DNA of 39,358 bases from a virus. How positions within the stretch are numbered: the stretch's first letter is position 1; the number at the start of each line of letters is the position of its first letter. The stretch is taken from positions 1-39,358 of the IMG/VR virus record IMGVR_UViG_3300037153_000531. One strand, 5' to 3'. The position numbers were made by a program, and so were the translations under genes. The notes beneath the pieces were generated by a model. That model saw only the letters and a list, made by a program, of their open reading frames with translations, had not been told where the DNA came from and searched no databases. Shown here piece by piece: positions 1-39,358 of this stretch.

Positions 1-127
1 CGACGGTGTGCACCGAGCTGGCGGTCATCGCGGCGCGGGAGACGGGGCGGCTGCCGGTGGAGGTGGTGCACCGCGACGAGGAGATCATCCACCCCGGCAC
101 GACCGAGTACCTGGAGCGGGTCGCGGA
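1..127. repeat. Direct terminal repeat, left copy (contig closure)
   Basis: The first 127 bases are identical, base for base, to the last 127 bases (39232-39358). The repeat lies inside an uninterrupted reading frame that continues correctly across the join, so it is best read as the overlap of a circular or circularly permuted assembly and not as a biological terminal repeat. The length of 127 equals a common maximum assembler k-mer, which supports this reading. The non-redundant genome is 39,231 bp. Confidence 0.95.
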
Positions 128-1145
128 ACGCACCGATGAGGTCAAGTTCTGGTGGATTTGCGCGCGGAACCCGGTGATCAACAGCTTCGACAGGTGGCAC
201 CCGTACTTCTGGGTGTTCGATGACCGCCTCGACCCGGACGAGTGGGTGCGGAAGCCGCCGTCGTGGGCGACGTGGATCGATGACATCGACATCCAGAAGC
301 TCACCACCGCGGAGCGGTTCCCGCCCGATCCGGGCAAGGAGGTCCACGGGGTGCTGGGGCTCCGCGCCGACGAGAGCAGGGGCCGGATGCTCGGCACCCA
401 CTCCGCGGGCGGCTACTTCACCGGGGTGGACAAGACCGGCGTGTGCGGCTCCAGGCCGCTGTACGACTGGACCGAGGGCGACGTGTGGAAGGCGATCTTC
501 GAGATGGGCTGGGATTACAACCGGGCATATGACGTTATGCACCGGCTGGGCCTGTCCCGGCGAGAACTGCGGATCGCTCCGCCGACGATGAACCCGGCCG
601 GTGCCGACCACATCCGCGACGTGTGCCGGGTGGCGTGGCCGGGCTGGTGGAACCGGGTGGTGCACCGGCTGCCCTCGGTGCGGACGGTGGCGCTGTACGG
701 GAAGCGGGCGATCGAGGCGACCCGGCTGTACGGCGAGTCGTGGCAGGACTGCTACCTGCGGTCGTGCATCGAGGAGGCGCCGGACTGGATCGCGACGCGG
801 GCGCGCATCCAGATGGAGATCACGGTCGGGGGGCACTCCAAGCACTCGACGGCGCCGTTCCCGCAGACCCGCCGCGGGCACTGCCTCGAATGCGGGGTGC
901 TCGGGTCGTGGGAGACGCTGGTGTCCACGATGTACCTGGGCGACCCGTTCTCGGTGAAGGCGTCGAAGCTGCCCTACGTGGACCCGGTGCAGTTCCGCCC
1001 GGACCTCAAGGGCAAGCCGCAGGGCTACTGGTCCGGGCGGCCGGGCATCCTCCAGGGCGCGAACTGGTCGCTGCCGGTGGAGAAGTGGGAGGCTGGGCTG
1101 GCCAGCGCCGGGGACCCGGCGTGGCGTGGTGTCTACGGATGGTGA
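1..1145 (+). CDS. PAPS-reductase-like PP-loop protein, C-terminal 379+ residues (gene crosses the contig join)
   Basis: This is the larger part of a 419-residue protein whose start lies at 39117 on the other end of the circle. The family is the adenine nucleotide alpha-hydrolase (PP-loop) group related to phosphoadenosine phosphosulfate reductase and to IbrA/DUF3440-type proteins. The PP-loop SGGKDS is encoded just before the join at full-length residues 34-39. This part carries the acidic stretch after the loop (VVHRDEEI), the LGLRADES segment and a late Cys/His cluster (HCLECG) that could bind metal. Family members activate a substrate by adenylation, often in sulfur transfer. The real substrate is unknown. 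The ParB-fold gene follows 8 bases later. That pairing recalls IbrA/IbrB and suggests a joint role in nucleic-acid modification or regulation, which is inference. Confidence 0.85.
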   Translation, partial: TVCTELAVIAARETGRLPVEVVHRDEEIIHPGTTEYLERVAERTDEVKFWWICARNPVINSFDRWHPYFWVFDDRLDPDEWVRKPPSWATWIDDIDIQKLTTAERFPPDPGKEVHGVLGLRADESRGRMLGTHSAGGYFTGVDKTGVCGSRPLYDWTEGDVWKAIFEMGWDYNRAYDVMHRLGLSRRELRIAPPTMNPAGADHIRDVCRVAWPGWWNRVVHRLPSVRTVALYGKRAIEATRLYGESWQDCYLRSCIEEAPDWIATRARIQMEITVGGHSKHSTAPFPQTRRGHCLECGVLGSWETLVSTMYLGDPFSVKASKLPYVDPVQFRPDLKGKPQGYWSGRPGILQGANWSLPVEKWEAGLASAGDPAWRGVYGW

Positions 1146-1152
1146 GGTGAGC

Positions 1153-2001
1153 ATGGCCAGGCAGAAGGGGCAGGCGGCTGTCGAGAAGAAGGCCGAGGCG
1201 CTGGGTGAACTCAAGATCGAGTACATGACGCTCGACCAGATTCACCCGAACGACTACAACCCGAACCGGCAGAACGAGCACGAGTTCGACCTGCTCTGCA
1301 AGTCGATCCAGGAGGACGGCTTCACCCAGCCGGTCATCGTCGCCAACGACAAGACGATCGTGGACGGCGAGCACAGGTGGCGGGCGGCGCACGCGGTCGG
1401 GCTGGAGCGCATCCCGGTGGTCGTCGTGCCGATGGCCGCGCCGCAGGCGAGGATCGCGACGCTGCGGCACAACCGGGCGCGCGGCAGCGAGGACATCGAG
1501 CTGGCCACCGAGGTGCTGCGGGACCTGGAGAAGCTGGGCGCCCTCGACTGGGCCGCCGACTCCCTCGACCTGTCCGACGTGGAGCTGCAACGGCTCCTCG
1601 ATGACATCCCCGCGCCGGAGGCCCTGGCCAGGGCGGAGTTCACCGAGGCGTGGATGCCCGGCGGGAACGCGCCGCCCGAGGGGTTCCAGCCGGTCAACAC
1701 CGAGACGGAGATCGTCGGCGCCACCGACGCCGGTCACGACGCGGCCCGCATCGCGGAGTCGAGGCTGCGGCAGGCCAAGTCGGAGGAGGAGCGGGTCGCG
1801 ATCAAGCGGGACCGGGCCGTGTTCCGCCTCAACCTGGTCTTCACCGGGGATGAGGGCTACGTTGTCCGGCAGGCGCTCGGCAACGCCCCCGCCGCGACGA
1901 TCATGAACTGGTGCCTGTCGTCGCCGGATGGGAAGGCGGCCCAGGAGCGGCTGACGGCGGAGCGGGCGGCGCAAGATGCCGATGGTGCTGCCGTGCCGTG
2001 A
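1153..2001 (+). CDS. ParB/Srx-fold (ParB-like nuclease domain) protein, partner of the PAPS-reductase-like gene
   Basis: The protein has 282 residues. The N-terminal half is a ParB/Srx domain: a strand with YMTLDQIHPNDYNPN (residues 24-38), then QPVIVA, and the nucleotide-binding signature DGEHRW at 71-76. ParB-type domains bind or hydrolyse CTP, and relatives act on nucleic acids or phospho-substrates. The C-terminal half (from about residue 165) is not a classical ParB HTH; it has a charged helix around 195-225 and a small alpha/beta segment. No ParA and no parS-like repeat were seen, so plasmid-type partitioning is unlikely. I chose the ATG at 1153 after GGTGAGGTGAGC; a GTG at 1126 would overlap the upstream gene. 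It lies 8 bases after the PP-loop gene and overlaps the HNH gene by 26 bases, so all three are co-transcribed. Confidence 0.85.
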   Translation: MARQKGQAAVEKKAEALGELKIEYMTLDQIHPNDYNPNRQNEHEFDLLCKSIQEDGFTQPVIVANDKTIVDGEHRWRAAHAVGLERIPVVVVPMAAPQARIATLRHNRARGSEDIELATEVLRDLEKLGALDWAADSLDLSDVELQRLLDDIPAPEALARAEFTEAWMPGGNAPPEGFQPVNTETEIVGATDAGHDAARIAESRLRQAKSEEERVAIKRDRAVFRLNLVFTGDEGYVVRQALGNAPAATIMNWCLSSPDGKAAQERLTAERAAQDADGAAVP

Positions 2002-2293
2002 GGCGTGGTGCCCTAACTACCAGCCGTGCCCCGACCACCCGATCCTGCCGTTCGGCGGCGGGGAGCCGATGCCGCCCGGCTGGGCTCAGGTGTCAGCGCG
2101 GACGATCGCCAGGGCTCGGGGCCGGTGCGAGTGCAAGGACCCGGCGTGCCGCTTCCACCCGCCCGGCATGTGCCGGTGGCCGGGGACCACGGCGGACCAC
2201 ATCGTGCCGCGGGCGCTCGGCGGAACCGACGCCGACGAGAACCTGCAAGCGCTGTGCAAGACATGCCACGCGGCGAAGTCGGGGCGGTCGTAG
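1976..2293 (+). CDS. HNH endonuclease
   Basis: The protein has 105 residues and a complete HNH (beta-beta-alpha-Me) core. It shows the ADH motif with His75, Asn89 in DENLQALC and the final His98, with zinc-ligand pairs Cys51/53/58 and Cys94/97. HNH proteins next to terminase genes often assist genome packaging or cut cos sites in HK97-like and actinobacterial phages; others are homing nucleases. Its place about 650 bases upstream of the terminase small subunit favours the packaging role. The start at 1976 lies inside the ParB-fold gene with no strong Shine-Dalgarno; an ATG at 1982 or 2068 is possible. A hairpin-rich gap follows. Confidence 0.8.
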   Translation: MPMVLPCREAWCPNYQPCPDHPILPFGGGEPMPPGWAQVSARTIARARGRCECKDPACRFHPPGMCRWPGTTADHIVPRALGGTDADENLQALCKTCHAAKSGRS

Positions 2294-2383
2294 AGGCGCC
2301 CGGCCTGGGAGCCGACATAGCGGGTCGATGGTCGGAGGGCCGGGCGCGCTGTACGCATCCTAAGCGCTTCTCCCGTCCCCCCA

Positions 2384-2447
2384 CCCCCTAACAGGGGGAC
2401 GGGCCGTTAATCGGCTGTACGCCCCCCTGTGGCTCGCTCCAGGGGGG
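2384..2447 (+). terminator. Tandem GC hairpins after the HNH gene
   Basis: Two perfect inverted repeats lie in the gene-free stretch 2294-2461. CCCCCT/AGGGGG is at 2384-2389 and 2393-2398 with a 3-base loop. CCCCCCTG/CAGGGGGG is at 2422-2429 and 2440-2447 with a 10-base loop. There is no U-tract, as is common for terminators in high-GC actinobacteria. They may reduce read-through from the modification genes into the packaging genes. Termination is inferred. Confidence 0.55.
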
Positions 2448-2461
2448 GTTAGTCTGCCCGC

Positions 2462-2620
2462 ATGGCTATCACGATCACAGACACGGGCGACGGCGGCCTG
2501 ACCTACACCGCCGAAGACGGCAGCACCCAGACCCTCACGTGGAACGACGTTGACTCGATGGTCGCGCGCAGGCCGACCCAGCAGCAGGCAGCCGCGGCCG
2601 AGGGCGAGCCGAAGTCCTAG
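2462..2620 (+). CDS. Small hypothetical protein (52 aa)
   Basis: The reading frame MAITITDTGDGGL... ends AEGEPKS. It is rich in Thr, Asp and Gln, has no membrane segment or motif, and looks like a small beta-strand protein with an Ala/Gln tail. It starts at an ATG just after the second hairpin, with only the weak GGGGGGGTTAG as ribosome site. Its stop TAG overlaps the stop of the opposing small gene by 4 bases (ctag). Function unknown. Confidence 0.55.
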   Translation: MAITITDTGDGGLTYTAEDGSTQTLTWNDVDSMVARRPTQQQAAAAEGEPKS

Positions 2621-2787
2621 TGCGGCGTGGGCGTCAGGTCGGGGTGAGCCTGCCCGACATGCTCGTCCATGAACTCCTGCGGGATGGCCGCCTTGCAGGT
2701 GTCGCACGCCTTGAGGTTGACCGATTCGGTCACCGCGCCGCCCTCGGCAGTGTCGGGCACCCATAGCTTCACTGGCACATACGTCAT
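2617..2787 (-). CDS. Small C2H2-like zinc protein (56 aa)
   Basis: Reads leftward from ATG 2787 with a good ribosome site (AAAGGA, 7 bases before the start). The protein has the spacing C-x2-C-x11-H-x4-H (Cys28, Cys31, His43, His48), which is that of a single C2H2 zinc finger. It is the only leftward gene inside the long rightward late block and converges on the small gene 2462-2620. Function unknown; a DNA- or protein-binding finger is plausible. Confidence 0.65.
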   Translation of the reverse strand: MTYVPVKLWVPDTAEGGAVTESVNLKACDTCKAAIPQEFMDEHVGQAHPDLTPTPH

Positions 2788-2945
2788 TTCGCGTCCTTTC
2801 GTCGTCTGAGGCTAACTCGCTGCCCGCTGCGGCGCTGTCTATGGTGATTGCGTGCACCGAAACCCGGAAAACCTGGCCGCGCACGAGCGTGCCTGGGAAG
2901 CTCTCCTGGACAGCGGCGGCCGGGGAGGTTCCCCCCCAGGGTCGG

Positions 2946-3425
2946 ATGATCACGATGGGTGAGCGCGGGCCGGTCCCGAAGCCGACGCGGCTCCGGGTCT
3001 TGCACGGGGCGCGGGCCGACAAGGTGAACCAGGCCGAGCCCCTGCCAGCGGCGGAGCTTCCGTTCGAGAAGCCCACGTACCTGTCGGAGATCGCGGAGCG
3101 CAAGTGGGATGAGCTGGTCCCTCACCTGCTGTCGATGCAGCTCGTCACCCCGGCCGACGTTGACCTGCTCGCCGCGTACTGCGAGTGCTACGCGCGGTGG
3201 CGCACGCTGGCGAAGATGGCGTCGAAGTCTCCGCCTGTGTTCAACCGGGGTGGCGAGGGGCAGCAGATGGTGCTGGTGCGTAACCCGCTGTGGCAGCAGG
3301 TGCGTGATGCGGAGGCGGGGCTGCGGACGCTGGCTCGTGAGTTCGGGTTCACGCCGTCGAGCCGGGCCGGTATGCGGGTGGGCACGGCGATGGGCGAGAT
3401 AGCCGAGCGGCTGCTGTCTCAGTGA
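2946..3425 (+). CDS. terS: Terminase small subunit (P27 family)
   Basis: The N-terminus MGERGPVPKPTRLRVL is the usual opening of P27-type small terminases, followed by a helical domain that in this family recognises phage DNA and delivers it to the large subunit. The length of 159 residues fits. Start choice is uncertain. ATG 2946 has AGGG just before it, ATG 2955 gives the canonical MGERG start, and an upstream ATG at 2841 would add 35 residues with no ribosome site and no family similarity. The stop TGA (3423-3425) touches the GTG start of the large subunit, so translation is probably coupled. Confidence 0.85.
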   Translation: MITMGERGPVPKPTRLRVLHGARADKVNQAEPLPAAELPFEKPTYLSEIAERKWDELVPHLLSMQLVTPADVDLLAAYCECYARWRTLAKMASKSPPVFNRGGEGQQMVLVRNPLWQQVRDAEAGLRTLAREFGFTPSSRAGMRVGTAMGEIAERLLSQ

Positions 3426-5096
3426 GTGGCCGTGGCTGACCCGGTATGCGGATACGAGTTCGTGCCGCAGTTCGGCGGGCGGGCGGGCAGGCCGGTGGTG
3501 TGCCGCAAGCGGGGCGAGCACATGTGCACGGGGCGGGCGCGGCACGCGGTGGCGTTCTTCTCTGAGCTGCTGACGCACACGAAGGGGACGTGGGCTCGGC
3601 GTCCGTTCGTGCCTTTGGCGTTTCAGCGTGATGAGGTGCTGGCGCCGCTGTTCGGGCGGGTGATCTGGTCGGACTTCCACGGGCGGTACGTGCGGCGTTA
3701 CCGGATGCTGTACCTGTGCATGGCGCGGAAGAACGGGAAGACGGAGATGCTGGCGGGGCTGGTGCTGTACCTGCTGGTGGCTGATGGTGAGCAGGGCGCT
3801 GAGATTTACGGGCTGGCGCGGGACTACGAGCAGGCGGGGCTGGTGTTCCGGGTGGCGTCGCGGATGGTGAAGAACTCGCGCACGCTGTCGGAGCGGCTGA
3901 CGGTCTACGACGGGGGCAACCGGATCGTGGATGAGACGACCGGCTCGTTCTACCAGGTGATGTCGGGTGACTGGGAAGGGAACCTGGGTGAGAACCCGTC
4001 CGGCGCGTATATCGATGAGCTGCTGGTGCAGCCGGACCGGGATTTGTACGACGCGATCAGGACTGGGATGGGCACGCGGGCTCAGCCTTTGATCATGCTG
4101 GCGACGACGGCGGAGAACGACCCGGCGGGGTTCGCGGCGAATGAGCGGGCGTGGTCTGAGCGGGTGGCTGAGGACCCGTCGCTGGACCCGGAGCGGCTGG
4201 CGATCATCTACCGGGCGCCGGATGACGCCGACTGGACGCAGCCGCGGACGTGGAAGATGGCGAACCCGGCGCTGGCGTGGCCGAGCGGGACGCGGGGCGC
4301 GTTCCTTGAGGTGCGGACCCTGGCGTCTGAGTGTCACGTGGCGCAGCAGAACCCGGTGGCTGAGCGGGCGTTCAGGCAGTACCGGCTGAACCAGCCCGTG
4401 TCTGCTTTGGGGCGGGCGATTGCGCTGCCCGCGTGGGATGCGTGCGTGACGCCGACAGCGGCGGAGATCGCGGCGGTGAACGCGGGTGCTGAGTGCTTCG
4501 GCGGGATGGACCTGGCGGCGACGCAGGACTTGGCTGCGTATGCGCTGGTGTTCCCGCAGCGGGACGGCGCGGTTCACGTGCTGTGGCGGCATTTCTGCCC
4601 GGCGCACAGGTTGCAGGACTTGGCGGCGCGGACGGGCGGGATGGCGAACGTGTGGGTGGCGCGCGGGGAGCTGACGGTGACTGACTCGCTGGTCACCGAC
4701 TATGACGTGATCCGCGCTTCGCTCGACGCCGACCAGGCGGCCTACGAGATACGCGAGCTGGCTTACGACCCGTGGAACGCGGTGCAGCTCGCGGCGGCGC
4801 TGTCGGACGACGGGTGGTTCATGGTGCAGATGGCGCAGTCGGCGCGGGCGATGACCGCGAGCGCGGCTGAGCTGCTGCGGCTGATCGCGGCGGGCCGGTT
4901 CGGGCACGGGTTCTCATCGATCATGCGGTGGCAGGCGGGCAACGCGGTCACCAAGTCGGACCCGTCCGGGAACATCCGGTTCGACCGGCAGCGGTCCACG
5001 GAGAAGATCGACGGGATCGTGGCCGCGGTGATGGGCCTGGACCGTGCCCTGCGGCGCAGCGAGAAGTCGCAGGACTACCTGGCTATGGGGTGGTGA
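3426..5096 (+). CDS. terL: Terminase large subunit
   Basis: The protein has 556 residues, normal for a two-domain terminase motor. The ATPase domain holds a Walker A-like loop MARKNGKTE (about 99-107) and a Walker B with GAYIDELL, where Asp197 and Glu198 are the expected magnesium and catalytic residues. The LATTAEN stretch that follows is the coupling motif. The C-terminal RNase H-like nuclease domain begins near GGMDLAATQDL, with Asp362 as first metal ligand, and includes AYDPWNA further on. The enzyme pumps DNA into the prohead and cuts the concatemer. It starts with GTG directly after the small subunit; GTG 3432 is an alternative start. The portal follows 16 bases downstream. Confidence 0.95.
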   Translation: MAVADPVCGYEFVPQFGGRAGRPVVCRKRGEHMCTGRARHAVAFFSELLTHTKGTWARRPFVPLAFQRDEVLAPLFGRVIWSDFHGRYVRRYRMLYLCMARKNGKTEMLAGLVLYLLVADGEQGAEIYGLARDYEQAGLVFRVASRMVKNSRTLSERLTVYDGGNRIVDETTGSFYQVMSGDWEGNLGENPSGAYIDELLVQPDRDLYDAIRTGMGTRAQPLIMLATTAENDPAGFAANERAWSERVAEDPSLDPERLAIIYRAPDDADWTQPRTWKMANPALAWPSGTRGAFLEVRTLASECHVAQQNPVAERAFRQYRLNQPVSALGRAIALPAWDACVTPTAAEIAAVNAGAECFGGMDLAATQDLAAYALVFPQRDGAVHVLWRHFCPAHRLQDLAARTGGMANVWVARGELTVTDSLVTDYDVIRASLDADQAAYEIRELAYDPWNAVQLAAALSDDGWFMVQMAQSARAMTASAAELLRLIAAGRFGHGFSSIMRWQAGNAVTKSDPSGNIRFDRQRSTEKIDGIVAAVMGLDRALRRSEKSQDYLAMGW

Positions 5097-5112
5097 GCCT
5101 ACGCTGTCGGTC

Positions 5113-6522
5113 ATGACGACCCCGGCGCTGACCACCGACTATCTGGGCGACATGAGGCAGGCGTGCTCGCGGCAGCTCGACGCGCAGATCACGCAGGCGA
5201 TGCTGTACCAGTCCTACTACGACGGCGAGCCCGCGATCCTGGCGCTGCTCGACACGGCCGAGCGGCAGGTGTTCCGCAAGTTCCTGGACGAGTCGCAGGC
5301 GAACTGGTGCCAGCTCGTCGTCAACGCGGTGGCCGAGCGGTTGCAGGTGGTGGCGTTCGAATGGGGCGAGTCGTCGGATGCGGCGTGGGCGATCTGGCAG
5401 GCGAACGGGATGGACGCCGACGCGGAGCTGGTGCAGACCGACGCGCTGGTGACCGGCAAGGGGTTCGTGCTGGTGCAGCCGGATGACCAGTCGGCGTCGG
5501 GCGTGTCGATCACGCCGGAGTCGCCGTTCGAGGCGACGGTGCTGTACCAGCCGGGGTCGGGGCGGCGGCGGCGCGCGGCCGGGTACAAGCGGTTCACCGA
5601 TCCGGTCACGGCCAAGACCACCGACATCGTGATCTTGCCGGACGTGATCGCGACGTGGCTGCCGAACGAGGGCGACCCGGTGGTGGAGGTGAACCCGGCT
5701 GGCGTTGTCGGGCTGATCGAGATCACGCCGAACCCGCGGACCGTGGGGCAGCCGCGGTCTGAGCTTGACCCGGCGATCCCGATCAACGACCGCATCCACA
5801 CGACGATCTTCAACCGGCTGGTGGCGTCGGACTTCGGGGCGTTCAGGCAGATATGGGCGACCGGGGTGAAGCTGGCCCGGCAGATGGTCACCACCACCGA
5901 CGACCAGGGCAACACCGTCACCGCGGAGACGGGGGTCAAGCCGTGGGACATCGGCGCGAACCGGCTGCTCACCAACGAGAACCCGGACGGCCGGTTCGGC
6001 GCGTTCCCCGGCGATCCGCTGGCCGGTTACCTGAGCGCGGTCGAGCAGGACATCGAGGCGCTGGCGGCGATCACGCAGACGCCGCCGTACTACCTGCACG
6101 GCAAGATGGTGAACCTGTCGGCCGACGCGATCAAGGCGGCTGAGGCCGGGCTGGTGTGCAAGGTGCGGCGCCGGATGCTGCACATCGGTGAGTGCTGGGA
6201 GACGGTGGTGCGGCTGGCGCTGTCGCTGGTCGGTGACCCCGGCGCGGCGAACATGTCGGGGCAGTGCCTCTGGGCTGATCCTGAGACGCGCTCGATCGCG
6301 CAGCTCGCGGACGCGCTGACCAAGTTCGCGTCGATCGGGGTGCCGCAGGAGGTGCTGTGGCAGCGGATGGGCGCGACACCCGCGGAGATCGACGCCTGGC
6401 ACAAGATGCAGGCGGCCAACCCGGTCCCGGCCATCGCGCGGGTGCCCGGCACCGCGCCTGGCGTGACCGCGCCGACCGGGGCAGTTCCGGCGGGTGACAC
6501 GACAGTGCCCGCCGATGTGTAG
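5113..6522 (+). CDS. Portal protein (SPP1 gp6-like)
   Basis: The protein has 469 residues, the usual portal size. It forms the dodecameric ring at the capsid vertex through which the terminase packages DNA. Recognition rests on the N-terminal helical part (YLGDMRQACSRQLDAQ... YYDGEPAIL), the NRLVASDFGAFRQIWATG wing segment and the conserved QTPPYYLHGKMVNLSADAIK clip/stem region common in actinophage portals, together with position after the terminase. The ATG at 5113 is the best start; an upstream ATG at 5044 would overlap the terminase gene by 53 bases. The Pro/Ala-rich C-terminus (from about 425) is probably disordered and faces the capsid interior. Confidence 0.93.
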   Translation: MTTPALTTDYLGDMRQACSRQLDAQITQAMLYQSYYDGEPAILALLDTAERQVFRKFLDESQANWCQLVVNAVAERLQVVAFEWGESSDAAWAIWQANGMDADAELVQTDALVTGKGFVLVQPDDQSASGVSITPESPFEATVLYQPGSGRRRRAAGYKRFTDPVTAKTTDIVILPDVIATWLPNEGDPVVEVNPAGVVGLIEITPNPRTVGQPRSELDPAIPINDRIHTTIFNRLVASDFGAFRQIWATGVKLARQMVTTTDDQGNTVTAETGVKPWDIGANRLLTNENPDGRFGAFPGDPLAGYLSAVEQDIEALAAITQTPPYYLHGKMVNLSADAIKAAEAGLVCKVRRRMLHIGECWETVVRLALSLVGDPGAANMSGQCLWADPETRSIAQLADALTKFASIGVPQEVLWQRMGATPAEIDAWHKMQAANPVPAIARVPGTAPGVTAPTGAVPAGDTTVPADV

Positions 6523-6534
6523 GAAGGTAGCTGA

Positions 6535-7116
6535 ATGACCACACCAGCCCCGCCAGCGCCGACACCGCCGCCGCTGCCATCGCAGCTCGTGGGCGGCCAG
6601 CCCGCCCAGCAGCAGCCGCGCGACCCGTCGAGCGGGCAGTACACCGAGCCGCCGCAGCCCCCGGCGCCGCCAGCGCCGCCCGAGCCGCCGGAGGACACGG
6701 CGCAAGAGCTGCGGAACGCGCTGGCCGAGGAGCGCAGGCGCCACCGGGAGACGATGCAAACGCTGTCTCAGCTCCAGCAGCAGGGCATGACCGACCAGGA
6801 GAAGGCCATCGAGGCGGCGAAGGCCGAGGGCCGCGCCGAGGCGATCCGCGACGCGGCCAAGCGGGTCGCGCAGGCGGAGTTCCGGGCGCTGGCCGCCGGT
6901 CGGCTGGCCGACCCGGACGCCTACCTGGAGCTGCTGGACCTGTCGCCGTTCATCGGTGAGGACGGCGAGATCGACAAGAAGGCCCTCGCGAAGATGGTCG
7001 AGCGGCTGATCGCGCAGATCACCCCGGCGGGCGCGCGGATACCGGCCGGGCCGATGGGCAACGGCGAGGGCGCGGACGGCGACTTCCTCCGGGCCGTGCT
7101 GTCGAAGAAGCGCTGA
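6535..7116 (+). CDS. Capsid scaffolding protein
   Basis: The protein has 193 residues. An N-terminal Pro/Gln-rich disordered segment (1-55) precedes a long charged coiled coil (about 58-115, with LAEERRRHRETMQTLSQ). A compact C-terminal part contains ADPDAYLELLDLSPFI and DEDG-like acidic residues, a pattern typical of scaffolds of HK97-like actinophages where the C-terminus binds the capsid protein. It guides prohead assembly and is lost before packaging. The ribosome site AGGAAGG is very good. It sits between portal and capsid, the standard place. Confidence 0.85.
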   Translation: MTTPAPPAPTPPPLPSQLVGGQPAQQQPRDPSSGQYTEPPQPPAPPAPPEPPEDTAQELRNALAEERRRHRETMQTLSQLQQQGMTDQEKAIEAAKAEGRAEAIRDAAKRVAQAEFRALAAGRLADPDAYLELLDLSPFIGEDGEIDKKALAKMVERLIAQITPAGARIPAGPMGNGEGADGDFLRAVLSKKR

Positions 7117-7287
7117 GGTAGCCTGCTGTCGATGCCGTGCAGCGGGATGCGGCGGCAGCCGGTACCGAATCCGGGCGCTTCACGTAGGCGGGAGGCCGAG
7201 GCCCGGCCGGGGTGCAGCGGGACGCGGCCCCGGCCCGGTGGCGCGGAAAGCGGGCGTTCCTGATCCTGCTTTCTGGAGGTACCAGTC
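7117..7287. other. Gene-free spacer before the capsid gene, with an imperfect direct repeat
   Basis: No convincing gene lies in these 171 bases. A 17-base near-repeat (GTGCAGCGGGATGCGGC at 7137-7153 and GTGCAGCGGGACGCGGC at 7212-7228, one mismatch) lies in the middle. The capsid ribosome site TGGAGGTACC lies at the end. The spacer may hold a promoter or processing site that boosts capsid expression, but I see no clear -35/-10 pair. Confidence 0.4.
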
Positions 7288-8286
7288 ATGGCGCTTGGCG
7301 ACTTCTCGGGTGTTATCCCGCCAGCGATGTCCACCACGATCATCCAGGAGGTCTTGCAGACCTCCGCCGCGATGCGGCTGTGCAGCCGCCTGCCGATGGG
7401 CACGGGCGTGACCCAGATGCCGATCCCGAAGACGCTGCCCACCGCGTCGTGGGTCAACGCGACCGGCACGGGCCGCAAGCCGTACACGAACGTCGGGCTC
7501 CAGACCGCCACGATCACGGCGGAGGAAGTCGCGGCGGTCATCGCGATCCCGGACAAGATGGTCGAGGATTCCACGATCAACCTGTGGAACTACTGCCGCC
7601 CGCTGCTGTCGCAGGCCATCGCGGTGGCGCTGGACGGCGCGGTGCTGTTCGGCCTGAACGCGCCTGCCTCGTTCCCGGCTGGCGGCGTGATGGCCGAGGC
7701 GGTCGGCGTGAACGCGGGCATCGACGCGATCGACTCGATCAACCTGGCGATGGCCCAGGTTGAAGGGCAGGCGCTCACCCCGACCGGGCACGCCTCGGAC
7801 CTGACGAACCGGGCGCTGATCCGGGGGCTGCGGGCCACGACCAACGAGCTGATCTTCGGCACCACCCAGATCGACAACTACTCGGTCCCGTCGATCTACG
7901 GGCTGCCCGCGGCGTACATCCCGTTCCAGAACAAGGGCGGCGCCTCCCCGGCTGACTTCGTGACCGGCGACTGGTCCTACGCGATCCTCGGGGTGCGGTC
8001 CGACATCCGCTACCTGGTCGATCCGTCCGCGGTGATCGCTGACGCTTCCGGCGTGGTGCAGGTGTCCGGGTTCCAGGACAACGTGACGCCGATGAAGGTG
8101 TGGGCCAGGTTCGGCTTCGCGCTGCTCCGCCCGGTGACCGTGAACCAGCCGGGCGGCGCGAGGGCGTTCGCCAAGGCTGACCTGCACGCCGCCGAGGGCA
8201 CCGCGCCGACCGCGGCCGAGGCTGAGGGCGAGCAGGCCCAGCAGGAGGCCGGTCAGGTCCGCACGCAGCAGGCCCGCAAGGCGTAG
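7288..8286 (+). CDS. Major capsid protein (HK97 fold)
   Basis: The protein has 332 residues. The N-terminal arm (GDFSGVIPPAMSTTIIQEVLQTSAAMRL) and the following P-loop/E-loop segment (GTGRKPYTNVGLQTATITAEEVAAVIAIPDKMVED) match the HK97-type capsid fold of the actinophage lineage, and a scaffold gene directly precedes it. The C-terminal 35 residues are Ala/Glu/Gln rich and probably flexible. The GGAGG ribosome site 8 bases before the ATG is among the strongest in the genome, as expected for the most abundant virion protein. No protease gene is present, so the separate scaffold is probably removed without an adjacent phage maturation protease. Confidence 0.92.
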   Translation: MALGDFSGVIPPAMSTTIIQEVLQTSAAMRLCSRLPMGTGVTQMPIPKTLPTASWVNATGTGRKPYTNVGLQTATITAEEVAAVIAIPDKMVEDSTINLWNYCRPLLSQAIAVALDGAVLFGLNAPASFPAGGVMAEAVGVNAGIDAIDSINLAMAQVEGQALTPTGHASDLTNRALIRGLRATTNELIFGTTQIDNYSVPSIYGLPAAYIPFQNKGGASPADFVTGDWSYAILGVRSDIRYLVDPSAVIADASGVVQVSGFQDNVTPMKVWARFGFALLRPVTVNQPGGARAFAKADLHAAEGTAPTAAEAEGEQAQQEAGQVRTQQARKA

Positions 8287-8289
8287 CCC

Positions 8290-8703
8290 GTGACGACACC
8301 GCCGGAACCGTGGACCCTGTGGGCTCCGCCGCTCAACCCGCCGCATGACGGGACGGACGGCCAGCCTGCCGGGCTCCCGGCTGCCACGGCGCAGCAGATC
8401 GCGGATGCCACCTGGGACACCGACCCGCACCTGTGCGCGGCGCTCCAGTGGGAGGCGTATGCCGCGATGCTGCCGCCGTCCCCGGCGGTCGCGTCGGTGT
8501 CCACCGGGGCGCAGTCGGTGTCGTACTCACCGGCCGCGCCGACCGGGGATTTCGGCCTGGCGATGGCCCGCGCCGAGTATCACCGGGGCCTGATGGGGTC
8601 GCTGGTCACGATGCCGCTCACGGTCGCGGACCCGGCGAAGGCTTCGGTGCCGGTCAACCCGTGGGCTGACGACGGCTACGACGCCTGGTGGCCGGTCGCA
8701 TGA
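8290..8703 (+). CDS. Head-tail connector (adaptor-position protein)
   Basis: The protein has 137 residues and starts with GTG three bases after the capsid stop. Its N-terminus is Pro/Trp-rich. The helical centre (ATAQQIADATWDTDPHLCAALQWEAYAAML) resembles the adaptor proteins that bind under the portal and extend the channel. The assignment rests mainly on position between capsid and the other neck genes. Its stop codon overlaps the next start (ATGA at 8700), which indicates translational coupling. Confidence 0.65.
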   Translation: MTTPPEPWTLWAPPLNPPHDGTDGQPAGLPAATAQQIADATWDTDPHLCAALQWEAYAAMLPPSPAVASVSTGAQSVSYSPAAPTGDFGLAMARAEYHRGLMGSLVTMPLTVADPAKASVPVNPWADDGYDAWWPVA

Positions 8704-9068
8704 GCCTTCTTCTCGCCGCCGATCTGGTGACTCTCTATCCGCCGGGGAGTCCCGACGAGCGGGGCTGGGCCGGGCCGGGCACGGTCCCGGTCTGGTCCGG
8801 CCAGTGCAACCTCCAGCTCGGGCCGGGCGTGACCGACCCGCGCGCTGCGGAGGGCGGCGGCGCCGGTCCGTTCGGCCCGGCACGGACCTTGTCCGGTGAG
8901 CTGTACCTTCCGCCCGAGGCGAAGCCGGAGGACGGGTGGACCGCGGATGTCGGGGCGGGGTTCCGCTACGTGCTGTCCGATGTGCGCCTGGTGCCTGACC
9001 CGGCCGGGGCGGGGCTGGACTGCTGGGTGGCGACCGCCACCCGCGACGACACGACGGACTACGGCTGA
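8700..9068 (+). CDS. Head closure (stopper) protein candidate
   Basis: The protein has 122 residues from the ATG at 8700 that overlaps the previous stop; an in-frame ATG at 8688 is less likely. Predicted beta-rich, with the GWAGPGTVPVWSGQCNLQLGPG segment seen in small head-to-tail stoppers of actinophages. By position it is the second connector, closing the capsid until tail attachment. The final codons overlap the next gene by a single base. Function is by synteny and general fold character only. Confidence 0.6.
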   Translation: MSLLLAADLVTLYPPGSPDERGWAGPGTVPVWSGQCNLQLGPGVTDPRAAEGGGAGPFGPARTLSGELYLPPEAKPEDGWTADVGAGFRYVLSDVRLVPDPAGAGLDCWVATATRDDTTDYG

Positions 9069-9343
9069 TGGCCGCCGTCTACCGGGTCATCAACCCGCAC
9101 GCGCCGCGGCTGGCGGTCGATGAGAATATCCGGGTCAAGGCGGAGGAGGTCCGCGACGGCGCCGCGCAGGGCTCGCCGCGGGACACCGGGCGGCTGTCCG
9201 AGTCGTGGCGGGTCGCGAAGAAGTCGGACGCCTCCTACGAGGTGACCAGCGACGTGCCCTACGCGCCGTATGTCGAGTACGGCACCCGCTTCATGCGCGG
9301 GGCGCACATGGTCGGGCGGGCCATCGCGAAGGCGAGGGCCTGA
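9068..9343 (+). CDS. HK97 gp10-like neck/tail completion protein
   Basis: The protein has 91 residues. The signature is SPRDTGRLSESWRV followed by DVPYAPYVEYGTRFM, the hallmark of the HK97 gp10 (minor head-tail) family. These proteins sit at the head-tail interface. The stop TGA shares two bases with the next start (tgatg at 9341-9345). The length is near the lower limit of the family, which is normal in actinophages. Confidence 0.8.
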   Translation: MAAVYRVINPHAPRLAVDENIRVKAEEVRDGAAQGSPRDTGRLSESWRVAKKSDASYEVTSDVPYAPYVEYGTRFMRGAHMVGRAIAKARA

Positions 9344-9732
9344 TGACGATGCTGCCGCTGCCGCCCGGCCACGACCCGGCGCTGGACTACCCGCGGCCGG
9401 ACATGGAGCTGCTGGTCTGGGAGACGGTCGCGCCGCTCGGCGGCACCCAGTCGTGGTCTTACTCGGCCACCGAGGGCGACCCGCCCGGATGGCTGTCCAC
9501 CACCTACGTCCAGGTTGACTGCCGGGCGGGGAGCAGGCACGACGCGAACGCACGCGCCGACGCCGCCCGCCAGGCCATATGCGCGCTGCCGTGGGCCGAG
9601 TCGTGGCCGCACGGCAGGGTTTGCCGCGTGGTAGTCGAGGAGGGGCCGTTCTGGTTGCCCGATCCTGATGGCGCACCGCGCTACGTTGCCCGCTACGCGA
9701 TCACGGCGCACCCGGACGCGACAGCGGCTTGA
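9343..9732 (+). CDS. Tail terminator protein candidate
   Basis: The protein has 129 residues with an N-terminal PPGHDPALDYPRPDMELLVWETVAPL and a mixed alpha/beta body (ANARADAARQAICAL, then ARYAITAHP at the end). This is the usual profile of the tail terminator that caps the tail tube and sets its end. It directly precedes the major tail protein, where the terminator is normally encoded. It starts at the ATG overlapping the previous stop. Confidence 0.7.
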   Translation: MTMLPLPPGHDPALDYPRPDMELLVWETVAPLGGTQSWSYSATEGDPPGWLSTTYVQVDCRAGSRHDANARADAARQAICALPWAESWPHGRVCRVVVEEGPFWLPDPDGAPRYVARYAITAHPDATAA

Positions 9733-9749
9733 TCCGAGAGGAACCGTTC

Positions 9750-10463
9750 ATGACCACGCCTTACGTCCCGGTTCTCACCGCCAAGGAAGTGCAGATCGGC
9801 ACCTCCAACGGCCCTGGCCTGTACGTCGCCCCGCCCGGCACCGCGATGCCCGCCGACGCGGACACCGCCCCTGCGACGCCGTGGGCGCTGCTCGGGTACA
9901 TCTCCGACGACGGCCCGACCGTGGGCCAGTCGGTGACCAAGGAAGACATCACGCCGTGGCAGTCCCGGTCACCGATCCGCTCGGTGGTCACCGAGAAGAC
10001 GATCACCATGCAGTTCGTGCTGTGGCAGATCAACCCGCAGACGGTGGCGATGTACTTCGACAACGACCCGGTGGACCCTGACGCTGACGGGTCGTTCGAG
10101 ATGGACATCCGCTCCGACACGCCGCAGCCGATCTACGCGGTGATGATCGACTCGATGGACCAGCGGCCGTTCCGCATCGGGTTCACCAGGGCGAGCCTGT
10201 CCGACGCGGGCGACATGAAGATCACCAAGGGCGCGGCTGTGCCGCTTGAGGTGACCCTGACGGCGCTCGATGACGCCGGGGTGCTCGGGCACGTGTCGGT
10301 GGGCGGGACCCCGGCTGCGCTCATGGAGGAGCGCGGGCTGTCCGAGTCTGACCCGCGGGTCAACGGGCACGGCACGAACGGGAACGGCAACGGCGGCGGG
10401 AACGGCGGGACGGCCCCGCAGACCACGCCGACCCAGACCGCCGCGCAGAAGAAGGCGGCGTGA
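9750..10463 (+). CDS. Major tail (tube) protein
   Basis: The protein has 237 residues. The core is a beta-sandwich tube protein (AKEVQIGTSNGPGLYVAPPGT, then PTVGQSVTKEDITPW, TITMQFVLWQINPQTV, KGAAVPLEVTLTAL). The C-terminal 40 residues are a Gly/Asn/Thr-rich low-complexity tail (NGNGNGGGNGG) that probably decorates the tube surface. The start at 9750 has the ribosome site AGAGGAACC, a shortened version of the start-associated sequence seen in the leftward genes. The stop overlaps the chaperone GTG start (gtga). Hexamers of this protein polymerise around the tape measure. Confidence 0.88.
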   Translation: MTTPYVPVLTAKEVQIGTSNGPGLYVAPPGTAMPADADTAPATPWALLGYISDDGPTVGQSVTKEDITPWQSRSPIRSVVTEKTITMQFVLWQINPQTVAMYFDNDPVDPDADGSFEMDIRSDTPQPIYAVMIDSMDQRPFRIGFTRASLSDAGDMKITKGAAVPLEVTLTALDDAGVLGHVSVGGTPAALMEERGLSESDPRVNGHGTNGNGNGGGNGGTAPQTTPTQTAAQKKAA

Positions 10464-10804
10464 GCGCCAATGGCCAGGTCGCGGCGTTCGATCTCGACGC
10501 TGCCGCGAAGGCGGCGGCGGCGGAAGCGACCGATGAGCCCTTTTCGTTCACCTGGCAGGGCGAGCAGTACCAGGTCCCGCCAGCGAACAAGTGGCCGCTG
10601 TCAGCGATGACCTCGCTCGCGGAGGGCAACCTGCCCGCCGCGATGGGGTCGCTGCTCGGTGAGGATGCCTACGCCCGCATCGCGGCGACCGGGATCACGG
10701 TCGGTGACCTGAACGTCCTGTTCGACGCGATCGGCAAGGCGGCCGGGATGGATGGCCTCCCAAACTCATCTTCACCGCCGCAGCCCGCCTCAGCCCGGAT
10801 GTAG
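10460..10804 (+). CDS. Tail assembly chaperone, short form (gpG-like)
   Basis: The protein has 114 residues from a GTG overlapping the tail-tube stop. Its Ala-rich N-terminus is followed by FSFTWQGEQYQVPPANKWPL and a helical domain ending in ITVGDLNVLFDAIGKAAGM, the standard architecture of the first chaperone upstream of a tape-measure gene. It coats the tape measure during tail assembly and is absent from the virion. The last 12 codons follow the slippery site and are read only when no frameshift happens. Confidence 0.88.
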   Translation: MSANGQVAAFDLDAAAKAAAAEATDEPFSFTWQGEQYQVPPANKWPLSAMTSLAEGNLPAAMGSLLGEDAYARIAATGITVGDLNVLFDAIGKAAGMDGLPNSSSPPQPASARM

Positions 10805-11175
10805 AGGCGGCCATGCTCGCCGCCTACGGGGTCGATGTCCTCGACCCCGCGGTGTCGATGCGCCGGGTGCACGTGCTGCTGGAGCGGCTGCCTCCGGGTG
10901 CGCGGCGGGGCGGCGAGCTGTGGTCGGACGAGTCTGAGCTGCTGGCCCTGCTGATCGACCACGTGGCCGAGCTGACCTGGGTGACGGTGACGGCGTGGGG
11001 CGGCAAGAAGGTGGCCCGGCCGAAGCCGCTCCCGCGGCCGAAGCGGCGGGCACCGGCAGCGCGGGCGGCCGAGGCGGCTGACGAGGTGCGGCGCCGCCTG
11101 CGGACCCGGAGCTGGGCGGACGCGGCGGAGGAGATCGCGAAGATGCCCGGAATGGTGGTGACACGAAGTGGCTAG
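10460..11175 (+). CDS. Tail assembly chaperone, long -1 frameshift form (gpGT-like)
   Basis: The gpG frame can slip back one base at CCCAAAC (10759-10765). It then continues in the -1 frame from 10765 to 11175 and adds 136 residues to 102, for 238 in total. The -1 frame is open from the slip site onward and reads LIFTAAARLSPDVEAAM before the conserved ELLALLIDHVAELTWVT region. The end is a basic Arg/Lys/Pro-rich stretch (RPKPLPRPKRRAPAARA) and an amphipathic helix. No independent ribosome site precedes the in-frame ATG at 10813, which supports production by frameshift. The stop overlaps the GTG of the tape measure gene. Confidence 0.85.
10759..10765 (+). promoter_or_regulatory. -1 programmed frameshift slippery site CCCAAAC
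   Basis: The heptamer is in the exact zero-frame phase X XXY YYZ (C CCA AAC), so both tRNAs can re-pair after a one-base slip. A 7-bp stem, CCGCCTC (10785-10791) with GAGGCGG (10804-10810), lies 19 bases downstream. It spans the zero-frame stop TAG and could stall ribosomes. Position at the 3' end of gpG and upstream of the tape measure is the place expected for this signal in siphoviruses. Confidence 0.88.
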
Positions 11176-14080
11176 TTTCAGCTATGCGTCGCTGACGGTC
11201 CCGGTCTACGCGGATACCACCAAGCTGCCCGCCCAGGTGGAGAAGACCGCCAAGGCCGCAGGCGAGAAGGGCGGCAAGGCGGCCGGGAAGTCGTGGGGGT
11301 CGAACTTCCTGTCCACGGTCGGCACGGCCATCGCGGTGGTCGGCGCCGAGCGGCTGTTCGAGGGGATGATCTCCGGGGCTGAGGAAGCCGAGAAGGTCAA
11401 CAAGCAGACCGCGGCGGTGATCAAGTCCACCGGGGGCGCCGCGCACGTGACCGCTGCCCAGATCAGCGACCTGGGCGACGCGATCATGAAGAAGACCGGG
11501 ATCGATGACGAGTCGATCAAGTCCGGCGCGAACATGCTGCTCACCTTCCGCAACGTGCGCAACGAGGCGGGCAAGGGCAACAACATCTTCAACCAGGCCA
11601 CCTCGACGCTGACCGACATGGCAGCGGCGATGTCCGGCGGGGACGTGTCCGCGGAGGGGATGCGGCACCAGGCCATCCAGCTCGGCAAGGCGCTGAACGA
11701 CCCGATCGCCGGGATGGGTGCGCTGTCGCGGGTCGGCGTCACCTTCACCACGCAGCAGAAGGCCCAGGTCACGGCGATGGTGAAGGCCGGGGACACCCTC
11801 GGCGCCCAGAAGATCATCCTGCGGGAGCTGAACAAGGAGTTCGGCGGCAGCGCGGCGGCTATGGCCAGCCCGATGGAGAAGATGAAGACGGCCACGAAGG
11901 AGCTGGAGGAGTCAATGGGCACGGCGCTCCTGCCGGTGCTCGGCTCCCTGGCCACCTGGATGACCAACGTGGGCATCCCGGCGCTGATGTCCTTCGGTCA
12001 CTGGCTGGCGGTGAACAAGAACTGGGTGATCCCGCTGGCGGGCGCGGTGGCCAGCTTCGTGACCACGCTGTACCTGCTGTCCAAGGCGTTCGCGGTGGCG
12101 CGGGCGGCGGCTGCGCTGTTCGGGATCACGCTTGAGTTGAGCCTCGGGCCTATCTCGCTGATCATCGCGGGGTGCGTGGCGCTCGGGGTGGGCCTGTACC
12201 TGCTGTGGACCAGATCGCAGACGTTCCGGGCGATCGTGTCGGCGGCGTTCCACGGGGTGCAGGTCGCGGCGCAGGCCGTGATCGGCTGGTTCTCCGGGCC
12301 GTTCTACCGCTTCTTCGCGGTCACCATCCCGGCGATCCTCAACGGGGTGCTGAACTGGGTGCGGACCCACTGGCCGCTGATCGTCGGGTTCCTGACCGGG
12401 CCGGTCGGCCTGGCGGTGGTGCTGATCATCCGCAACTGGACCACGATCCGCAACTTCATCACCAGCACGTGCAACGCGATCCTGGCGACGGTGCGGAACG
12501 TGTGGAACGCGATCACCGGCACCATCAGCCGGGCGATCGGGTCCATCGTCGCGATCGTGGCGCGCGGGTGGTCGAACCTGCGGGCCGGGGCGGCGCTGTG
12601 GTGGTCGAACATCTTCACCACGATCAAGGGCTGGTGGACCCGGATAATCCAGGGGGCCACCACGGCGGGCACGTCCATCATCAGCGGGCTCAAGTCCGGG
12701 ATCGTGGGCGGCATCGCCGGGATCGGGTCGTGGATAAAGAAGAACCTCGTAGACCCCATCGTTAACAGCGTCAAGCACTTCTTCGGCATCCACTCGCCGT
12801 CCACCGTCATGGCCGGGATCGGCGGCAACCTGGTCCGGGGCCTGTTCGTCGGGATGGTGCCCGGCATGTCCGGGCTGGGCAACATGATCGGGCAGGTGTT
12901 CGGCGGGTTCCCGCAGGCGCTCGGCGGGCTGATCGCTCACGGGCTGGTCGGGATCGCGTCGCTGCCGGGTAAGGCGCTGAACGCGATCATGAGCCTGTTC
13001 GGCGGCGGGGGCAACTCGTCGCGGCTGGCGGCGGAGGCGGCGAAGTACGCGGGCCACAGGTACGTGTGGGGCGGCCCGGCGAACGCGCAGGGCGGCTTCG
13101 ACTGCTCCAGCTTCGTCAACATGCTGGGCGGCACGCTGGGCCTGGGGCTGCCGGGCGGGTTCCGCGCCCCGTCTGACCAGCACGGCCCGAACACCGGGAT
13201 GTGGCTCCAGTTCGGGGCGATGAAGCGGGTCGCGCAGGCCGCGATGGCGATGAACGACCTGTACGTGAACTCGCACCACATGGGCGTGGTGACCGGGCCT
13301 GGCACGGGGTTCGCGGCGCGCTCGACCGCGACGGGCACCGGCCCGCAGGGCGTGGGCAGCGACTACAGCATCCTGCGGTTCCCCGGCGGCGGCGTGAAGC
13401 TGCCTGCCTGGCTGGAGGGCATCCGCGGCAAGGTGATGGGGATGTTCTCCAAGGTCGGCGGGTTCTTCGGCAAGCTGTTCGGGTTCGGCTCCTCGGGCGG
13501 GCAGGGCAACCCGACCGCGGGGGTGCAGCAGTGGGCGGGCATCGCCCAGCAGGTGCTCAACATGTTCGGGCAGGGCCAGTACCTCAGCGCGCTGCTGGCG
13601 CAGATGCAGACCGAATCGGGGGGCAACAGGGCGGCCCAGAACAACTGGGACGTGAACGCCCGGATGGGCACGCCGAGCAAGGGCCTGATGCAGGTCATCG
13701 ACCCGACGTTCAACGCCTACGCGGGGCCGTTCCGCAGCCGGGGCATCTGGGACCCGATGGCCAACATCTACGCTGCCGTCGCCTACGCCCTCTCGCGCTA
13801 CCACAACCTCGGCGCGGTGTGGGGTCACGGCCACGGCTACGCCAAGGGCGGCGTGGTGAGCGAGCCGGTGACCGGGTTCGGGTGGCGGACCGGGGAGATG
13901 TACCACTTCGCTGAGCGCGGCCCGGAGCTGGTGTCGCCGCTGTCCGGGCCTGGCGCCAAGATGGGCCGCAGCACCGCGGTCGTGATCAACGTCTACCCGA
14001 GCGCGGGCATGGACGAACGGCAGCTCGCCGCGATGGTGAGCCGCGAGCTGGCCTGGGCTCAGGCAGGAGGTTCCACATGA
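11168..14080 (+). CDS. Tape measure protein with NlpC/P60-like and lytic-transglycosylase-like domains
   Basis: The protein has 970 residues, the longest in the genome. The N-terminal 300 residues are helical (TAAQISDLGDAIMKKTGID, then FGGSAAAMASPMEKMKTATKELEESM). Hydrophobic segments lie at about 285-400, and small Trp-rich repeats follow to about 520. From residue 619 an NlpC/P60-like endopeptidase domain begins: Cys646 in FDCSS and His703/704 in SHHMGVV are the likely catalytic pair. From about 785 there is a soluble-lytic-transglycosylase-like domain with Glu816 in QTESGGN and the GLMQV motif. Tape measures set tail length; at about 0.15 nm per residue the tail would be roughly 140 nm or somewhat shorter. 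The wall-degrading domains would open a local hole at DNA entry. The start is GTG 11168. Confidence 0.93.
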   Translation: MASFSYASLTVPVYADTTKLPAQVEKTAKAAGEKGGKAAGKSWGSNFLSTVGTAIAVVGAERLFEGMISGAEEAEKVNKQTAAVIKSTGGAAHVTAAQISDLGDAIMKKTGIDDESIKSGANMLLTFRNVRNEAGKGNNIFNQATSTLTDMAAAMSGGDVSAEGMRHQAIQLGKALNDPIAGMGALSRVGVTFTTQQKAQVTAMVKAGDTLGAQKIILRELNKEFGGSAAAMASPMEKMKTATKELEESMGTALLPVLGSLATWMTNVGIPALMSFGHWLAVNKNWVIPLAGAVASFVTTLYLLSKAFAVARAAAALFGITLELSLGPISLIIAGCVALGVGLYLLWTRSQTFRAIVSAAFHGVQVAAQAVIGWFSGPFYRFFAVTIPAILNGVLNWVRTHWPLIVGFLTGPVGLAVVLIIRNWTTIRNFITSTCNAILATVRNVWNAITGTISRAIGSIVAIVARGWSNLRAGAALWWSNIFTTIKGWWTRIIQGATTAGTSIISGLKSGIVGGIAGIGSWIKKNLVDPIVNSVKHFFGIHSPSTVMAGIGGNLVRGLFVGMVPGMSGLGNMIGQVFGGFPQALGGLIAHGLVGIASLPGKALNAIMSLFGGGGNSSRLAAEAAKYAGHRYVWGGPANAQGGFDCSSFVNMLGGTLGLGLPGGFRAPSDQHGPNTGMWLQFGAMKRVAQAAMAMNDLYVNSHHMGVVTGPGTGFAARSTATGTGPQGVGSDYSILRFPGGGVKLPAWLEGIRGKVMGMFSKVGGFFGKLFGFGSSGGQGNPTAGVQQWAGIAQQVLNMFGQGQYLSALLAQMQTESGGNRAAQNNWDVNARMGTPSKGLMQVIDPTFNAYAGPFRSRGIWDPMANIYAAVAYALSRYHNLGAVWGHGHGYAKGGVVSEPVTGFGWRTGEMYHFAERGPELVSPLSGPGAKMGRSTAVVINVYPSAGMDERQLAAMVSRELAWAQAGGST

Positions 14081-15048
14081 AACTGGCGGAGCCGCCGCGC
14101 ACGCTGGACAACCGGACGGCGCTGCCCGAGATCGCCAAGCGGGCCTACAACCGGCTGTTCGCCTGGCGGTACGGCGTGCCGCCGCGGAGCGCGGGGGCTG
14201 CCCCGTCGATCCCGGTCGAGTGGGGCGGGCTGCCGCTCAACATCGGGGACCTGGAGACCGGCCTGTTCATGTGCGTGGAGAACATCGACGGGTGGCTCGA
14301 CTCGCCCCCGCTGGACGGGAACGACGTGGCGCGGGCGGTGGCTGACGGGTCGGCGTGGGGGCCGAAGACGCTGGGGGCGCGGGCCATCGCGGTCACCGGG
14401 GTGTGCCTGGGTCCGCGGGACCAGACCCGCGCGGCCAGGGACGCGCTGGGCTCGCTGGCGGCGGCTCGGGTGCCGATGGACTTCACGGTGGCCGACCCGG
14501 ACCTGGACACGTCGCTGACGGCCAGCACGAGGGCGGACAGCGACGCGCTCAAGCTGGCGCCGCTGGGCGATCAGGGGTTCCGCTACCAGGTGACGCTCAC
14601 GGCGGCTGACCCGCTGCTCTACGGCGACTGGCAGCAGGTGATCCTCGCGCCGGGGTCGGGCGCGGCGACGGGCCGCATCTACGGCAAGGATTACCCGTGG
14701 GAGTACGGGGCGGGCCAGATACCGACCAGCGGGATTCTGGAGAACGAGGGGAACGTGGACGCGCCCGCGATAGCGCTCTACCAGGGTGACCTGGCCAGCC
14801 CGGACCTGGTGGACGACAACGGCTCCGCGATCTACCTCACCGACATCGGCGCGGGCATGGAAGTGCAGGTGGACACCGCGCGGCTCCAGGCGATCGCAGC
14901 GGGCGGGCTGAGCCGGGCGTCGTACATCATGCCGAACTCGGTGCCGATGCTGATCCCGGCGCAGTCGCAGATCGGGTGGCACCTGGGCTCCGCGTCGGCG
15001 TCGGGCAGCGGCCAGGTGGTCGTGGTGTGGAGGTCCGCGTGGGCGTAG
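14077..15048 (+). CDS. Distal tail / minor tail protein
   Basis: The protein has 323 residues and overlaps the tape-measure stop by 4 bases (atga). Order after the tape measure marks it as the distal tail (Dit-like) hub that joins tube and tip. Visible elements are IPVEWGGLPLNIGDLETGLF near residue 46, the FRYQVTLTAADPLLYGDW segment (typical of actinophage minor tail proteins) and a C-terminal jelly-roll-like beta domain ending VVVVWRSAWA. The ribosome site CAGGAGGTTCC is strong. Confidence 0.82.
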   Translation: MKLAEPPRTLDNRTALPEIAKRAYNRLFAWRYGVPPRSAGAAPSIPVEWGGLPLNIGDLETGLFMCVENIDGWLDSPPLDGNDVARAVADGSAWGPKTLGARAIAVTGVCLGPRDQTRAARDALGSLAAARVPMDFTVADPDLDTSLTASTRADSDALKLAPLGDQGFRYQVTLTAADPLLYGDWQQVILAPGSGAATGRIYGKDYPWEYGAGQIPTSGILENEGNVDAPAIALYQGDLASPDLVDDNGSAIYLTDIGAGMEVQVDTARLQAIAAGGLSRASYIMPNSVPMLIPAQSQIGWHLGSASASGSGQVVVVWRSAWA

Positions 15049-16235
15049 ACCCCGGCGATGTGCTGCTCCGCCCGCTGGTCCGGGTCACCGGCCGGTGGAC
15101 GTTCTGGGCTGACGCGATCGTGGGCGCCGCGCCGCTCGGGCCGGTGGACGTGGCGAAGGCGGCGTTCACGACGAAGCTGAACGACTTCGGCACCGGCTCA
15201 GCGACGATCCTGCTGCCGTCCGGGCTGGACGTGGCCAGGCTCCAGCAGCTCTGGTCGTGGCGGCTGTGGTGCTTCTACGACGACGGGGTGACCCGGCCGC
15301 AGCCGGTGTGGTGCGGGGCTCCTACCGGGATCGTGGACACGGGCACGGCGAGCGTCGATATGACGTTCACGGAGCTGACCGGCTACCTGGCCAAGCGGAC
15401 ATCGGACTGGTCGCCGTCGAAGATTTACTCGCAGGTCGAGCAGATGACCATCGCGTCGGACCTGGCGGCGGCGGTGACCGACGTGGGCGTGACCCTGGCG
15501 GTGGGCGCGGCGTCGGGCGTGCTGCGGGACCGGACGTATGAGTACCTGGCCAGCAACCGGGGGCAGCTCCTCACCGAGCTGGCCGGGGTGATCCAGGGGC
15601 CGCAGTTCAGGACGGAGTACGACTTCGCGTCGGCGGGGCAGCCGCGGTGCACCCTGCGCGTGGGCTACCCGCGGGTAGGGTCCAATGCGGCGCAGCTCGG
15701 GACGACGATGCCGGGCGGGGCGATGGGCTACCAGGCGACCTGGGATTCGGACCAGATGCGGACCCGCACGTTCGCGGTGGGCGACCTGCCCGACAACGCC
15801 GCCTCGAACGCGGCCAAGCCGGTCAAGGTGGTGGACGCCCCGCAGGCGAACATGCCGCGGCTCGACGCCGTGGACGACTGGCAGGGCGTGGTGGTCCAAT
15901 CGACGCTGAACGAGAAGGCTGCCACCGCGTCGCAGCAGCAGGCCGCCCCGGCGCTCCAGCTCTCGGTGACTCCGGGGCTGGCCGAGCCGACGATCAGCAC
16001 CTACGACGTGGGCGACGACGTGACCGTGAACCTGGCCACGCCGCTGACCGGCAATCTCCAGATCAGCGGGCAGCTCATACAGTGCGACGTGGACACCGCG
16101 GCGGGCACGGCAGCGTGGACGGTGGCGGTGAGCCTGCCGCCGCCGAGGGTGCGCTACCACCTGGCGCGGCGGCTGGACCGGCTCGACGCGGCTGTGGCCA
16201 CCATGTTCCGGTCCGGGCCGCTGACGAACATCTAG
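15039..16235 (+). CDS. Minor tail protein (tail hub, gp37/Tal-like)
   Basis: The protein has 398 residues from GTG 15039, which follows GGAGG at 15029-15033 with ideal spacing; it overlaps the previous gene by 10 bases. The N-terminal part (GPVDVAKAAFTTKLNDFGTGSATILLPSG) matches the class of actinophage tail hub proteins that follow the Dit gene. Further on, LTGYLAKRTSDWS and a long beta region with TFAVGDLPDN are visible. It probably forms the trimeric hub at the tail tip. No peptidase motif was found in it. Hub assignment is by position and general similarity, not by a catalytic motif. Confidence 0.75.
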   Translation: MGVDPGDVLLRPLVRVTGRWTFWADAIVGAAPLGPVDVAKAAFTTKLNDFGTGSATILLPSGLDVARLQQLWSWRLWCFYDDGVTRPQPVWCGAPTGIVDTGTASVDMTFTELTGYLAKRTSDWSPSKIYSQVEQMTIASDLAAAVTDVGVTLAVGAASGVLRDRTYEYLASNRGQLLTELAGVIQGPQFRTEYDFASAGQPRCTLRVGYPRVGSNAAQLGTTMPGGAMGYQATWDSDQMRTRTFAVGDLPDNAASNAAKPVKVVDAPQANMPRLDAVDDWQGVVVQSTLNEKAATASQQQAAPALQLSVTPGLAEPTISTYDVGDDVTVNLATPLTGNLQISGQLIQCDVDTAAGTAAWTVAVSLPPPRVRYHLARRLDRLDAAVATMFRSGPLTNI

Positions 16236-16243
16236 GAGGCGCC

Positions 16244-17116
16244 ATGACGACACCCACCGGGCTCGCGATGTGGGGCCAGGCCGGGGCCTACAACGGGATC
16301 GATGACCGGGCGGTGATCCGGGCGGTGACCGGGGGCCGGACCGGGCTGTGCTCCATCCCGACCGTGCAGGCCGGTTCCGGGCTGAACCTGACCCTCAAGG
16401 GCGGCTGGCTGGCCGTGGCCGACTGCGGGGACGGCACGTCCCTGGTGGTCGGGTCGCGGACCGACCAGACGGTCACCGGGCTGGCTGGCCCGCCGACCGG
16501 GACGCGGACCGACTACCTGTGGTGCGACATCCAGCCCGACTCCGCCACGTGGACCCTGAGCGTCATCAACTCCACCGCGGCGTCCGGCCGGACGGGCCTG
16601 CCGGTAGCTACCCTGACGGTCCCCGCGAACGCCACGCTGGCGTCTCAGTTCACGATCGCGCCGAACGTGGCGGGGCTGGAGAAGCGGCTGCTCGCCACGG
16701 TGGCCACGAACGACACCAGCACCCGGACGGCGACGGCCTGGTCCGGGGCGACCACGCTGATCACCGCGGTGGCGACGATGCTGCCCGGCCACTACTACCG
16801 GGTGCGGACCAGGGCGGACGCTTTCATGGCGGTCGGGTCGGGCGGGCAGGCCGCGCGGGCGGGGATCGGCTACCGGGCGGCGGGTGCCGCGGATTCGACC
16901 AGCGCGCTCCAGCGCTCGACGTGCATCCAGTTCCCCGACGTGAACCAGCCCAGCGGCATCGAATGCGAGTACCTGTTCGGGTACCCGGTGGCGTCGGCGG
17001 TGGTGCAGCGGCAGTTCGACGGGCGCTGGTGGGTGGGCGCTGGCTCCTACAAGGTGAGCGGGCGGACGGACGGCGGCGCGGCGATCTCGATGAGCATCGA
17101 AGACCTGGGGATGTGA
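16244..17116 (+). CDS. Minor tail protein A (tail-tip, N-terminal domain shared with next gene)
   Basis: The protein has 290 residues; AGGAGG precedes the ATG. Its first 130 residues (MWGQAGAYNGIDDRAVIRAV, GGRTGLCSIP, GWLAVADCGDGTSLVV, LPVATLTVPANATLASQF) are clearly paralogous to the start of the next gene. That shared module probably docks both proteins to the tail hub. The C-terminal 160 residues (about 140-290) form a beta-sandwich-like domain with CIQFPDVNQPSGIECEYLF, suited to a carbohydrate- or receptor-binding role. No enzyme motif is visible. Confidence 0.75.
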   Translation: MTTPTGLAMWGQAGAYNGIDDRAVIRAVTGGRTGLCSIPTVQAGSGLNLTLKGGWLAVADCGDGTSLVVGSRTDQTVTGLAGPPTGTRTDYLWCDIQPDSATWTLSVINSTAASGRTGLPVATLTVPANATLASQFTIAPNVAGLEKRLLATVATNDTSTRTATAWSGATTLITAVATMLPGHYYRVRTRADAFMAVGSGGQAARAGIGYRAAGAADSTSALQRSTCIQFPDVNQPSGIECEYLFGYPVASAVVQRQFDGRWWVGAGSYKVSGRTDGGAAISMSIEDLGM

Positions 17117-17117
17117 C

Positions 17118-18470
17118 ATGACGAGCGGGCTGCTGACCTGGGGCCAGGCGGGCGAGTACACGGCGTGGAACGACCGCAGCGTGATCACGGCGCTGGCGGG
17201 CGGGCGGACGGGCGTGATCAAGCCGGTCGCGCTGTCCGCGGGGCCGGGCCTGTCGATCGGGGTGGACTCGGGGTGGATGGGGGTGGCGGACTGCGGCGAC
17301 GGCACGGTCGCGGTGGTTACCAGCCAGTACGCGGTGCAGGTGGCGGGCGCTGCGGGCGGGGCGTCGCCGCGGACCGATGACCTGACCGTCTCGGCGCTGA
17401 CCCCGGACGACGACGCGCTGTGGGTGCTGTCGGTGGTGCCGCACGGCTCCACGTCGGACCTGCTGCTGGCGACGATCGACGTGCCCGCGAACGCGACCAG
17501 CTCGGCGCAGTTCACGTTCCACCCGGTGCTCCAGAATTTCTCGACGGGCGGGGCGATCCCCGGCCCGGTGGGTCCGGCGGGGCCGCAGGGCGATCCCGGC
17601 CCGCCTGGCGCCGACTCGACGGTGCCCGGCCCGCCGGGGGCGACGGGCGCGACGGGGCCTGCGGGCGCTCCGGGCGCGGCGGGGGCGGCGGGACCGCCTG
17701 GCCCGCCGCTCCAGGTGCTCGGCCGGGCGGACTGGACCGGGAGCAGCGCCGTGACGGTGGGCACCTGGACGGTGTTCGCCACGCTCAACATCACCCTCGA
17801 CACGCCCTGCTATATCCAGGTGACCAGCCGCTACACCGGCACCCAGGCTTCGGCGTCGGGGCAGCACTACAACCGCGTGGACGTTGACGGGGTGCGGTAC
17901 GACTGTCAGACGATCACCATGAGCACCGGCACGATGTCGAGCAGCGGCGTGGTCTCTCCGGGGGTGCTGCTGTCGGCGGGCACTCACACGATCGTGCAGT
18001 ACATGTACTACACGGGCGGCTCGTTCACGGCGGCGTCCAGGGAGCTGGTGGTCAACGGGCCGCTGCTGGCCAGCGCGAACGCGCCGCCTCCGGGCGACTT
18101 CACGTGGCATGATGCCCGGCCGCTGCTGAATAGCTGGGTGGGGACGATCTCGGGCTACCTCCCGCCGCAGTACCGCATGACCTCGGACAGCAATTTCGTG
18201 GAGGTCGTCGGGTGGATCAAGTCGCCGCCGACGACGGGCAACTACAACAGCGTGAACATCTGGACGATGCCCGCCGCGTACCGGCCTTCGACCAACAGCC
18301 ATGCGTGGCAGATCGGCGGGGCGGCGGACGGCGCGGCCAGCCCGCGGATGTCGGTGCTGAGCAACGGCAACGTGATCATCAACTTCCTGCCCGCCTCGCT
18401 GGCGCAGACCCAGCTCTCGATCTGGGGGCGGTACCCGCTCGACGGGGCGCCCGGATTCATCACGTCGTAG
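17118..18470 (+). CDS. Tail fibre / receptor-binding candidate with collagen-like stalk
   Basis: The protein has 450 residues. It has three parts. An N-terminal docking domain (1-140) is paralogous to that of the previous gene. A collagen-like stretch (about 147-197) holds repeated Gly-Pro-x units such as GPVGPAGPQGDPGPPG. A C-terminal beta-rich tip contains SAVTVGTWTVFATLNI and IWGRYPLDGAPGFITS. Collagen-like repeats trimerise in phage fibres and make a stiff stalk. The tip is the best receptor-binding candidate in the genome. It begins one base after the preceding stop. Confidence 0.8.
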   Translation: MTSGLLTWGQAGEYTAWNDRSVITALAGGRTGVIKPVALSAGPGLSIGVDSGWMGVADCGDGTVAVVTSQYAVQVAGAAGGASPRTDDLTVSALTPDDDALWVLSVVPHGSTSDLLLATIDVPANATSSAQFTFHPVLQNFSTGGAIPGPVGPAGPQGDPGPPGADSTVPGPPGATGATGPAGAPGAAGAAGPPGPPLQVLGRADWTGSSAVTVGTWTVFATLNITLDTPCYIQVTSRYTGTQASASGQHYNRVDVDGVRYDCQTITMSTGTMSSSGVVSPGVLLSAGTHTIVQYMYYTGGSFTAASRELVVNGPLLASANAPPPGDFTWHDARPLLNSWVGTISGYLPPQYRMTSDSNFVEVVGWIKSPPTTGNYNSVNIWTMPAAYRPSTNSHAWQIGGAADGAASPRMSVLSNGNVIINFLPASLAQTQLSIWGRYPLDGAPGFITS

Positions 18471-18482
18471 AAGGGAGACAGC

Positions 18483-18782
18483 ATGGCAGGCGATCTGGTC
18501 GGGCACATCCCGACCGTGGGCGAGCTTGACGACCGGCTCTACATGGTGGCGCTGGGCTGGCGGGAGGCCGCCAAGGAGGCGAAGGCGCTGTGGGACTACA
18601 TCGAGCCGCTGGGCTCGGACGGGCTCCAGGGCGAGCCGTGGGCGATGAGCCCGGAGAAGGCGGATGCGTACTTCCAGTCGGCCGAGTACGCCTCGACGCT
18701 GGGCAAGGTCTACATGGGCATGATCGACCAGTCGGCGTGGAATTTCGATGACGCCCTCGCCCCGGCCAGGGGCGGGAAGTGA
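18483..18782 (+). CDS. Small tail-region protein (99 aa), unknown
   Basis: Starts at ATG 18483 after a good ribosome site (GAAGGGAGAC). The protein is helical and acidic: TVGELDDRLYMVALGWREAAKEAKALWDYIEPLG, then SPEKADAYFQSAEYASTLGKVYMGMIDQ. No membrane segment or known motif. Sitting between the fibre and the lysis genes, it may be a fibre assembly factor or a minor virion protein. Its stop overlaps the next start. Confidence 0.65.
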   Translation: MAGDLVGHIPTVGELDDRLYMVALGWREAAKEAKALWDYIEPLGSDGLQGEPWAMSPEKADAYFQSAEYASTLGKVYMGMIDQSAWNFDDALAPARGGK

Positions 18783-18976
18783 TGGCGCCGATGGGCGACC
18801 GGATCAGGACGGTCCGGGCGGGTGAGGAGTACACCGCCGACGACGAGGTGGAGCTGGAGCAGCCCGAGCCGGTCGAGGAGCCGCCCGTGGAGGTGCAGGG
18901 CGAGCCGTGGGGCTGGACGAAGCCGGGGCCGAGGCCGCGGGGCTGGAGGGAGGACGGCAAGTATGGCTCTGACTAG
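18782..18976 (+). CDS. Small acidic Pro/Glu-rich protein (64 aa)
   Basis: Begins at ATG 18782, or at the GTG directly before it at 18779. The middle is a low-complexity acidic run (DDEVELEQPEPVEEPPVEV) and the end is basic and Gly/Pro-rich (KPGPRPRGWREDGK). It is likely disordered. Its 3' end overlaps the endolysin start by 14 bases, so it is probably coupled to lysis gene translation. Function unknown. Confidence 0.6.
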   Translation: MAPMGDRIRTVRAGEEYTADDEVELEQPEPVEEPPVEVQGEPWGWTKPGPRPRGWREDGKYGSD

Positions 18977-19763
18977 GGTCTGGACGCCGAGCCCGAACTA
19001 CTCGGGCGGCAGCAGCAAGCGGCTGATCGTCATTCACACGATGGAGGGGTTCACCGGGCCGAACGGCGCCTACGACTGCGCGAAGTATTTCCAGGGCAGC
19101 GTGGGTGCCAGCTCGCAGGTCTGCGTGGACAACAACCGGGGCAAGGCGTGGGAGTGCGTGTCCCGGAGCAAGGGCGCGTGGACCCAGTGCAACTTCAACT
19201 CGGTGTCGGTGAGCATCGAGCAGTCGGGGTACGCCTCGTGGTCGCGGGATAAGTGGCTCAAGGAACGCGAGCCGCAGCTCCGCAACGTGGCCGACTGGAT
19301 CGCGGAGGAGTCCAAGGCGCTGGGCATCCCGATCACGCGGCTGAGCGCCAGCCAGGCGCAGGGCGGCAGCAAGGGCATCTGCGGGCATCAAGACCTGGGC
19401 AGCTCGGGGTGCGGCCACTCCGATCCCGGCCCGAACTGGCCGTGGGACAAGGTTCTGGAATGGGCCAAGGGCGGCGGCTCGCCCGCCCCGACAGGAGGAG
19501 ACGGATTCATGGCGGCAGCGGTCGCGTTCTACGAGGGCAAGCAGTATTTCGCCTACATCGACCCGAACGGCAAGGTGTGCTGCAACGGCGGGGTGGTCGA
19601 TCCCGGCTCGAACGCCAGGAACGGCGTGGGCCTGGATATCGACCAGGAGACGGGGCTCAAGGTGATCACCTACACCAACACGTCGGGGAAGGTGTGCACT
19701 TACTCGCAGGCCAAGGGCAGCAGCAAGTGGAGCTGGACCGACAAGAAGTGGAACGCCAAGTAG
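18963..19763 (+). CDS. Endolysin: N-acetylmuramoyl-L-alanine amidase (Amidase_2)
   Basis: The protein has 266 residues from ATG 18963, after GGGAGGACGG. The catalytic domain (1-165) begins LIVIHTMEG with zinc ligand His25. The conserved Glu lies in VSIEQSG, and the C-terminal metal region reads CGHQDLGSSGCGHSDPGP, where His152 is the likely second ligand before the Asp/Pro. It cuts the bond between muramic acid and L-alanine. A Gly/Pro linker (SPAPTGGDG) leads to a C-terminal 84-residue module with two similar strands (YIDPNGKVCCNGG and YTNTSGKVCTYSQ), which probably binds the wall. A strong internal start lies at the linker. Confidence 0.9.
   Translation: MALTRVWTPSPNYSGGSSKRLIVIHTMEGFTGPNGAYDCAKYFQGSVGASSQVCVDNNRGKAWECVSRSKGAWTQCNFNSVSVSIEQSGYASWSRDKWLKEREPQLRNVADWIAEESKALGIPITRLSASQAQGGSKGICGHQDLGSSGCGHSDPGPNWPWDKVLEWAKGGGSPAPTGGDGFMAAAVAFYEGKQYFAYIDPNGKVCCNGGVVDPGSNARNGVGLDIDQETGLKVITYTNTSGKVCTYSQAKGSSKWSWTDKKWNAK
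19509..19763 (+). CDS. Predicted internally initiated endolysin C-terminal subunit (84 aa)
   Basis: An in-frame ATG (endolysin Met183) lies exactly at the end of the interdomain linker. It is preceded by ACAGGAGGAGACGGATTC, in which GGAGGAG is ideally placed for initiation. The product would be the wall-binding module alone. Some phage endolysins are known to make such extra binding subunits by internal translation start and to assemble as hetero-oligomers. The sequence signal here is strong, but expression is inferred. Confidence 0.55.
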   Translation: MAAAVAFYEGKQYFAYIDPNGKVCCNGGVVDPGSNARNGVGLDIDQETGLKVITYTNTSGKVCTYSQAKGSSKWSWTDKKWNAK

Positions 19764-19937
19764 GTGGTCCATTTCCACATCCACACCAACGGCGAGGCGA
19801 CCGAGGATGAGGACGGCCACGCGATCATCGTGCCCAGGTGGATCATCGATGCTGTGTGGATCGGCCTGATGGTGCTGATGTGGTCCGGGGCGGCGTTCCT
19901 GCTCGTGGAGACTGTCCGCGAGCTGGAGAAGCTGTGA
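19764..19937 (+). CDS. Holin candidate: one-helix membrane protein (57 aa)
   Basis: A GTG start directly abuts the endolysin stop. After a polar His/Glu/Asp-rich N-terminus (HFHIHTNGEATEDEDGH) there is one hydrophobic segment of about 22 residues (WIIDAVWIGLMVLMWSGAAF), then a short charged tail ETVRELEKL. Size, topology and position right after the endolysin match small class III-like holins or pinholin-type proteins. There is no second candidate in the lysis cassette. It is the last gene of the rightward late block. Confidence 0.65.
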   Translation: MVHFHIHTNGEATEDEDGHAIIVPRWIIDAVWIGLMVLMWSGAAFLLVETVRELEKL

Positions 19938-20011
19938 GCGCGGTACGGTGGGTCTTTGCTGGTTCTGCGGACGGCGGCCCGGCTCAGGGTGGCGGGCCGC
20001 CGCCCGCGCTC

Positions 20012-20239
20012 TTACCGACCGGGGCGGGGCATCCGGTCAGCGATCATGTGCTGGCCGCGGGCTACGCACCACTGGCGGCGGCGGCGGGTAGCCCACGGGT
20101 TCCGCTTGTGGGGCGGGAGCCACGCCCACGTGTCGTTCATGTAGCCGGTTCCCGCGCGGCCAGCGACGACCCGCCCGCAGTGGGGACAGCGGACCTTGGG
20201 CCGGGAGGCGTGCTTGCCGTAGCCGGTCGGTTTGCGCAT
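20012..20239 (-). CDS. Small zinc-ribbon-like basic protein (75 aa)
   Basis: The last gene of the leftward block. It contains CPHCGRVVAG near residue 18 and a late single Cys/His area, and it is strongly basic (RRRRQW). The start ATG 20239 has AAGGGAGG about 13 bases upstream, a slightly long spacing. It resembles small zinc-binding proteins common in actinophage early regions. It tails against the late block, leaving about 75 bases between the two ends. Confidence 0.6.
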   Translation of the reverse strand: MRKPTGYGKHASRPKVRCPHCGRVVAGRAGTGYMNDTWAWLPPHKRNPWATRRRRQWCVARGQHMIADRMPRPGR

Positions 20240-20246
20240 TCCATAA

Positions 20247-20459
20247 TCAGAACCTCCCTTCGCGCAGGGCGCTAGTGGACGACCGCCAGCCCGTGCAGCC
20301 GCAGATGAGGTGGTTGGCGCATACCAGGTCGGGGTTCACTTCCTGTTCGCCCTGGTGCTCGTGCAGCGGGCAGCCGCAGGTGCAGATCGCGGGGTGGATG
20401 ACCTTGGCGCCTGCCAGTTCCCGCGACAGCTTGGCCCAGCGGTCGTCGCGGCCGGTCAT
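20247..20459 (-). CDS. Cys/His-rich small protein (70 aa)
   Basis: The sequence MTGRDDRWAKLSREL leads to ICTCGCPLHEHQG and CANHLICGCTGW, with six Cys and several His in pairs suited to one or two zinc sites. The ATG overlaps the stop of the upstream gene (atga), so it is translated in a chain. Function unknown; similar Cys-rich proteins are frequent in actinophages. Confidence 0.65.
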   Translation of the reverse strand: MTGRDDRWAKLSRELAGAKVIHPAICTCGCPLHEHQGEQEVNPDLVCANHLICGCTGWRSSTSALREGRF

Positions 20460-20755
20460 GTGGCCTCCTCCGCCGGTTCCGGGCGGAGGTTGTCGGCGGC
20501 CACCTCCCAGTGCCCGTCGTTGAGGATGGCGGTGACATGGTGGCTGCCGGGGTCCAGTTCCGGGTCGGCGTCGGCCATGTCTCCGAGGTCGATCAGCTCG
20601 GTGATCACCAGCGGCCCGTCGATCCCGGACAGCTTGACGGACGGGTTCTCGTACAGCACCCGCAGGCCGGGGGTGAGGGTGTCGCCCCGCTTGGTCGTGT
20701 AGGACTCGACCAGGGCTGGCCCGCCGGGGGCGTCGGTGTCGTAGAAGCGGCTCAT
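20456..20755 (-). CDS. Hypothetical protein (99 aa), acidic, KOW/SH3-like composition
   Basis: The start ATG 20755 has an excellent ribosome site (GGAGGAGGTG). The protein begins MSRFYDTDAPGGPAL and has alternating strands (LTPGLRVLYENPSVKL, GPLVITELIDLGDM, HHVTAILNDGHWEVAADNL) typical of a small beta-barrel. No catalytic motif. It is chained by 4-base overlaps to genes on both sides. Confidence 0.65.
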   Translation of the reverse strand: MSRFYDTDAPGGPALVESYTTKRGDTLTPGLRVLYENPSVKLSGIDGPLVITELIDLGDMADADPELDPGSHHVTAILNDGHWEVAADNLRPEPAEEAT

Positions 20756-20895
20756 GCGGTCACCTCCTCCGGCACGAAGGCCGGGCAGCCGCATCCGGCT
20801 ACCAGGCAGCGGAGCGGGGCTTGTTCCTCGCCGCCGTGGACCACATGGCGGAACCGGAGGTGCTGGCAGCCTTCGCGGCCACAGATCGTGCTCAT
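20752..20895 (-). CDS. Cys-rich microprotein (47 aa)
   Basis: Begins MSTICGREGCQHLRF and ends ACPAF-like (LVAGCGCPAFVPEEVTA). The C-x4-C and C-x4-C-x-C spacing plus two His could hold a zinc ion. The ribosome site is AAAGGATGAC. A different frame beginning at the overlapping ATG 20900 is open but has no protein-like pattern. It lies directly downstream of the tandem hairpins at 20925-21000. Confidence 0.6.
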   Translation of the reverse strand: MSTICGREGCQHLRFRHVVHGGEEQAPLRCLVAGCGCPAFVPEEVTA

Positions 20896-20924
20896 GTGTC
20901 ATCCTTTTCGTGTTGCGGGGTTGG

Positions 20925-21000
20925 GCGGCGGGGGGCCGGTGCACTGGCCCCCCGCCGCAGGACCCGCGCCCTGGAGCTTCCCCTACTGCCAGGGCGCGGG
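20925..21000 (-). terminator. Two perfect tandem GC hairpins inside the leftward operon
   Basis: One stem is 13 bp (20925-20937 with 20946-20958, 8-base loop). The other is 12 bp (20963-20974 with 20989-21000, 14-base loop). Both are perfectly paired. They lie just after the stop of gene 21004-21453 and just before the ribosome site of gene 20752-20895. Without U-tracts they fit actinobacterial terminators, partial attenuators or RNA-stabilising 3' structures. Confidence 0.65.
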
Positions 21001-21003
21001 GGC

Positions 21004-21453
21004 TCACTGGCCCGGTATTCGGGTGTCGCCGTTCGTCTCGACCAGGACGGCGAGCACGGGGTCTACCTCGTTCGCCGTCACCCCGTCGAGCGCGGGGGCG
21101 ATGAAGCCGGGCTCGAACATGTTGAGCGACTGGGGCTTGGCCCCTTCGAGCCTGCGCTGCGCGGCGTACAGCAGCGCGCCGCGCACTCGTGCATTGTGGT
21201 CCATCCACGGGCTGCGCGAGTGGAGGTCGTAGGCATTCATGGCGGCGACCAGCTCGCCCAGCTTGGGCAGGAAGTCGTGGGTGATCGGCATCCGGTAGAG
21301 CGTGCCTGTCTTGCCGTCCCGGATGATCACGTCATCGACGTTGTTGCAGATATCGACCTGGTGGGCTGCGCTGGCCCATATCGGGTGGAAGCCGTGGAAG
21401 GTCGGCGCGACGCCGAGCTGCATTCCTTCCCCGACCACGATCAGGTACGTCAT
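21004..21453 (-). CDS. Hypothetical protein (149 aa)
   Basis: The protein starts MTYLIVVGEGMQLGVAPTFHGFHPIWASAAHQVDICNNVDDVIIRDGKTGTLYRM as a compact alpha/beta domain, continues with a helical middle (LGELVAAMNAYDLHSRS) and ends acidic. No family recognised. The start carries the full start-associated sequence AGGAACCAGC directly before the ATG. A GC hairpin separates it from its upstream neighbour, so its translation may be independent. Confidence 0.65.
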   Translation of the reverse strand: MTYLIVVGEGMQLGVAPTFHGFHPIWASAAHQVDICNNVDDVIIRDGKTGTLYRMPITHDFLPKLGELVAAMNAYDLHSRSPWMDHNARVRGALLYAAQRRLEGAKPQSLNMFEPGFIAPALDGVTANEVDPVLAVLVETNGDTRIPGQ

Positions 21454-21495
21454 GCTGGTTCCTCTCAGGGTGGACAGATCGGTGCGGTGCGGCGT

Positions 21496-21526
21496 CAGGG
21501 CCGGGGGGCTGCGCGCCCGCGCCCTG
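21496..21526 (-). terminator. GC hairpin between two leftward genes
   Basis: CAGGGC (21496-21501) pairs with GCCCTG (21521-21526), and an inner GGGC/GCCC stem (21506-21509 with 21515-21518) extends it. It lies right after the stop of gene 21534-21749 and before the start-associated sequence of the next gene, a position like the other intra-operon hairpins. Confidence 0.5.
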
Positions 21527-21533
21527 GCCCGGC

Positions 21534-21749
21534 TCATGACAGCACCGCCAGGTTCGGCCAGGACAGCTCCACCAGGACGGCCCAGCAGCTCGTGCAGACG
21601 ATCCGCTGCTGGCGGGCCGGTGCGCTGGGCGGCGGCGGCTTGACCTCGAACATCGGTTTCGGCTCGGCGCAGCAGCGCGCCATCTTCACGACCAGCCCTT
21701 CCTTGGTGGTCACGGTGTAGAAGTGGTACTCGCTCACCGGCCCGGTCAT
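21534..21749 (-). CDS. Small Cys-containing protein (71 aa)
   Basis: Begins MTGPVSEYHFYTVTTKEGLVVKMARCCAEPKPMF and later has RIVCTSCWAVLVEL. Two Cys pairs about 30 residues apart suggest a zinc ribbon. I chose ATG 21749 (TGGAGC upstream, overlapping the previous stop by 4 bases) over an upstream in-frame ATG at 21779. Function unknown. Confidence 0.6.
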   Translation of the reverse strand: MTGPVSEYHFYTVTTKEGLVVKMARCCAEPKPMFEVKPPPPSAPARQQRIVCTSCWAVLVELSWPNLAVLS

Positions 21750-22138
21750 GCGGGCAGCTCCAGCGGCGTGAGGACCCACAGGCGCCCGCCGCCATCGCGG
21801 GCGACGGCGACGCCCCCGCCGGTCTGCCCGACGACTTCCAGCCGCGCTCCGGTGCGCAGCGGCGTGTTGCGGGCGATGCGGAACTCGGGGCGCTCGCGGT
21901 CGCGGGACGGGTCCTTGGGGGTGAGCGTCCAGGTGGTCTTGCCGGTCCTGGTCAGCGTGGGGAAGCTGCCCATCGCCTTGCGCAGCTCGGCGGAGATGGC
22001 GGTGGTGTTCAGCCCGCGGCCGGGGTAGGCGGCCTTGATCGTGTCGGTGGTGAACGCGGCCTCGTCCGGGTGGTTGGTGAGCCAGTCGCGGACCGCGCCG
22101 GGCGTGTCCGGTCTGTGCGCGTTGGGTGCCTCACTCAC
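21746..22138 (-). CDS. Winged-helix-like hypothetical protein (130 aa)
   Basis: The N-terminal 75 residues (PGAVRDWLTNHPDEAAFTTDTIKAAY, then ISAELRKAMGSFPTLTRTGKTTWTL) have the helix-helix-turn-helix then beta-wing order of a winged-helix DNA-binding domain. The C-terminal part is a small beta domain (TGARLEVVGQTGGGVAVARDGGG). It may be a small regulator, but no specific family can be named. It is coupled by overlaps to both neighbours. Confidence 0.6.
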   Translation of the reverse strand: MSEAPNAHRPDTPGAVRDWLTNHPDEAAFTTDTIKAAYPGRGLNTTAISAELRKAMGSFPTLTRTGKTTWTLTPKDPSRDRERPEFRIARNTPLRTGARLEVVGQTGGGVAVARDGGGRLWVLTPLELPA

Positions 22139-22547
22139 TGGTGATCCACTCGCTCAGCCGTTCGAGGAGTTCCTGCCGCAGGTAGGCGCGCTGCGCCCGG
22201 CTGAACCCGCGGCCGGTGCGGGCGGCGGCGGGGAGCCGGTACGCCTTGTTCGGGTCGTAGTCCCGCGAGACGGCGGTGCTGTAGTCGTGGGTCATCTTGT
22301 TGCTGCGCAGCAGGTAGCCGTCAGGGCCGACGTACCTGGTCATGCGGACGCCGCAGCCGCGCAGGCAGGGCGCCTCGATGGTGTACGTGCGGTCCTGGCG
22401 GCGGGTGATCCTGGTCCGCTTCCGGTCGTCCCAGTCGGGGAAGCGGTGGCCGCTGGTGCGGCACTTGAGGATGGCAAGCTTGATGGTCTGCGCCCAGTCA
22501 ACGAACGCGGCCCATTGCTTGTCCTCCTCACTGGGGCTGGTAGTCAT
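22131..22547 (-). CDS. Hypothetical protein (138 aa) with a Cys pair
   Basis: Acidic start MTTSPSEEDKQWAAFVDWAQTIKLAIL, then CRTSGHRFPDWDD and the pair CLRGCGVRMTRY, which together could form one zinc site (Cys, His, Cys, Cys). The C-terminal half is basic and helical (RAQRAYLRQELLERLSEWITSE). The ATG is preceded by the full AGGAACCAGC motif and overlaps the upstream gene by 4 bases. Function unknown. Confidence 0.65.
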   Translation of the reverse strand: MTTSPSEEDKQWAAFVDWAQTIKLAILKCRTSGHRFPDWDDRKRTRITRRQDRTYTIEAPCLRGCGVRMTRYVGPDGYLLRSNKMTHDYSTAVSRDYDPNKAYRLPAAARTGRGFSRAQRAYLRQELLERLSEWITSE

Positions 22548-22960
22548 GCTGGTTCCTGTCTGGTTGTTGTTTCCACTGCTAGCCCGACTTCGATCAAGTG
22601 CCTGATGCAGTCGGACCTGGACTCGCCGCGGTCTGCGGCGAGAGCTTCGACGGGGGCGAGCCGCCAGCCGAGGCGGACTACGACCCGGCCGCCGATCTCG
22701 GGTCGCCCGCCGTGGCTGGTTTCCTCCTGCAACGGGATGTCGCGGCGGTCCAGCCAGTTGTGGGCTTCGTCGTCGCTGATGAAGCGGTAGCCGGGGATGC
22801 CTTGCCACAGGCGGAGCACCCATCGGCGGCTGTCGGCCTTGCCGGTGCCGGTGGTGCGGTAGAGCGTCTGCGAGCTGGTGCCGTCGTGCCACTGCTCCGA
22901 CTTCTCGTCATCGAACCAGCCCACGAAGGTGCCGTTCTCGCGGATGTTGATGCGTGCCAT
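22544..22960 (-). CDS. First gene of the leftward block: protein with C-terminal ribbon-helix-helix-like segment (138 aa)
   Basis: The N-terminal half (MARINIRENGTFVGWFDDEKSEQWHDG, then WVLRLWQGIPGYRFISDDEAHNWL) is a small alpha/beta domain. The C-terminal 45 residues, GRVVVRLGWRLAPVEALAAD followed by RGESRSDCIRHLIEVGL, read like a CopG/Arc-type ribbon-helix-helix fold (one strand then two helices). It could be a DNA-binding regulator of its own operon. The ribosome site GAGGAGGTGAG is very strong and lies just behind the 13-bp hairpin in the leader. The promoter is about 140 bases upstream. Confidence 0.65.
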   Translation of the reverse strand: MARINIRENGTFVGWFDDEKSEQWHDGTSSQTLYRTTGTGKADSRRWVLRLWQGIPGYRFISDDEAHNWLDRRDIPLQEETSHGGRPEIGGRVVVRLGWRLAPVEALAADRGESRSDCIRHLIEVGLAVETTTRQEPA

Positions 22961-22979
22961 GTCTCACCTCCTCTCCGGG

Positions 22980-23012
22980 CGGCGGGTGCCCGGCCCGCGC
23001 GGGCACCCGCCG
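22980..23012 (-). promoter_or_regulatory. Perfect 13-bp hairpin in the 5' leader of the leftward block
   Basis: CGGCGGGTGCCCG (22980-22992) pairs with CGGGCACCCGCCG (23000-23012), with a 7-base loop. On the transcript it ends only a few bases before the ribosome site of gene 22544-22960. It can act as a 5' stabiliser, attenuator or protein-binding operator. Two copies of GCGCTCCCCTCC (23029-23040 and 23090-23101) lie upstream in the same leader. Confidence 0.55.
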
Positions 23013-23101
23013 TTTCTCCTGGTGGCGGGCGCTCCCCTCCCGCGTCCGCCGCCCGCGCTGTCCCCCAAGGGCCGTTCCCCTGCGGTCGAGCGCTCCCCTC
23101 C

Positions 23102-23130
23102 AGTCTACCCGACGTTGCGGGGACCGTCAA
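23102..23130 (-). promoter_or_regulatory. Sigma-70-type promoter for the leftward block
   Basis: On the minus strand the -35 element is TTGACG (23125-23130) and the -10 element is TAGACT (23102-23107), separated by the ideal 17 bases. This is among the best-matched promoters in the genome. Its spacer (GTCCCCG...) is shared with the promoter at 33187-33215, which points to common control. Confidence 0.8.
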
Positions 23131-23175
23131 AGTCGGTCTCCCCTCGCTGTCCGGGAGGATCGATCCTGGTGCGCC

Positions 23176-23205
23176 TGGACAGCGCTACGTTAAGCTGGGG
23201 ACAAT
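23176..23205 (+). promoter_or_regulatory. Weak candidate promoter for the ERF block
   Basis: TGGACA (23176-23181) and GACAAT (23200-23205) with an 18-base spacer lie just before gene 23232, back to back with the leftward promoter. The match to the consensus is moderate, and no other candidate is visible in the divergent gap. Confidence 0.4.
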
Positions 23206-23231
23206 ACTCCACTCCGGTAGAGGAGAAGCGC

Positions 23232-24299
23232 ATGGAATGGCGCTGCCCGTCCGGGCACGTCGTCCCCGGTGCGGCCGAGTTCGATATGTGGTGCCCGGAG
23301 TGCGGGGACAAGGTAATCGCGATCAAGGAGGTCAGCGTGACTGACAACAGCGAGATGGTGGCGGCCATGCAAAGCGGCGCCACCATCCCCGTCCCGTTCA
23401 GCGAGACGATGCAGAAGCCGAAGCTGGCCGCGGCGCTCGCCGCGTTCCAGGCCGAGATGCCGAGGGTCGCCAAGAGCCGCAAGGTGGAAATCCAGCCGCG
23501 GGAGGGCCGGGCCTATTCCTACGAGTACGCCGAGCTGGGCGCCGTCAACGACGCGGCGATGCCGCTGCTGGGCAAGCACGGCCTGTCGTTCTCGGCCAAG
23601 CCGACGTGGGTGTACCGCCCTGAGTCCACCCCCGTCTTCTGCCTGATCTACAAGCTGATGCACTCCTCGGGCGAGCAGGAGGTCGGGGTGTGGCCGCTGC
23701 CGTCGCCGGGGAACGCGGGGATGCAGGCGCTCGGGTCAGCGATCACCTACGCCCGCCGGTACGCCTTCCAGGCGGTGACCGGGGTGGCCCCGGCGCCGGG
23801 TGAGGATGACGACGGGGCGGCTGCGGAAGATGCCCCCCGGCCGGATGTGCAGGCGGTGCCGTCCGACCGCAAGGCGGACGACGTGCAGAAGCGGCGGATC
23901 AACAACCGGCTGACCGAGATGGGCATCGCGGACAACGAGGAAACCCGGATGGGCTGGGTGTCGGGGGTGCTGGGCGCCTACTACGAGCACCTGGCCGACC
24001 TGACCCGCGAGGATGCGCTGGCGGCGATCGAGCGGCTGAAGCCAGCGAACCGGCAGGGCCGCAACGTGGTGATCGAGGCGCTGAAGGGCATCGGGCTCAC
24101 CGCGCAGGAAGACGTGATCGCCAAGCTGGCCGAGTGGACCGGCCGGGAGATCGGGTCCACCGGGGACCTGTGCATGGCGGAGGTCGAGATGGTGCACCGC
24201 AAGGCGACGGGGATCAGGGCGGAGATGGACGCGCAGAACCACGCGGCGGAGGGCGAGCGCGCGGAGGAGGCCAGCGATGACAAGCCTGCCGATGCGTGA
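23232..24299 (+). CDS. erf: ERF-family single-strand annealing protein with N-terminal zinc ribbon
   Basis: The full form has 355 residues from ATG 23232 (ribosome site GAGGAGAAG). Residues 1-35 are a zinc ribbon (Cys5, His9, Cys21, Cys24). The ERF domain spans about 52-190 (MQKPKLAAALAAFQAEMP, then YEYAELGAVNDAAMPLLGKHGLSF and ALGSAITYARRYAFQAVTGV). ERF proteins anneal complementary single strands and drive phage recombination and genome circularisation. The C-terminal 160 residues are acidic and helical and may bind SSB or partners. A GTG at 23337 with a perfect ribosome site would give a form without the ribbon. The resolvase-like gene lies in the same operon. Confidence 0.88.
   Translation: MEWRCPSGHVVPGAAEFDMWCPECGDKVIAIKEVSVTDNSEMVAAMQSGATIPVPFSETMQKPKLAAALAAFQAEMPRVAKSRKVEIQPREGRAYSYEYAELGAVNDAAMPLLGKHGLSFSAKPTWVYRPESTPVFCLIYKLMHSSGEQEVGVWPLPSPGNAGMQALGSAITYARRYAFQAVTGVAPAPGEDDDGAAAEDAPRPDVQAVPSDRKADDVQKRRINNRLTEMGIADNEETRMGWVSGVLGAYYEHLADLTREDALAAIERLKPANRQGRNVVIEALKGIGLTAQEDVIAKLAEWTGREIGSTGDLCMAEVEMVHRKATGIRAEMDAQNHAAEGERAEEASDDKPADA
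23337..24299 (+). CDS. Predicted internally initiated ERF protein without zinc ribbon (320 aa)
   Basis: GTG 23337 is in frame with the longer form and is preceded by AAGGAGG with a 5-base spacing, a stronger ribosome site than that of the upstream ATG. The product MTDNSEMVAAMQSG begins where most ERF proteins begin. Either both forms are made, or the ribbon is a short leader reading frame that has been joined in frame. Confidence 0.55.
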   Translation: MTDNSEMVAAMQSGATIPVPFSETMQKPKLAAALAAFQAEMPRVAKSRKVEIQPREGRAYSYEYAELGAVNDAAMPLLGKHGLSFSAKPTWVYRPESTPVFCLIYKLMHSSGEQEVGVWPLPSPGNAGMQALGSAITYARRYAFQAVTGVAPAPGEDDDGAAAEDAPRPDVQAVPSDRKADDVQKRRINNRLTEMGIADNEETRMGWVSGVLGAYYEHLADLTREDALAAIERLKPANRQGRNVVIEALKGIGLTAQEDVIAKLAEWTGREIGSTGDLCMAEVEMVHRKATGIRAEMDAQNHAAEGERAEEASDDKPADA

Positions 24300-24486
24300 C
24301 GACGAGTTCGCGGCGATCGAGAAGGAAGTGTGGCTCTACGCGGAGAACGTGCCGCTGTCGGCCGAGTCGGCGCTGGCGCTGCTGGGCGAGGCGATCCGGG
24401 CCAGGGCCAACGAAGCGCAGCTCATCAACCGGGTGCGGGCGCTGGAGGGCGTCAAGGTGTACCCGCTGAGGAGGAGGTCACTGTGA
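24277..24486 (+). CDS. Small helical protein (69 aa)
   Basis: ATG 24277 follows GGAGGCCAGCG inside the end of the ERF gene (23-base overlap). The sequence MRDDEFAAIEKEVWLYAENVPLSAESALALLGEAIRARANEAQL is a run of amphipathic helices with a basic end (YPLRRRSL). No family known. It is probably made together with ERF and could bind it. Confidence 0.6.
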   Translation: MTSLPMRDDEFAAIEKEVWLYAENVPLSAESALALLGEAIRARANEAQLINRVRALEGVKVYPLRRRSL

Positions 24487-24701
24487 GGCGGATGACGATG
24501 CGCGCGGCGATCACGTGCGAGACGGCGGAGGGCAGGCGGTGCCGGTGCCGGTGCGGCGGGCTGCTGCACGGCCGGGGCCGGGTGTCCGAGGCTCAGATCG
24601 CGGCGCTGCCGGAGGAAGACCCGCATCACGCGCAGCCGCCGAAGCCGCGGAAGACGGCGCGGCAGCGGCAGGAGGAAGCCGGGCAGGAGGTGCTGTGGTG
24701 A
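24483..24701 (+). CDS. Small basic Cys-rich protein (72 aa)
   Basis: GTG 24483 overlaps the previous stop by 4 bases, after GAGGAGGTCACT. It has CETAEGRRCRCRCGGLLHG, a C-x8-C-x-C-x-C arrangement with a His, then a basic, Pro-rich tail (HHAQPPKPRKTARQRQEEAG). A zinc-bound nucleic-acid-binding peptide is plausible. Function unknown. Confidence 0.6.
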   Translation: MRRMTMRAAITCETAEGRRCRCRCGGLLHGRGRVSEAQIAALPEEDPHHAQPPKPRKTARQRQEEAGQEVLW

Positions 24702-24898
24702 GCGTGAGCCGGAGCGAGCCGAACATCAGCCTGGCCGACCACATGAAGTGGCTGGAGTCGATCGGGCAGGCGGAGGGCTGCACCTGCGACTTCATCTGGA
24801 AGCCGCGCCTGATGCTGTGGGTGCGGAAGAACACCGACCGGGCCTGCCCGGCGCACGGGGCCGGGCAGTGCCGGGGCAACGGTGACTGCACATGCTGA
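24698..24898 (+). CDS. Small Cys-rich protein (66 aa)
   Basis: GTG 24698 overlaps the previous stop (gtga) and follows GGAGG. The body LADHMKWLESIGQAEGCTCDF is followed by CPAHGAGQCRGNGDCTC, giving six Cys and one His near the C-terminus. Probably zinc-binding. Function unknown. Confidence 0.6.
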   Translation: MSVSRSEPNISLADHMKWLESIGQAEGCTCDFIWKPRLMLWVRKNTDRACPAHGAGQCRGNGDCTC

Positions 24899-25533
24899 GC
24901 GCCGAGCCGGGCCGCATCGCGCGGCTGCCGCACGACAAGCACGGCCGGGCGGTGCCCTGGTTCGTGGCCTGGATCGACGGGGTGCCCGACTTCCGCGTCG
25001 TCAAGCCGGGTGCCATCGCCGCGGCCCAGGCCGGGCGGGGGCTGTGCTGGGTGTGCGGGATCGCGTTCCAGCGGCAGGAGGACCGGGCGTTCGTCATCGG
25101 CCCGATGTGCGCGGTCAACCGGGTGTCCGCCGAGCCTGGCTCGCACCTGGACTGCGCGGTGTTCTCGGCGGTGACCTGCCCGTTCCTGACGACGCCGCAG
25201 ATGATCCGCCGGGAGCGGCGGATGCCGGAAGGGACCGTGCTGCCTGCCGGGGAGATGATCCGCCGCAATCCGGGCGTGGCCCTGGTGTGGGTGACCGGGT
25301 ACAGGTCGTGGTCCACGTCCAGGCCGGAGGGCGGCGGGGTGCTGTTCCGCATCGGTGAGCCGAAGCGGGTCCTGTGGTTCGCGCGGGGCCGGGAGGCGAC
25401 CAGGGCGGAGGTGCTGGAGTCGATCAGCTCCGGACTGCCGATCCTGCGGGACATGGCCGAGTCCGAGGGGCCGGGCGCGGTGGCGGAGCTGGAGCGGATG
25501 CACGCCCGCGCTCTCGGGCTGGTGCCCGCGTGA
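24892..25533 (+). CDS. Conserved-looking hypothetical protein (213 aa)
   Basis: ATG 24892 lies inside the previous gene end. It begins MLSAEPGRIARLPHDKHGRAVPWFVAWIDG and contains a split zinc site: CWVCG (about residue 52), MCAVNR and CAVFSAVTCPF further on. The middle has a beta-rich segment (ALVWVTGYRSWSTSR, GVLFRIGEPKRVLWFARGR). Similar architectures occur in actinophage accessory genes. Its role is unknown; co-transcription with ERF and resolvase hints at DNA metabolism. Confidence 0.7.
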   Translation: MLSAEPGRIARLPHDKHGRAVPWFVAWIDGVPDFRVVKPGAIAAAQAGRGLCWVCGIAFQRQEDRAFVIGPMCAVNRVSAEPGSHLDCAVFSAVTCPFLTTPQMIRRERRMPEGTVLPAGEMIRRNPGVALVWVTGYRSWSTSRPEGGGVLFRIGEPKRVLWFARGREATRAEVLESISSGLPILRDMAESEGPGAVAELERMHARALGLVPA

Positions 25534-25964
25534 ACCAGGGCCGGGCGAACAAGCGGCTGGGCGCCAGCGCGGAGTCCCGGTGCAAGGCGGCGCTGATGGG
25601 CGACGGCTACCTGGTGTGGAAGTCGGCCAGGTCGCTGACGGTTGCGGACCTGATCGCGGCCAAGCCGGGCGAGTGGCTGCTGGTGCAGGTGAAGGGCGGC
25701 GCCAAGGTGATGACCCACGACGACTGGAATCAGCTCTACGAGATCGCCCGCACGCTGTCGTCGGGCGGGCACGGCGGCGCGTTCACGCGGGTGCACGCGA
25801 TCATCGCGGACTGGCCCGCGCGGACTTCGACGCGGTGGGGTCCGATGCGGCTGCGGCGGATCAGCGGCAGGCATGTCTCGTCCACGCGGACGTGGCCGAC
25901 CGAGCCGTTCAGCACCGACGAGGTGGAGGAGGCGAGCAGTGCACGTCCTGGCGGTGGTGAGTGA
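25530..25964 (+). CDS. Holliday-junction-resolvase-like PD-(D/E)xK nuclease (144 aa)
   Basis: GTG 25530 overlaps the previous stop. The start NKRLGASAESRCKAAL, then GYLVWKSARS, Asp40 in TVADLIA and the strand LLVQVKGGAK form the order of a small archaeal-Hjc-type resolvase. The catalytic residues would be Glu15, Asp40 and the Gln53-x-Lys55 pair, with Gln in place of the usual Glu. Such enzymes cut four-way junctions made during recombination. Co-location with ERF in one operon supports a recombination role. The Gln variant occurs in some members of the fold, so activity should be tested. Confidence 0.7.
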   Translation: MNQGRANKRLGASAESRCKAALMGDGYLVWKSARSLTVADLIAAKPGEWLLVQVKGGAKVMTHDDWNQLYEIARTLSSGGHGGAFTRVHAIIADWPARTSTRWGPMRLRRISGRHVSSTRTWPTEPFSTDEVEEASSARPGGGE

Positions 25965-26049
25965 GTGGTTCCGGGTCGCCGGGGTGGTGGCGGCGGTGCT
26001 GATAGCCGTGATCAATACGTTCTGGCCCGAGCAGAAGGGACGCCGATGA
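25939..26049 (+). CDS. Membrane microprotein (36 aa)
   Basis: GTG 25939 follows GGAGGAGG with good spacing and overlaps the resolvase end by 26 bases. A single hydrophobic helix (VAGVVAAVLIAVINTFW) is followed by the charged end PEQKGRR, which would leave a basic tail in the cytoplasm. It overlaps the next start (atga). Function unknown. Confidence 0.55.
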   Translation: MHVLAVVSEWFRVAGVVAAVLIAVINTFWPEQKGRR

Positions 26050-26243
26050 GCTGCAAGACGTGCGGCGGCACCGGGCGGGTGGTCGAGCGCCCGCTCCCGG
26101 CCGCGACGGTGGGCGGGGTGCCTGCCCCGGTGGAGTATTTCGAGCTGCTGCCGTTCGGGCACCCGGATGCCGACCTGGACAGCGAGGTGTGGCTGTGCCC
26201 GGACTGCTGGTTCCTCGACCCGCCGCAGGGCGGCGAGGGCTGA
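26046..26243 (+). CDS. Zinc-ribbon protein with DnaJ-like CxxCxGxG (65 aa)
   Basis: MSCKTCGGTGRVVERPL holds the CxxCxGxG element of DnaJ-type zinc ribbons, and WLCPDCWFLDPP supplies the second Cys pair, so one complete zinc site is present. It starts at ATG 26046 in overlap with the previous gene. Function unknown; this is one of the clearest of the many small zinc proteins here. Confidence 0.65.
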   Translation: MSCKTCGGTGRVVERPLPAATVGGVPAPVEYFELLPFGHPDADLDSEVWLCPDCWFLDPPQGGEG

Positions 26244-26268
26244 GCTGTGGACAACGAGAGGAGAACCT

Positions 26269-26511
26269 GTGGACATCCTGGGCAAGCTGCGTGAGGCCAC
26301 CGAGGATTACGAGGCCCGGAAGCGGCAGGCGGACGAGGCGCTGCTGACGCGGAACAGGTACATCGTCGCTGCGGCGCTGGAGACGACGCTGAGCTACGAG
26401 GAGATCGGGCAGGCGGCGGGCATCACGGTGTCCGGCGTGTGGAAAGTCGCGGAGGCGGCGGGGGTCAGCCGCCAGCGTGTGCAGCGGCGCCTCTTGGGGG
26501 ACGGCGTGTGA
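26269..26511 (+). CDS. Helix-turn-helix protein (80 aa)
   Basis: GTG 26269 follows AGAGGAG. After a charged helix (LREATEDYEARKRQADEALL) comes SYEEIGQAAGITVSGVWKV, a good HTH, and then AEAAGVSRQRVQRRL, which may be a second recognition helix. The protein resembles small actinophage regulators of the sigma-region-4-like or AsnC-like HTH type. Its last 47 bases overlap the end of the opposing gene 26465-27025, so the two could interfere through antisense transcription. Confidence 0.7.
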   Translation: MDILGKLREATEDYEARKRQADEALLTRNRYIVAAALETTLSYEEIGQAAGITVSGVWKVAEAAGVSRQRVQRRLLGDGV

Positions 26512-27025
26512 CCTCGAAGTCGGTGAACTGCCTGGTGGTGTAGCGGGCCAGCAGGCGCCACGCCCCGGCCGGGTCTAGCGGGTCGTCGCGGTCCACGGCG
26601 ATGACGGCTTTCATGAACCCGGTCCGGGGCGGGTCCATGCGCGGGTCGGGGCAGCCGATGTGCGGGCTCCAGGTGTCGAGGCAGTACATCGTGCCGGGAT
26701 ACATCGGCGGGTGCCAGTCGTCGTCGTAGGCGGCGAGGCCGCGGATGCGGGTGCCGTCGTTGCGGAGCACGAGCTGGTGGGTGTACCGGGTGTAGGCGGT
26801 GTCGGTGTGCAGGCCGGTGCCGCCGCGGAGCAGCAGGAAGTGCACGCCGTCGCTGTCGTGGCCGAACGACTTGAGGGCACGCGCCTTGCCCGCGCCGAGG
26901 GCGTAGTGCATCGCGTCATCTGAGACATCGGTGGTGATGCCGGGCTGCTGCACGGCGACGAACCAGAGCAGCGGGTTGGGCCGCTCGTTCTCGGTCAGCC
27001 TGTGGTCTTCGCTGATCGTCGGCAT
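26465..27025 (-). CDS. Candidate 2-oxoglutarate/Fe(II)-dependent oxygenase (186 aa)
   Basis: The central part reads VHFLLLRGGTGLHTDTAYTRYTHQ, then MYPGTMYCLDTWSPHIGCPD. His73-x-Asp75 and His122 have the spacing and strand context of the iron-binding HxD...H triad in the double-stranded beta-helix fold, and Arg129 or Arg134 could hold 2-oxoglutarate. Length is small but within the range of compact members. Phage members are known to hydroxylate nucleobases or proteins; the substrate here is unknown. The call rests on motif pattern only. The ribosome site is weak (AGCTGGCGCC). Its 3' end overlaps the opposing HTH gene. Confidence 0.5.
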   Translation of the reverse strand: MPTISEDHRLTENERPNPLLWFVAVQQPGITTDVSDDAMHYALGAGKARALKSFGHDSDGVHFLLLRGGTGLHTDTAYTRYTHQLVLRNDGTRIRGLAAYDDDWHPPMYPGTMYCLDTWSPHIGCPDPRMDPPRTGFMKAVIAVDRDDPLDPAGAWRLLARYTTRQFTDFEVTRRPPRGAAAHAGG

Positions 27026-27034
27026 GGCGCCAGC

Positions 27035-27241
27035 TTAGAACGGCGGCTCGCACTGGCACGAGGGGCCGTGGTGCACGCCGCTGTCGTCTTCGTAGCATCC
27101 CTTGCGGGCGGCGAGGAGGGCGCGGGCGAGGGCTGCGCCGCGGTGGGCTACTTCGGGGTCTTGACGCCGTGGGCTCGGCCAGAGGGACCTGCGGCGAGAG
27201 TAGGGCTGAGCATCGGCGTCCACCCGTTCTGGGCTGCTCAT
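27035..27241 (-). CDS. Small hypothetical protein (68 aa)
   Basis: Begins MSSPERVDADAQPYSRRRSLWPSPRRQDPEVAHRGAALARALLAARKGCYEDD and ends with HHGPSCQCEPPF. A basic N-terminal half, one amphipathic helix and a C-terminal Cys/His cluster (one Cys, then CQC) are visible. It is the first gene after the gene-free region. No strong ribosome site. Function unknown. Confidence 0.5.
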   Translation of the reverse strand: MSSPERVDADAQPYSRRRSLWPSPRRQDPEVAHRGAALARALLAARKGCYEDDSGVHHGPSCQCEPPF

Positions 27242-27698
27242 ACGCCCAGTATGACGGGCTTTGGTTACAGCTAGTGGCCACGCGGGTGACGGTACGGTCT
27301 GTGCTTTGGTTGCTCACCTTCACCGGGAGTTGTAGCGGTGAGGGTGGTCAGCCCAAGTTCCTCGGTGGCCGGTGGGTTCCGCCGAAGGCGGGTTCCGCCG
27401 GGCCGCGCCCTTGACCTGGCCTGCATGGGTGCAGGCCGTAAGTTGTGGCTAATCTGCCGCGACAGCGGCAGGTTAGAGCAAGGAACCGCGCCACATTGCG
27501 CATCACGCCGGGGATTCGCCATTCTCAGCAGTGGCCCACACGCCGCGTGTTCGAGCATAGGAGACTAGCTCCTGGTGGTATTTCCCACCGGAGTTGAGTT
27601 ATGCTCTACCTGATATCTGGTACCGGCAGACTATACCGGGCAGGCCCGCCGGGCAAGGGGTCGCGACAGCACCCTTGTTGGCCGTCCGGCTCTTTCGG
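27242..27698. other. Gene-free structured region (457 bp), candidate ncRNA or replication/control region
   Basis: No supported gene on either strand. It holds two 9-base repeats of GCTTTGGTT (27258-27266, 27303-27311) and two 11-base repeats of GGGTTCCGCCG (27374-27384, 27390-27400). There is an 8-bp hairpin (27418-27425 with 27430-27437), a 12-bp hairpin with one wobble (27449-27460 with 27465-27476) and a 9-bp hairpin with one bulge (27569-27578 with 27585-27593). A minus-strand TATAGT, with a poorly spaced TTGCCC, near 27626-27655 could start a leftward RNA through all of them. Confidence 0.55.
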
Positions 27699-27737
27699 CC
27701 CCGGCCCCGCCGTAGCCCCCCCGCGGCGGGGCCGGGG
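27699..27737 (-). terminator. Strong terminator hairpin after the long leftward block
   Basis: A perfect 14-bp stem (27699-27712 with 27724-27737, 11-base loop) lies one base beyond the stop codon of gene 27739-27882. It has no U-tract but is nearly all G/C. It closes the leftward block that begins near 33098. Confidence 0.75.
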
Positions 27738-27738
27738 A

Positions 27739-27882
27739 TTACTCCCCGATCGTGGTCACCCCGACCTGGCACGTCTCGCACCAGAGCATGTAGCCGCCGA
27801 ACACCCTGATCTCGCGCAGGTCGTGGTAGCGGTGCAGCCGCCAGAACCCGAGCACCCGGCGCAGCTCACGGAACAGGCCCAA
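27739..27882 (-). CDS. Small protein with TTG start (47 aa)
   Basis: The TTG at 27882 follows GGAGGAGGGCC. The protein MGLFRELRRVLGFWRLHRYHDLREIRVFGGYMLWCETC ends GVTTIGE. It is basic with an amphipathic helix and one CxxC pair near the end. It overlaps the upstream gene by 17 bases. Last gene before the 14-bp terminator. Function unknown. Confidence 0.5.
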   Translation of the reverse strand: MGLFRELRRVLGFWRLHRYHDLREIRVFGGYMLWCETCQVGVTTIGE

Positions 27883-28048
27883 GGCCCTCCTCCAGCTTCG
27901 CCCTGAGCTGAGGCCAGAGCCGCGCCGCCTGGTCCGGGCTCAGGTAGACCCGCTTGGTGCGCTTCGCCCGCCCGATCATGACGACGAGCCACTGGCGCGT
28001 GTCGTCGGACCACTCCACGACCACCTGGCCGTACTCGGGCTCGCTCAT
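27866..28048 (-). CDS. Small hypothetical protein (60 aa)
   Basis: The sequence MSEPEYGQVVVEWSDDTRQWLVVMIGRAKRTKRVYLS has a three-stranded beta pattern, followed by a helix (PDQAARLWPQLRAKLEEGL). This compact beta-beta-beta-alpha order suggests a small folded domain, perhaps nucleic-acid binding given its basic loop. The ATG overlaps the upstream stop (atga). Function unknown. Confidence 0.6.
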   Translation of the reverse strand: MSEPEYGQVVVEWSDDTRQWLVVMIGRAKRTKRVYLSPDQAARLWPQLRAKLEEGLGPVP

Positions 28049-28743
28049 ATCGGGTCCAGCGGCACGTCGGCCATCTCCTCCAGCCCGGCTTCGGCCGCCA
28101 CCCCGTCCTGCCAGGTGAAGAACCGCACCAGCTTGACCTTCGGCACCCGGTAGGCGGGCATCATCCCGTCATCGAGGACCAGGTTCACCATCTGGTAGTC
28201 CGCCGCGGTGACCACGACGGCGGGCCGCTTGGCCTGGGTCCGCCCGACTGTGTGGATGAACTCCCGGTCCGCCGCCATCATCACGTCGTTGTCGATGATC
28301 CGGCGACGCGGCCACGACTCGTCATGCAAGAAGGGGCACAGTCCGCCGATCGCGATCTCGATGCACCGCTCGTGCACCGGGGCCTCGATGAACAGCCCGT
28401 CCGGCGCGATCGACGCCACGTCGCCGTACAGGGCGACATCGCCGGTCATCCGCTTCCCGCACATCGCGCACACCCTGCGCTCCCAGCAGAACCGGGCGCG
28501 GCGGTAGTCGAGCACCCCGAAGTTGGCTGGCTTCCGGCCGCCGAACTGCTCCACGATGAACGGGATGGGCAGGTTCCGGCGCGTGTCGATCGGCAGGTGC
28601 CGCACCTCCTCGGGCCACTTGGCCGCTTCCAGGGCTTGCAGCGTCTCGCGGGCCTTGGCCTCCTCGCGCTGGACCTGGGCCAGGCGGCGGTGCTCCCGCG
28701 CGACCCGCCCGGACGGGCCTTTCCTGCTACGTCGCTTCGGCAT
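28045..28743 (-). CDS. Conserved-looking hypothetical protein with HNH-like zinc core (232 aa)
   Basis: A basic N-terminus (MPKRRSRKGPSGRVAREHRRL) and coiled segment precede the central CAMCGKRMTGDVALYGD and VHERCIEIAIGGLCPF. The C-x2-C then H-x2-C pattern forms one zinc site of the kind found in treble-clef or HNH-like folds, but no HNH catalytic triad is clear. The C-terminal third (RTQAKRPAVVVTAADYQMVNL) is alpha/beta. This type of protein is frequent in actinophages and actinobacterial genomes, with no known role. Confidence 0.65.
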   Translation of the reverse strand: MPKRRSRKGPSGRVAREHRRLAQVQREEAKARETLQALEAAKWPEEVRHLPIDTRRNLPIPFIVEQFGGRKPANFGVLDYRRARFCWERRVCAMCGKRMTGDVALYGDVASIAPDGLFIEAPVHERCIEIAIGGLCPFLHDESWPRRRIIDNDVMMAADREFIHTVGRTQAKRPAVVVTAADYQMVNLVLDDGMMPAYRVPKVKLVRFFTWQDGVAAEAGLEEMADVPLDPI

Positions 28744-28972
28744 CCGGCTCCTCCCGCGGTCCCTGGTTGATCTCCTCCTCGTAGCCGCCGAGCGTGAACA
28801 GCAGCCCGGCCTTGAGTTCGGTCACGGTGGGCCTGCGCCCGGCCGCCTCCATGAACTCGTCCACGATCCGGTCGATCGCGTCGCCCATGATGTCGGCCGG
28901 GCCGTCGCCCCACATCAGGCCGGAACCGAGGGCGAAGCTGTTGCCCTCCTCGTCCTGCTCCCACCAGCCCAT
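28727..28972 (-). CDS. Small acidic protein (81 aa)
   Basis: ATG 28972 follows GGAGGAGGAGCAC. The protein begins MGWWEQDEEGNSFALGSGLMWGDGPADIMGDAIDRIVDEFMEAAGRRPTVTELKAGLLF and has two helices separated by a short loop. The acidic, Trp-rich N-terminus is striking. It overlaps the downstream gene by 17 bases and the upstream one by 1. Similar short proteins occur in many actinophages. Function unknown. Confidence 0.6.
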   Translation of the reverse strand: MGWWEQDEEGNSFALGSGLMWGDGPADIMGDAIDRIVDEFMEAAGRRPTVTELKAGLLFTLGGYEEEINQGPREEPDAEAT

Positions 28973-29277
28973 CAGTGCTCCTCCTCCACGTGCTCGTGCC
29001 AGGTGGCGCCGCCGTCCGGGCCGACGACGTACCCCGCGTGCATCAGCTCGCCCTCGGGCGGGCGGGGGTGCACGACGAAGCAGCAGCCGCACGCGGCGGG
29101 ATGCCACACCACCTGCTCGTGGCCCATCTCGCGGATCGACTCGATGGCGTTGCCGATGCCCGCGATCTGGATGAACGGCAGGGTGATCTTGTTGCCCGCC
29201 TCGTCTACCGTGATCGTCACCATCAGCTCAGCCTCGACGGGCGGGCCGCCTGGTTCGGGGAACGGGATGTGGCTCAT
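28972..29277 (-). CDS. Hypothetical protein (101 aa)
   Basis: Begins MSHIPFPEPGGPPVEAELMVTITVDEAGNKITLPFIQIAGI and has a three-stranded beta sheet plus one helix (AIESIREMGHEQVVW), then HPAACGCCFVVHP with three Cys and flanking His. The start has the full motif AGGAACCAGC followed by AA and ATG. Function unknown; a metal site is possible. Confidence 0.6.
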   Translation of the reverse strand: MSHIPFPEPGGPPVEAELMVTITVDEAGNKITLPFIQIAGIGNAIESIREMGHEQVVWHPAACGCCFVVHPRPPEGELMHAGYVVGPDGGATWHEHVEEEH

Positions 29278-29296
29278 TTGCTGGTTCCTCTCGTTG

Positions 29297-30025
29297 TCAG
29301 TGCTGCCAGGGGTCGTCCGGGTCGCCGTCCTGGAGCGGCGGCAGGCCGTCCGCCGCGCGCCGGGCGTTGGTTTCCCGCCGGGCTTCGTCCTTGATCTCCG
29401 CGTTCAGGCGGTCTTCCCAGTCAGCGGGCCGGTCCCGCAGCTCCGCTTCGGCCTGCAAGATACGCAACCGGCGCTGCTCGTAGGTGAGCCCGTCTTCGTC
29501 TGCGCCCTCGTACCAGCCGGGCGGCAGGTCGCGGGATTCGGGGTGCGCCATCAGGTATTCCTCCTCGTCTTCGGGTGGGGATTCGGGGTGTGCCATGTGC
29601 TCGTACGCCTGCCGGTCCTCCTCGCTCATCGGCGCGGGCTGCGGCGGGTAGAACTCGTGCCACAGCCCGGCGGCTGGCAGCTCCGGCTCGCTGTCGGGGG
29701 TCAGGTCAGCCGAGTGCGGGACGAGCCCCCGTTCGGCTGCCGCGTTCCACGCGGCCAGGTATCCGCCGATCAGGTTGCGGCTGATCCTGGCTTCCTGGGC
29801 GAACGCGCTCATCGGGATCTTCTGCTGCCTGTCGCCGGTCACTTCCGCGCCGCTGTCGCCGGTCACTTTTGCACTGTCAGTGCAAAAGTTGCTGTCTAGA
29901 TCGGACCGCCTCCCCTGCCCGGCGCGTGGCTGGACGCAGCACGCCACGTCCGCAGCCAGAGACCAATCGCCATGTGCCACACCACGGCCAAAGTGCCTTG
30001 CACGAGCCCTCGCCTTGTCCTCCAT
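29297..30025 (-). CDS. Hypothetical protein with N-terminal HTH-like segment (242 aa)
   Basis: ATG 30025 is preceded by AAAGGAACCAGCA. Residues 1-60 are low-complexity and basic; at about 70-105 IPMSAFAQEARISRNLIGGYLAAWNAAAERG reads as a helix-turn-helix. A repeated element HMAHPESPPEDEEEYLMAHPES (two MAHPES copies) sits in an acidic middle. The C-terminal 70 residues are charged helices (RLRILQAEAELRDRPADW). Its first 130 bases overlap the end of gene 29896-30528 in another frame, an unusual length of overlap. Possibly a regulator. Confidence 0.6.
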   Translation of the reverse strand: MEDKARARARHFGRGVAHGDWSLAADVACCVQPRAGQGRRSDLDSNFCTDSAKVTGDSGAEVTGDRQQKIPMSAFAQEARISRNLIGGYLAAWNAAAERGLVPHSADLTPDSEPELPAAGLWHEFYPPQPAPMSEEDRQAYEHMAHPESPPEDEEEYLMAHPESRDLPPGWYEGADEDGLTYEQRRLRILQAEAELRDRPADWEDRLNAEIKDEARRETNARRAADGLPPLQDGDPDDPWQH

Positions 30026-30528
30026 TGCTGGTTCCTTTCCGCGCCTGTCAGGCGCCGCCCATCCGGGCCGCTCTCCCGCAGGTCACGGCGATTCAAGATC
30101 GTCTCCCGCTGCGGCAGAGCCCAGTATTCGTAGTTGCCGTCCGTCCAGTAGTGGTTCGGCGGCTTGCCGCGGGCGAAGCGCCGCGACTGCCCGTTCTCCC
30201 TGATCCAGTTCACGGCCCGCAGGTGCAGCAGCGGGTCGGTGGACCTGTGCAGCACCACGTAGTAGTGCGGGATGTCGGGCATCGTCCGGGCGAAGGTGAA
30301 CCGCTGGCTCCTGACGTACCGGCGCACCTCATCCTCGGTGCAGCCGTCGAGCAGCGGCCCGACCAGGAGCGGCTTCCAGTCCCAGGCCCGGTCGGCTACG
30401 CCTTCACTGGCGCACCGCCTGCACAGGTACGCCCACGAGCCGCCGACGACGGCGGCCAGCTCGGCATCGTTGCGGAAGCAGCTCCCGCATGGCGGAATGA
30501 CCATGACCCAGTTAGCGGGTCGGCTCAT
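29896..30528 (-). CDS. Hypothetical protein with Cys-pair N-terminus (210 aa)
   Basis: Begins MSRPANWVMVIPPCGSCFRND, then YLCRRCASEG, a pair of CxxC motifs that makes a complete zinc ribbon (residues 14-39). The middle MPDIPHYYVVLHRSTDPLLHLRAVNWIRENG and NHYWTDGNYEYWALPQRETILNRR is a conserved-looking phage domain of unknown function. The last 45 residues lie in the overlap with gene 29297-30025 and include a hydrophobic stretch (GTLAVVWHMAIGLWL). The start has AGAGGAACCG, a shortened start motif. Confidence 0.65.
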   Translation of the reverse strand: MSRPANWVMVIPPCGSCFRNDAELAAVVGGSWAYLCRRCASEGVADRAWDWKPLLVGPLLDGCTEDEVRRYVRSQRFTFARTMPDIPHYYVVLHRSTDPLLHLRAVNWIRENGQSRRFARGKPPNHYWTDGNYEYWALPQRETILNRRDLRESGPDGRRLTGAERNQQWRTRRGLVQGTLAVVWHMAIGLWLRTWRAASSHAPGRGGGPI

Positions 30529-30544
30529 GTTCGGTTCCTCTCGT

Positions 30545-30949
30545 TCAGCGTTGTGGGGCTCCTTCCGGCCCGTAGCGGACCGTCCTGATCCCGGCTGCCT
30601 CGGCCTTGGCGGCGCAGTCCCGCGCCCCGGACGAGCCGCGGCTGATGAACGCCAGGCACAGGTCGGCCCCGGCGTCCACCATCTCCTGATTGCGGACCGG
30701 CCCGGCCGCCTTGCGCTTGCCCGCCCAGTCCGCCGGGTGCGGCTCGTGGCGCTGCCCGAGCGCGAGCGCGGCCCCGGCCAGGAGCCAGTCGAGCTGGTAC
30801 GCGCCGTGCACCACTGTCACGTGCGCGCCCAGGATCTCGGCTAGCTTCTGCTCCCAGCCGGGGTCGGGATCGTAGATGGCCTTCATCAGCACGCGCACCG
30901 CCCGCTCGGGCATCGGGTAGTCGCGGCTGATCGTGACCAGGATTCTCAC
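30545..30949 (-). CDS. SLOG-domain protein (YspA/DprA-related, 134 aa)
   Basis: The N-terminus MRILVTISRDYP and the segment VVHGAYQLDWLLAGAALALG, then ADLCLAFISRGSSGARDCAAKAEAAGI, match the Rossmann-like SLOG family (YspA type) that binds nucleotides or nucleotide-derived ligands. Members occur in phages and in immune and stress systems, often with unknown substrates. A length of 134 residues is normal. The ATGA overlaps couple it to the neighbouring small gene. It might bind or cleave a signal nucleotide, which is inference. Confidence 0.75.
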   Translation of the reverse strand: MRILVTISRDYPMPERAVRVLMKAIYDPDPGWEQKLAEILGAHVTVVHGAYQLDWLLAGAALALGQRHEPHPADWAGKRKAAGPVRNQEMVDAGADLCLAFISRGSSGARDCAAKAEAAGIRTVRYGPEGAPQR

Positions 30950-31143
30950 GCCCGGTCGCCCCGGAACTCGGGGACGGGCGTGCAGTGCTCAAGCTGGCGG
31001 GCGAGGGCGGTGCGCGCCTGCTGGTCGATCGGCTTGCCTGACCGGAGCAGCTTGATGAGGCGGCGCCGGTCTGCCTCCATCCGCTGCCAGTCGGTCCAGA
31101 ACTCGGACCGCATCTGCCGGGGCCGGTCGTCGGTGGTGGTCAT
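30946..31143 (-). CDS. Small charged helical protein (65 aa)
   Basis: ATG 31143 follows AGAGGAAGAC. MTTTDDRPRQMRSEFWTDWQRMEADRRRLIKLLRSG is an amphipathic, strongly charged helix region, and the end is CTPVPEFRGDRA. The stop overlaps the SLOG start. No known family; it could be a partner of the SLOG protein. Confidence 0.55.
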   Translation of the reverse strand: MTTTDDRPRQMRSEFWTDWQRMEADRRRLIKLLRSGKPIDQQARTALARQLEHCTPVPEFRGDRA

Positions 31144-31415
31144 GGTGTCTTCCTCTGCTCTCTCGGGGTTGCCATCCAGACGGTCTGGACGGACTGGGCG
31201 GCCATGATGACTTCTTTCAGCGCCGCCTTGTACTGGGGCGTCTTGCGGGCGTGGCCGTTCGGCGTGGTGAGCCGGGCCAGCTCCTTGCACGCGATGCGCA
31301 GGCGGCGCTCAGCCGCCGCCGCTTTCCGCGGGTAGTAGTCGGGGTTCTTCGTCGTGATGTCCGGCGGGTGGCTCAGGCCGGTGTCTTCCGGCGTCGGCCC
31401 CGGCAGCCTGGTCAC
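31140..31415 (-). CDS. Small basic helical protein (91 aa)
   Basis: GTG 31415 follows GGAGGAGGAGAA. The body KAAAAERRLRIACKELARLTTP and YKAALKEVIMAAQSVQTVWMA forms two helices of a compact bundle, with a Pro-rich acidic head. It overlaps both neighbours by 4 bases. Function unknown. Confidence 0.55.
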   Translation of the reverse strand: MTRLPGPTPEDTGLSHPPDITTKNPDYYPRKAAAAERRLRIACKELARLTTPNGHARKTPQYKAALKEVIMAAQSVQTVWMATPREQRKTP

Positions 31416-31588
31416 TTCTCCTCCTCCAGGGTGGCCAGGAGCAGGGCGGACAGCTCCGTCATCATGCAGGCGGCCTTGTAGAGCACCATGTCCTCCTGCG
31501 GGTCGGGGAGCCGGTCGAAGATGCCCGTGGCCAGGGTGGCGATGCGCTCGCCCTCCTGCGCCCTGCGGGTCCTGGCGGTCGCGTCCAT
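31412..31588 (-). CDS. Small helical protein (58 aa)
   Basis: MDATARTRRAQEGERIATLATGIFDRLPDPQEDMVLYKAA continues CMMTELSALLLATLEEEK. It is a short helical hairpin. It starts with the full AGGAACCAGCA motif and ends in a 4-base overlap with the next gene. The upstream stop TAG is embedded in the start motif. Function unknown. Confidence 0.6.
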   Translation of the reverse strand: MDATARTRRAQEGERIATLATGIFDRLPDPQEDMVLYKAACMMTELSALLLATLEEEK

Positions 31589-31597
31589 TGCTGGTTC

Positions 31598-31789
31598 CTA
31601 ACTGGTGTGCTTGACGGTGGTGGACTTGATGATCACGGTCGGCGCCGCGGTCTGGGCTGGCATCGTCGCGCCGAGCACGCACAGCCCGGCGAACACGACC
31701 GCGAGGGTGGACAGCACCGTGATGACGACGGTGCGCAGGGTGCGGGGCCTGCGGTGCGCGGGCTCGCGCACCGTGCGGGGTGGTTTCAC
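31598..31789 (-). CDS. Single-pass membrane protein (63 aa)
   Basis: GTG 31789 follows AGGAACCAGCA. A basic Pro-rich cytoplasmic head (KPPRTVREPAHRRPRTLR) leads to one transmembrane helix (TVVITVLSTLAVVFAGLCVL) and a short outside tail APTVIIKSTTVKHTS. The topology is N-in. It lies downstream of the lipoprotein terminator, so it may be a host-membrane effector such as a superinfection or lysis modulator. Function unknown. Confidence 0.6.
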   Translation of the reverse strand: MKPPRTVREPAHRRPRTLRTVVITVLSTLAVVFAGLCVLGATMPAQTAAPTVIIKSTTVKHTS

Positions 31790-31809
31790 TGCTGGTTCCT
31801 TCCGGCCAG

Positions 31810-31836
31810 GCCGGGGCGGCTCCGCGCCGCCCCGGC
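31810..31836 (-). terminator. GC hairpin terminator after the Ltp lipoprotein gene
   Basis: A perfect 11-bp stem GCCGGGGCGGC/GCCGCCCCGGC (31810-31820 with 31826-31836) with a 5-base loop lies just after the lipoprotein stop (31851) and before the start motif of the next gene. Confidence 0.7.
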
Positions 31837-31850
31837 GCACGGGGCGTCGG

Positions 31851-32360
31851 CTACAGGCCGACCTTGCTGGCGGCGTAGCTCGCCTGGGCGTAGGTGAACT
31901 TCTCGAACTGGAGCTGGTCGATCAGGCTGCCGCGGGAGAACCCGCCCATGTCCATGTACGACTTGGCGGAATCGACGGCCTGCGCGTTCCAGTCGGCGCC
32001 CGAGTGGTCCGCCGCCCATTCGGCGTCCGCCTGGGAGAACTTCTCGAACTTGAGCTGGCTGACCAGGCCGTCGTGGGAGAAGCCGCCCATGTCCAGGTAG
32101 GACTGGGCGCTGTCGAGGGCCTGCTGCTCGCTGACCGTGATCTGCGGCGCCTTGTGGGTGGGAGGCGCCACCGCCTTGTGGGTGGCGGGCGCAGCCGCCT
32201 TGTGGCTGGCGGGCGCCTGGGTGGCGGGCGCCGCCGGGGCCGAGTGGGTGACCTTCGGCGCGACCGGGGTCGCGTGGCCGCTGGCCATCGCGGTGCTGCA
32301 CCCGGCGATGCCGCCCGCAATGCACAGGCTGGCCACGGTGAACTTGACTGACTTACGCAT
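31851..32360 (-). CDS. ltp: Ltp-type superinfection-exclusion lipoprotein
   Basis: The protein has 169 residues. Signal peptide MRKSVKFTVASLCIAGGIAGC ends in a lipobox whose Cys21 would be lipidated, so the protein sits on the outer face of the membrane. A Pro/Ala/Thr/Lys linker (30-72) contains repeated THKA units. Two Ltp repeats follow: about 81-123 and 128-169, each with DSAxSYxDMGGFS and QLxFEKF. This is the host-cell-surface-exposed lipoprotein (Ltp) domain, known to block DNA entry of related phages by interfering with tape-measure-mediated injection. Its own terminator hairpins on both sides suggest independent control. In a virulent phage it would protect the infected cell from a second phage. 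Confidence 0.85.
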   Translation of the reverse strand: MRKSVKFTVASLCIAGGIAGCSTAMASGHATPVAPKVTHSAPAAPATQAPASHKAAAPATHKAVAPPTHKAPQITVSEQQALDSAQSYLDMGGFSHDGLVSQLKFEKFSQADAEWAADHSGADWNAQAVDSAKSYMDMGGFSRGSLIDQLQFEKFTYAQASYAASKVGL

Positions 32361-32405
32361 GGTGTTCCCTCCAAGGAACTGATCCGAGCCCGATCTGAGC
32401 TGCGG

Positions 32406-32449
32406 CCGGGATGCGCCACCCGCTCCGCCTCGCAGGCGGCGCGTCCCGG
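32406..32449 (-). terminator. GC hairpin after the first gene of the leftward block
   Basis: CCGGGATGCGCC (32406-32417) pairs with GGCGCGTCCCGG (32438-32449) with one T-G wobble. An alternative inner stem CCGCCT/AGGCGG (32425-32430 with 32434-32439) could replace part of it. It follows the stop of gene 32457-33098 and precedes the lipoprotein gene. Confidence 0.6.
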
Positions 32450-32456
32450 TCGGTGC

Positions 32457-33098
32457 TCAGCTCTGCTCCCGCCTGACGTAGATGCCCTTGGCCGGGCTGG
32501 CGACCGGCCCGTTGTTCTTGACCAGGCGGGTGAGGTGCGACCGGATCGCCCCGCTGGTCAGGGCGAACATGCCAGCGGCCATCGTCTGCACGTCCACCCC
32601 GTCCGGGTAGAGCGCGAGGTGCTTGAGGATGCGCTCGCCGCGTTGCAGCTCCCGGTTCTCCGCGGGCTCCTCGATGACCTGCGGCGCGTTGCGCCCCACA
32701 TCGGCGCGGGGCTCGGTGCTGCCCGCATCCCGCCCGATCCGCGTGGCGTGCGGGTCCGGGACCGGCGGGCGTCCCCGGAACGAGGCGGCGTGGTTGAGGG
32801 CGGGCGCCTGCATCCTGCCGAGGGCGATCTTCACCGCGTTGAGCAGGGGCACGCCGCGCGCCTTGTCGGGCACGGTGTAGAGGCCGTTGCCCGTGCGGAC
32901 GATCCGCACGCCCTCGACCGGCGGGTCCGCGCTCGGCACGCTGACCTCGTAGTTGGCGGTCGGCCAGTAGACCACGCCGTCAGGGCGCGTCGCGGTCTGG
33001 AAGTCGATCACCTTGAGGACAGCATCGCCGTCCACGAAGCCGCGCTCCTGGACGTATCTGTTCCCGGCCTCGTCCTTGGCCATTTTCCTGTAGCCCAT
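32457..33098 (-). CDS. Candidate winged-helix regulator, first gene of the long leftward block (213 aa)
   Basis: The ATG follows AGAAGGAGG. The N-terminal 100 residues (MGYRKMAKDEAGNRYVQERGF, then VLKVIDFQTATRPDGVVYWP) are beta-rich. A disordered middle (105-150) leads to a C-terminal winged-helix: GERILKHLALYPDGVDVQTM, then LTSGAIRSHLTRLVKNN and the wing PVASPAKGIYVRRE. Being the first gene from the palindromic promoter region, it is the best candidate for a protein that binds the palindrome and controls both directions. Family not certain; no lambda-type repressor fold is seen. Confidence 0.6.
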   Translation of the reverse strand: MGYRKMAKDEAGNRYVQERGFVDGDAVLKVIDFQTATRPDGVVYWPTANYEVSVPSADPPVEGVRIVRTGNGLYTVPDKARGVPLLNAVKIALGRMQAPALNHAASFRGRPPVPDPHATRIGRDAGSTEPRADVGRNAPQVIEEPAENRELQRGERILKHLALYPDGVDVQTMAAGMFALTSGAIRSHLTRLVKNNGPVASPAKGIYVRREQS

Positions 33099-33173
33099 GT
33101 TGCCGGGCCTCCTTCTGATATCGGGCCGTTCGACCCTGGTCCATCGTCACCCCGTGGTCGAGGTGATGACCTC

Positions 33174-33203
33174 AGTCTACACGACGTTGACGGTCCCCGT
33201 CAA
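33174..33203 (-). promoter_or_regulatory. Leftward promoter of the long leftward block
   Basis: On the minus strand, -35 TTGACG (33198-33203) and -10 TAGACT (33174-33179) with an 18-base spacer. The RNA would start near 33167, giving a leader of about 70 bases to gene 32457-33098. It overlaps the rightward promoter, so RNA polymerase probably cannot hold both at once. Confidence 0.75.
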
Positions 33204-33215
33204 GTCTGGTAGACT
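33187..33215 (+). promoter_or_regulatory. Rightward promoter of the ligase block
   Basis: The -35 is TTGACG (33187-33192) and the -10 is TAGACT (33210-33215) with the optimal 17-base spacer. The RNA would start near 33222. An in-frame ATG at 33222 could even be read leaderless, but the ATG at 33267 has a strong ribosome site. Confidence 0.78.
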
Positions 33216-33266
33216 GAGGTCATGAGATCGACCCCAGTCGAAGGGCTGGGAGGGAGGAGGGCCAAG

Positions 33267-33518
33267 ATGGTCCGCGACAGCAGCGAGTACCTGGCGGAGG
33301 CGGGCGGTGCACACACGCCCGCGCCCCAGGTCACCCGCCTGCACGTTTCCCCCGCGGAGGGCGACCTGTGCATCCACGAGATGTTCGCGCCCGCGTGCGC
33401 CACGTGCACCCGCAACCCTGACGCCGCCGACCCGGAGTTCATGGAGGAGTTCGGCGGGATGACGCAGGGATTCGGCTTCTACGACGAGCTGAGCATGAGC
33501 ACGAAGGGATGGAAGTGA
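33267..33518 (+). CDS. Small Cys-rich protein, first gene of the ligase block (83 aa)
   Basis: ATG 33267 follows GGGAGGAGGGCC; a leaderless upstream ATG at 33222 would add 15 residues. The body contains LHVSPAEGDLCIHEMFAPACATCTRNPDAADP, where three Cys and one His fit a zinc site, and ends FGFYDELSMSTKGWK. Being the first early gene rightward, it may act on the host soon after infection. Function unknown. Confidence 0.6.
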   Translation: MVRDSSEYLAEAGGAHTPAPQVTRLHVSPAEGDLCIHEMFAPACATCTRNPDAADPEFMEEFGGMTQGFGFYDELSMSTKGWK

Positions 33519-33519
33519 G

Positions 33520-33768
33520 ATGACGACAGCAGACGACGCGGGCGTGGTGGTGGTGCAGGCCGCCAGCCACCGCCGCCTGATGCACCTGGGGGCGCCGCCG
33601 AACGGCGAGCGCACGCTGTGCGGGCGGTACGCGAGCGACAGGTACGAGGACCCGATGACGGACGTGACCGGGCTGCGGATGTGCGGCGCGTGCGAGTTCG
33701 CGCGTGACACGAAGGGCCGCGACTGGTGCAACAGGAGGAGGCCGCGCAGTGAAGCCGATGCTGTATGA
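33520..33768 (+). CDS. Small zinc-binding candidate (82 aa)
   Basis: MTTADDAGVVVVQAASHRRLMHLGAPPNGERTLCGRYASDRYEDP is followed by MCGACEFARDTKGRDWCNRRR. A His, then C, then CxxC and a late C form a likely zinc ribbon, a pattern shared with many actinobacterial phage and mobile-element proteins. The ATG follows GGAAGTGAG. Its 3' end overlaps the ligase start by 20 bases. Confidence 0.6.
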   Translation: MTTADDAGVVVVQAASHRRLMHLGAPPNGERTLCGRYASDRYEDPMTDVTGLRMCGACEFARDTKGRDWCNRRRPRSEADAV

Positions 33769-34585
33769 GTCGGCCGAGATCAGAGACCTGCCGGAGCTGG
33801 CCGCGGACGCCCTGATCGCGGTCGAGCAGAAGTGCGACGGAGTGCGGCTGCTGACGGAGATCACCCCCGATGGGGTGAGGTTCTTCGGCGCGGCCGGTGA
33901 CCCGATCCGGTTCCCCGCCGCGACCCAGTGGTTCCTGCCGCTGGCCGCGTCGCTGGCGCTCCCGGACGGGTCCGACGCGGCGGTCACGCTCGACGGCGAG
34001 CTGATGATCGAGGACGGCACCTACGTCGTGTTCGACCTGCCGTACCTGCGGATCGGCGGCGAGGTGCTGTCCCGGCCGGGCGAGACGCTGCTGGGCACCC
34101 GCAGGCTGCTGCTGGAGGAGATCACCGACTCGGACGACTGGAAGCCGGGCGTCCGCCTGGTCGCCCACGCGGTCACGCCGGACGAGAAGATCAGGCTGGT
34201 CGCCGCGGTGGGCGAGGAGATCGGCGGCGAGGGGTTCGTGCTCAAGCGGCGCGACTCGGTGTACCAGCCCGGCGTCCGGGTCGCCCACTCGCTCAAGTGC
34301 AAGTTCGTGTGGACAGCCGAGGTGATCGTCACCTCGTTCGAGCGGACCGCGACCACCGGGTCGGCGCGGCTCGCCGTGTTCGACGCGGCCGGGGAGCTGG
34401 TGCCGGTGGGCGGCTGCTCGCTGATCGGGAAGCCCGCCGTCGAGGCGGGCTGCGTCATCGAGGTGGCCTACGCCCACTTCCGGGGCGCGATGATCCAGCC
34501 GCGGATGGTCCGCAGGCGGGACGACAAGCAGCCGGAGGCGTGCACGACGGCGCAGTTCATGGCGTACAGCAAGGCGCTGGCGTGA
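33749..34585 (+). CDS. ATP-dependent DNA ligase
   Basis: The protein has 278 residues from GTG 33749 (GGAGGAGG upstream). Nucleotidyltransferase motif I, EQKCDGVR, carries the adenylated lysine Lys28. Motif III LDGELM is at 81-86, IIIa VVFDLPYL near 93-100, IV EGFVLKR at 161-167 and V LKCKF at 182-186. An OB-fold domain with RMVRRRDDKQPEA ends the protein. This is the minimal two-domain ligase type found in phages. It seals nicks using ATP while the bacterial host uses NAD. It is the only enzyme of DNA synthesis or repair type in this block. Confidence 0.92.
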   Translation: MKPMLYESAEIRDLPELAADALIAVEQKCDGVRLLTEITPDGVRFFGAAGDPIRFPAATQWFLPLAASLALPDGSDAAVTLDGELMIEDGTYVVFDLPYLRIGGEVLSRPGETLLGTRRLLLEEITDSDDWKPGVRLVAHAVTPDEKIRLVAAVGEEIGGEGFVLKRRDSVYQPGVRVAHSLKCKFVWTAEVIVTSFERTATTGSARLAVFDAAGELVPVGGCSLIGKPAVEAGCVIEVAYAHFRGAMIQPRMVRRRDDKQPEACTTAQFMAYSKALA

Positions 34586-34734
34586 AGGCGGACAAGCCGT
34601 GCGAGCTGTGCGGCGGGTACTGCATCGATGACGACACGTGCTACTGGTCGGTGCTGATCGGCAAGGCGTATGACTGGCGGGACTTCCGCAGCCAGCTCCG
34701 GCAGGTCAGGCCGTTCGAGGAGGACATCGCATGA
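34582..34734 (+). CDS. Small Cys-rich protein (50 aa)
   Basis: GTG 34582 overlaps the ligase stop (gtga). KADKPCELCGGYCIDDDTCYW holds two Cys pairs typical of a zinc knuckle, followed by an amphipathic helix (DWRDFRSQLRQVRPFEE). The stop overlaps the next start. Function unknown; coupling to the ligase may mean a related role. Confidence 0.55.
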   Translation: MKADKPCELCGGYCIDDDTCYWSVLIGKAYDWRDFRSQLRQVRPFEEDIA

Positions 34735-34898
34735 GGCGGGTGCCGGGATGGTGGCAGCCGCCGGGAAGGGAGGATCTGGTGGACCCGAGACTGCTGGGGA
34801 CGCTGCACCTGATCGACCAGCGGCTTGAGCGGATCGCGATAGCGCTGGAGAAGATCGCGGCGGCCTCATCTGAGGGCGCAAAAGAGGAAGACCGATGA
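34731..34898 (+). CDS. Small coiled-coil protein (55 aa)
   Basis: ATG 34731 overlaps the previous stop (atga). After a Trp/Pro-rich head comes a heptad-like stretch DPRLLGTLHLIDQRLERIAIALEKIAAAS, a probable short coiled coil, and an acidic tail. It overlaps the next gene by 4 bases. Function unknown. Confidence 0.5.
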   Translation: MRRVPGWWQPPGREDLVDPRLLGTLHLIDQRLERIAIALEKIAAASSEGAKEEDR

Positions 34899-34999
34899 CG
34901 GTCCTGACCGAATGGTGCAGGCGGGGCGCCCACCGCAGGTGCACCAACCCGAAGTGCCAGTGCGAATGCCACCCGACAGGAGACAGCAATGCTGACTGA
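34895..34999 (+). CDS. Cys-rich microprotein (34 aa)
   Basis: MTVLTEWCRRGAHRRCTNP continues KCQCECHPTG. The C-x3-C-x-C-x-C... spacing and two His make a tiny zinc-knuckle-like peptide of a kind that recurs in Streptomyces-type phages. It is coupled by overlaps on both sides (atga; 11 bases with the lipoprotein gene). Function unknown. Confidence 0.5.
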   Translation: MTVLTEWCRRGAHRRCTNPKCQCECHPTGDSNAD

Positions 35000-35579
35000 G
35001 CCCCGCTGCTTCGGCTGCGACGTGGGGATGTGCCATCCCGGCCGCGCGCTGGAGGGATGCGAGTGCGAGTGCCGCCGCGCCACCTACGTGCCGGGGTGCC
35101 GCCGCCCGGAGCGCAAGACCATGTGGCTCGCGGCGGTCGCCCTGATCGCCGCCGGGTGCACGAGCGCGACGACGAGCACCGCGGCGCCCACCGCGGCGCC
35201 GCCCAGCCCGGTGGGCTCCTCCGGGCTGTCCACGCCCGCGACGCTCGGGTGCGCCTGGTACTCCCCGACCCGGATTCCGGGGCAGGTGGTGTCGGTCGTG
35301 GCGACCGGCCCGGCGTGCAAGGACAGGTCGGTGATCGACATGCTGACCCGCGACTCGGACCAGCCGTGGGTGAGCGAGAGCCTGATCCCCGGCTCTTACG
35401 GGCACGAGCTGGCCACGCTGCGGCACGGCGCCTCGACTATCCAGGTCTGGTTCACCGGGCCGCTGCCGTCTCACAATGCGACGGCGAGCCCCGGCACCCA
35501 GTCGGCCACGCCTGCGGCGGAGCTGGCCGGGCGGGTCGCGACGGCGTTCCAGGCCGCCGGATGGACGCCGGTCGTATGA
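34989..35579 (+). CDS. Lipoprotein with Cys-rich N-terminal extension (196 aa; lipoprotein proper from 35121)
   Basis: The long form starts at ATG 34989 (CAGGAGACAGC). Residues 1-44 are a Cys-rich peptide (CFGCDVGMCHPGRALEGCECECRR). At Met45 a signal peptide begins, MWLAAVALIAAGC, with a lipobox. The 130-residue mature part is Thr/Ala/Pro-rich and then compact (GCAWYSPTRIPGQVVSVVATGPACKDRS), with two Cys that may form a disulfide. Met45 (35121) has GGAG 9 bases upstream, so a separate 152-residue lipoprotein may be made. A 44-residue zinc-knuckle head before a signal peptide is unusual. Role at the cell surface unknown. Confidence 0.65.
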   Translation: MLTEPRCFGCDVGMCHPGRALEGCECECRRATYVPGCRRPERKTMWLAAVALIAAGCTSATTSTAAPTAAPPSPVGSSGLSTPATLGCAWYSPTRIPGQVVSVVATGPACKDRSVIDMLTRDSDQPWVSESLIPGSYGHELATLRHGASTIQVWFTGPLPSHNATASPGTQSATPAAELAGRVATAFQAAGWTPVV

Positions 35580-35746
35580 GGCCCGGCCGGGACAGCTCGA
35601 CGCCGTGCGCGGCGTGCGGCCGGGCCGTGCTCACCTCGCAGGTCGTGCGGTGGCCGGAGCGGGACCGCATCTACTGGTTCCTCACCGGGATATGCAGGAG
35701 GTGCGGCGGCGAAGCTGGAGCGGCTGATCGTCCGGCGGGATGGTAG
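35576..35746 (+). CDS. Small zinc-ribbon protein (56 aa)
   Basis: ATG 35576 overlaps the lipoprotein stop (atga). MRPGRDSSTPCAACGRAVL and ICRRCGGEAG give the CxxC...CxxC pair of a zinc ribbon. It is the last gene of the ligase block, before two bidirectional hairpins. Function unknown. Confidence 0.55.
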   Translation: MRPGRDSSTPCAACGRAVLTSQVVRWPERDRIYWFLTGICRRCGGEAGAADRPAGW

Positions 35747-35759
35747 CGCGCAGGGCTGA

Positions 35760-35786
35760 CAAACCGCACCGATCTGGCGCGGTTTG
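35760..35786 (+). terminator. Terminator hairpin after the ligase block
   Basis: CAAACCGC (35760-35767) pairs perfectly with GCGGTTTG (35779-35786), 11-base loop. It lies 13 bases after the last rightward stop and can end rightward transcription. Confidence 0.7.
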
Positions 35787-35801
35787 GATACTGAAAGATG
35801 A

Positions 35802-35868
35802 GGGCGAGCCCGGCGCTGGGCCTTGGCACGCCGATGCGCTTGACTCCAGTCACGCGCCGGGCTCGCCC
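35802..35868. terminator. Large convergent-terminator hairpin, 15-bp perfect stem
   Basis: GGGCGAGCCCGGCGC (35802-35816) pairs exactly with GCGCCGGGCTCGCCC (35854-35868) across a 37-base loop. The right arm lies inside the end of the leftward gene 35850-35966, so the leftward stop sits in the loop. It probably ends both converging transcripts. Confidence 0.65.
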
Positions 35869-35966
35869 CGCTTGCGCCACAGCCAGTGGAACACCACGAC
35901 CACGCCGCACACGGCGGCTGCGTACAGCAGCCCGGCCACCACGCCGAGCCAGAACACCTGGATCAT
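35850..35966 (-). CDS. Membrane microprotein (38 aa)
   Basis: ATG 35966 with overlap to the upstream gene (atga). MIQVFWLGVVAGLLYAAAV leads to VCGVVVVFHWLWRKRGEPGA: nearly the whole chain is one long hydrophobic helix, with a basic C-terminus. Its gene end overlaps the large hairpin. Function unknown; a small membrane effector. Confidence 0.6.
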   Translation of the reverse strand: MIQVFWLGVVAGLLYAAAVCGVVVVFHWLWRKRGEPGA

Positions 35967-36145
35967 TTCAACGGCACGGTGTCCCCGTCGTTGACGATGC
36001 GCTCCTCGGGCGGCTGCCCGCACGAGGCGTGCTCCGGCTTGTGGCGGCGGTGGCACCACCAGTCCAGGACCCACATGCTCCCGGCGAAGATCAGCGACGC
36101 TGACACGACGGAGATGAGCGCGATGTAACACCACGTCACGAACAT
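35963..36145 (-). CDS. Small membrane protein with acidic/Cys tail (60 aa)
   Basis: MFVTWCYIALISVVSASLIFAGSMWVLDWW is a membrane helix, followed by CHRRHKPEHASCGQPPEERIVNDGDTVPLK outside the membrane core. Three Cys are present in total. The ATG has no strong ribosome site. It is chained to the next microprotein. The two may form a hetero-oligomeric membrane complex. Function unknown. Confidence 0.6.
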   Translation of the reverse strand: MFVTWCYIALISVVSASLIFAGSMWVLDWWCHRRHKPEHASCGQPPEERIVNDGDTVPLK

Positions 36146-36166
36146 GGGGTCCTGGCCTGTCGGAGG

Positions 36167-36940
36167 TTAGACGCGGACGAGGTTGGCTGCGCCCTGCACG
36201 GCCACGTCCGCCTCGGTGGGCTGCACGGGCGGGGTGCCGTTCTCCACGTCGTTGCGGAGGGTGAACGGGCTGACGCTGGAGATCGGGCAGTGGCCGCTGG
36301 CCGACTCGGGGAACGACAGCAGGGCCACCAGGTCGTACCGGCCGCCGATCGAGGCGATGTGCGCGCCGATCCCGGTGCCGGAGCCGGTCACCAGGCTGAA
36401 CGGGGCGTTGTTCTGCACGAACGTGACCGTGCAGGTGCGGGTGTTCACCGTTGGGATCGGCAGGTGGCCGTGGCGGAGCACCAGGGAGCTGCCGCCGCCG
36501 GAGAACCTGTCCAGCGTCGGGGAGAGCTGGGTGTCGGTCCAGTTGTGGAGCCTGCCGAGCGCGCCGAACTGCTCCACGTCGTTGACGCTGATGGTGCCGA
36601 TGTCGAGCTGGGCCAGGTCGAACTGCCAGTTGCAGACCTGCCGGGGCTGCGGCACGAAGTTGTGGCTGGGCACCACGCCGAACGGCTGCGGGGTGTCGCT
36701 GGGCACCGGATTGTCGAGGTGCCGCGCCAGGTACGGGGTGTCGCTCTGGTAGTCGGTCGGGTAGTCGGTCGGGGCGATCTGGCGGACGCCGCGGCACAGG
36801 CTGGTCGGGACCGGCACGGGCGGCCGGATGGTATGGGTGGGCGTCGGGGTTACCCCGGCGTGTGCGGAGCTGGCGGTGAGCGCCAGCCCGCCTGCGGTCA
36901 GTGCGATTGCTGCGCCGAACGCGGCGAGCCTAGTCTTCAC
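36167..36940 (-). CDS. Secreted protein (257 aa) with Sec signal peptide
   Basis: GTG 36940 follows GAGGAGGGAAC. Residues 1-28 form a Sec signal (MKTRLAAFGAAIALTAGGLALTASSAHAG) with AHA before the likely cleavage. The mature protein has Pro/Thr-rich start (TPTPTHTIRPPVPVPTS) and then beta-strand-rich sequence with single Cys residues that could pair. No catalytic motif. It is a phage-coded exported protein, rare in small lytic phages; a role in surface change, receptor masking or biofilm contact is conceivable. Function unknown. Confidence 0.7.
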   Translation of the reverse strand: MKTRLAAFGAAIALTAGGLALTASSAHAGVTPTPTHTIRPPVPVPTSLCRGVRQIAPTDYPTDYQSDTPYLARHLDNPVPSDTPQPFGVVPSHNFVPQPRQVCNWQFDLAQLDIGTISVNDVEQFGALGRLHNWTDTQLSPTLDRFSGGGSSLVLRHGHLPIPTVNTRTCTVTFVQNNAPFSLVTGSGTGIGAHIASIGGRYDLVALLSFPESASGHCPISSVSPFTLRNDVENGTPPVQPTEADVAVQGAANLVRV

Positions 36941-36947
36941 GTTCCCT

Positions 36948-36999
36948 CCTCGCGGGCCGGGCGGCCCTCCGTAGGAGGACGCGCTGCTGCCCCGCGAGG
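36948..36999 (-). terminator. Compound hairpin between methyltransferase and secreted-protein genes
   Basis: CCTCGCGGG (36948-36956) pairs with CCCGCGAGG (36991-36999), and an inner CCTCC/GGAGG stem (36966-36970 with 36974-36978) folds inside. It directly abuts the methyltransferase stop (37001) and covers the ribosome site of the secreted-protein gene, so it could both end the upstream transcript and control translation. Confidence 0.65.
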
Positions 37000-37000
37000 T

Positions 37001-37678
37001 TTACCTGGCGGACAGCAATCCGGGCTCGGCGTTGGCGCGGACCAGCCGGGGCGTGTCGCGGCACATCTTCGACAGCCGGACCAGCGCGGCGCTTACCCTC
37101 CGGCCGTCCAGCTCGACGTTGAAGCTGGGCCAGGTCTGCTCCTCGGCGCAGCGGGACGTGATGCCGCGCCCGGCGGTCAGGTCAGCGACGAGGCCGTGCG
37201 CCCCGTGGGCCTGCTCGTACATCCTCATCGCCCACGCGGGGGTGTCGGCGTCGTCCATGCGGGAGGGGTCGCCGGGCGGCAGGACGATCCCGCCGAAGTG
37301 GAGCACGCACGGGCGGGCGCCGCGGGAGTAGGTGATCGGCCAGGCCGCGGTGGTCGGGTAGACGGCGGCGAGCATCCCCTGCACTTCACCGGCCTGCTTC
37401 TCGCCGCCCTCTACGAACAGCGGCTTGCCAGCGGCCAGGCCGATGATCCCGTGGTAGATGTCCTGCCAGGTCAGGCCCGCCTCCTCGCCGTACCCGGCGT
37501 TGTTGCGGAACGTCGAGGTGATCGCGTTGTTCCACGGCGGGTCGCAGTAGAACAGGTTGGCGCTGATGCGGGAGAGCTGGAGCAGGCTGCCGCAGTAGAA
37601 CGTGTGCTGCCCGCACCGCCAGAGCTGCCCGCGGTGCACCTTGATCGCCGCGCCCTCGTCGCCGTAATCCCAGGTCAA
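37001..37678 (-). CDS. DNA methyltransferase (DPPW type, beta-class order)
   Basis: The protein has 225 residues from a TTG start at 37678. Catalytic motif IV is YCDPPWNN (46-51), typical of N6-adenine or N4-cytosine enzymes. Motif I, DLTAGRGIT (166-174), follows in the C-terminal half and deviates from the usual D-x-F-x-G-x-G-T. This order (IV before I) is the beta class. No target-recognition domain of size remains, so it may be a short-site methylase for protection against restriction. No matching restriction gene is present. The previous microprotein overlaps its TTG by 4 bases. Confidence 0.85.
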   Translation of the reverse strand: MTWDYGDEGAAIKVHRGQLWRCGQHTFYCGSLLQLSRISANLFYCDPPWNNAITSTFRNNAGYGEEAGLTWQDIYHGIIGLAAGKPLFVEGGEKQAGEVQGMLAAVYPTTAAWPITYSRGARPCVLHFGGIVLPPGDPSRMDDADTPAWAMRMYEQAHGAHGLVADLTAGRGITSRCAEEQTWPSFNVELDGRRVSAALVRLSKMCRDTPRLVRANAEPGLLSAR

Positions 37679-37758
37679 TGGATCGCTCCCGTCATGGTCA
37701 GCACGATCAGCGCGACCGCGGCCATGAACACCGCGGCGACCGTCAGGCCCCTGATCAC
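37675..37758 (-). CDS. Membrane microprotein between glycosyltransferase and methyltransferase (27 aa)
   Basis: GTG 37758 overlaps the glycosyltransferase stop (gtga) and its stop overlaps the TTG start of the methyltransferase (ttga). The product MIRGLTVAAVFMAAVALIV followed by LTMTGAIH is one hydrophobic helix. The double overlap keeps three genes in one translational chain. The product is very short, so its reality is moderately uncertain. Confidence 0.45.
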   Translation of the reverse strand: MIRGLTVAAVFMAAVALIVLTMTGAIH

Positions 37759-38438
37759 TGGATCTTCGCCGCGATGGCCTTGCCGCGGTCGGACAGCCAC
37801 GCCGACGCGCGGGCGAAGCCGCGGGTGTTCCACGCCGGGCCGGTTTCGCGGATCGTGAATCCCGGCCTGCGGTTCGGGCTGGAGTGCGGCGGGTGCCCGG
37901 CCAGCGACGGGACCTCCAGGTGGTCGAACAGCGCCCGGCTCGTCATCGCGGGCATCTGGTGGTAGCGGGCGGCGAACAGCGACCCGATCTCGTCGTCGTG
38001 CGGGTACGACGGGTCCGCCTCAAGGAACCGGCGGGTGTACTCGGCCAGGTCGGGCAGCAGCCCGGTCCGGTAGGCGATGGCGCCGCCCCACAGCAGGCCG
38101 GGGCCGACCGCGTAGGCGAACCCGTCCTCGGCTGCGCGCCTGCCGTACCCGCCGAAGTGGATGACGCCGAGCAGCGGCCTGGGGGAGAAACCCAGCGCGC
38201 GGGGAAGATGCCGGTCCCAGCCGGGCAGCGGCTCGGCGTCGTCGGAGAGGATGACGGTCCAGTCGGTGCCGTCACCCGCACCGCACTCGACGGCCCGCCG
38301 CCAGTTCCACACAATGCCCTTGCGCTCGGGGTCCTCGTGGACGCACGCCCCCGCATTGGAGTACGTCTTGACAACGGCGTCCCGCTCGGCGTTCGCGCCG
38401 GGGACAGTGATCACGTGGAGTCGGAAGCTGACCGCCAT
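37755..38438 (-). CDS. Glycosyltransferase, GT-A fold candidate (227 aa)
   Basis: ATG 38438 has almost no leader, as in leaderless genes. The N-terminus FRLHVITVPGANAERDAVV and the segment WTVILSDDAEPLPGW carry a nucleotide-sugar-binding half and a DD/ED-like metal motif (SDDAEP, 65-70) as in GT-A family enzymes. LGVIHFGGYGRRAAEDGFAY and the aromatic end of the domain are consistent. Phage glycosyltransferases of this size modify DNA bases or virion proteins. A SAM methyltransferase diverges from it at 38463, which would suit methylation of the added sugar. Substrate unknown. Confidence 0.7.
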   Translation of the reverse strand: MAVSFRLHVITVPGANAERDAVVKTYSNAGACVHEDPERKGIVWNWRRAVECGAGDGTDWTVILSDDAEPLPGWDRHLPRALGFSPRPLLGVIHFGGYGRRAAEDGFAYAVGPGLLWGGAIAYRTGLLPDLAEYTRRFLEADPSYPHDDEIGSLFAARYHQMPAMTSRALFDHLEVPSLAGHPPHSSPNRRPGFTIRETGPAWNTRGFARASAWLSDRGKAIAAKIQ

Positions 38439-38456
38439 GAGCAGCGACGTTAGCAT
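38428..38456 (+). promoter_or_regulatory. Candidate promoter for the rightward modification and late block
   Basis: CTGACC (38428-38433) and TAGCAT (38451-38456) with a 17-base spacer. The -10 ends 6 bases before the GTG of gene 38463, so the transcript would be nearly leaderless. Both hexamers match the consensus only partly (4 of 6 each). The elements lie inside the opposing glycosyltransferase start. Confidence 0.5.
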
Positions 38457-38462
38457 GAGGCG

Positions 38463-39116
38463 GTGCCCGATCCCTCGTATGACGGCTTCGCTCCTGCCTA
38501 CGACAAGCATTTCCGCCGCCCGGTGGACCGGATGGAAGACGATTACCTGACCGCGCTGCTGGACCCTTCGGTGTCGGGGCGGGACGTGATCGACCTGGGC
38601 TGCGGGACCGGGTGGGTGCTCGACCACCTGACGCCGAGGTCGTACACCGGGGTGGACTGCTCGGAGCCGATGCTGGCGGAGCTGCGGCGCAAGCACCCGG
38701 ACGCGGCCACGGTCCACGCGACGGTGGGCGACCAGTGGGCGTGGACCGCCGAGCTGCCCCGGTTCCCGGTGGACACGGTGACGGCGACGTGGGCGCTGGA
38801 GTACCTGGGTGACCTGTCCCGGCTGCTGGTCGTCTGCGCGGGGCTGGTGAACGGCCCGGAGCCGGTGATCGCGCTGCACGGCACGCTGCCGCACGGGCAC
38901 CGCCGGGCGCACTTCTCGGTGAAGGACGTGCCGTACCAGCCGCTCTCGCCGCTGGCGCTGCGCAAGGCGTCGGAGGTGGCCGGGCTGCCGAAACCGCGGG
39001 TGTACGGCACGTCGGGGTGGCCGGACCGGCTGCCGCTGACGGTGCGCCGGTTCGGGTGGGGCGTTACCCTGCCCGCATCGTGGCAGTATTCGGCGCTGTG
39101 GGTGTGGAGGCTCTGA
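38463..39116 (+). CDS. SAM-dependent methyltransferase (class I, 217 aa)
   Basis: GTG 38463. The Rossmann motif VIDLGCGTGW lies at residues 42-51, followed by the acidic GVDCSEPMLAEL loop, where the ribose of SAM would bind, and VDTVTATWALEYLGDLSRLL after it. This is a small-molecule- or protein-type methylase more than a DNA one, because no DPPY or PCQ motif exists. It diverges from the glycosyltransferase and is followed directly by the PP-loop gene (ATG 39117 after GGAGG). A role in modifying sugar, protein or nucleic acid together with these is inference. Confidence 0.8.
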   Translation: MPDPSYDGFAPAYDKHFRRPVDRMEDDYLTALLDPSVSGRDVIDLGCGTGWVLDHLTPRSYTGVDCSEPMLAELRRKHPDAATVHATVGDQWAWTAELPRFPVDTVTATWALEYLGDLSRLLVVCAGLVNGPEPVIALHGTLPHGHRRAHFSVKDVPYQPLSPLALRKASEVAGLPKPRVYGTSGWPDRLPLTVRRFGWGVTLPASWQYSALWVWRL

Positions 39117-39358
39117 ATGGGCGGCAGGCGCTACCTGGGCATGTCGGTGTTCGACGCGGCGATCGAGCGGCTGAAGAACTCCTACGAGGCGGGCCACCGG
39201 GTGCTGGTGTCCACGTCGGGCGGGAAGGACTCGACGGTGTGCACCGAGCTGGCGGTCATCGCGGCGCGGGAGACGGGGCGGCTGCCGGTGGAGGTGGTGC
39301 ACCGCGACGAGGAGATCATCCACCCCGGCACGACCGAGTACCTGGAGCGGGTCGCGGA
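39117..39358 (+). CDS. PAPS-reductase-like PP-loop protein, N-terminal part (continues at position 128)
   Basis: ATG 39117 follows GGAGG by 8 bases and directly succeeds the methyltransferase stop. Residues 34-39 (SGGKDS) are the PP-loop that binds the ATP pyrophosphate. The sequence to 39358 equals positions 1-127; reading through the join gives one 419-residue protein ending at 1145. For the function see the entry at 1-1145. Confidence 0.85.
   Translation, partial: MGGRRYLGMSVFDAAIERLKNSYEAGHRVLVSTSGGKDSTVCTELAVIAARETGRLPVEVVHRDEEIIHPGTTEYLERVA
39232..39358. repeat. Direct terminal repeat, right copy
   Basis: Exact copy of positions 1-127. It shows that the sequence closes to a circle of 39,231 bp. 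Confidence 0.95.

What the first reader, a model, noticed from the sequence alone, without database searches (positions are those of the whole stretch)
27242..27698. 457-bp gene-free region packed with hairpins and repeats
In a genome otherwise packed with overlapping genes, this region has no gene but three stem-loops (8, 12 and 9 bp), two repeat families and a possible minus-strand TATAGT. It could be a noncoding RNA, a replication origin or a regulatory leader.
Basis: partly seen in the sequence, partly recalled or inferred. Interest (0 to 1): 0.7.

Follow-up and report, generated by a model that had tools for sequence, protein, structure and literature searches.

The report
Orphan folded RNA in soil phage
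The largest gap between genes in this new actinobacterial phage looks like the template of a roughly 370-letter folded RNA with no known relative, a real but so far untested candidate rather than a proven new RNA.

Summary
The window is a complete actinophage genome, and 27242-27738 (497 bp) is its largest gap between called genes, with no coding signal in any of six frames and no protein-family match. The gap folds far better than chance. As + strand RNA the core 27282-27649 has z = -6.3, against -4.25 for the - strand. The + preference exceeds composition (0 of 80 shuffles). A helix at 27282-27302/27626-27649 closes a domain of hairpins, and a G+C-rich hairpin at 27699-27737 lies between it and the converging - strand genes. 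Among 56 long gaps in 63 phage sequences it ranks second. The repeat families are no more than chance. The minus-strand TATAGT exists but has a poor promoter context.

Best explanation: a rightward structured noncoding RNA of 370-590 nt. Not shown: transcription, a + strand promoter, covariation. No relative was found in Rfam, cultured phages, plasmids, two IMG/VR pattern scans, relatives' contigs or several hundred actinobacterial genomes, so covariation could not be tested. A structured leader for the leftward genes and a DNA element remain live rivals. It resembles ROOL, GOLLD and the L5/D29 early RNA in kind, but is not a member of any by the tests possible here.

The parts
27242..27738 (.). 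gene-free region (largest intergenic gap of the genome)
   Evidence: gene picking by codon-position GC; negative coding scores in all frames
27282..27649 (+). core structured domain, candidate noncoding RNA
   Evidence: MFE -195.6 kcal/mol, z -6.3, 0 of 200 shuffles; - strand z -4.25; strand preference 0 of 80 shuffles
27282..27302 (+). 5' strand of closing helix P1
   Evidence: pairs with 27626-27649, mean pair probability about 0.9; this helix is not significant by a simple ungapped score (36 of 400 shuffles)
27626..27649 (+). 3' strand of closing helix P1
   Evidence: as above
27303..27358 (+). long hairpin P2 (21 pairs, contains the 12-bp stem 27314-27347)
   Evidence: pair probability 0.93
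27369..27401 (+). hairpin that contains the two GGTGGGTTCCGCCG-like repeats
   Evidence: 14 pairs, probability 0.95; repeat D2
27417..27438 (+).
   Evidence: probability 0.93
27449..27476 (+).
   Evidence: probability 0.99 for 27450-27475
27553..27606 (+). stem GAGCATAG/TTATGCTC with inner hairpin 27566-27596
   Evidence: probabilities 0.86 and 0.93
27592..27623 (.). AT-richest 30-mer stretch of the genome (60% AT)
27630..27656 (-). weak promoter-like pair TTGCCC-15-TATAGT
   Evidence: one of 6 genome-wide hits of a loose scan; poor spacing; not found by the stricter scan
27699..27737 (.). G+C-rich hairpin (14-15 bp), possible shared terminator; no T run
   Evidence: inverted repeat I4, 100% complementary; probability 0.99; terminator role inferred
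27137..27160 (+). possible outer strand P0 pairing with 27703-27727, in competition with hairpin 27699-27737
   Evidence: probability 0.96-0.97 when included; -338.1 against -332.4 kcal/mol; not significant on its own (120 of 400 shuffles)
27223..27258 (.). 12-bp inverted repeat around the ATG of ORF 27035-27241 (the start codon falls in the loop)
   Evidence: helices 27223-27234/27244-27258, probability 0.93-0.98
27035..27241 (-). doubtful 68-aa ORF upstream of gene 26465-27025
   Evidence: coding score -18.9; no family match
26465..27025 (-). leftward gene of unknown function, 186 aa
   Evidence: coding score +30.5; no family match
27739..28743 (-). leftward genes 28045-28743, 27866-28048 and 27739-27882, which end facing the candidate RNA
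   Evidence: positive coding scores

Best explanation
The gap is the template of a structured noncoding RNA read rightward (+ strand). Its core (27282-27649, about 370 nt) is one domain, closed by a long-range helix and filled with hairpins; with outer sequence it may reach about 590 nt. It would end at the G+C-rich hairpin 27699-27737, which also stops the leftward genes coming the other way. Most likely mechanism: a stable untranslated phage RNA that acts in trans during infection by binding a host or phage protein or RNA, comparable to the abundant ORF-less RNAs of L5/D29. Shown: the excess structure, its strand preference and the lack of coding signal. Inferred: that it is transcribed, where it starts and stops, and any function.
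For: + strand folding beyond dinucleotide shuffles: 27242-27740 z -6.55, 0 of 100; core z -6.3, 0 of 200; 27137-27727 z -6.6, 0 of 120. + over - preference -31.5 kcal/mol against -17.4 +/- 5.9 in shuffles, 0 of 80. Third of 784 windows of 200 nt, second of 260 windows of 368 nt, second of 56 long gaps in 63 phage sequences. Closing helix and hairpins with pair probabilities about 0.9. Low GC for this genome: 63.2% against 70.4%, lowest 0.44% of windows. No coding signal. Precedents of long ORF-less RNAs in phages L5/D29 and ICP1 (passages).
Against: No relative found, so no covariation. No + strand promoter in or near the gap in the loose or strict scan. The end hairpin has no T run and was not called a terminator. 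The - strand also folds beyond shuffles (z -4.25), as palindromic DNA would. P1 alone is not significant in a simple helix test (36 of 400). A single-sequence fold is not proof of an RNA.
Confidence: 0.47

Rival explanations
1. A structured 5' leader on the - strand for the leftward genes 27241-26465: read-through or a weak promoter near 27630 makes a long untranslated leader whose hairpins, including one with the start codon in its loop, control termination or translation.
For: The leftward gene block runs up to the region; the - strand fold is also better than shuffles (z -4.25 core, -3.6 whole); the hairpin 27223-27258 holds the ATG of ORF 27035-27241 in its loop; there is a TATAGT with TTGCCC at 15 nt.
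Against: The + strand folds clearly better than composition predicts and the - strand fold has only 5 G-U pairs of 120, below its shuffles (10.2); the first ORF it would lead, 27035-27241, has a negative coding score; the promoter-like pair is poor; no riboswitch or leader family in Rfam.
Confidence: 0.23
2. A DNA element: replication origin, recombination or protein-binding site whose inverted repeats work as DNA.
For: AT-richest 30-mer of the genome is here; many inverted repeats, some on both strands; the strand of the genes changes nearby and the GC skew changes sign at about 28 kb.
Against: No iterons or tandem repeats; no DnaA-box match with up to one mismatch inside the region (nearest at 26246-26276); the skew change follows the change of coding strand; the strand asymmetry of the fold is not expected of a DNA site; no integrase was recognised among the proteins scanned.
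Confidence: 0.13
3. A non-functional remnant or recently acquired spacer whose structure is left from something else or is partly chance.
For: No relative anywhere searched; composition differs from the genome; the neighbouring genes also have few relatives.
Against: Structure this far beyond shuffles in the one large gap of a compact genome is unlikely to persist unselected; 0 of 200 shuffles for the core.
Confidence: 0.14

Closest known systems
ROOL and GOLLD RNAs (large ornate phage and prophage RNAs)
   Same: Long, heavily structured, ORF-less stretch in a phage; function of those RNAs is also unknown (passages of PMC12286853).
   Different: No match to any Rfam family; no tRNA gene in this genome, whereas ROOL and GOLLD are often near tRNA islands; smaller than GOLLD; multimer formation untested.
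Abundant ORF-less early RNA of mycobacteriophages L5, D29 and StarStuff
   Same: About 500-bp transcribed region without conserved ORF in an actinobacterial phage (passages of PMC5712189).
   Different: No DNA similarity to any cultured phage record; it lies between leftward genes, not at a genome end behind a known early promoter; no transcript data here.
ICP1 abundant ncRNA (about 800 bp)
   Same: Large ORF-less region with a dominant transcript in a phage without tRNAs (passages of PMC7567579).
   Different: Different host group; similarity of structure not compared.

Membership tests
ROOL / GOLLD | match to the Rfam covariance model | tested here: not met
   no family at gathering score in the whole window and none of these at E up to 5 in 27100-27800
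ROOL / GOLLD | position near a tRNA island (usual, not universal) | tested here: not met
   no tRNA gene in the genome
ROOL / GOLLD | large, elaborate secondary structure | tested here: inconclusive
   predicted from one sequence, z -6.3 to -6.6; no covariation possible
ROOL / GOLLD | RNA-only homo-oligomeric cage | not testable with these tools
   needs the RNA
L5/D29-type early phage RNA | sequence relatedness to the Cluster A region | tested here: not met
   no blastn match among 50,697 phage records
L5/D29-type early phage RNA | ORF-less region of about 500 bp | tested here: met
   497 bp without coding signal
L5/D29-type early phage RNA | very abundant transcript from a strong early promoter | not testable with these tools
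   no RNA-seq; no + strand promoter recognised at the gap
phage replication origin | iterons or initiator boxes | tested here: not met
   no tandem repeats, two-copy repeats only, no DnaA-like box in the region
phage replication origin | AT-rich unwinding stretch | tested here: met
   AT-richest 30-mer of the genome at 27592-27623
riboswitch or known leader RNA | match to a known family | tested here: not met

The most novel reading that the evidence does not exclude
The region encodes the first known member of a new class of large structured phage RNA in actinobacterial phages, with its own closed domain architecture, that acts in trans during infection.
Probability: 0.3. Interest if true: 0.7.

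Novelty: new member of a known kind. Interest (0 to 1): 0.42.

Why it matters
Large structured RNAs of phages are few and their jobs are unknown. A compact example in a 39-kb genome, with a defined closed domain, would be easy to make, probe and solve, and would add a case outside the tRNA-island setting. If it is instead a leader or an origin it is of ordinary interest.

Tried and rejected
Relatives by protein in IMG/VR: genes 28045-28743, 26465-27025 and 22878-24299 gave none. Terminase gave 14 loci, tape measure 19, gene 24892-25533 30. None holds the region by blastn with short words, R1 or R2. Terminase in genome contigs: 80 best loci kept of 245, best Actinomadura at 42% (53% over a segment in another Actinomadura), so the host is probably an actinobacterium but is not established.

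DNA search of Actinomadura's order: 0 of 345 genomes at E 1e-5; of three chosen genomes 1 of 3 had a 24-nt G+C-rich match at E 0.003, rejected. Relatives' records: 19 of 32 had matches at E up to 1, best 0.0043, none over about 43 nt, rejected.

R1 (27303-27477, built from two copies of one sequence): 8 of 345 genomes at E up to 0.1 and 7 of 394. The best, three places in genome G377 (E 2.5e-7 to 2.9e-5), I rejected: they match mainly through the P2 hairpin, and in two of the three loci on both strands of a palindrome. That is a judgement, not a proof. A partial match in another genome (E 8.9e-4) covers model positions 59-104 only and was rejected. R2 (27536-27625): 0 of 342 genomes.

DNA patterns in IMG/VR: a 15-mer gave 16 stretches, none with flanking similarity.

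Outer helix P0 was first taken as strong because of its pair probability; it failed a shuffle test of its own and is kept only as an alternative. Weak Rfam hits (worm snoRNA, miRNA, frameshift element, plant SRP) were rejected as chance, all far below gathering scores.

Literature: searches; none listed this region or phage. PMC5712189, PMC12286853 and PMC7567579 were seen as passages; the rest as search listings only.

Full report
What the window is. The window is a complete phage genome: contig L002 runs from window 35297 through the end and on to 6957, with 127 bases shared by both ends. It has terminase, portal, major head protein, tape measure, endolysin and Erf-like genes, 70.4% GC, no tRNA and no Rfam match. 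It has no DNA match among cultured phages in the two stretches searched. Of 14 terminase relatives in IMG/VR, 9 are at 67-100% identity, but they are fragments and none covers the region.

The gap. Between gene 27739-27882 and ORF 27035-27241 lie 497 bases without a called gene. Codon-usage scores trained on 19 genes of this genome are negative for all ORFs tested there, and the best 40-codon stretch in each of the six frames is negative. The same score is negative for the neighbouring ORF 27035-27241 (-18.9; both halves negative), whereas 26465-27025 and the three genes on the other side are positive. The gap is also low in GC for this genome, among the lowest 0.44% of 457-base windows.

Is the structure more than chance? 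Yes. On the + strand 27242-27740 has z -6.55 (0 of 100 shuffles), the core 27282-27649 z -6.3 (0 of 200) and on the - strand -4.25 (0 of 200). In a genome scan 27301-27500 + is third of 784 windows; in 368-base windows it is second of 260. As a control, gaps of 250-900 bases in 63 phage sequences (56 gaps, 112 folds; gaps at contig ends left out and long gaps cut to 560 bases) were folded: the region is second only to a palindrome-like gap in L067. Individual stems also exceed chance: two stems of 12 bp or more with G-T allowed, 0 of 300 shuffles.

Which strand? A hairpin in DNA folds on both strands; an RNA shows G-U pairs on its own strand that become A-C on the other. The + fold of the core has 21 G-U pairs of 131 (shuffles 19.2), the - fold 5 of 120 (shuffles 10.2). 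The energy difference between the strands is -31.5 kcal/mol against -17.4 +/- 5.9 in shuffles, reached by 0 of 80. This favours the + strand beyond composition.

Architecture. A helix 27282-27302/27626-27649 closes the domain (pair probability about 0.9). Inside are P2 27303-27358, hairpins 27369-27401, 27417-27438 and 27449-27476, and a longer stem 27553-27606, all at 0.86-0.99; the pairing 27359-27367/27506-27514 is uncertain at about 0.5. P1 on its own is not significant in an ungapped helix test (36 of 400). Downstream, 27699-27737 is a perfect G+C-rich inverted repeat that could stop transcription from both sides; it has no T run, so the consensus scan did not call it. With more upstream sequence, 27137-27160 can pair with 27703-27727 instead; the two alternatives differ by 5.7 kcal/mol of 338, and the outer helix is not significant alone.

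Transcription signals. The phage's own strong promoter-like sites are TTGACG-17/18-TAGACT, at 33174-33215 in both directions and at 23130-23102 (-). None lies in or near the gap. The only candidate there is TTGCCC-15-TATAGT on the - strand. So a + transcript would need an unrecognised promoter or read-through from the rightward genes up to 26511. This is the main weakness of the RNA reading.

Relatives. None was found in Rfam, 50,697 phage records, 72,556 plasmid records, relatives' records, 345 genomes by DNA, 345 and 394 genomes by model R1, 342 by model R2 or in two IMG/VR pattern scans. Models made from one sequence have limited reach, the genome scans scored only a few candidates per genome, and the close relatives are fragments, so absence is not established.

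Verdict. A structured + strand noncoding RNA is the best reading at about 0.47. A - strand leader (0.23), a DNA element (0.13) and a remnant (0.14) are the rivals. The kind is known: long ORF-less RNAs in L5/D29 (passages), ICP1, ROOL and GOLLD. This one is not a member of those families by the tests made. Searching single bacterial genomes for long intergenic regions of unusual GC is an established route to structured RNAs (listing and abstract starts only).

Noticed in passing
window 33164-33225: Long inverted repeat that holds two overlapping divergent promoter-like sites (TTGACG-17/18-TAGACT), with an ATG 6 bases after the rightward -10 that suggests leaderless mRNA; windows there fold with z -6.0 and -6.6. 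A third copy of the promoter is at 23130-23102 (-).
   Followed up: partly
window 29858-29890: Near-perfect 23-base palindrome CTTTTGCACTG/TCAGTGCAAAAG beside two copies of a CGCCGGTCAC repeat, upstream of an internal start of ORF 29297-30025; looks like an operator.
   Followed up: no
window 26246-26276: An exact TTGTCCACA (recalled actinobacterial DnaA box) and a one-mismatch copy 22 bases on, inside a rightward ORF; 7 matches genome-wide against 4.2 expected.
   Followed up: no
window 6-2001: A PAPS-reductase-like gene next to a ParB-like gene that also matches a methyltransferase family, a pairing that recalls DNA modification modules.
   Followed up: no
window 31851-32360: Lipoprotein with Ltp repeats, PHROGs 'superinfection exclusion'.
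   Followed up: no
window 24892-25533 and 28045-28743: The two proteins hit the same places in three IMG/VR loci (L054, L065, L066), so they may be distant relatives; the second also resembles Rhizobium phage proteins at about 30%.
   Followed up: no
L067 7735-8024: Gap that folds almost equally on both strands (z -8.7 and -8.3), as a long palindrome would.
   Followed up: no
L156, L164, L165: Repeated palindromes with CACCCTCACCG arms at three places of one unnamed actinobacterial genome, possibly an extragenic repeat family.
   Followed up: partly
window ends (L002): The contig ends share 127 bases and L002 bridges them, so the genome is complete.
   Followed up: yes

Follow-up and report, generated by a model that had tools for sequence, protein, structure and literature searches.

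Two near-identical promoters that face in opposite directions within about 60 bases of a phage genome raise the question of whether they form a switch between two gene blocks, a point of joint control, or simply one promoter copied back to back. The pair in question occupies positions 33166-33223 of virus record IMGVR_UViG_3300037153_000531, the whole of which (39,358 bases, G+C 70%) is the window analysed here. The phage is characterised as a soil actinophage with a GC-rich bacterial host, and since the two ends of the record (1-127 and 39232-39358) are identical over 127 bases, it is probably a complete genome, circular or terminally redundant. By the gene calls made within this analysis itself, the rightward promoter (P33R) leads a block on the + strand (33267-35579) that includes an ATP-dependent DNA ligase gene, and the leftward promoter (P33L) leads a long block on the - strand (33098 down to 27739). 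A first-pass annotation, which had placed the pair between these same blocks, proposed that it acts as a genetic switch. The features on which our own reading depends are collected in Table 1.

Table 1. Coordinates and character of the features discussed, in window positions.
Feature	Position	Strand	Description
Promoter P33R	33187..33215	+	TTGACG 33187-33192, 17 nt, TAGACT 33210-33215; predicted start ~33222
Promoter P33L	33174..33203	-	TTGACG 33203-33198, 18 nt, TAGACT 33179-33174; predicted start ~33167
Left arm	33166..33180	-	-10, discriminator and start of P33L; reads GTAGACTGAGGTCAT on the - strand
Right arm	33209..33223	+	-10, discriminator and start of P33R; GTAGACTGAGGTCAT
Central 17-bp palindrome	33187..33203		TTGACGGtccCCGTCAA (TTGAC-N7-GTCAA); contains both -35 hexamers; candidate operator
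Third sibling promoter P23L	23102..23130	-	TTGACGGTCCCCGCAACGTCGGGTAGACT; predicted start ~23095; second arm of palindrome degenerate (CCG-CAA)
TCGACC of P33L	33156..33161	-	~+7 of transcript; common to all three promoters
TCGACC of P33R	33228..33233	+	~+7 of transcript; common to all three promoters
TCGACC of P23L	23084..23089	-	Same distance from promoter as in the other two
First ORF after P33R	33222..33518	+	Start either ATG 33222, leaderless (98 aa), or in-frame ATG 33267 behind a Shine-Dalgarno sequence (83 aa)
ATP-dependent DNA ligase, P33R block	33749..34585	+	phrog_114, PF01068; scanned as ORF from 33704
First gene after P33L	32457..33098	-	213 aa; product matches no family; C-terminal winged helix on visual reading
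First gene after P23L	22544..22960	-	138 aa; product ends in a ribbon-helix-helix domain of phrog_4738 'transcriptional repressor' and is a candidate regulator

The annotated geometry of the site is confirmed. Both direct reading and shuffling bear out the annotated pair of overlapping divergent TTGACG/TAGACT promoters, as the motif TTGACG-N17/18-TAGACT occurs three times in the real sequence and in none of 300 shuffles. Such hexamers suit the housekeeping sigma factor, as in actinobacterial promoters, and we infer from the sequence that P33R and P33L are active. Their core promoters overlap by 17 bp (33187-33203) and their predicted starts are separated by 55 bp, so that by sequence they constitute opposed sigma-70-type promoters sharing DNA. 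The -35 hexamers themselves do not overlap; they lie 5 bp apart, each inside the spacer of the other promoter, for which the annotation's word 'interlock' is a fair description. The flanking arms (ATGACCTCAGTCTAC and GTAGACTGAGGTCAT) are, as had been claimed, perfect inverted repeats (15/15), and perfect 15-bp arm pairs within 60 bp number two in the window against a mean of 0.0 in 200 dinucleotide shuffles. The second such pair is found at 35802-35868 (GGGCGAGCCCGGCGC; arms 37 bases apart, at 35802 and 35854) and is possibly a terminator-like stem separating gene blocks. Because the arms at the divergent pair take in roughly -13 to +2 in either promoter, they represent the duplicated -10, discriminator and start with no added element. 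A leaderless start at 33222 was also considered as the sole cause of the arms and was ruled out, given that the left arm carries CAT and forms no start codon. Beyond the arms, similarity with mismatches reaches about +12 on both sides (TAGACTGAGGTCAT..TCGACC). The outer arms centre on 33194.5 and the central palindrome on 33195, an offset of half a base that follows from the unequal spacers of 17 and 18.

The main finding of this analysis is not the palindrome alone; it is a set of three promoters. A third sibling, P23L, absent from the first-pass annotation, lies about 10 kb from the divergent pair, and all three can be aligned over some 50-60 nt, well past the hexamers. With the hexamers masked, the similarity of each promoter pair was matched by at most 1 in 20,000 shuffles (permutation p <=1e-4 in each comparison). 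Apart from these three promoters there is no TTGAC-N17-19-TANNNT in the 39 kb (shuffles 0.16), and in the window the exact motif TAGACTG-N11-TCGACC is confined to P33R, P33L and P23L, once at each. The additional sequence common to the set consists of TTGACGG[N3]CCG over the -35 and TCGACC at about +7, and these extra bases, unneeded by sigma, point to shared regulation or to recent copying. The palindrome is perfect solely at 33187-33203; at 23114-23130 one base is missing and the second arm is degraded.

The genes that the three promoters lead give some indication of what might be controlled. Within the P33L block, 31851-32360 encodes an Ltp-type lipoprotein of the superinfection-exclusion families. 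The first gene of that block, 32457-33098, had been put forward as encoding a regulator of the site, a proposal that is not supported: its product has no match in Pfam, PHROG or NCBIfam, and the DNA upstream of the one homologue found carries no double promoter. It may nonetheless possess a C-terminal winged helix, as judged by eye and from a low-confidence structure model. Neither gene product flanking the divergent pair matches a repressor family, though a wholly new repressor family is conceivable. P23L, in turn, heads a leftward gene run whose first gene, 22544-22960, matches phrog_4738 (E 5e-10, and 5e-12 in the genome scan) across its DNA-binding domain, so the annotation erred in saying that a known repressor is lacking. 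This gene scores below the family cut-off for Pfam RHH_1; by sequence it is a probable repressor gene. Relatives of its product occur in mycobacteriophages (e.g., BigNuz gp75); none was found in the bacterial genomes searched, and no relative found covers both the gene and its promoter. Structure models of both candidate regulators have mean pLDDT values of 42 and 40, too low for a fold-library search. The leader of the repressor-like gene also contains a very stable inverted repeat at 22980-23012 (CGGCGGGTGCCCG..CGGGCACCCGCCG), just 5' of the ribosome site and with no T run after it. Elsewhere in the genome, a ParB_N domain protein is encoded at 1153-2001, near the terminase genes, and a region of about 1 kb (26730-27738), flanked by two converging gene blocks, holds no confident gene and neither a tRNA nor an Rfam match.

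Since the third copy stands before a probable repressor gene, the site looks less like an isolated two-way switch than like one element of a small group under common regulation. From the sequences, the sibling promoter, the gene families and the chance levels, all of them directly established, we infer a binding protein and a timing along the following lines. The housekeeping-sigma pair would set off transcription of both flanking blocks, ligase and long leftward, at one stage of infection, while P23L would drive the ribbon-helix-helix gene. A phage protein, most simply the product of that gene, would bind the palindromic core that spans the -35s and later turn down all three promoters, thereby regulating its own synthesis at P23L as well as the divergent pair. 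We give about an even chance to this account, in which three early promoters read by host sigma, two of them back to back, are jointly turned down by a phage DNA-binding protein at a palindromic core. It is the most likely reading given the uniqueness of the three sites, their alignment with the hexamers masked, the shared TAGACTG-N11-TCGACC and the repressor-family gene after the third copy. Against it, the degraded palindrome at 23114-23130 may not be a site for the same protein, and equal similarity would follow if a constitutive promoter had recently been duplicated.

That last possibility is one we consider somewhat unlikely: a strong promoter read by host sigma would have been duplicated into three locations, two of which adjoin in opposite orientation, with no dedicated operator and with the symmetry as a by-product. 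It accounts well for arms that coincide with the -10, discriminator and +1, for the half-base offset of the dyads (in line with promoters that are independent units) and for the existence of just three copies, and the one homologous neighbourhood found, on contig L005, has no such arrangement. However, P23L has diverged elsewhere and still retains 13 bases over the -35 along with TCGACC at a fixed distance, neither of which sigma needs. If TCGACC and the leader hairpins were themselves the regulated part, acting on the RNA through, for example, antitermination or mRNA stability, then the upstream symmetry would be incidental. The fixed +7 position of TCGACC in all three promoters, the more stable folding of the P33L leader than of its shuffles (z -3.06) and the presence of TCGACCCCGG twice in the leader of the L005 homologue are in keeping with such control; yet the leader structures differ among the three promoters, the P33R leader barely beats shuffles (z -1.90) and the leaders match no known RNA family, and we regard an RNA-level explanation as highly improbable.

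The genetic switch of the first-pass annotation, in its bistable form, would have the product of 32457-33098 or a rightward product favour one direction so that each cell expresses one block. It is possible and, in our estimation, improbable. In its favour, two polymerases are unlikely to bind at once across the overlap, a switch built on divergent promoters that overlap has been proven in pLS20 (PMC4207663), and the leftward product may carry the winged helix noted above. The annotation's corollary that polymerase can serve only one of the promoters at a time is plausible on steric grounds, and exclusion at the overlap is indeed likely; its effect on output is another matter, as competition at bidirectional promoters in E. 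coli has been reported to affect output only if one direction is strongly active (PMC12825309). The two promoters here are almost equally good, with no built-in bias. Moreover, a protein on the single core palindrome, which spans both -35s equally, should shut both directions, the opposite of a two-way switch. Nor do the recognisable genes of the blocks (ligase and a superinfection-exclusion-type lipoprotein) belong to lysogeny. In a lysis/lysogeny switch the repressor gene would be transcribed from the switch region; here the repressor-like gene is at 22544-22960. A lysogenic state would also call for an integrase or a partition system; the annotated lack of an integrase held for the two families searched, tyrosine (PF00589) and serine (PF00239), and the ParB_N domain protein at 1153-2001 may bear on partition. 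The phage falls in a lytic-looking group of actinophages for which the phage collection searched contains no close named relative. Under coordinate control, polymerase exclusion would be a secondary effect.

Searches for relatives bear on the age of the arrangement. The exact architecture AGTCTA..TTGAC-N7-GTCAA..TAGACT has no match in IMG/VR, and a looser version gave, among 84,980 genomes, two matches in the Patescibacteria group that do not exceed a rough chance estimate. Relatives sought through the ligase, 32457-33098 and 28045-28743 were not found. Terminase relatives in IMG/VR (69-100% identity) are fragments ending before both promoter sites, except for L005, the contig that an alignment-based second search again returned alone. 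The only homologue found for the product of 32457-33098 is encoded on L005 (32% over 183 aa), at 3-476 on the - strand beside a different divergent gene, which possibly encodes a secreted protein. Upstream of this homologue there is no strong promoter by scan, no palindromic pair and no double promoter, and the double promoter is consequently not an old fixed feature of the gene.

The core palindrome combined with TANNNT has nine matches in IMG/VR, about the chance level and mostly lacking promoter context, save in Gordonia phage Mahdia. Mahdia carries five exact copies of TTGAC-N7-GTCAA (23068, 32533, 35930, 37836 and 40184) and near matches at 27326 and 39881, whereas the same arms at spacings of 0-6 or 8-15 give zero matches. 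With one-mismatch sites counted, 6 of 8 are mainly or wholly intergenic, compared to 4.3% of the genome; most of the palindromes lie in intergenic promoter regions, and several enclose a promoter's -35. The phage Gustav has near-matching sites upstream of genes, and the palindrome is absent from phiC31 and Streptomyces phage Chymera. Mahdia has no annotated integrase, and a limited literature search found no description of its palindromes. Its sites resemble 33187-33203 in their 5-7-5 form and, in several cases, the enclosed -35; they differ in being more numerous, in serving single-direction promoters and in belonging to an unrelated genome with no candidate regulator in common. Since nothing in Mahdia matches the ribbon-helix-helix domain of 22544-22960, this is analogy and not homology, and a different protein would have to serve in each phage. 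By that analogy, the Mahdia sites favour the 5-7-5 palindrome as a form of operator that phages can use and lend backing to coordinate control. A broader conjecture, which we think unlikely, is that TTGAC-N7-GTCAA represents an undescribed class of operator in the early-promoter -35s of lytic actinophages (here and, independently, in Gordonia Gustavvirus) that shuts early genes as a set without lysogeny, one protein in the present phage silencing two promoters. If the operator reading is true, it would provide a regulator-site pair for early gene control in lytic-looking actinophages that is open to testing, and a single 60-bp DNA would report polymerase exclusion and joint repression together; if the promoter has merely been duplicated, the site is an ordinary compact promoter pair.

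Our literature search returned no actinophage precedent on point, and the closest comparisons come from other systems. The tetR/tetA promoters of Tn10 overlap back to back and are jointly shut by one repressor encoded at the locus. The overlap, and one repressor acting over both promoters, correspond to what is proposed here, where the recognised candidate is instead encoded 10 kb away. In pLS20, the divergent sigma-A promoters Pr and Pc likewise overlap on one DNA, with RcoLS20 operators overlapping the pair, the regulator gene lying divergent at the site and looping having experimental support (PMC4207663). Those promoters are unequal, one strong and one weak, and have a known regulator, whereas P33R and P33L are near-identical and both operator and regulator are candidates. 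The bidirectional promoters studied in E. coli share with our pair near-symmetrical DNA, divergent transcripts (here predicted) and possible polymerase exclusion; they differ in that their -10 element is common to both directions (PMC12825309), while P33R and P33L share the -35/spacer region. Set against these systems, the most fitting description of the site is a pair of overlapping divergent promoters that belongs to a set of three and probably carries a repressor site, an arrangement of a known type.
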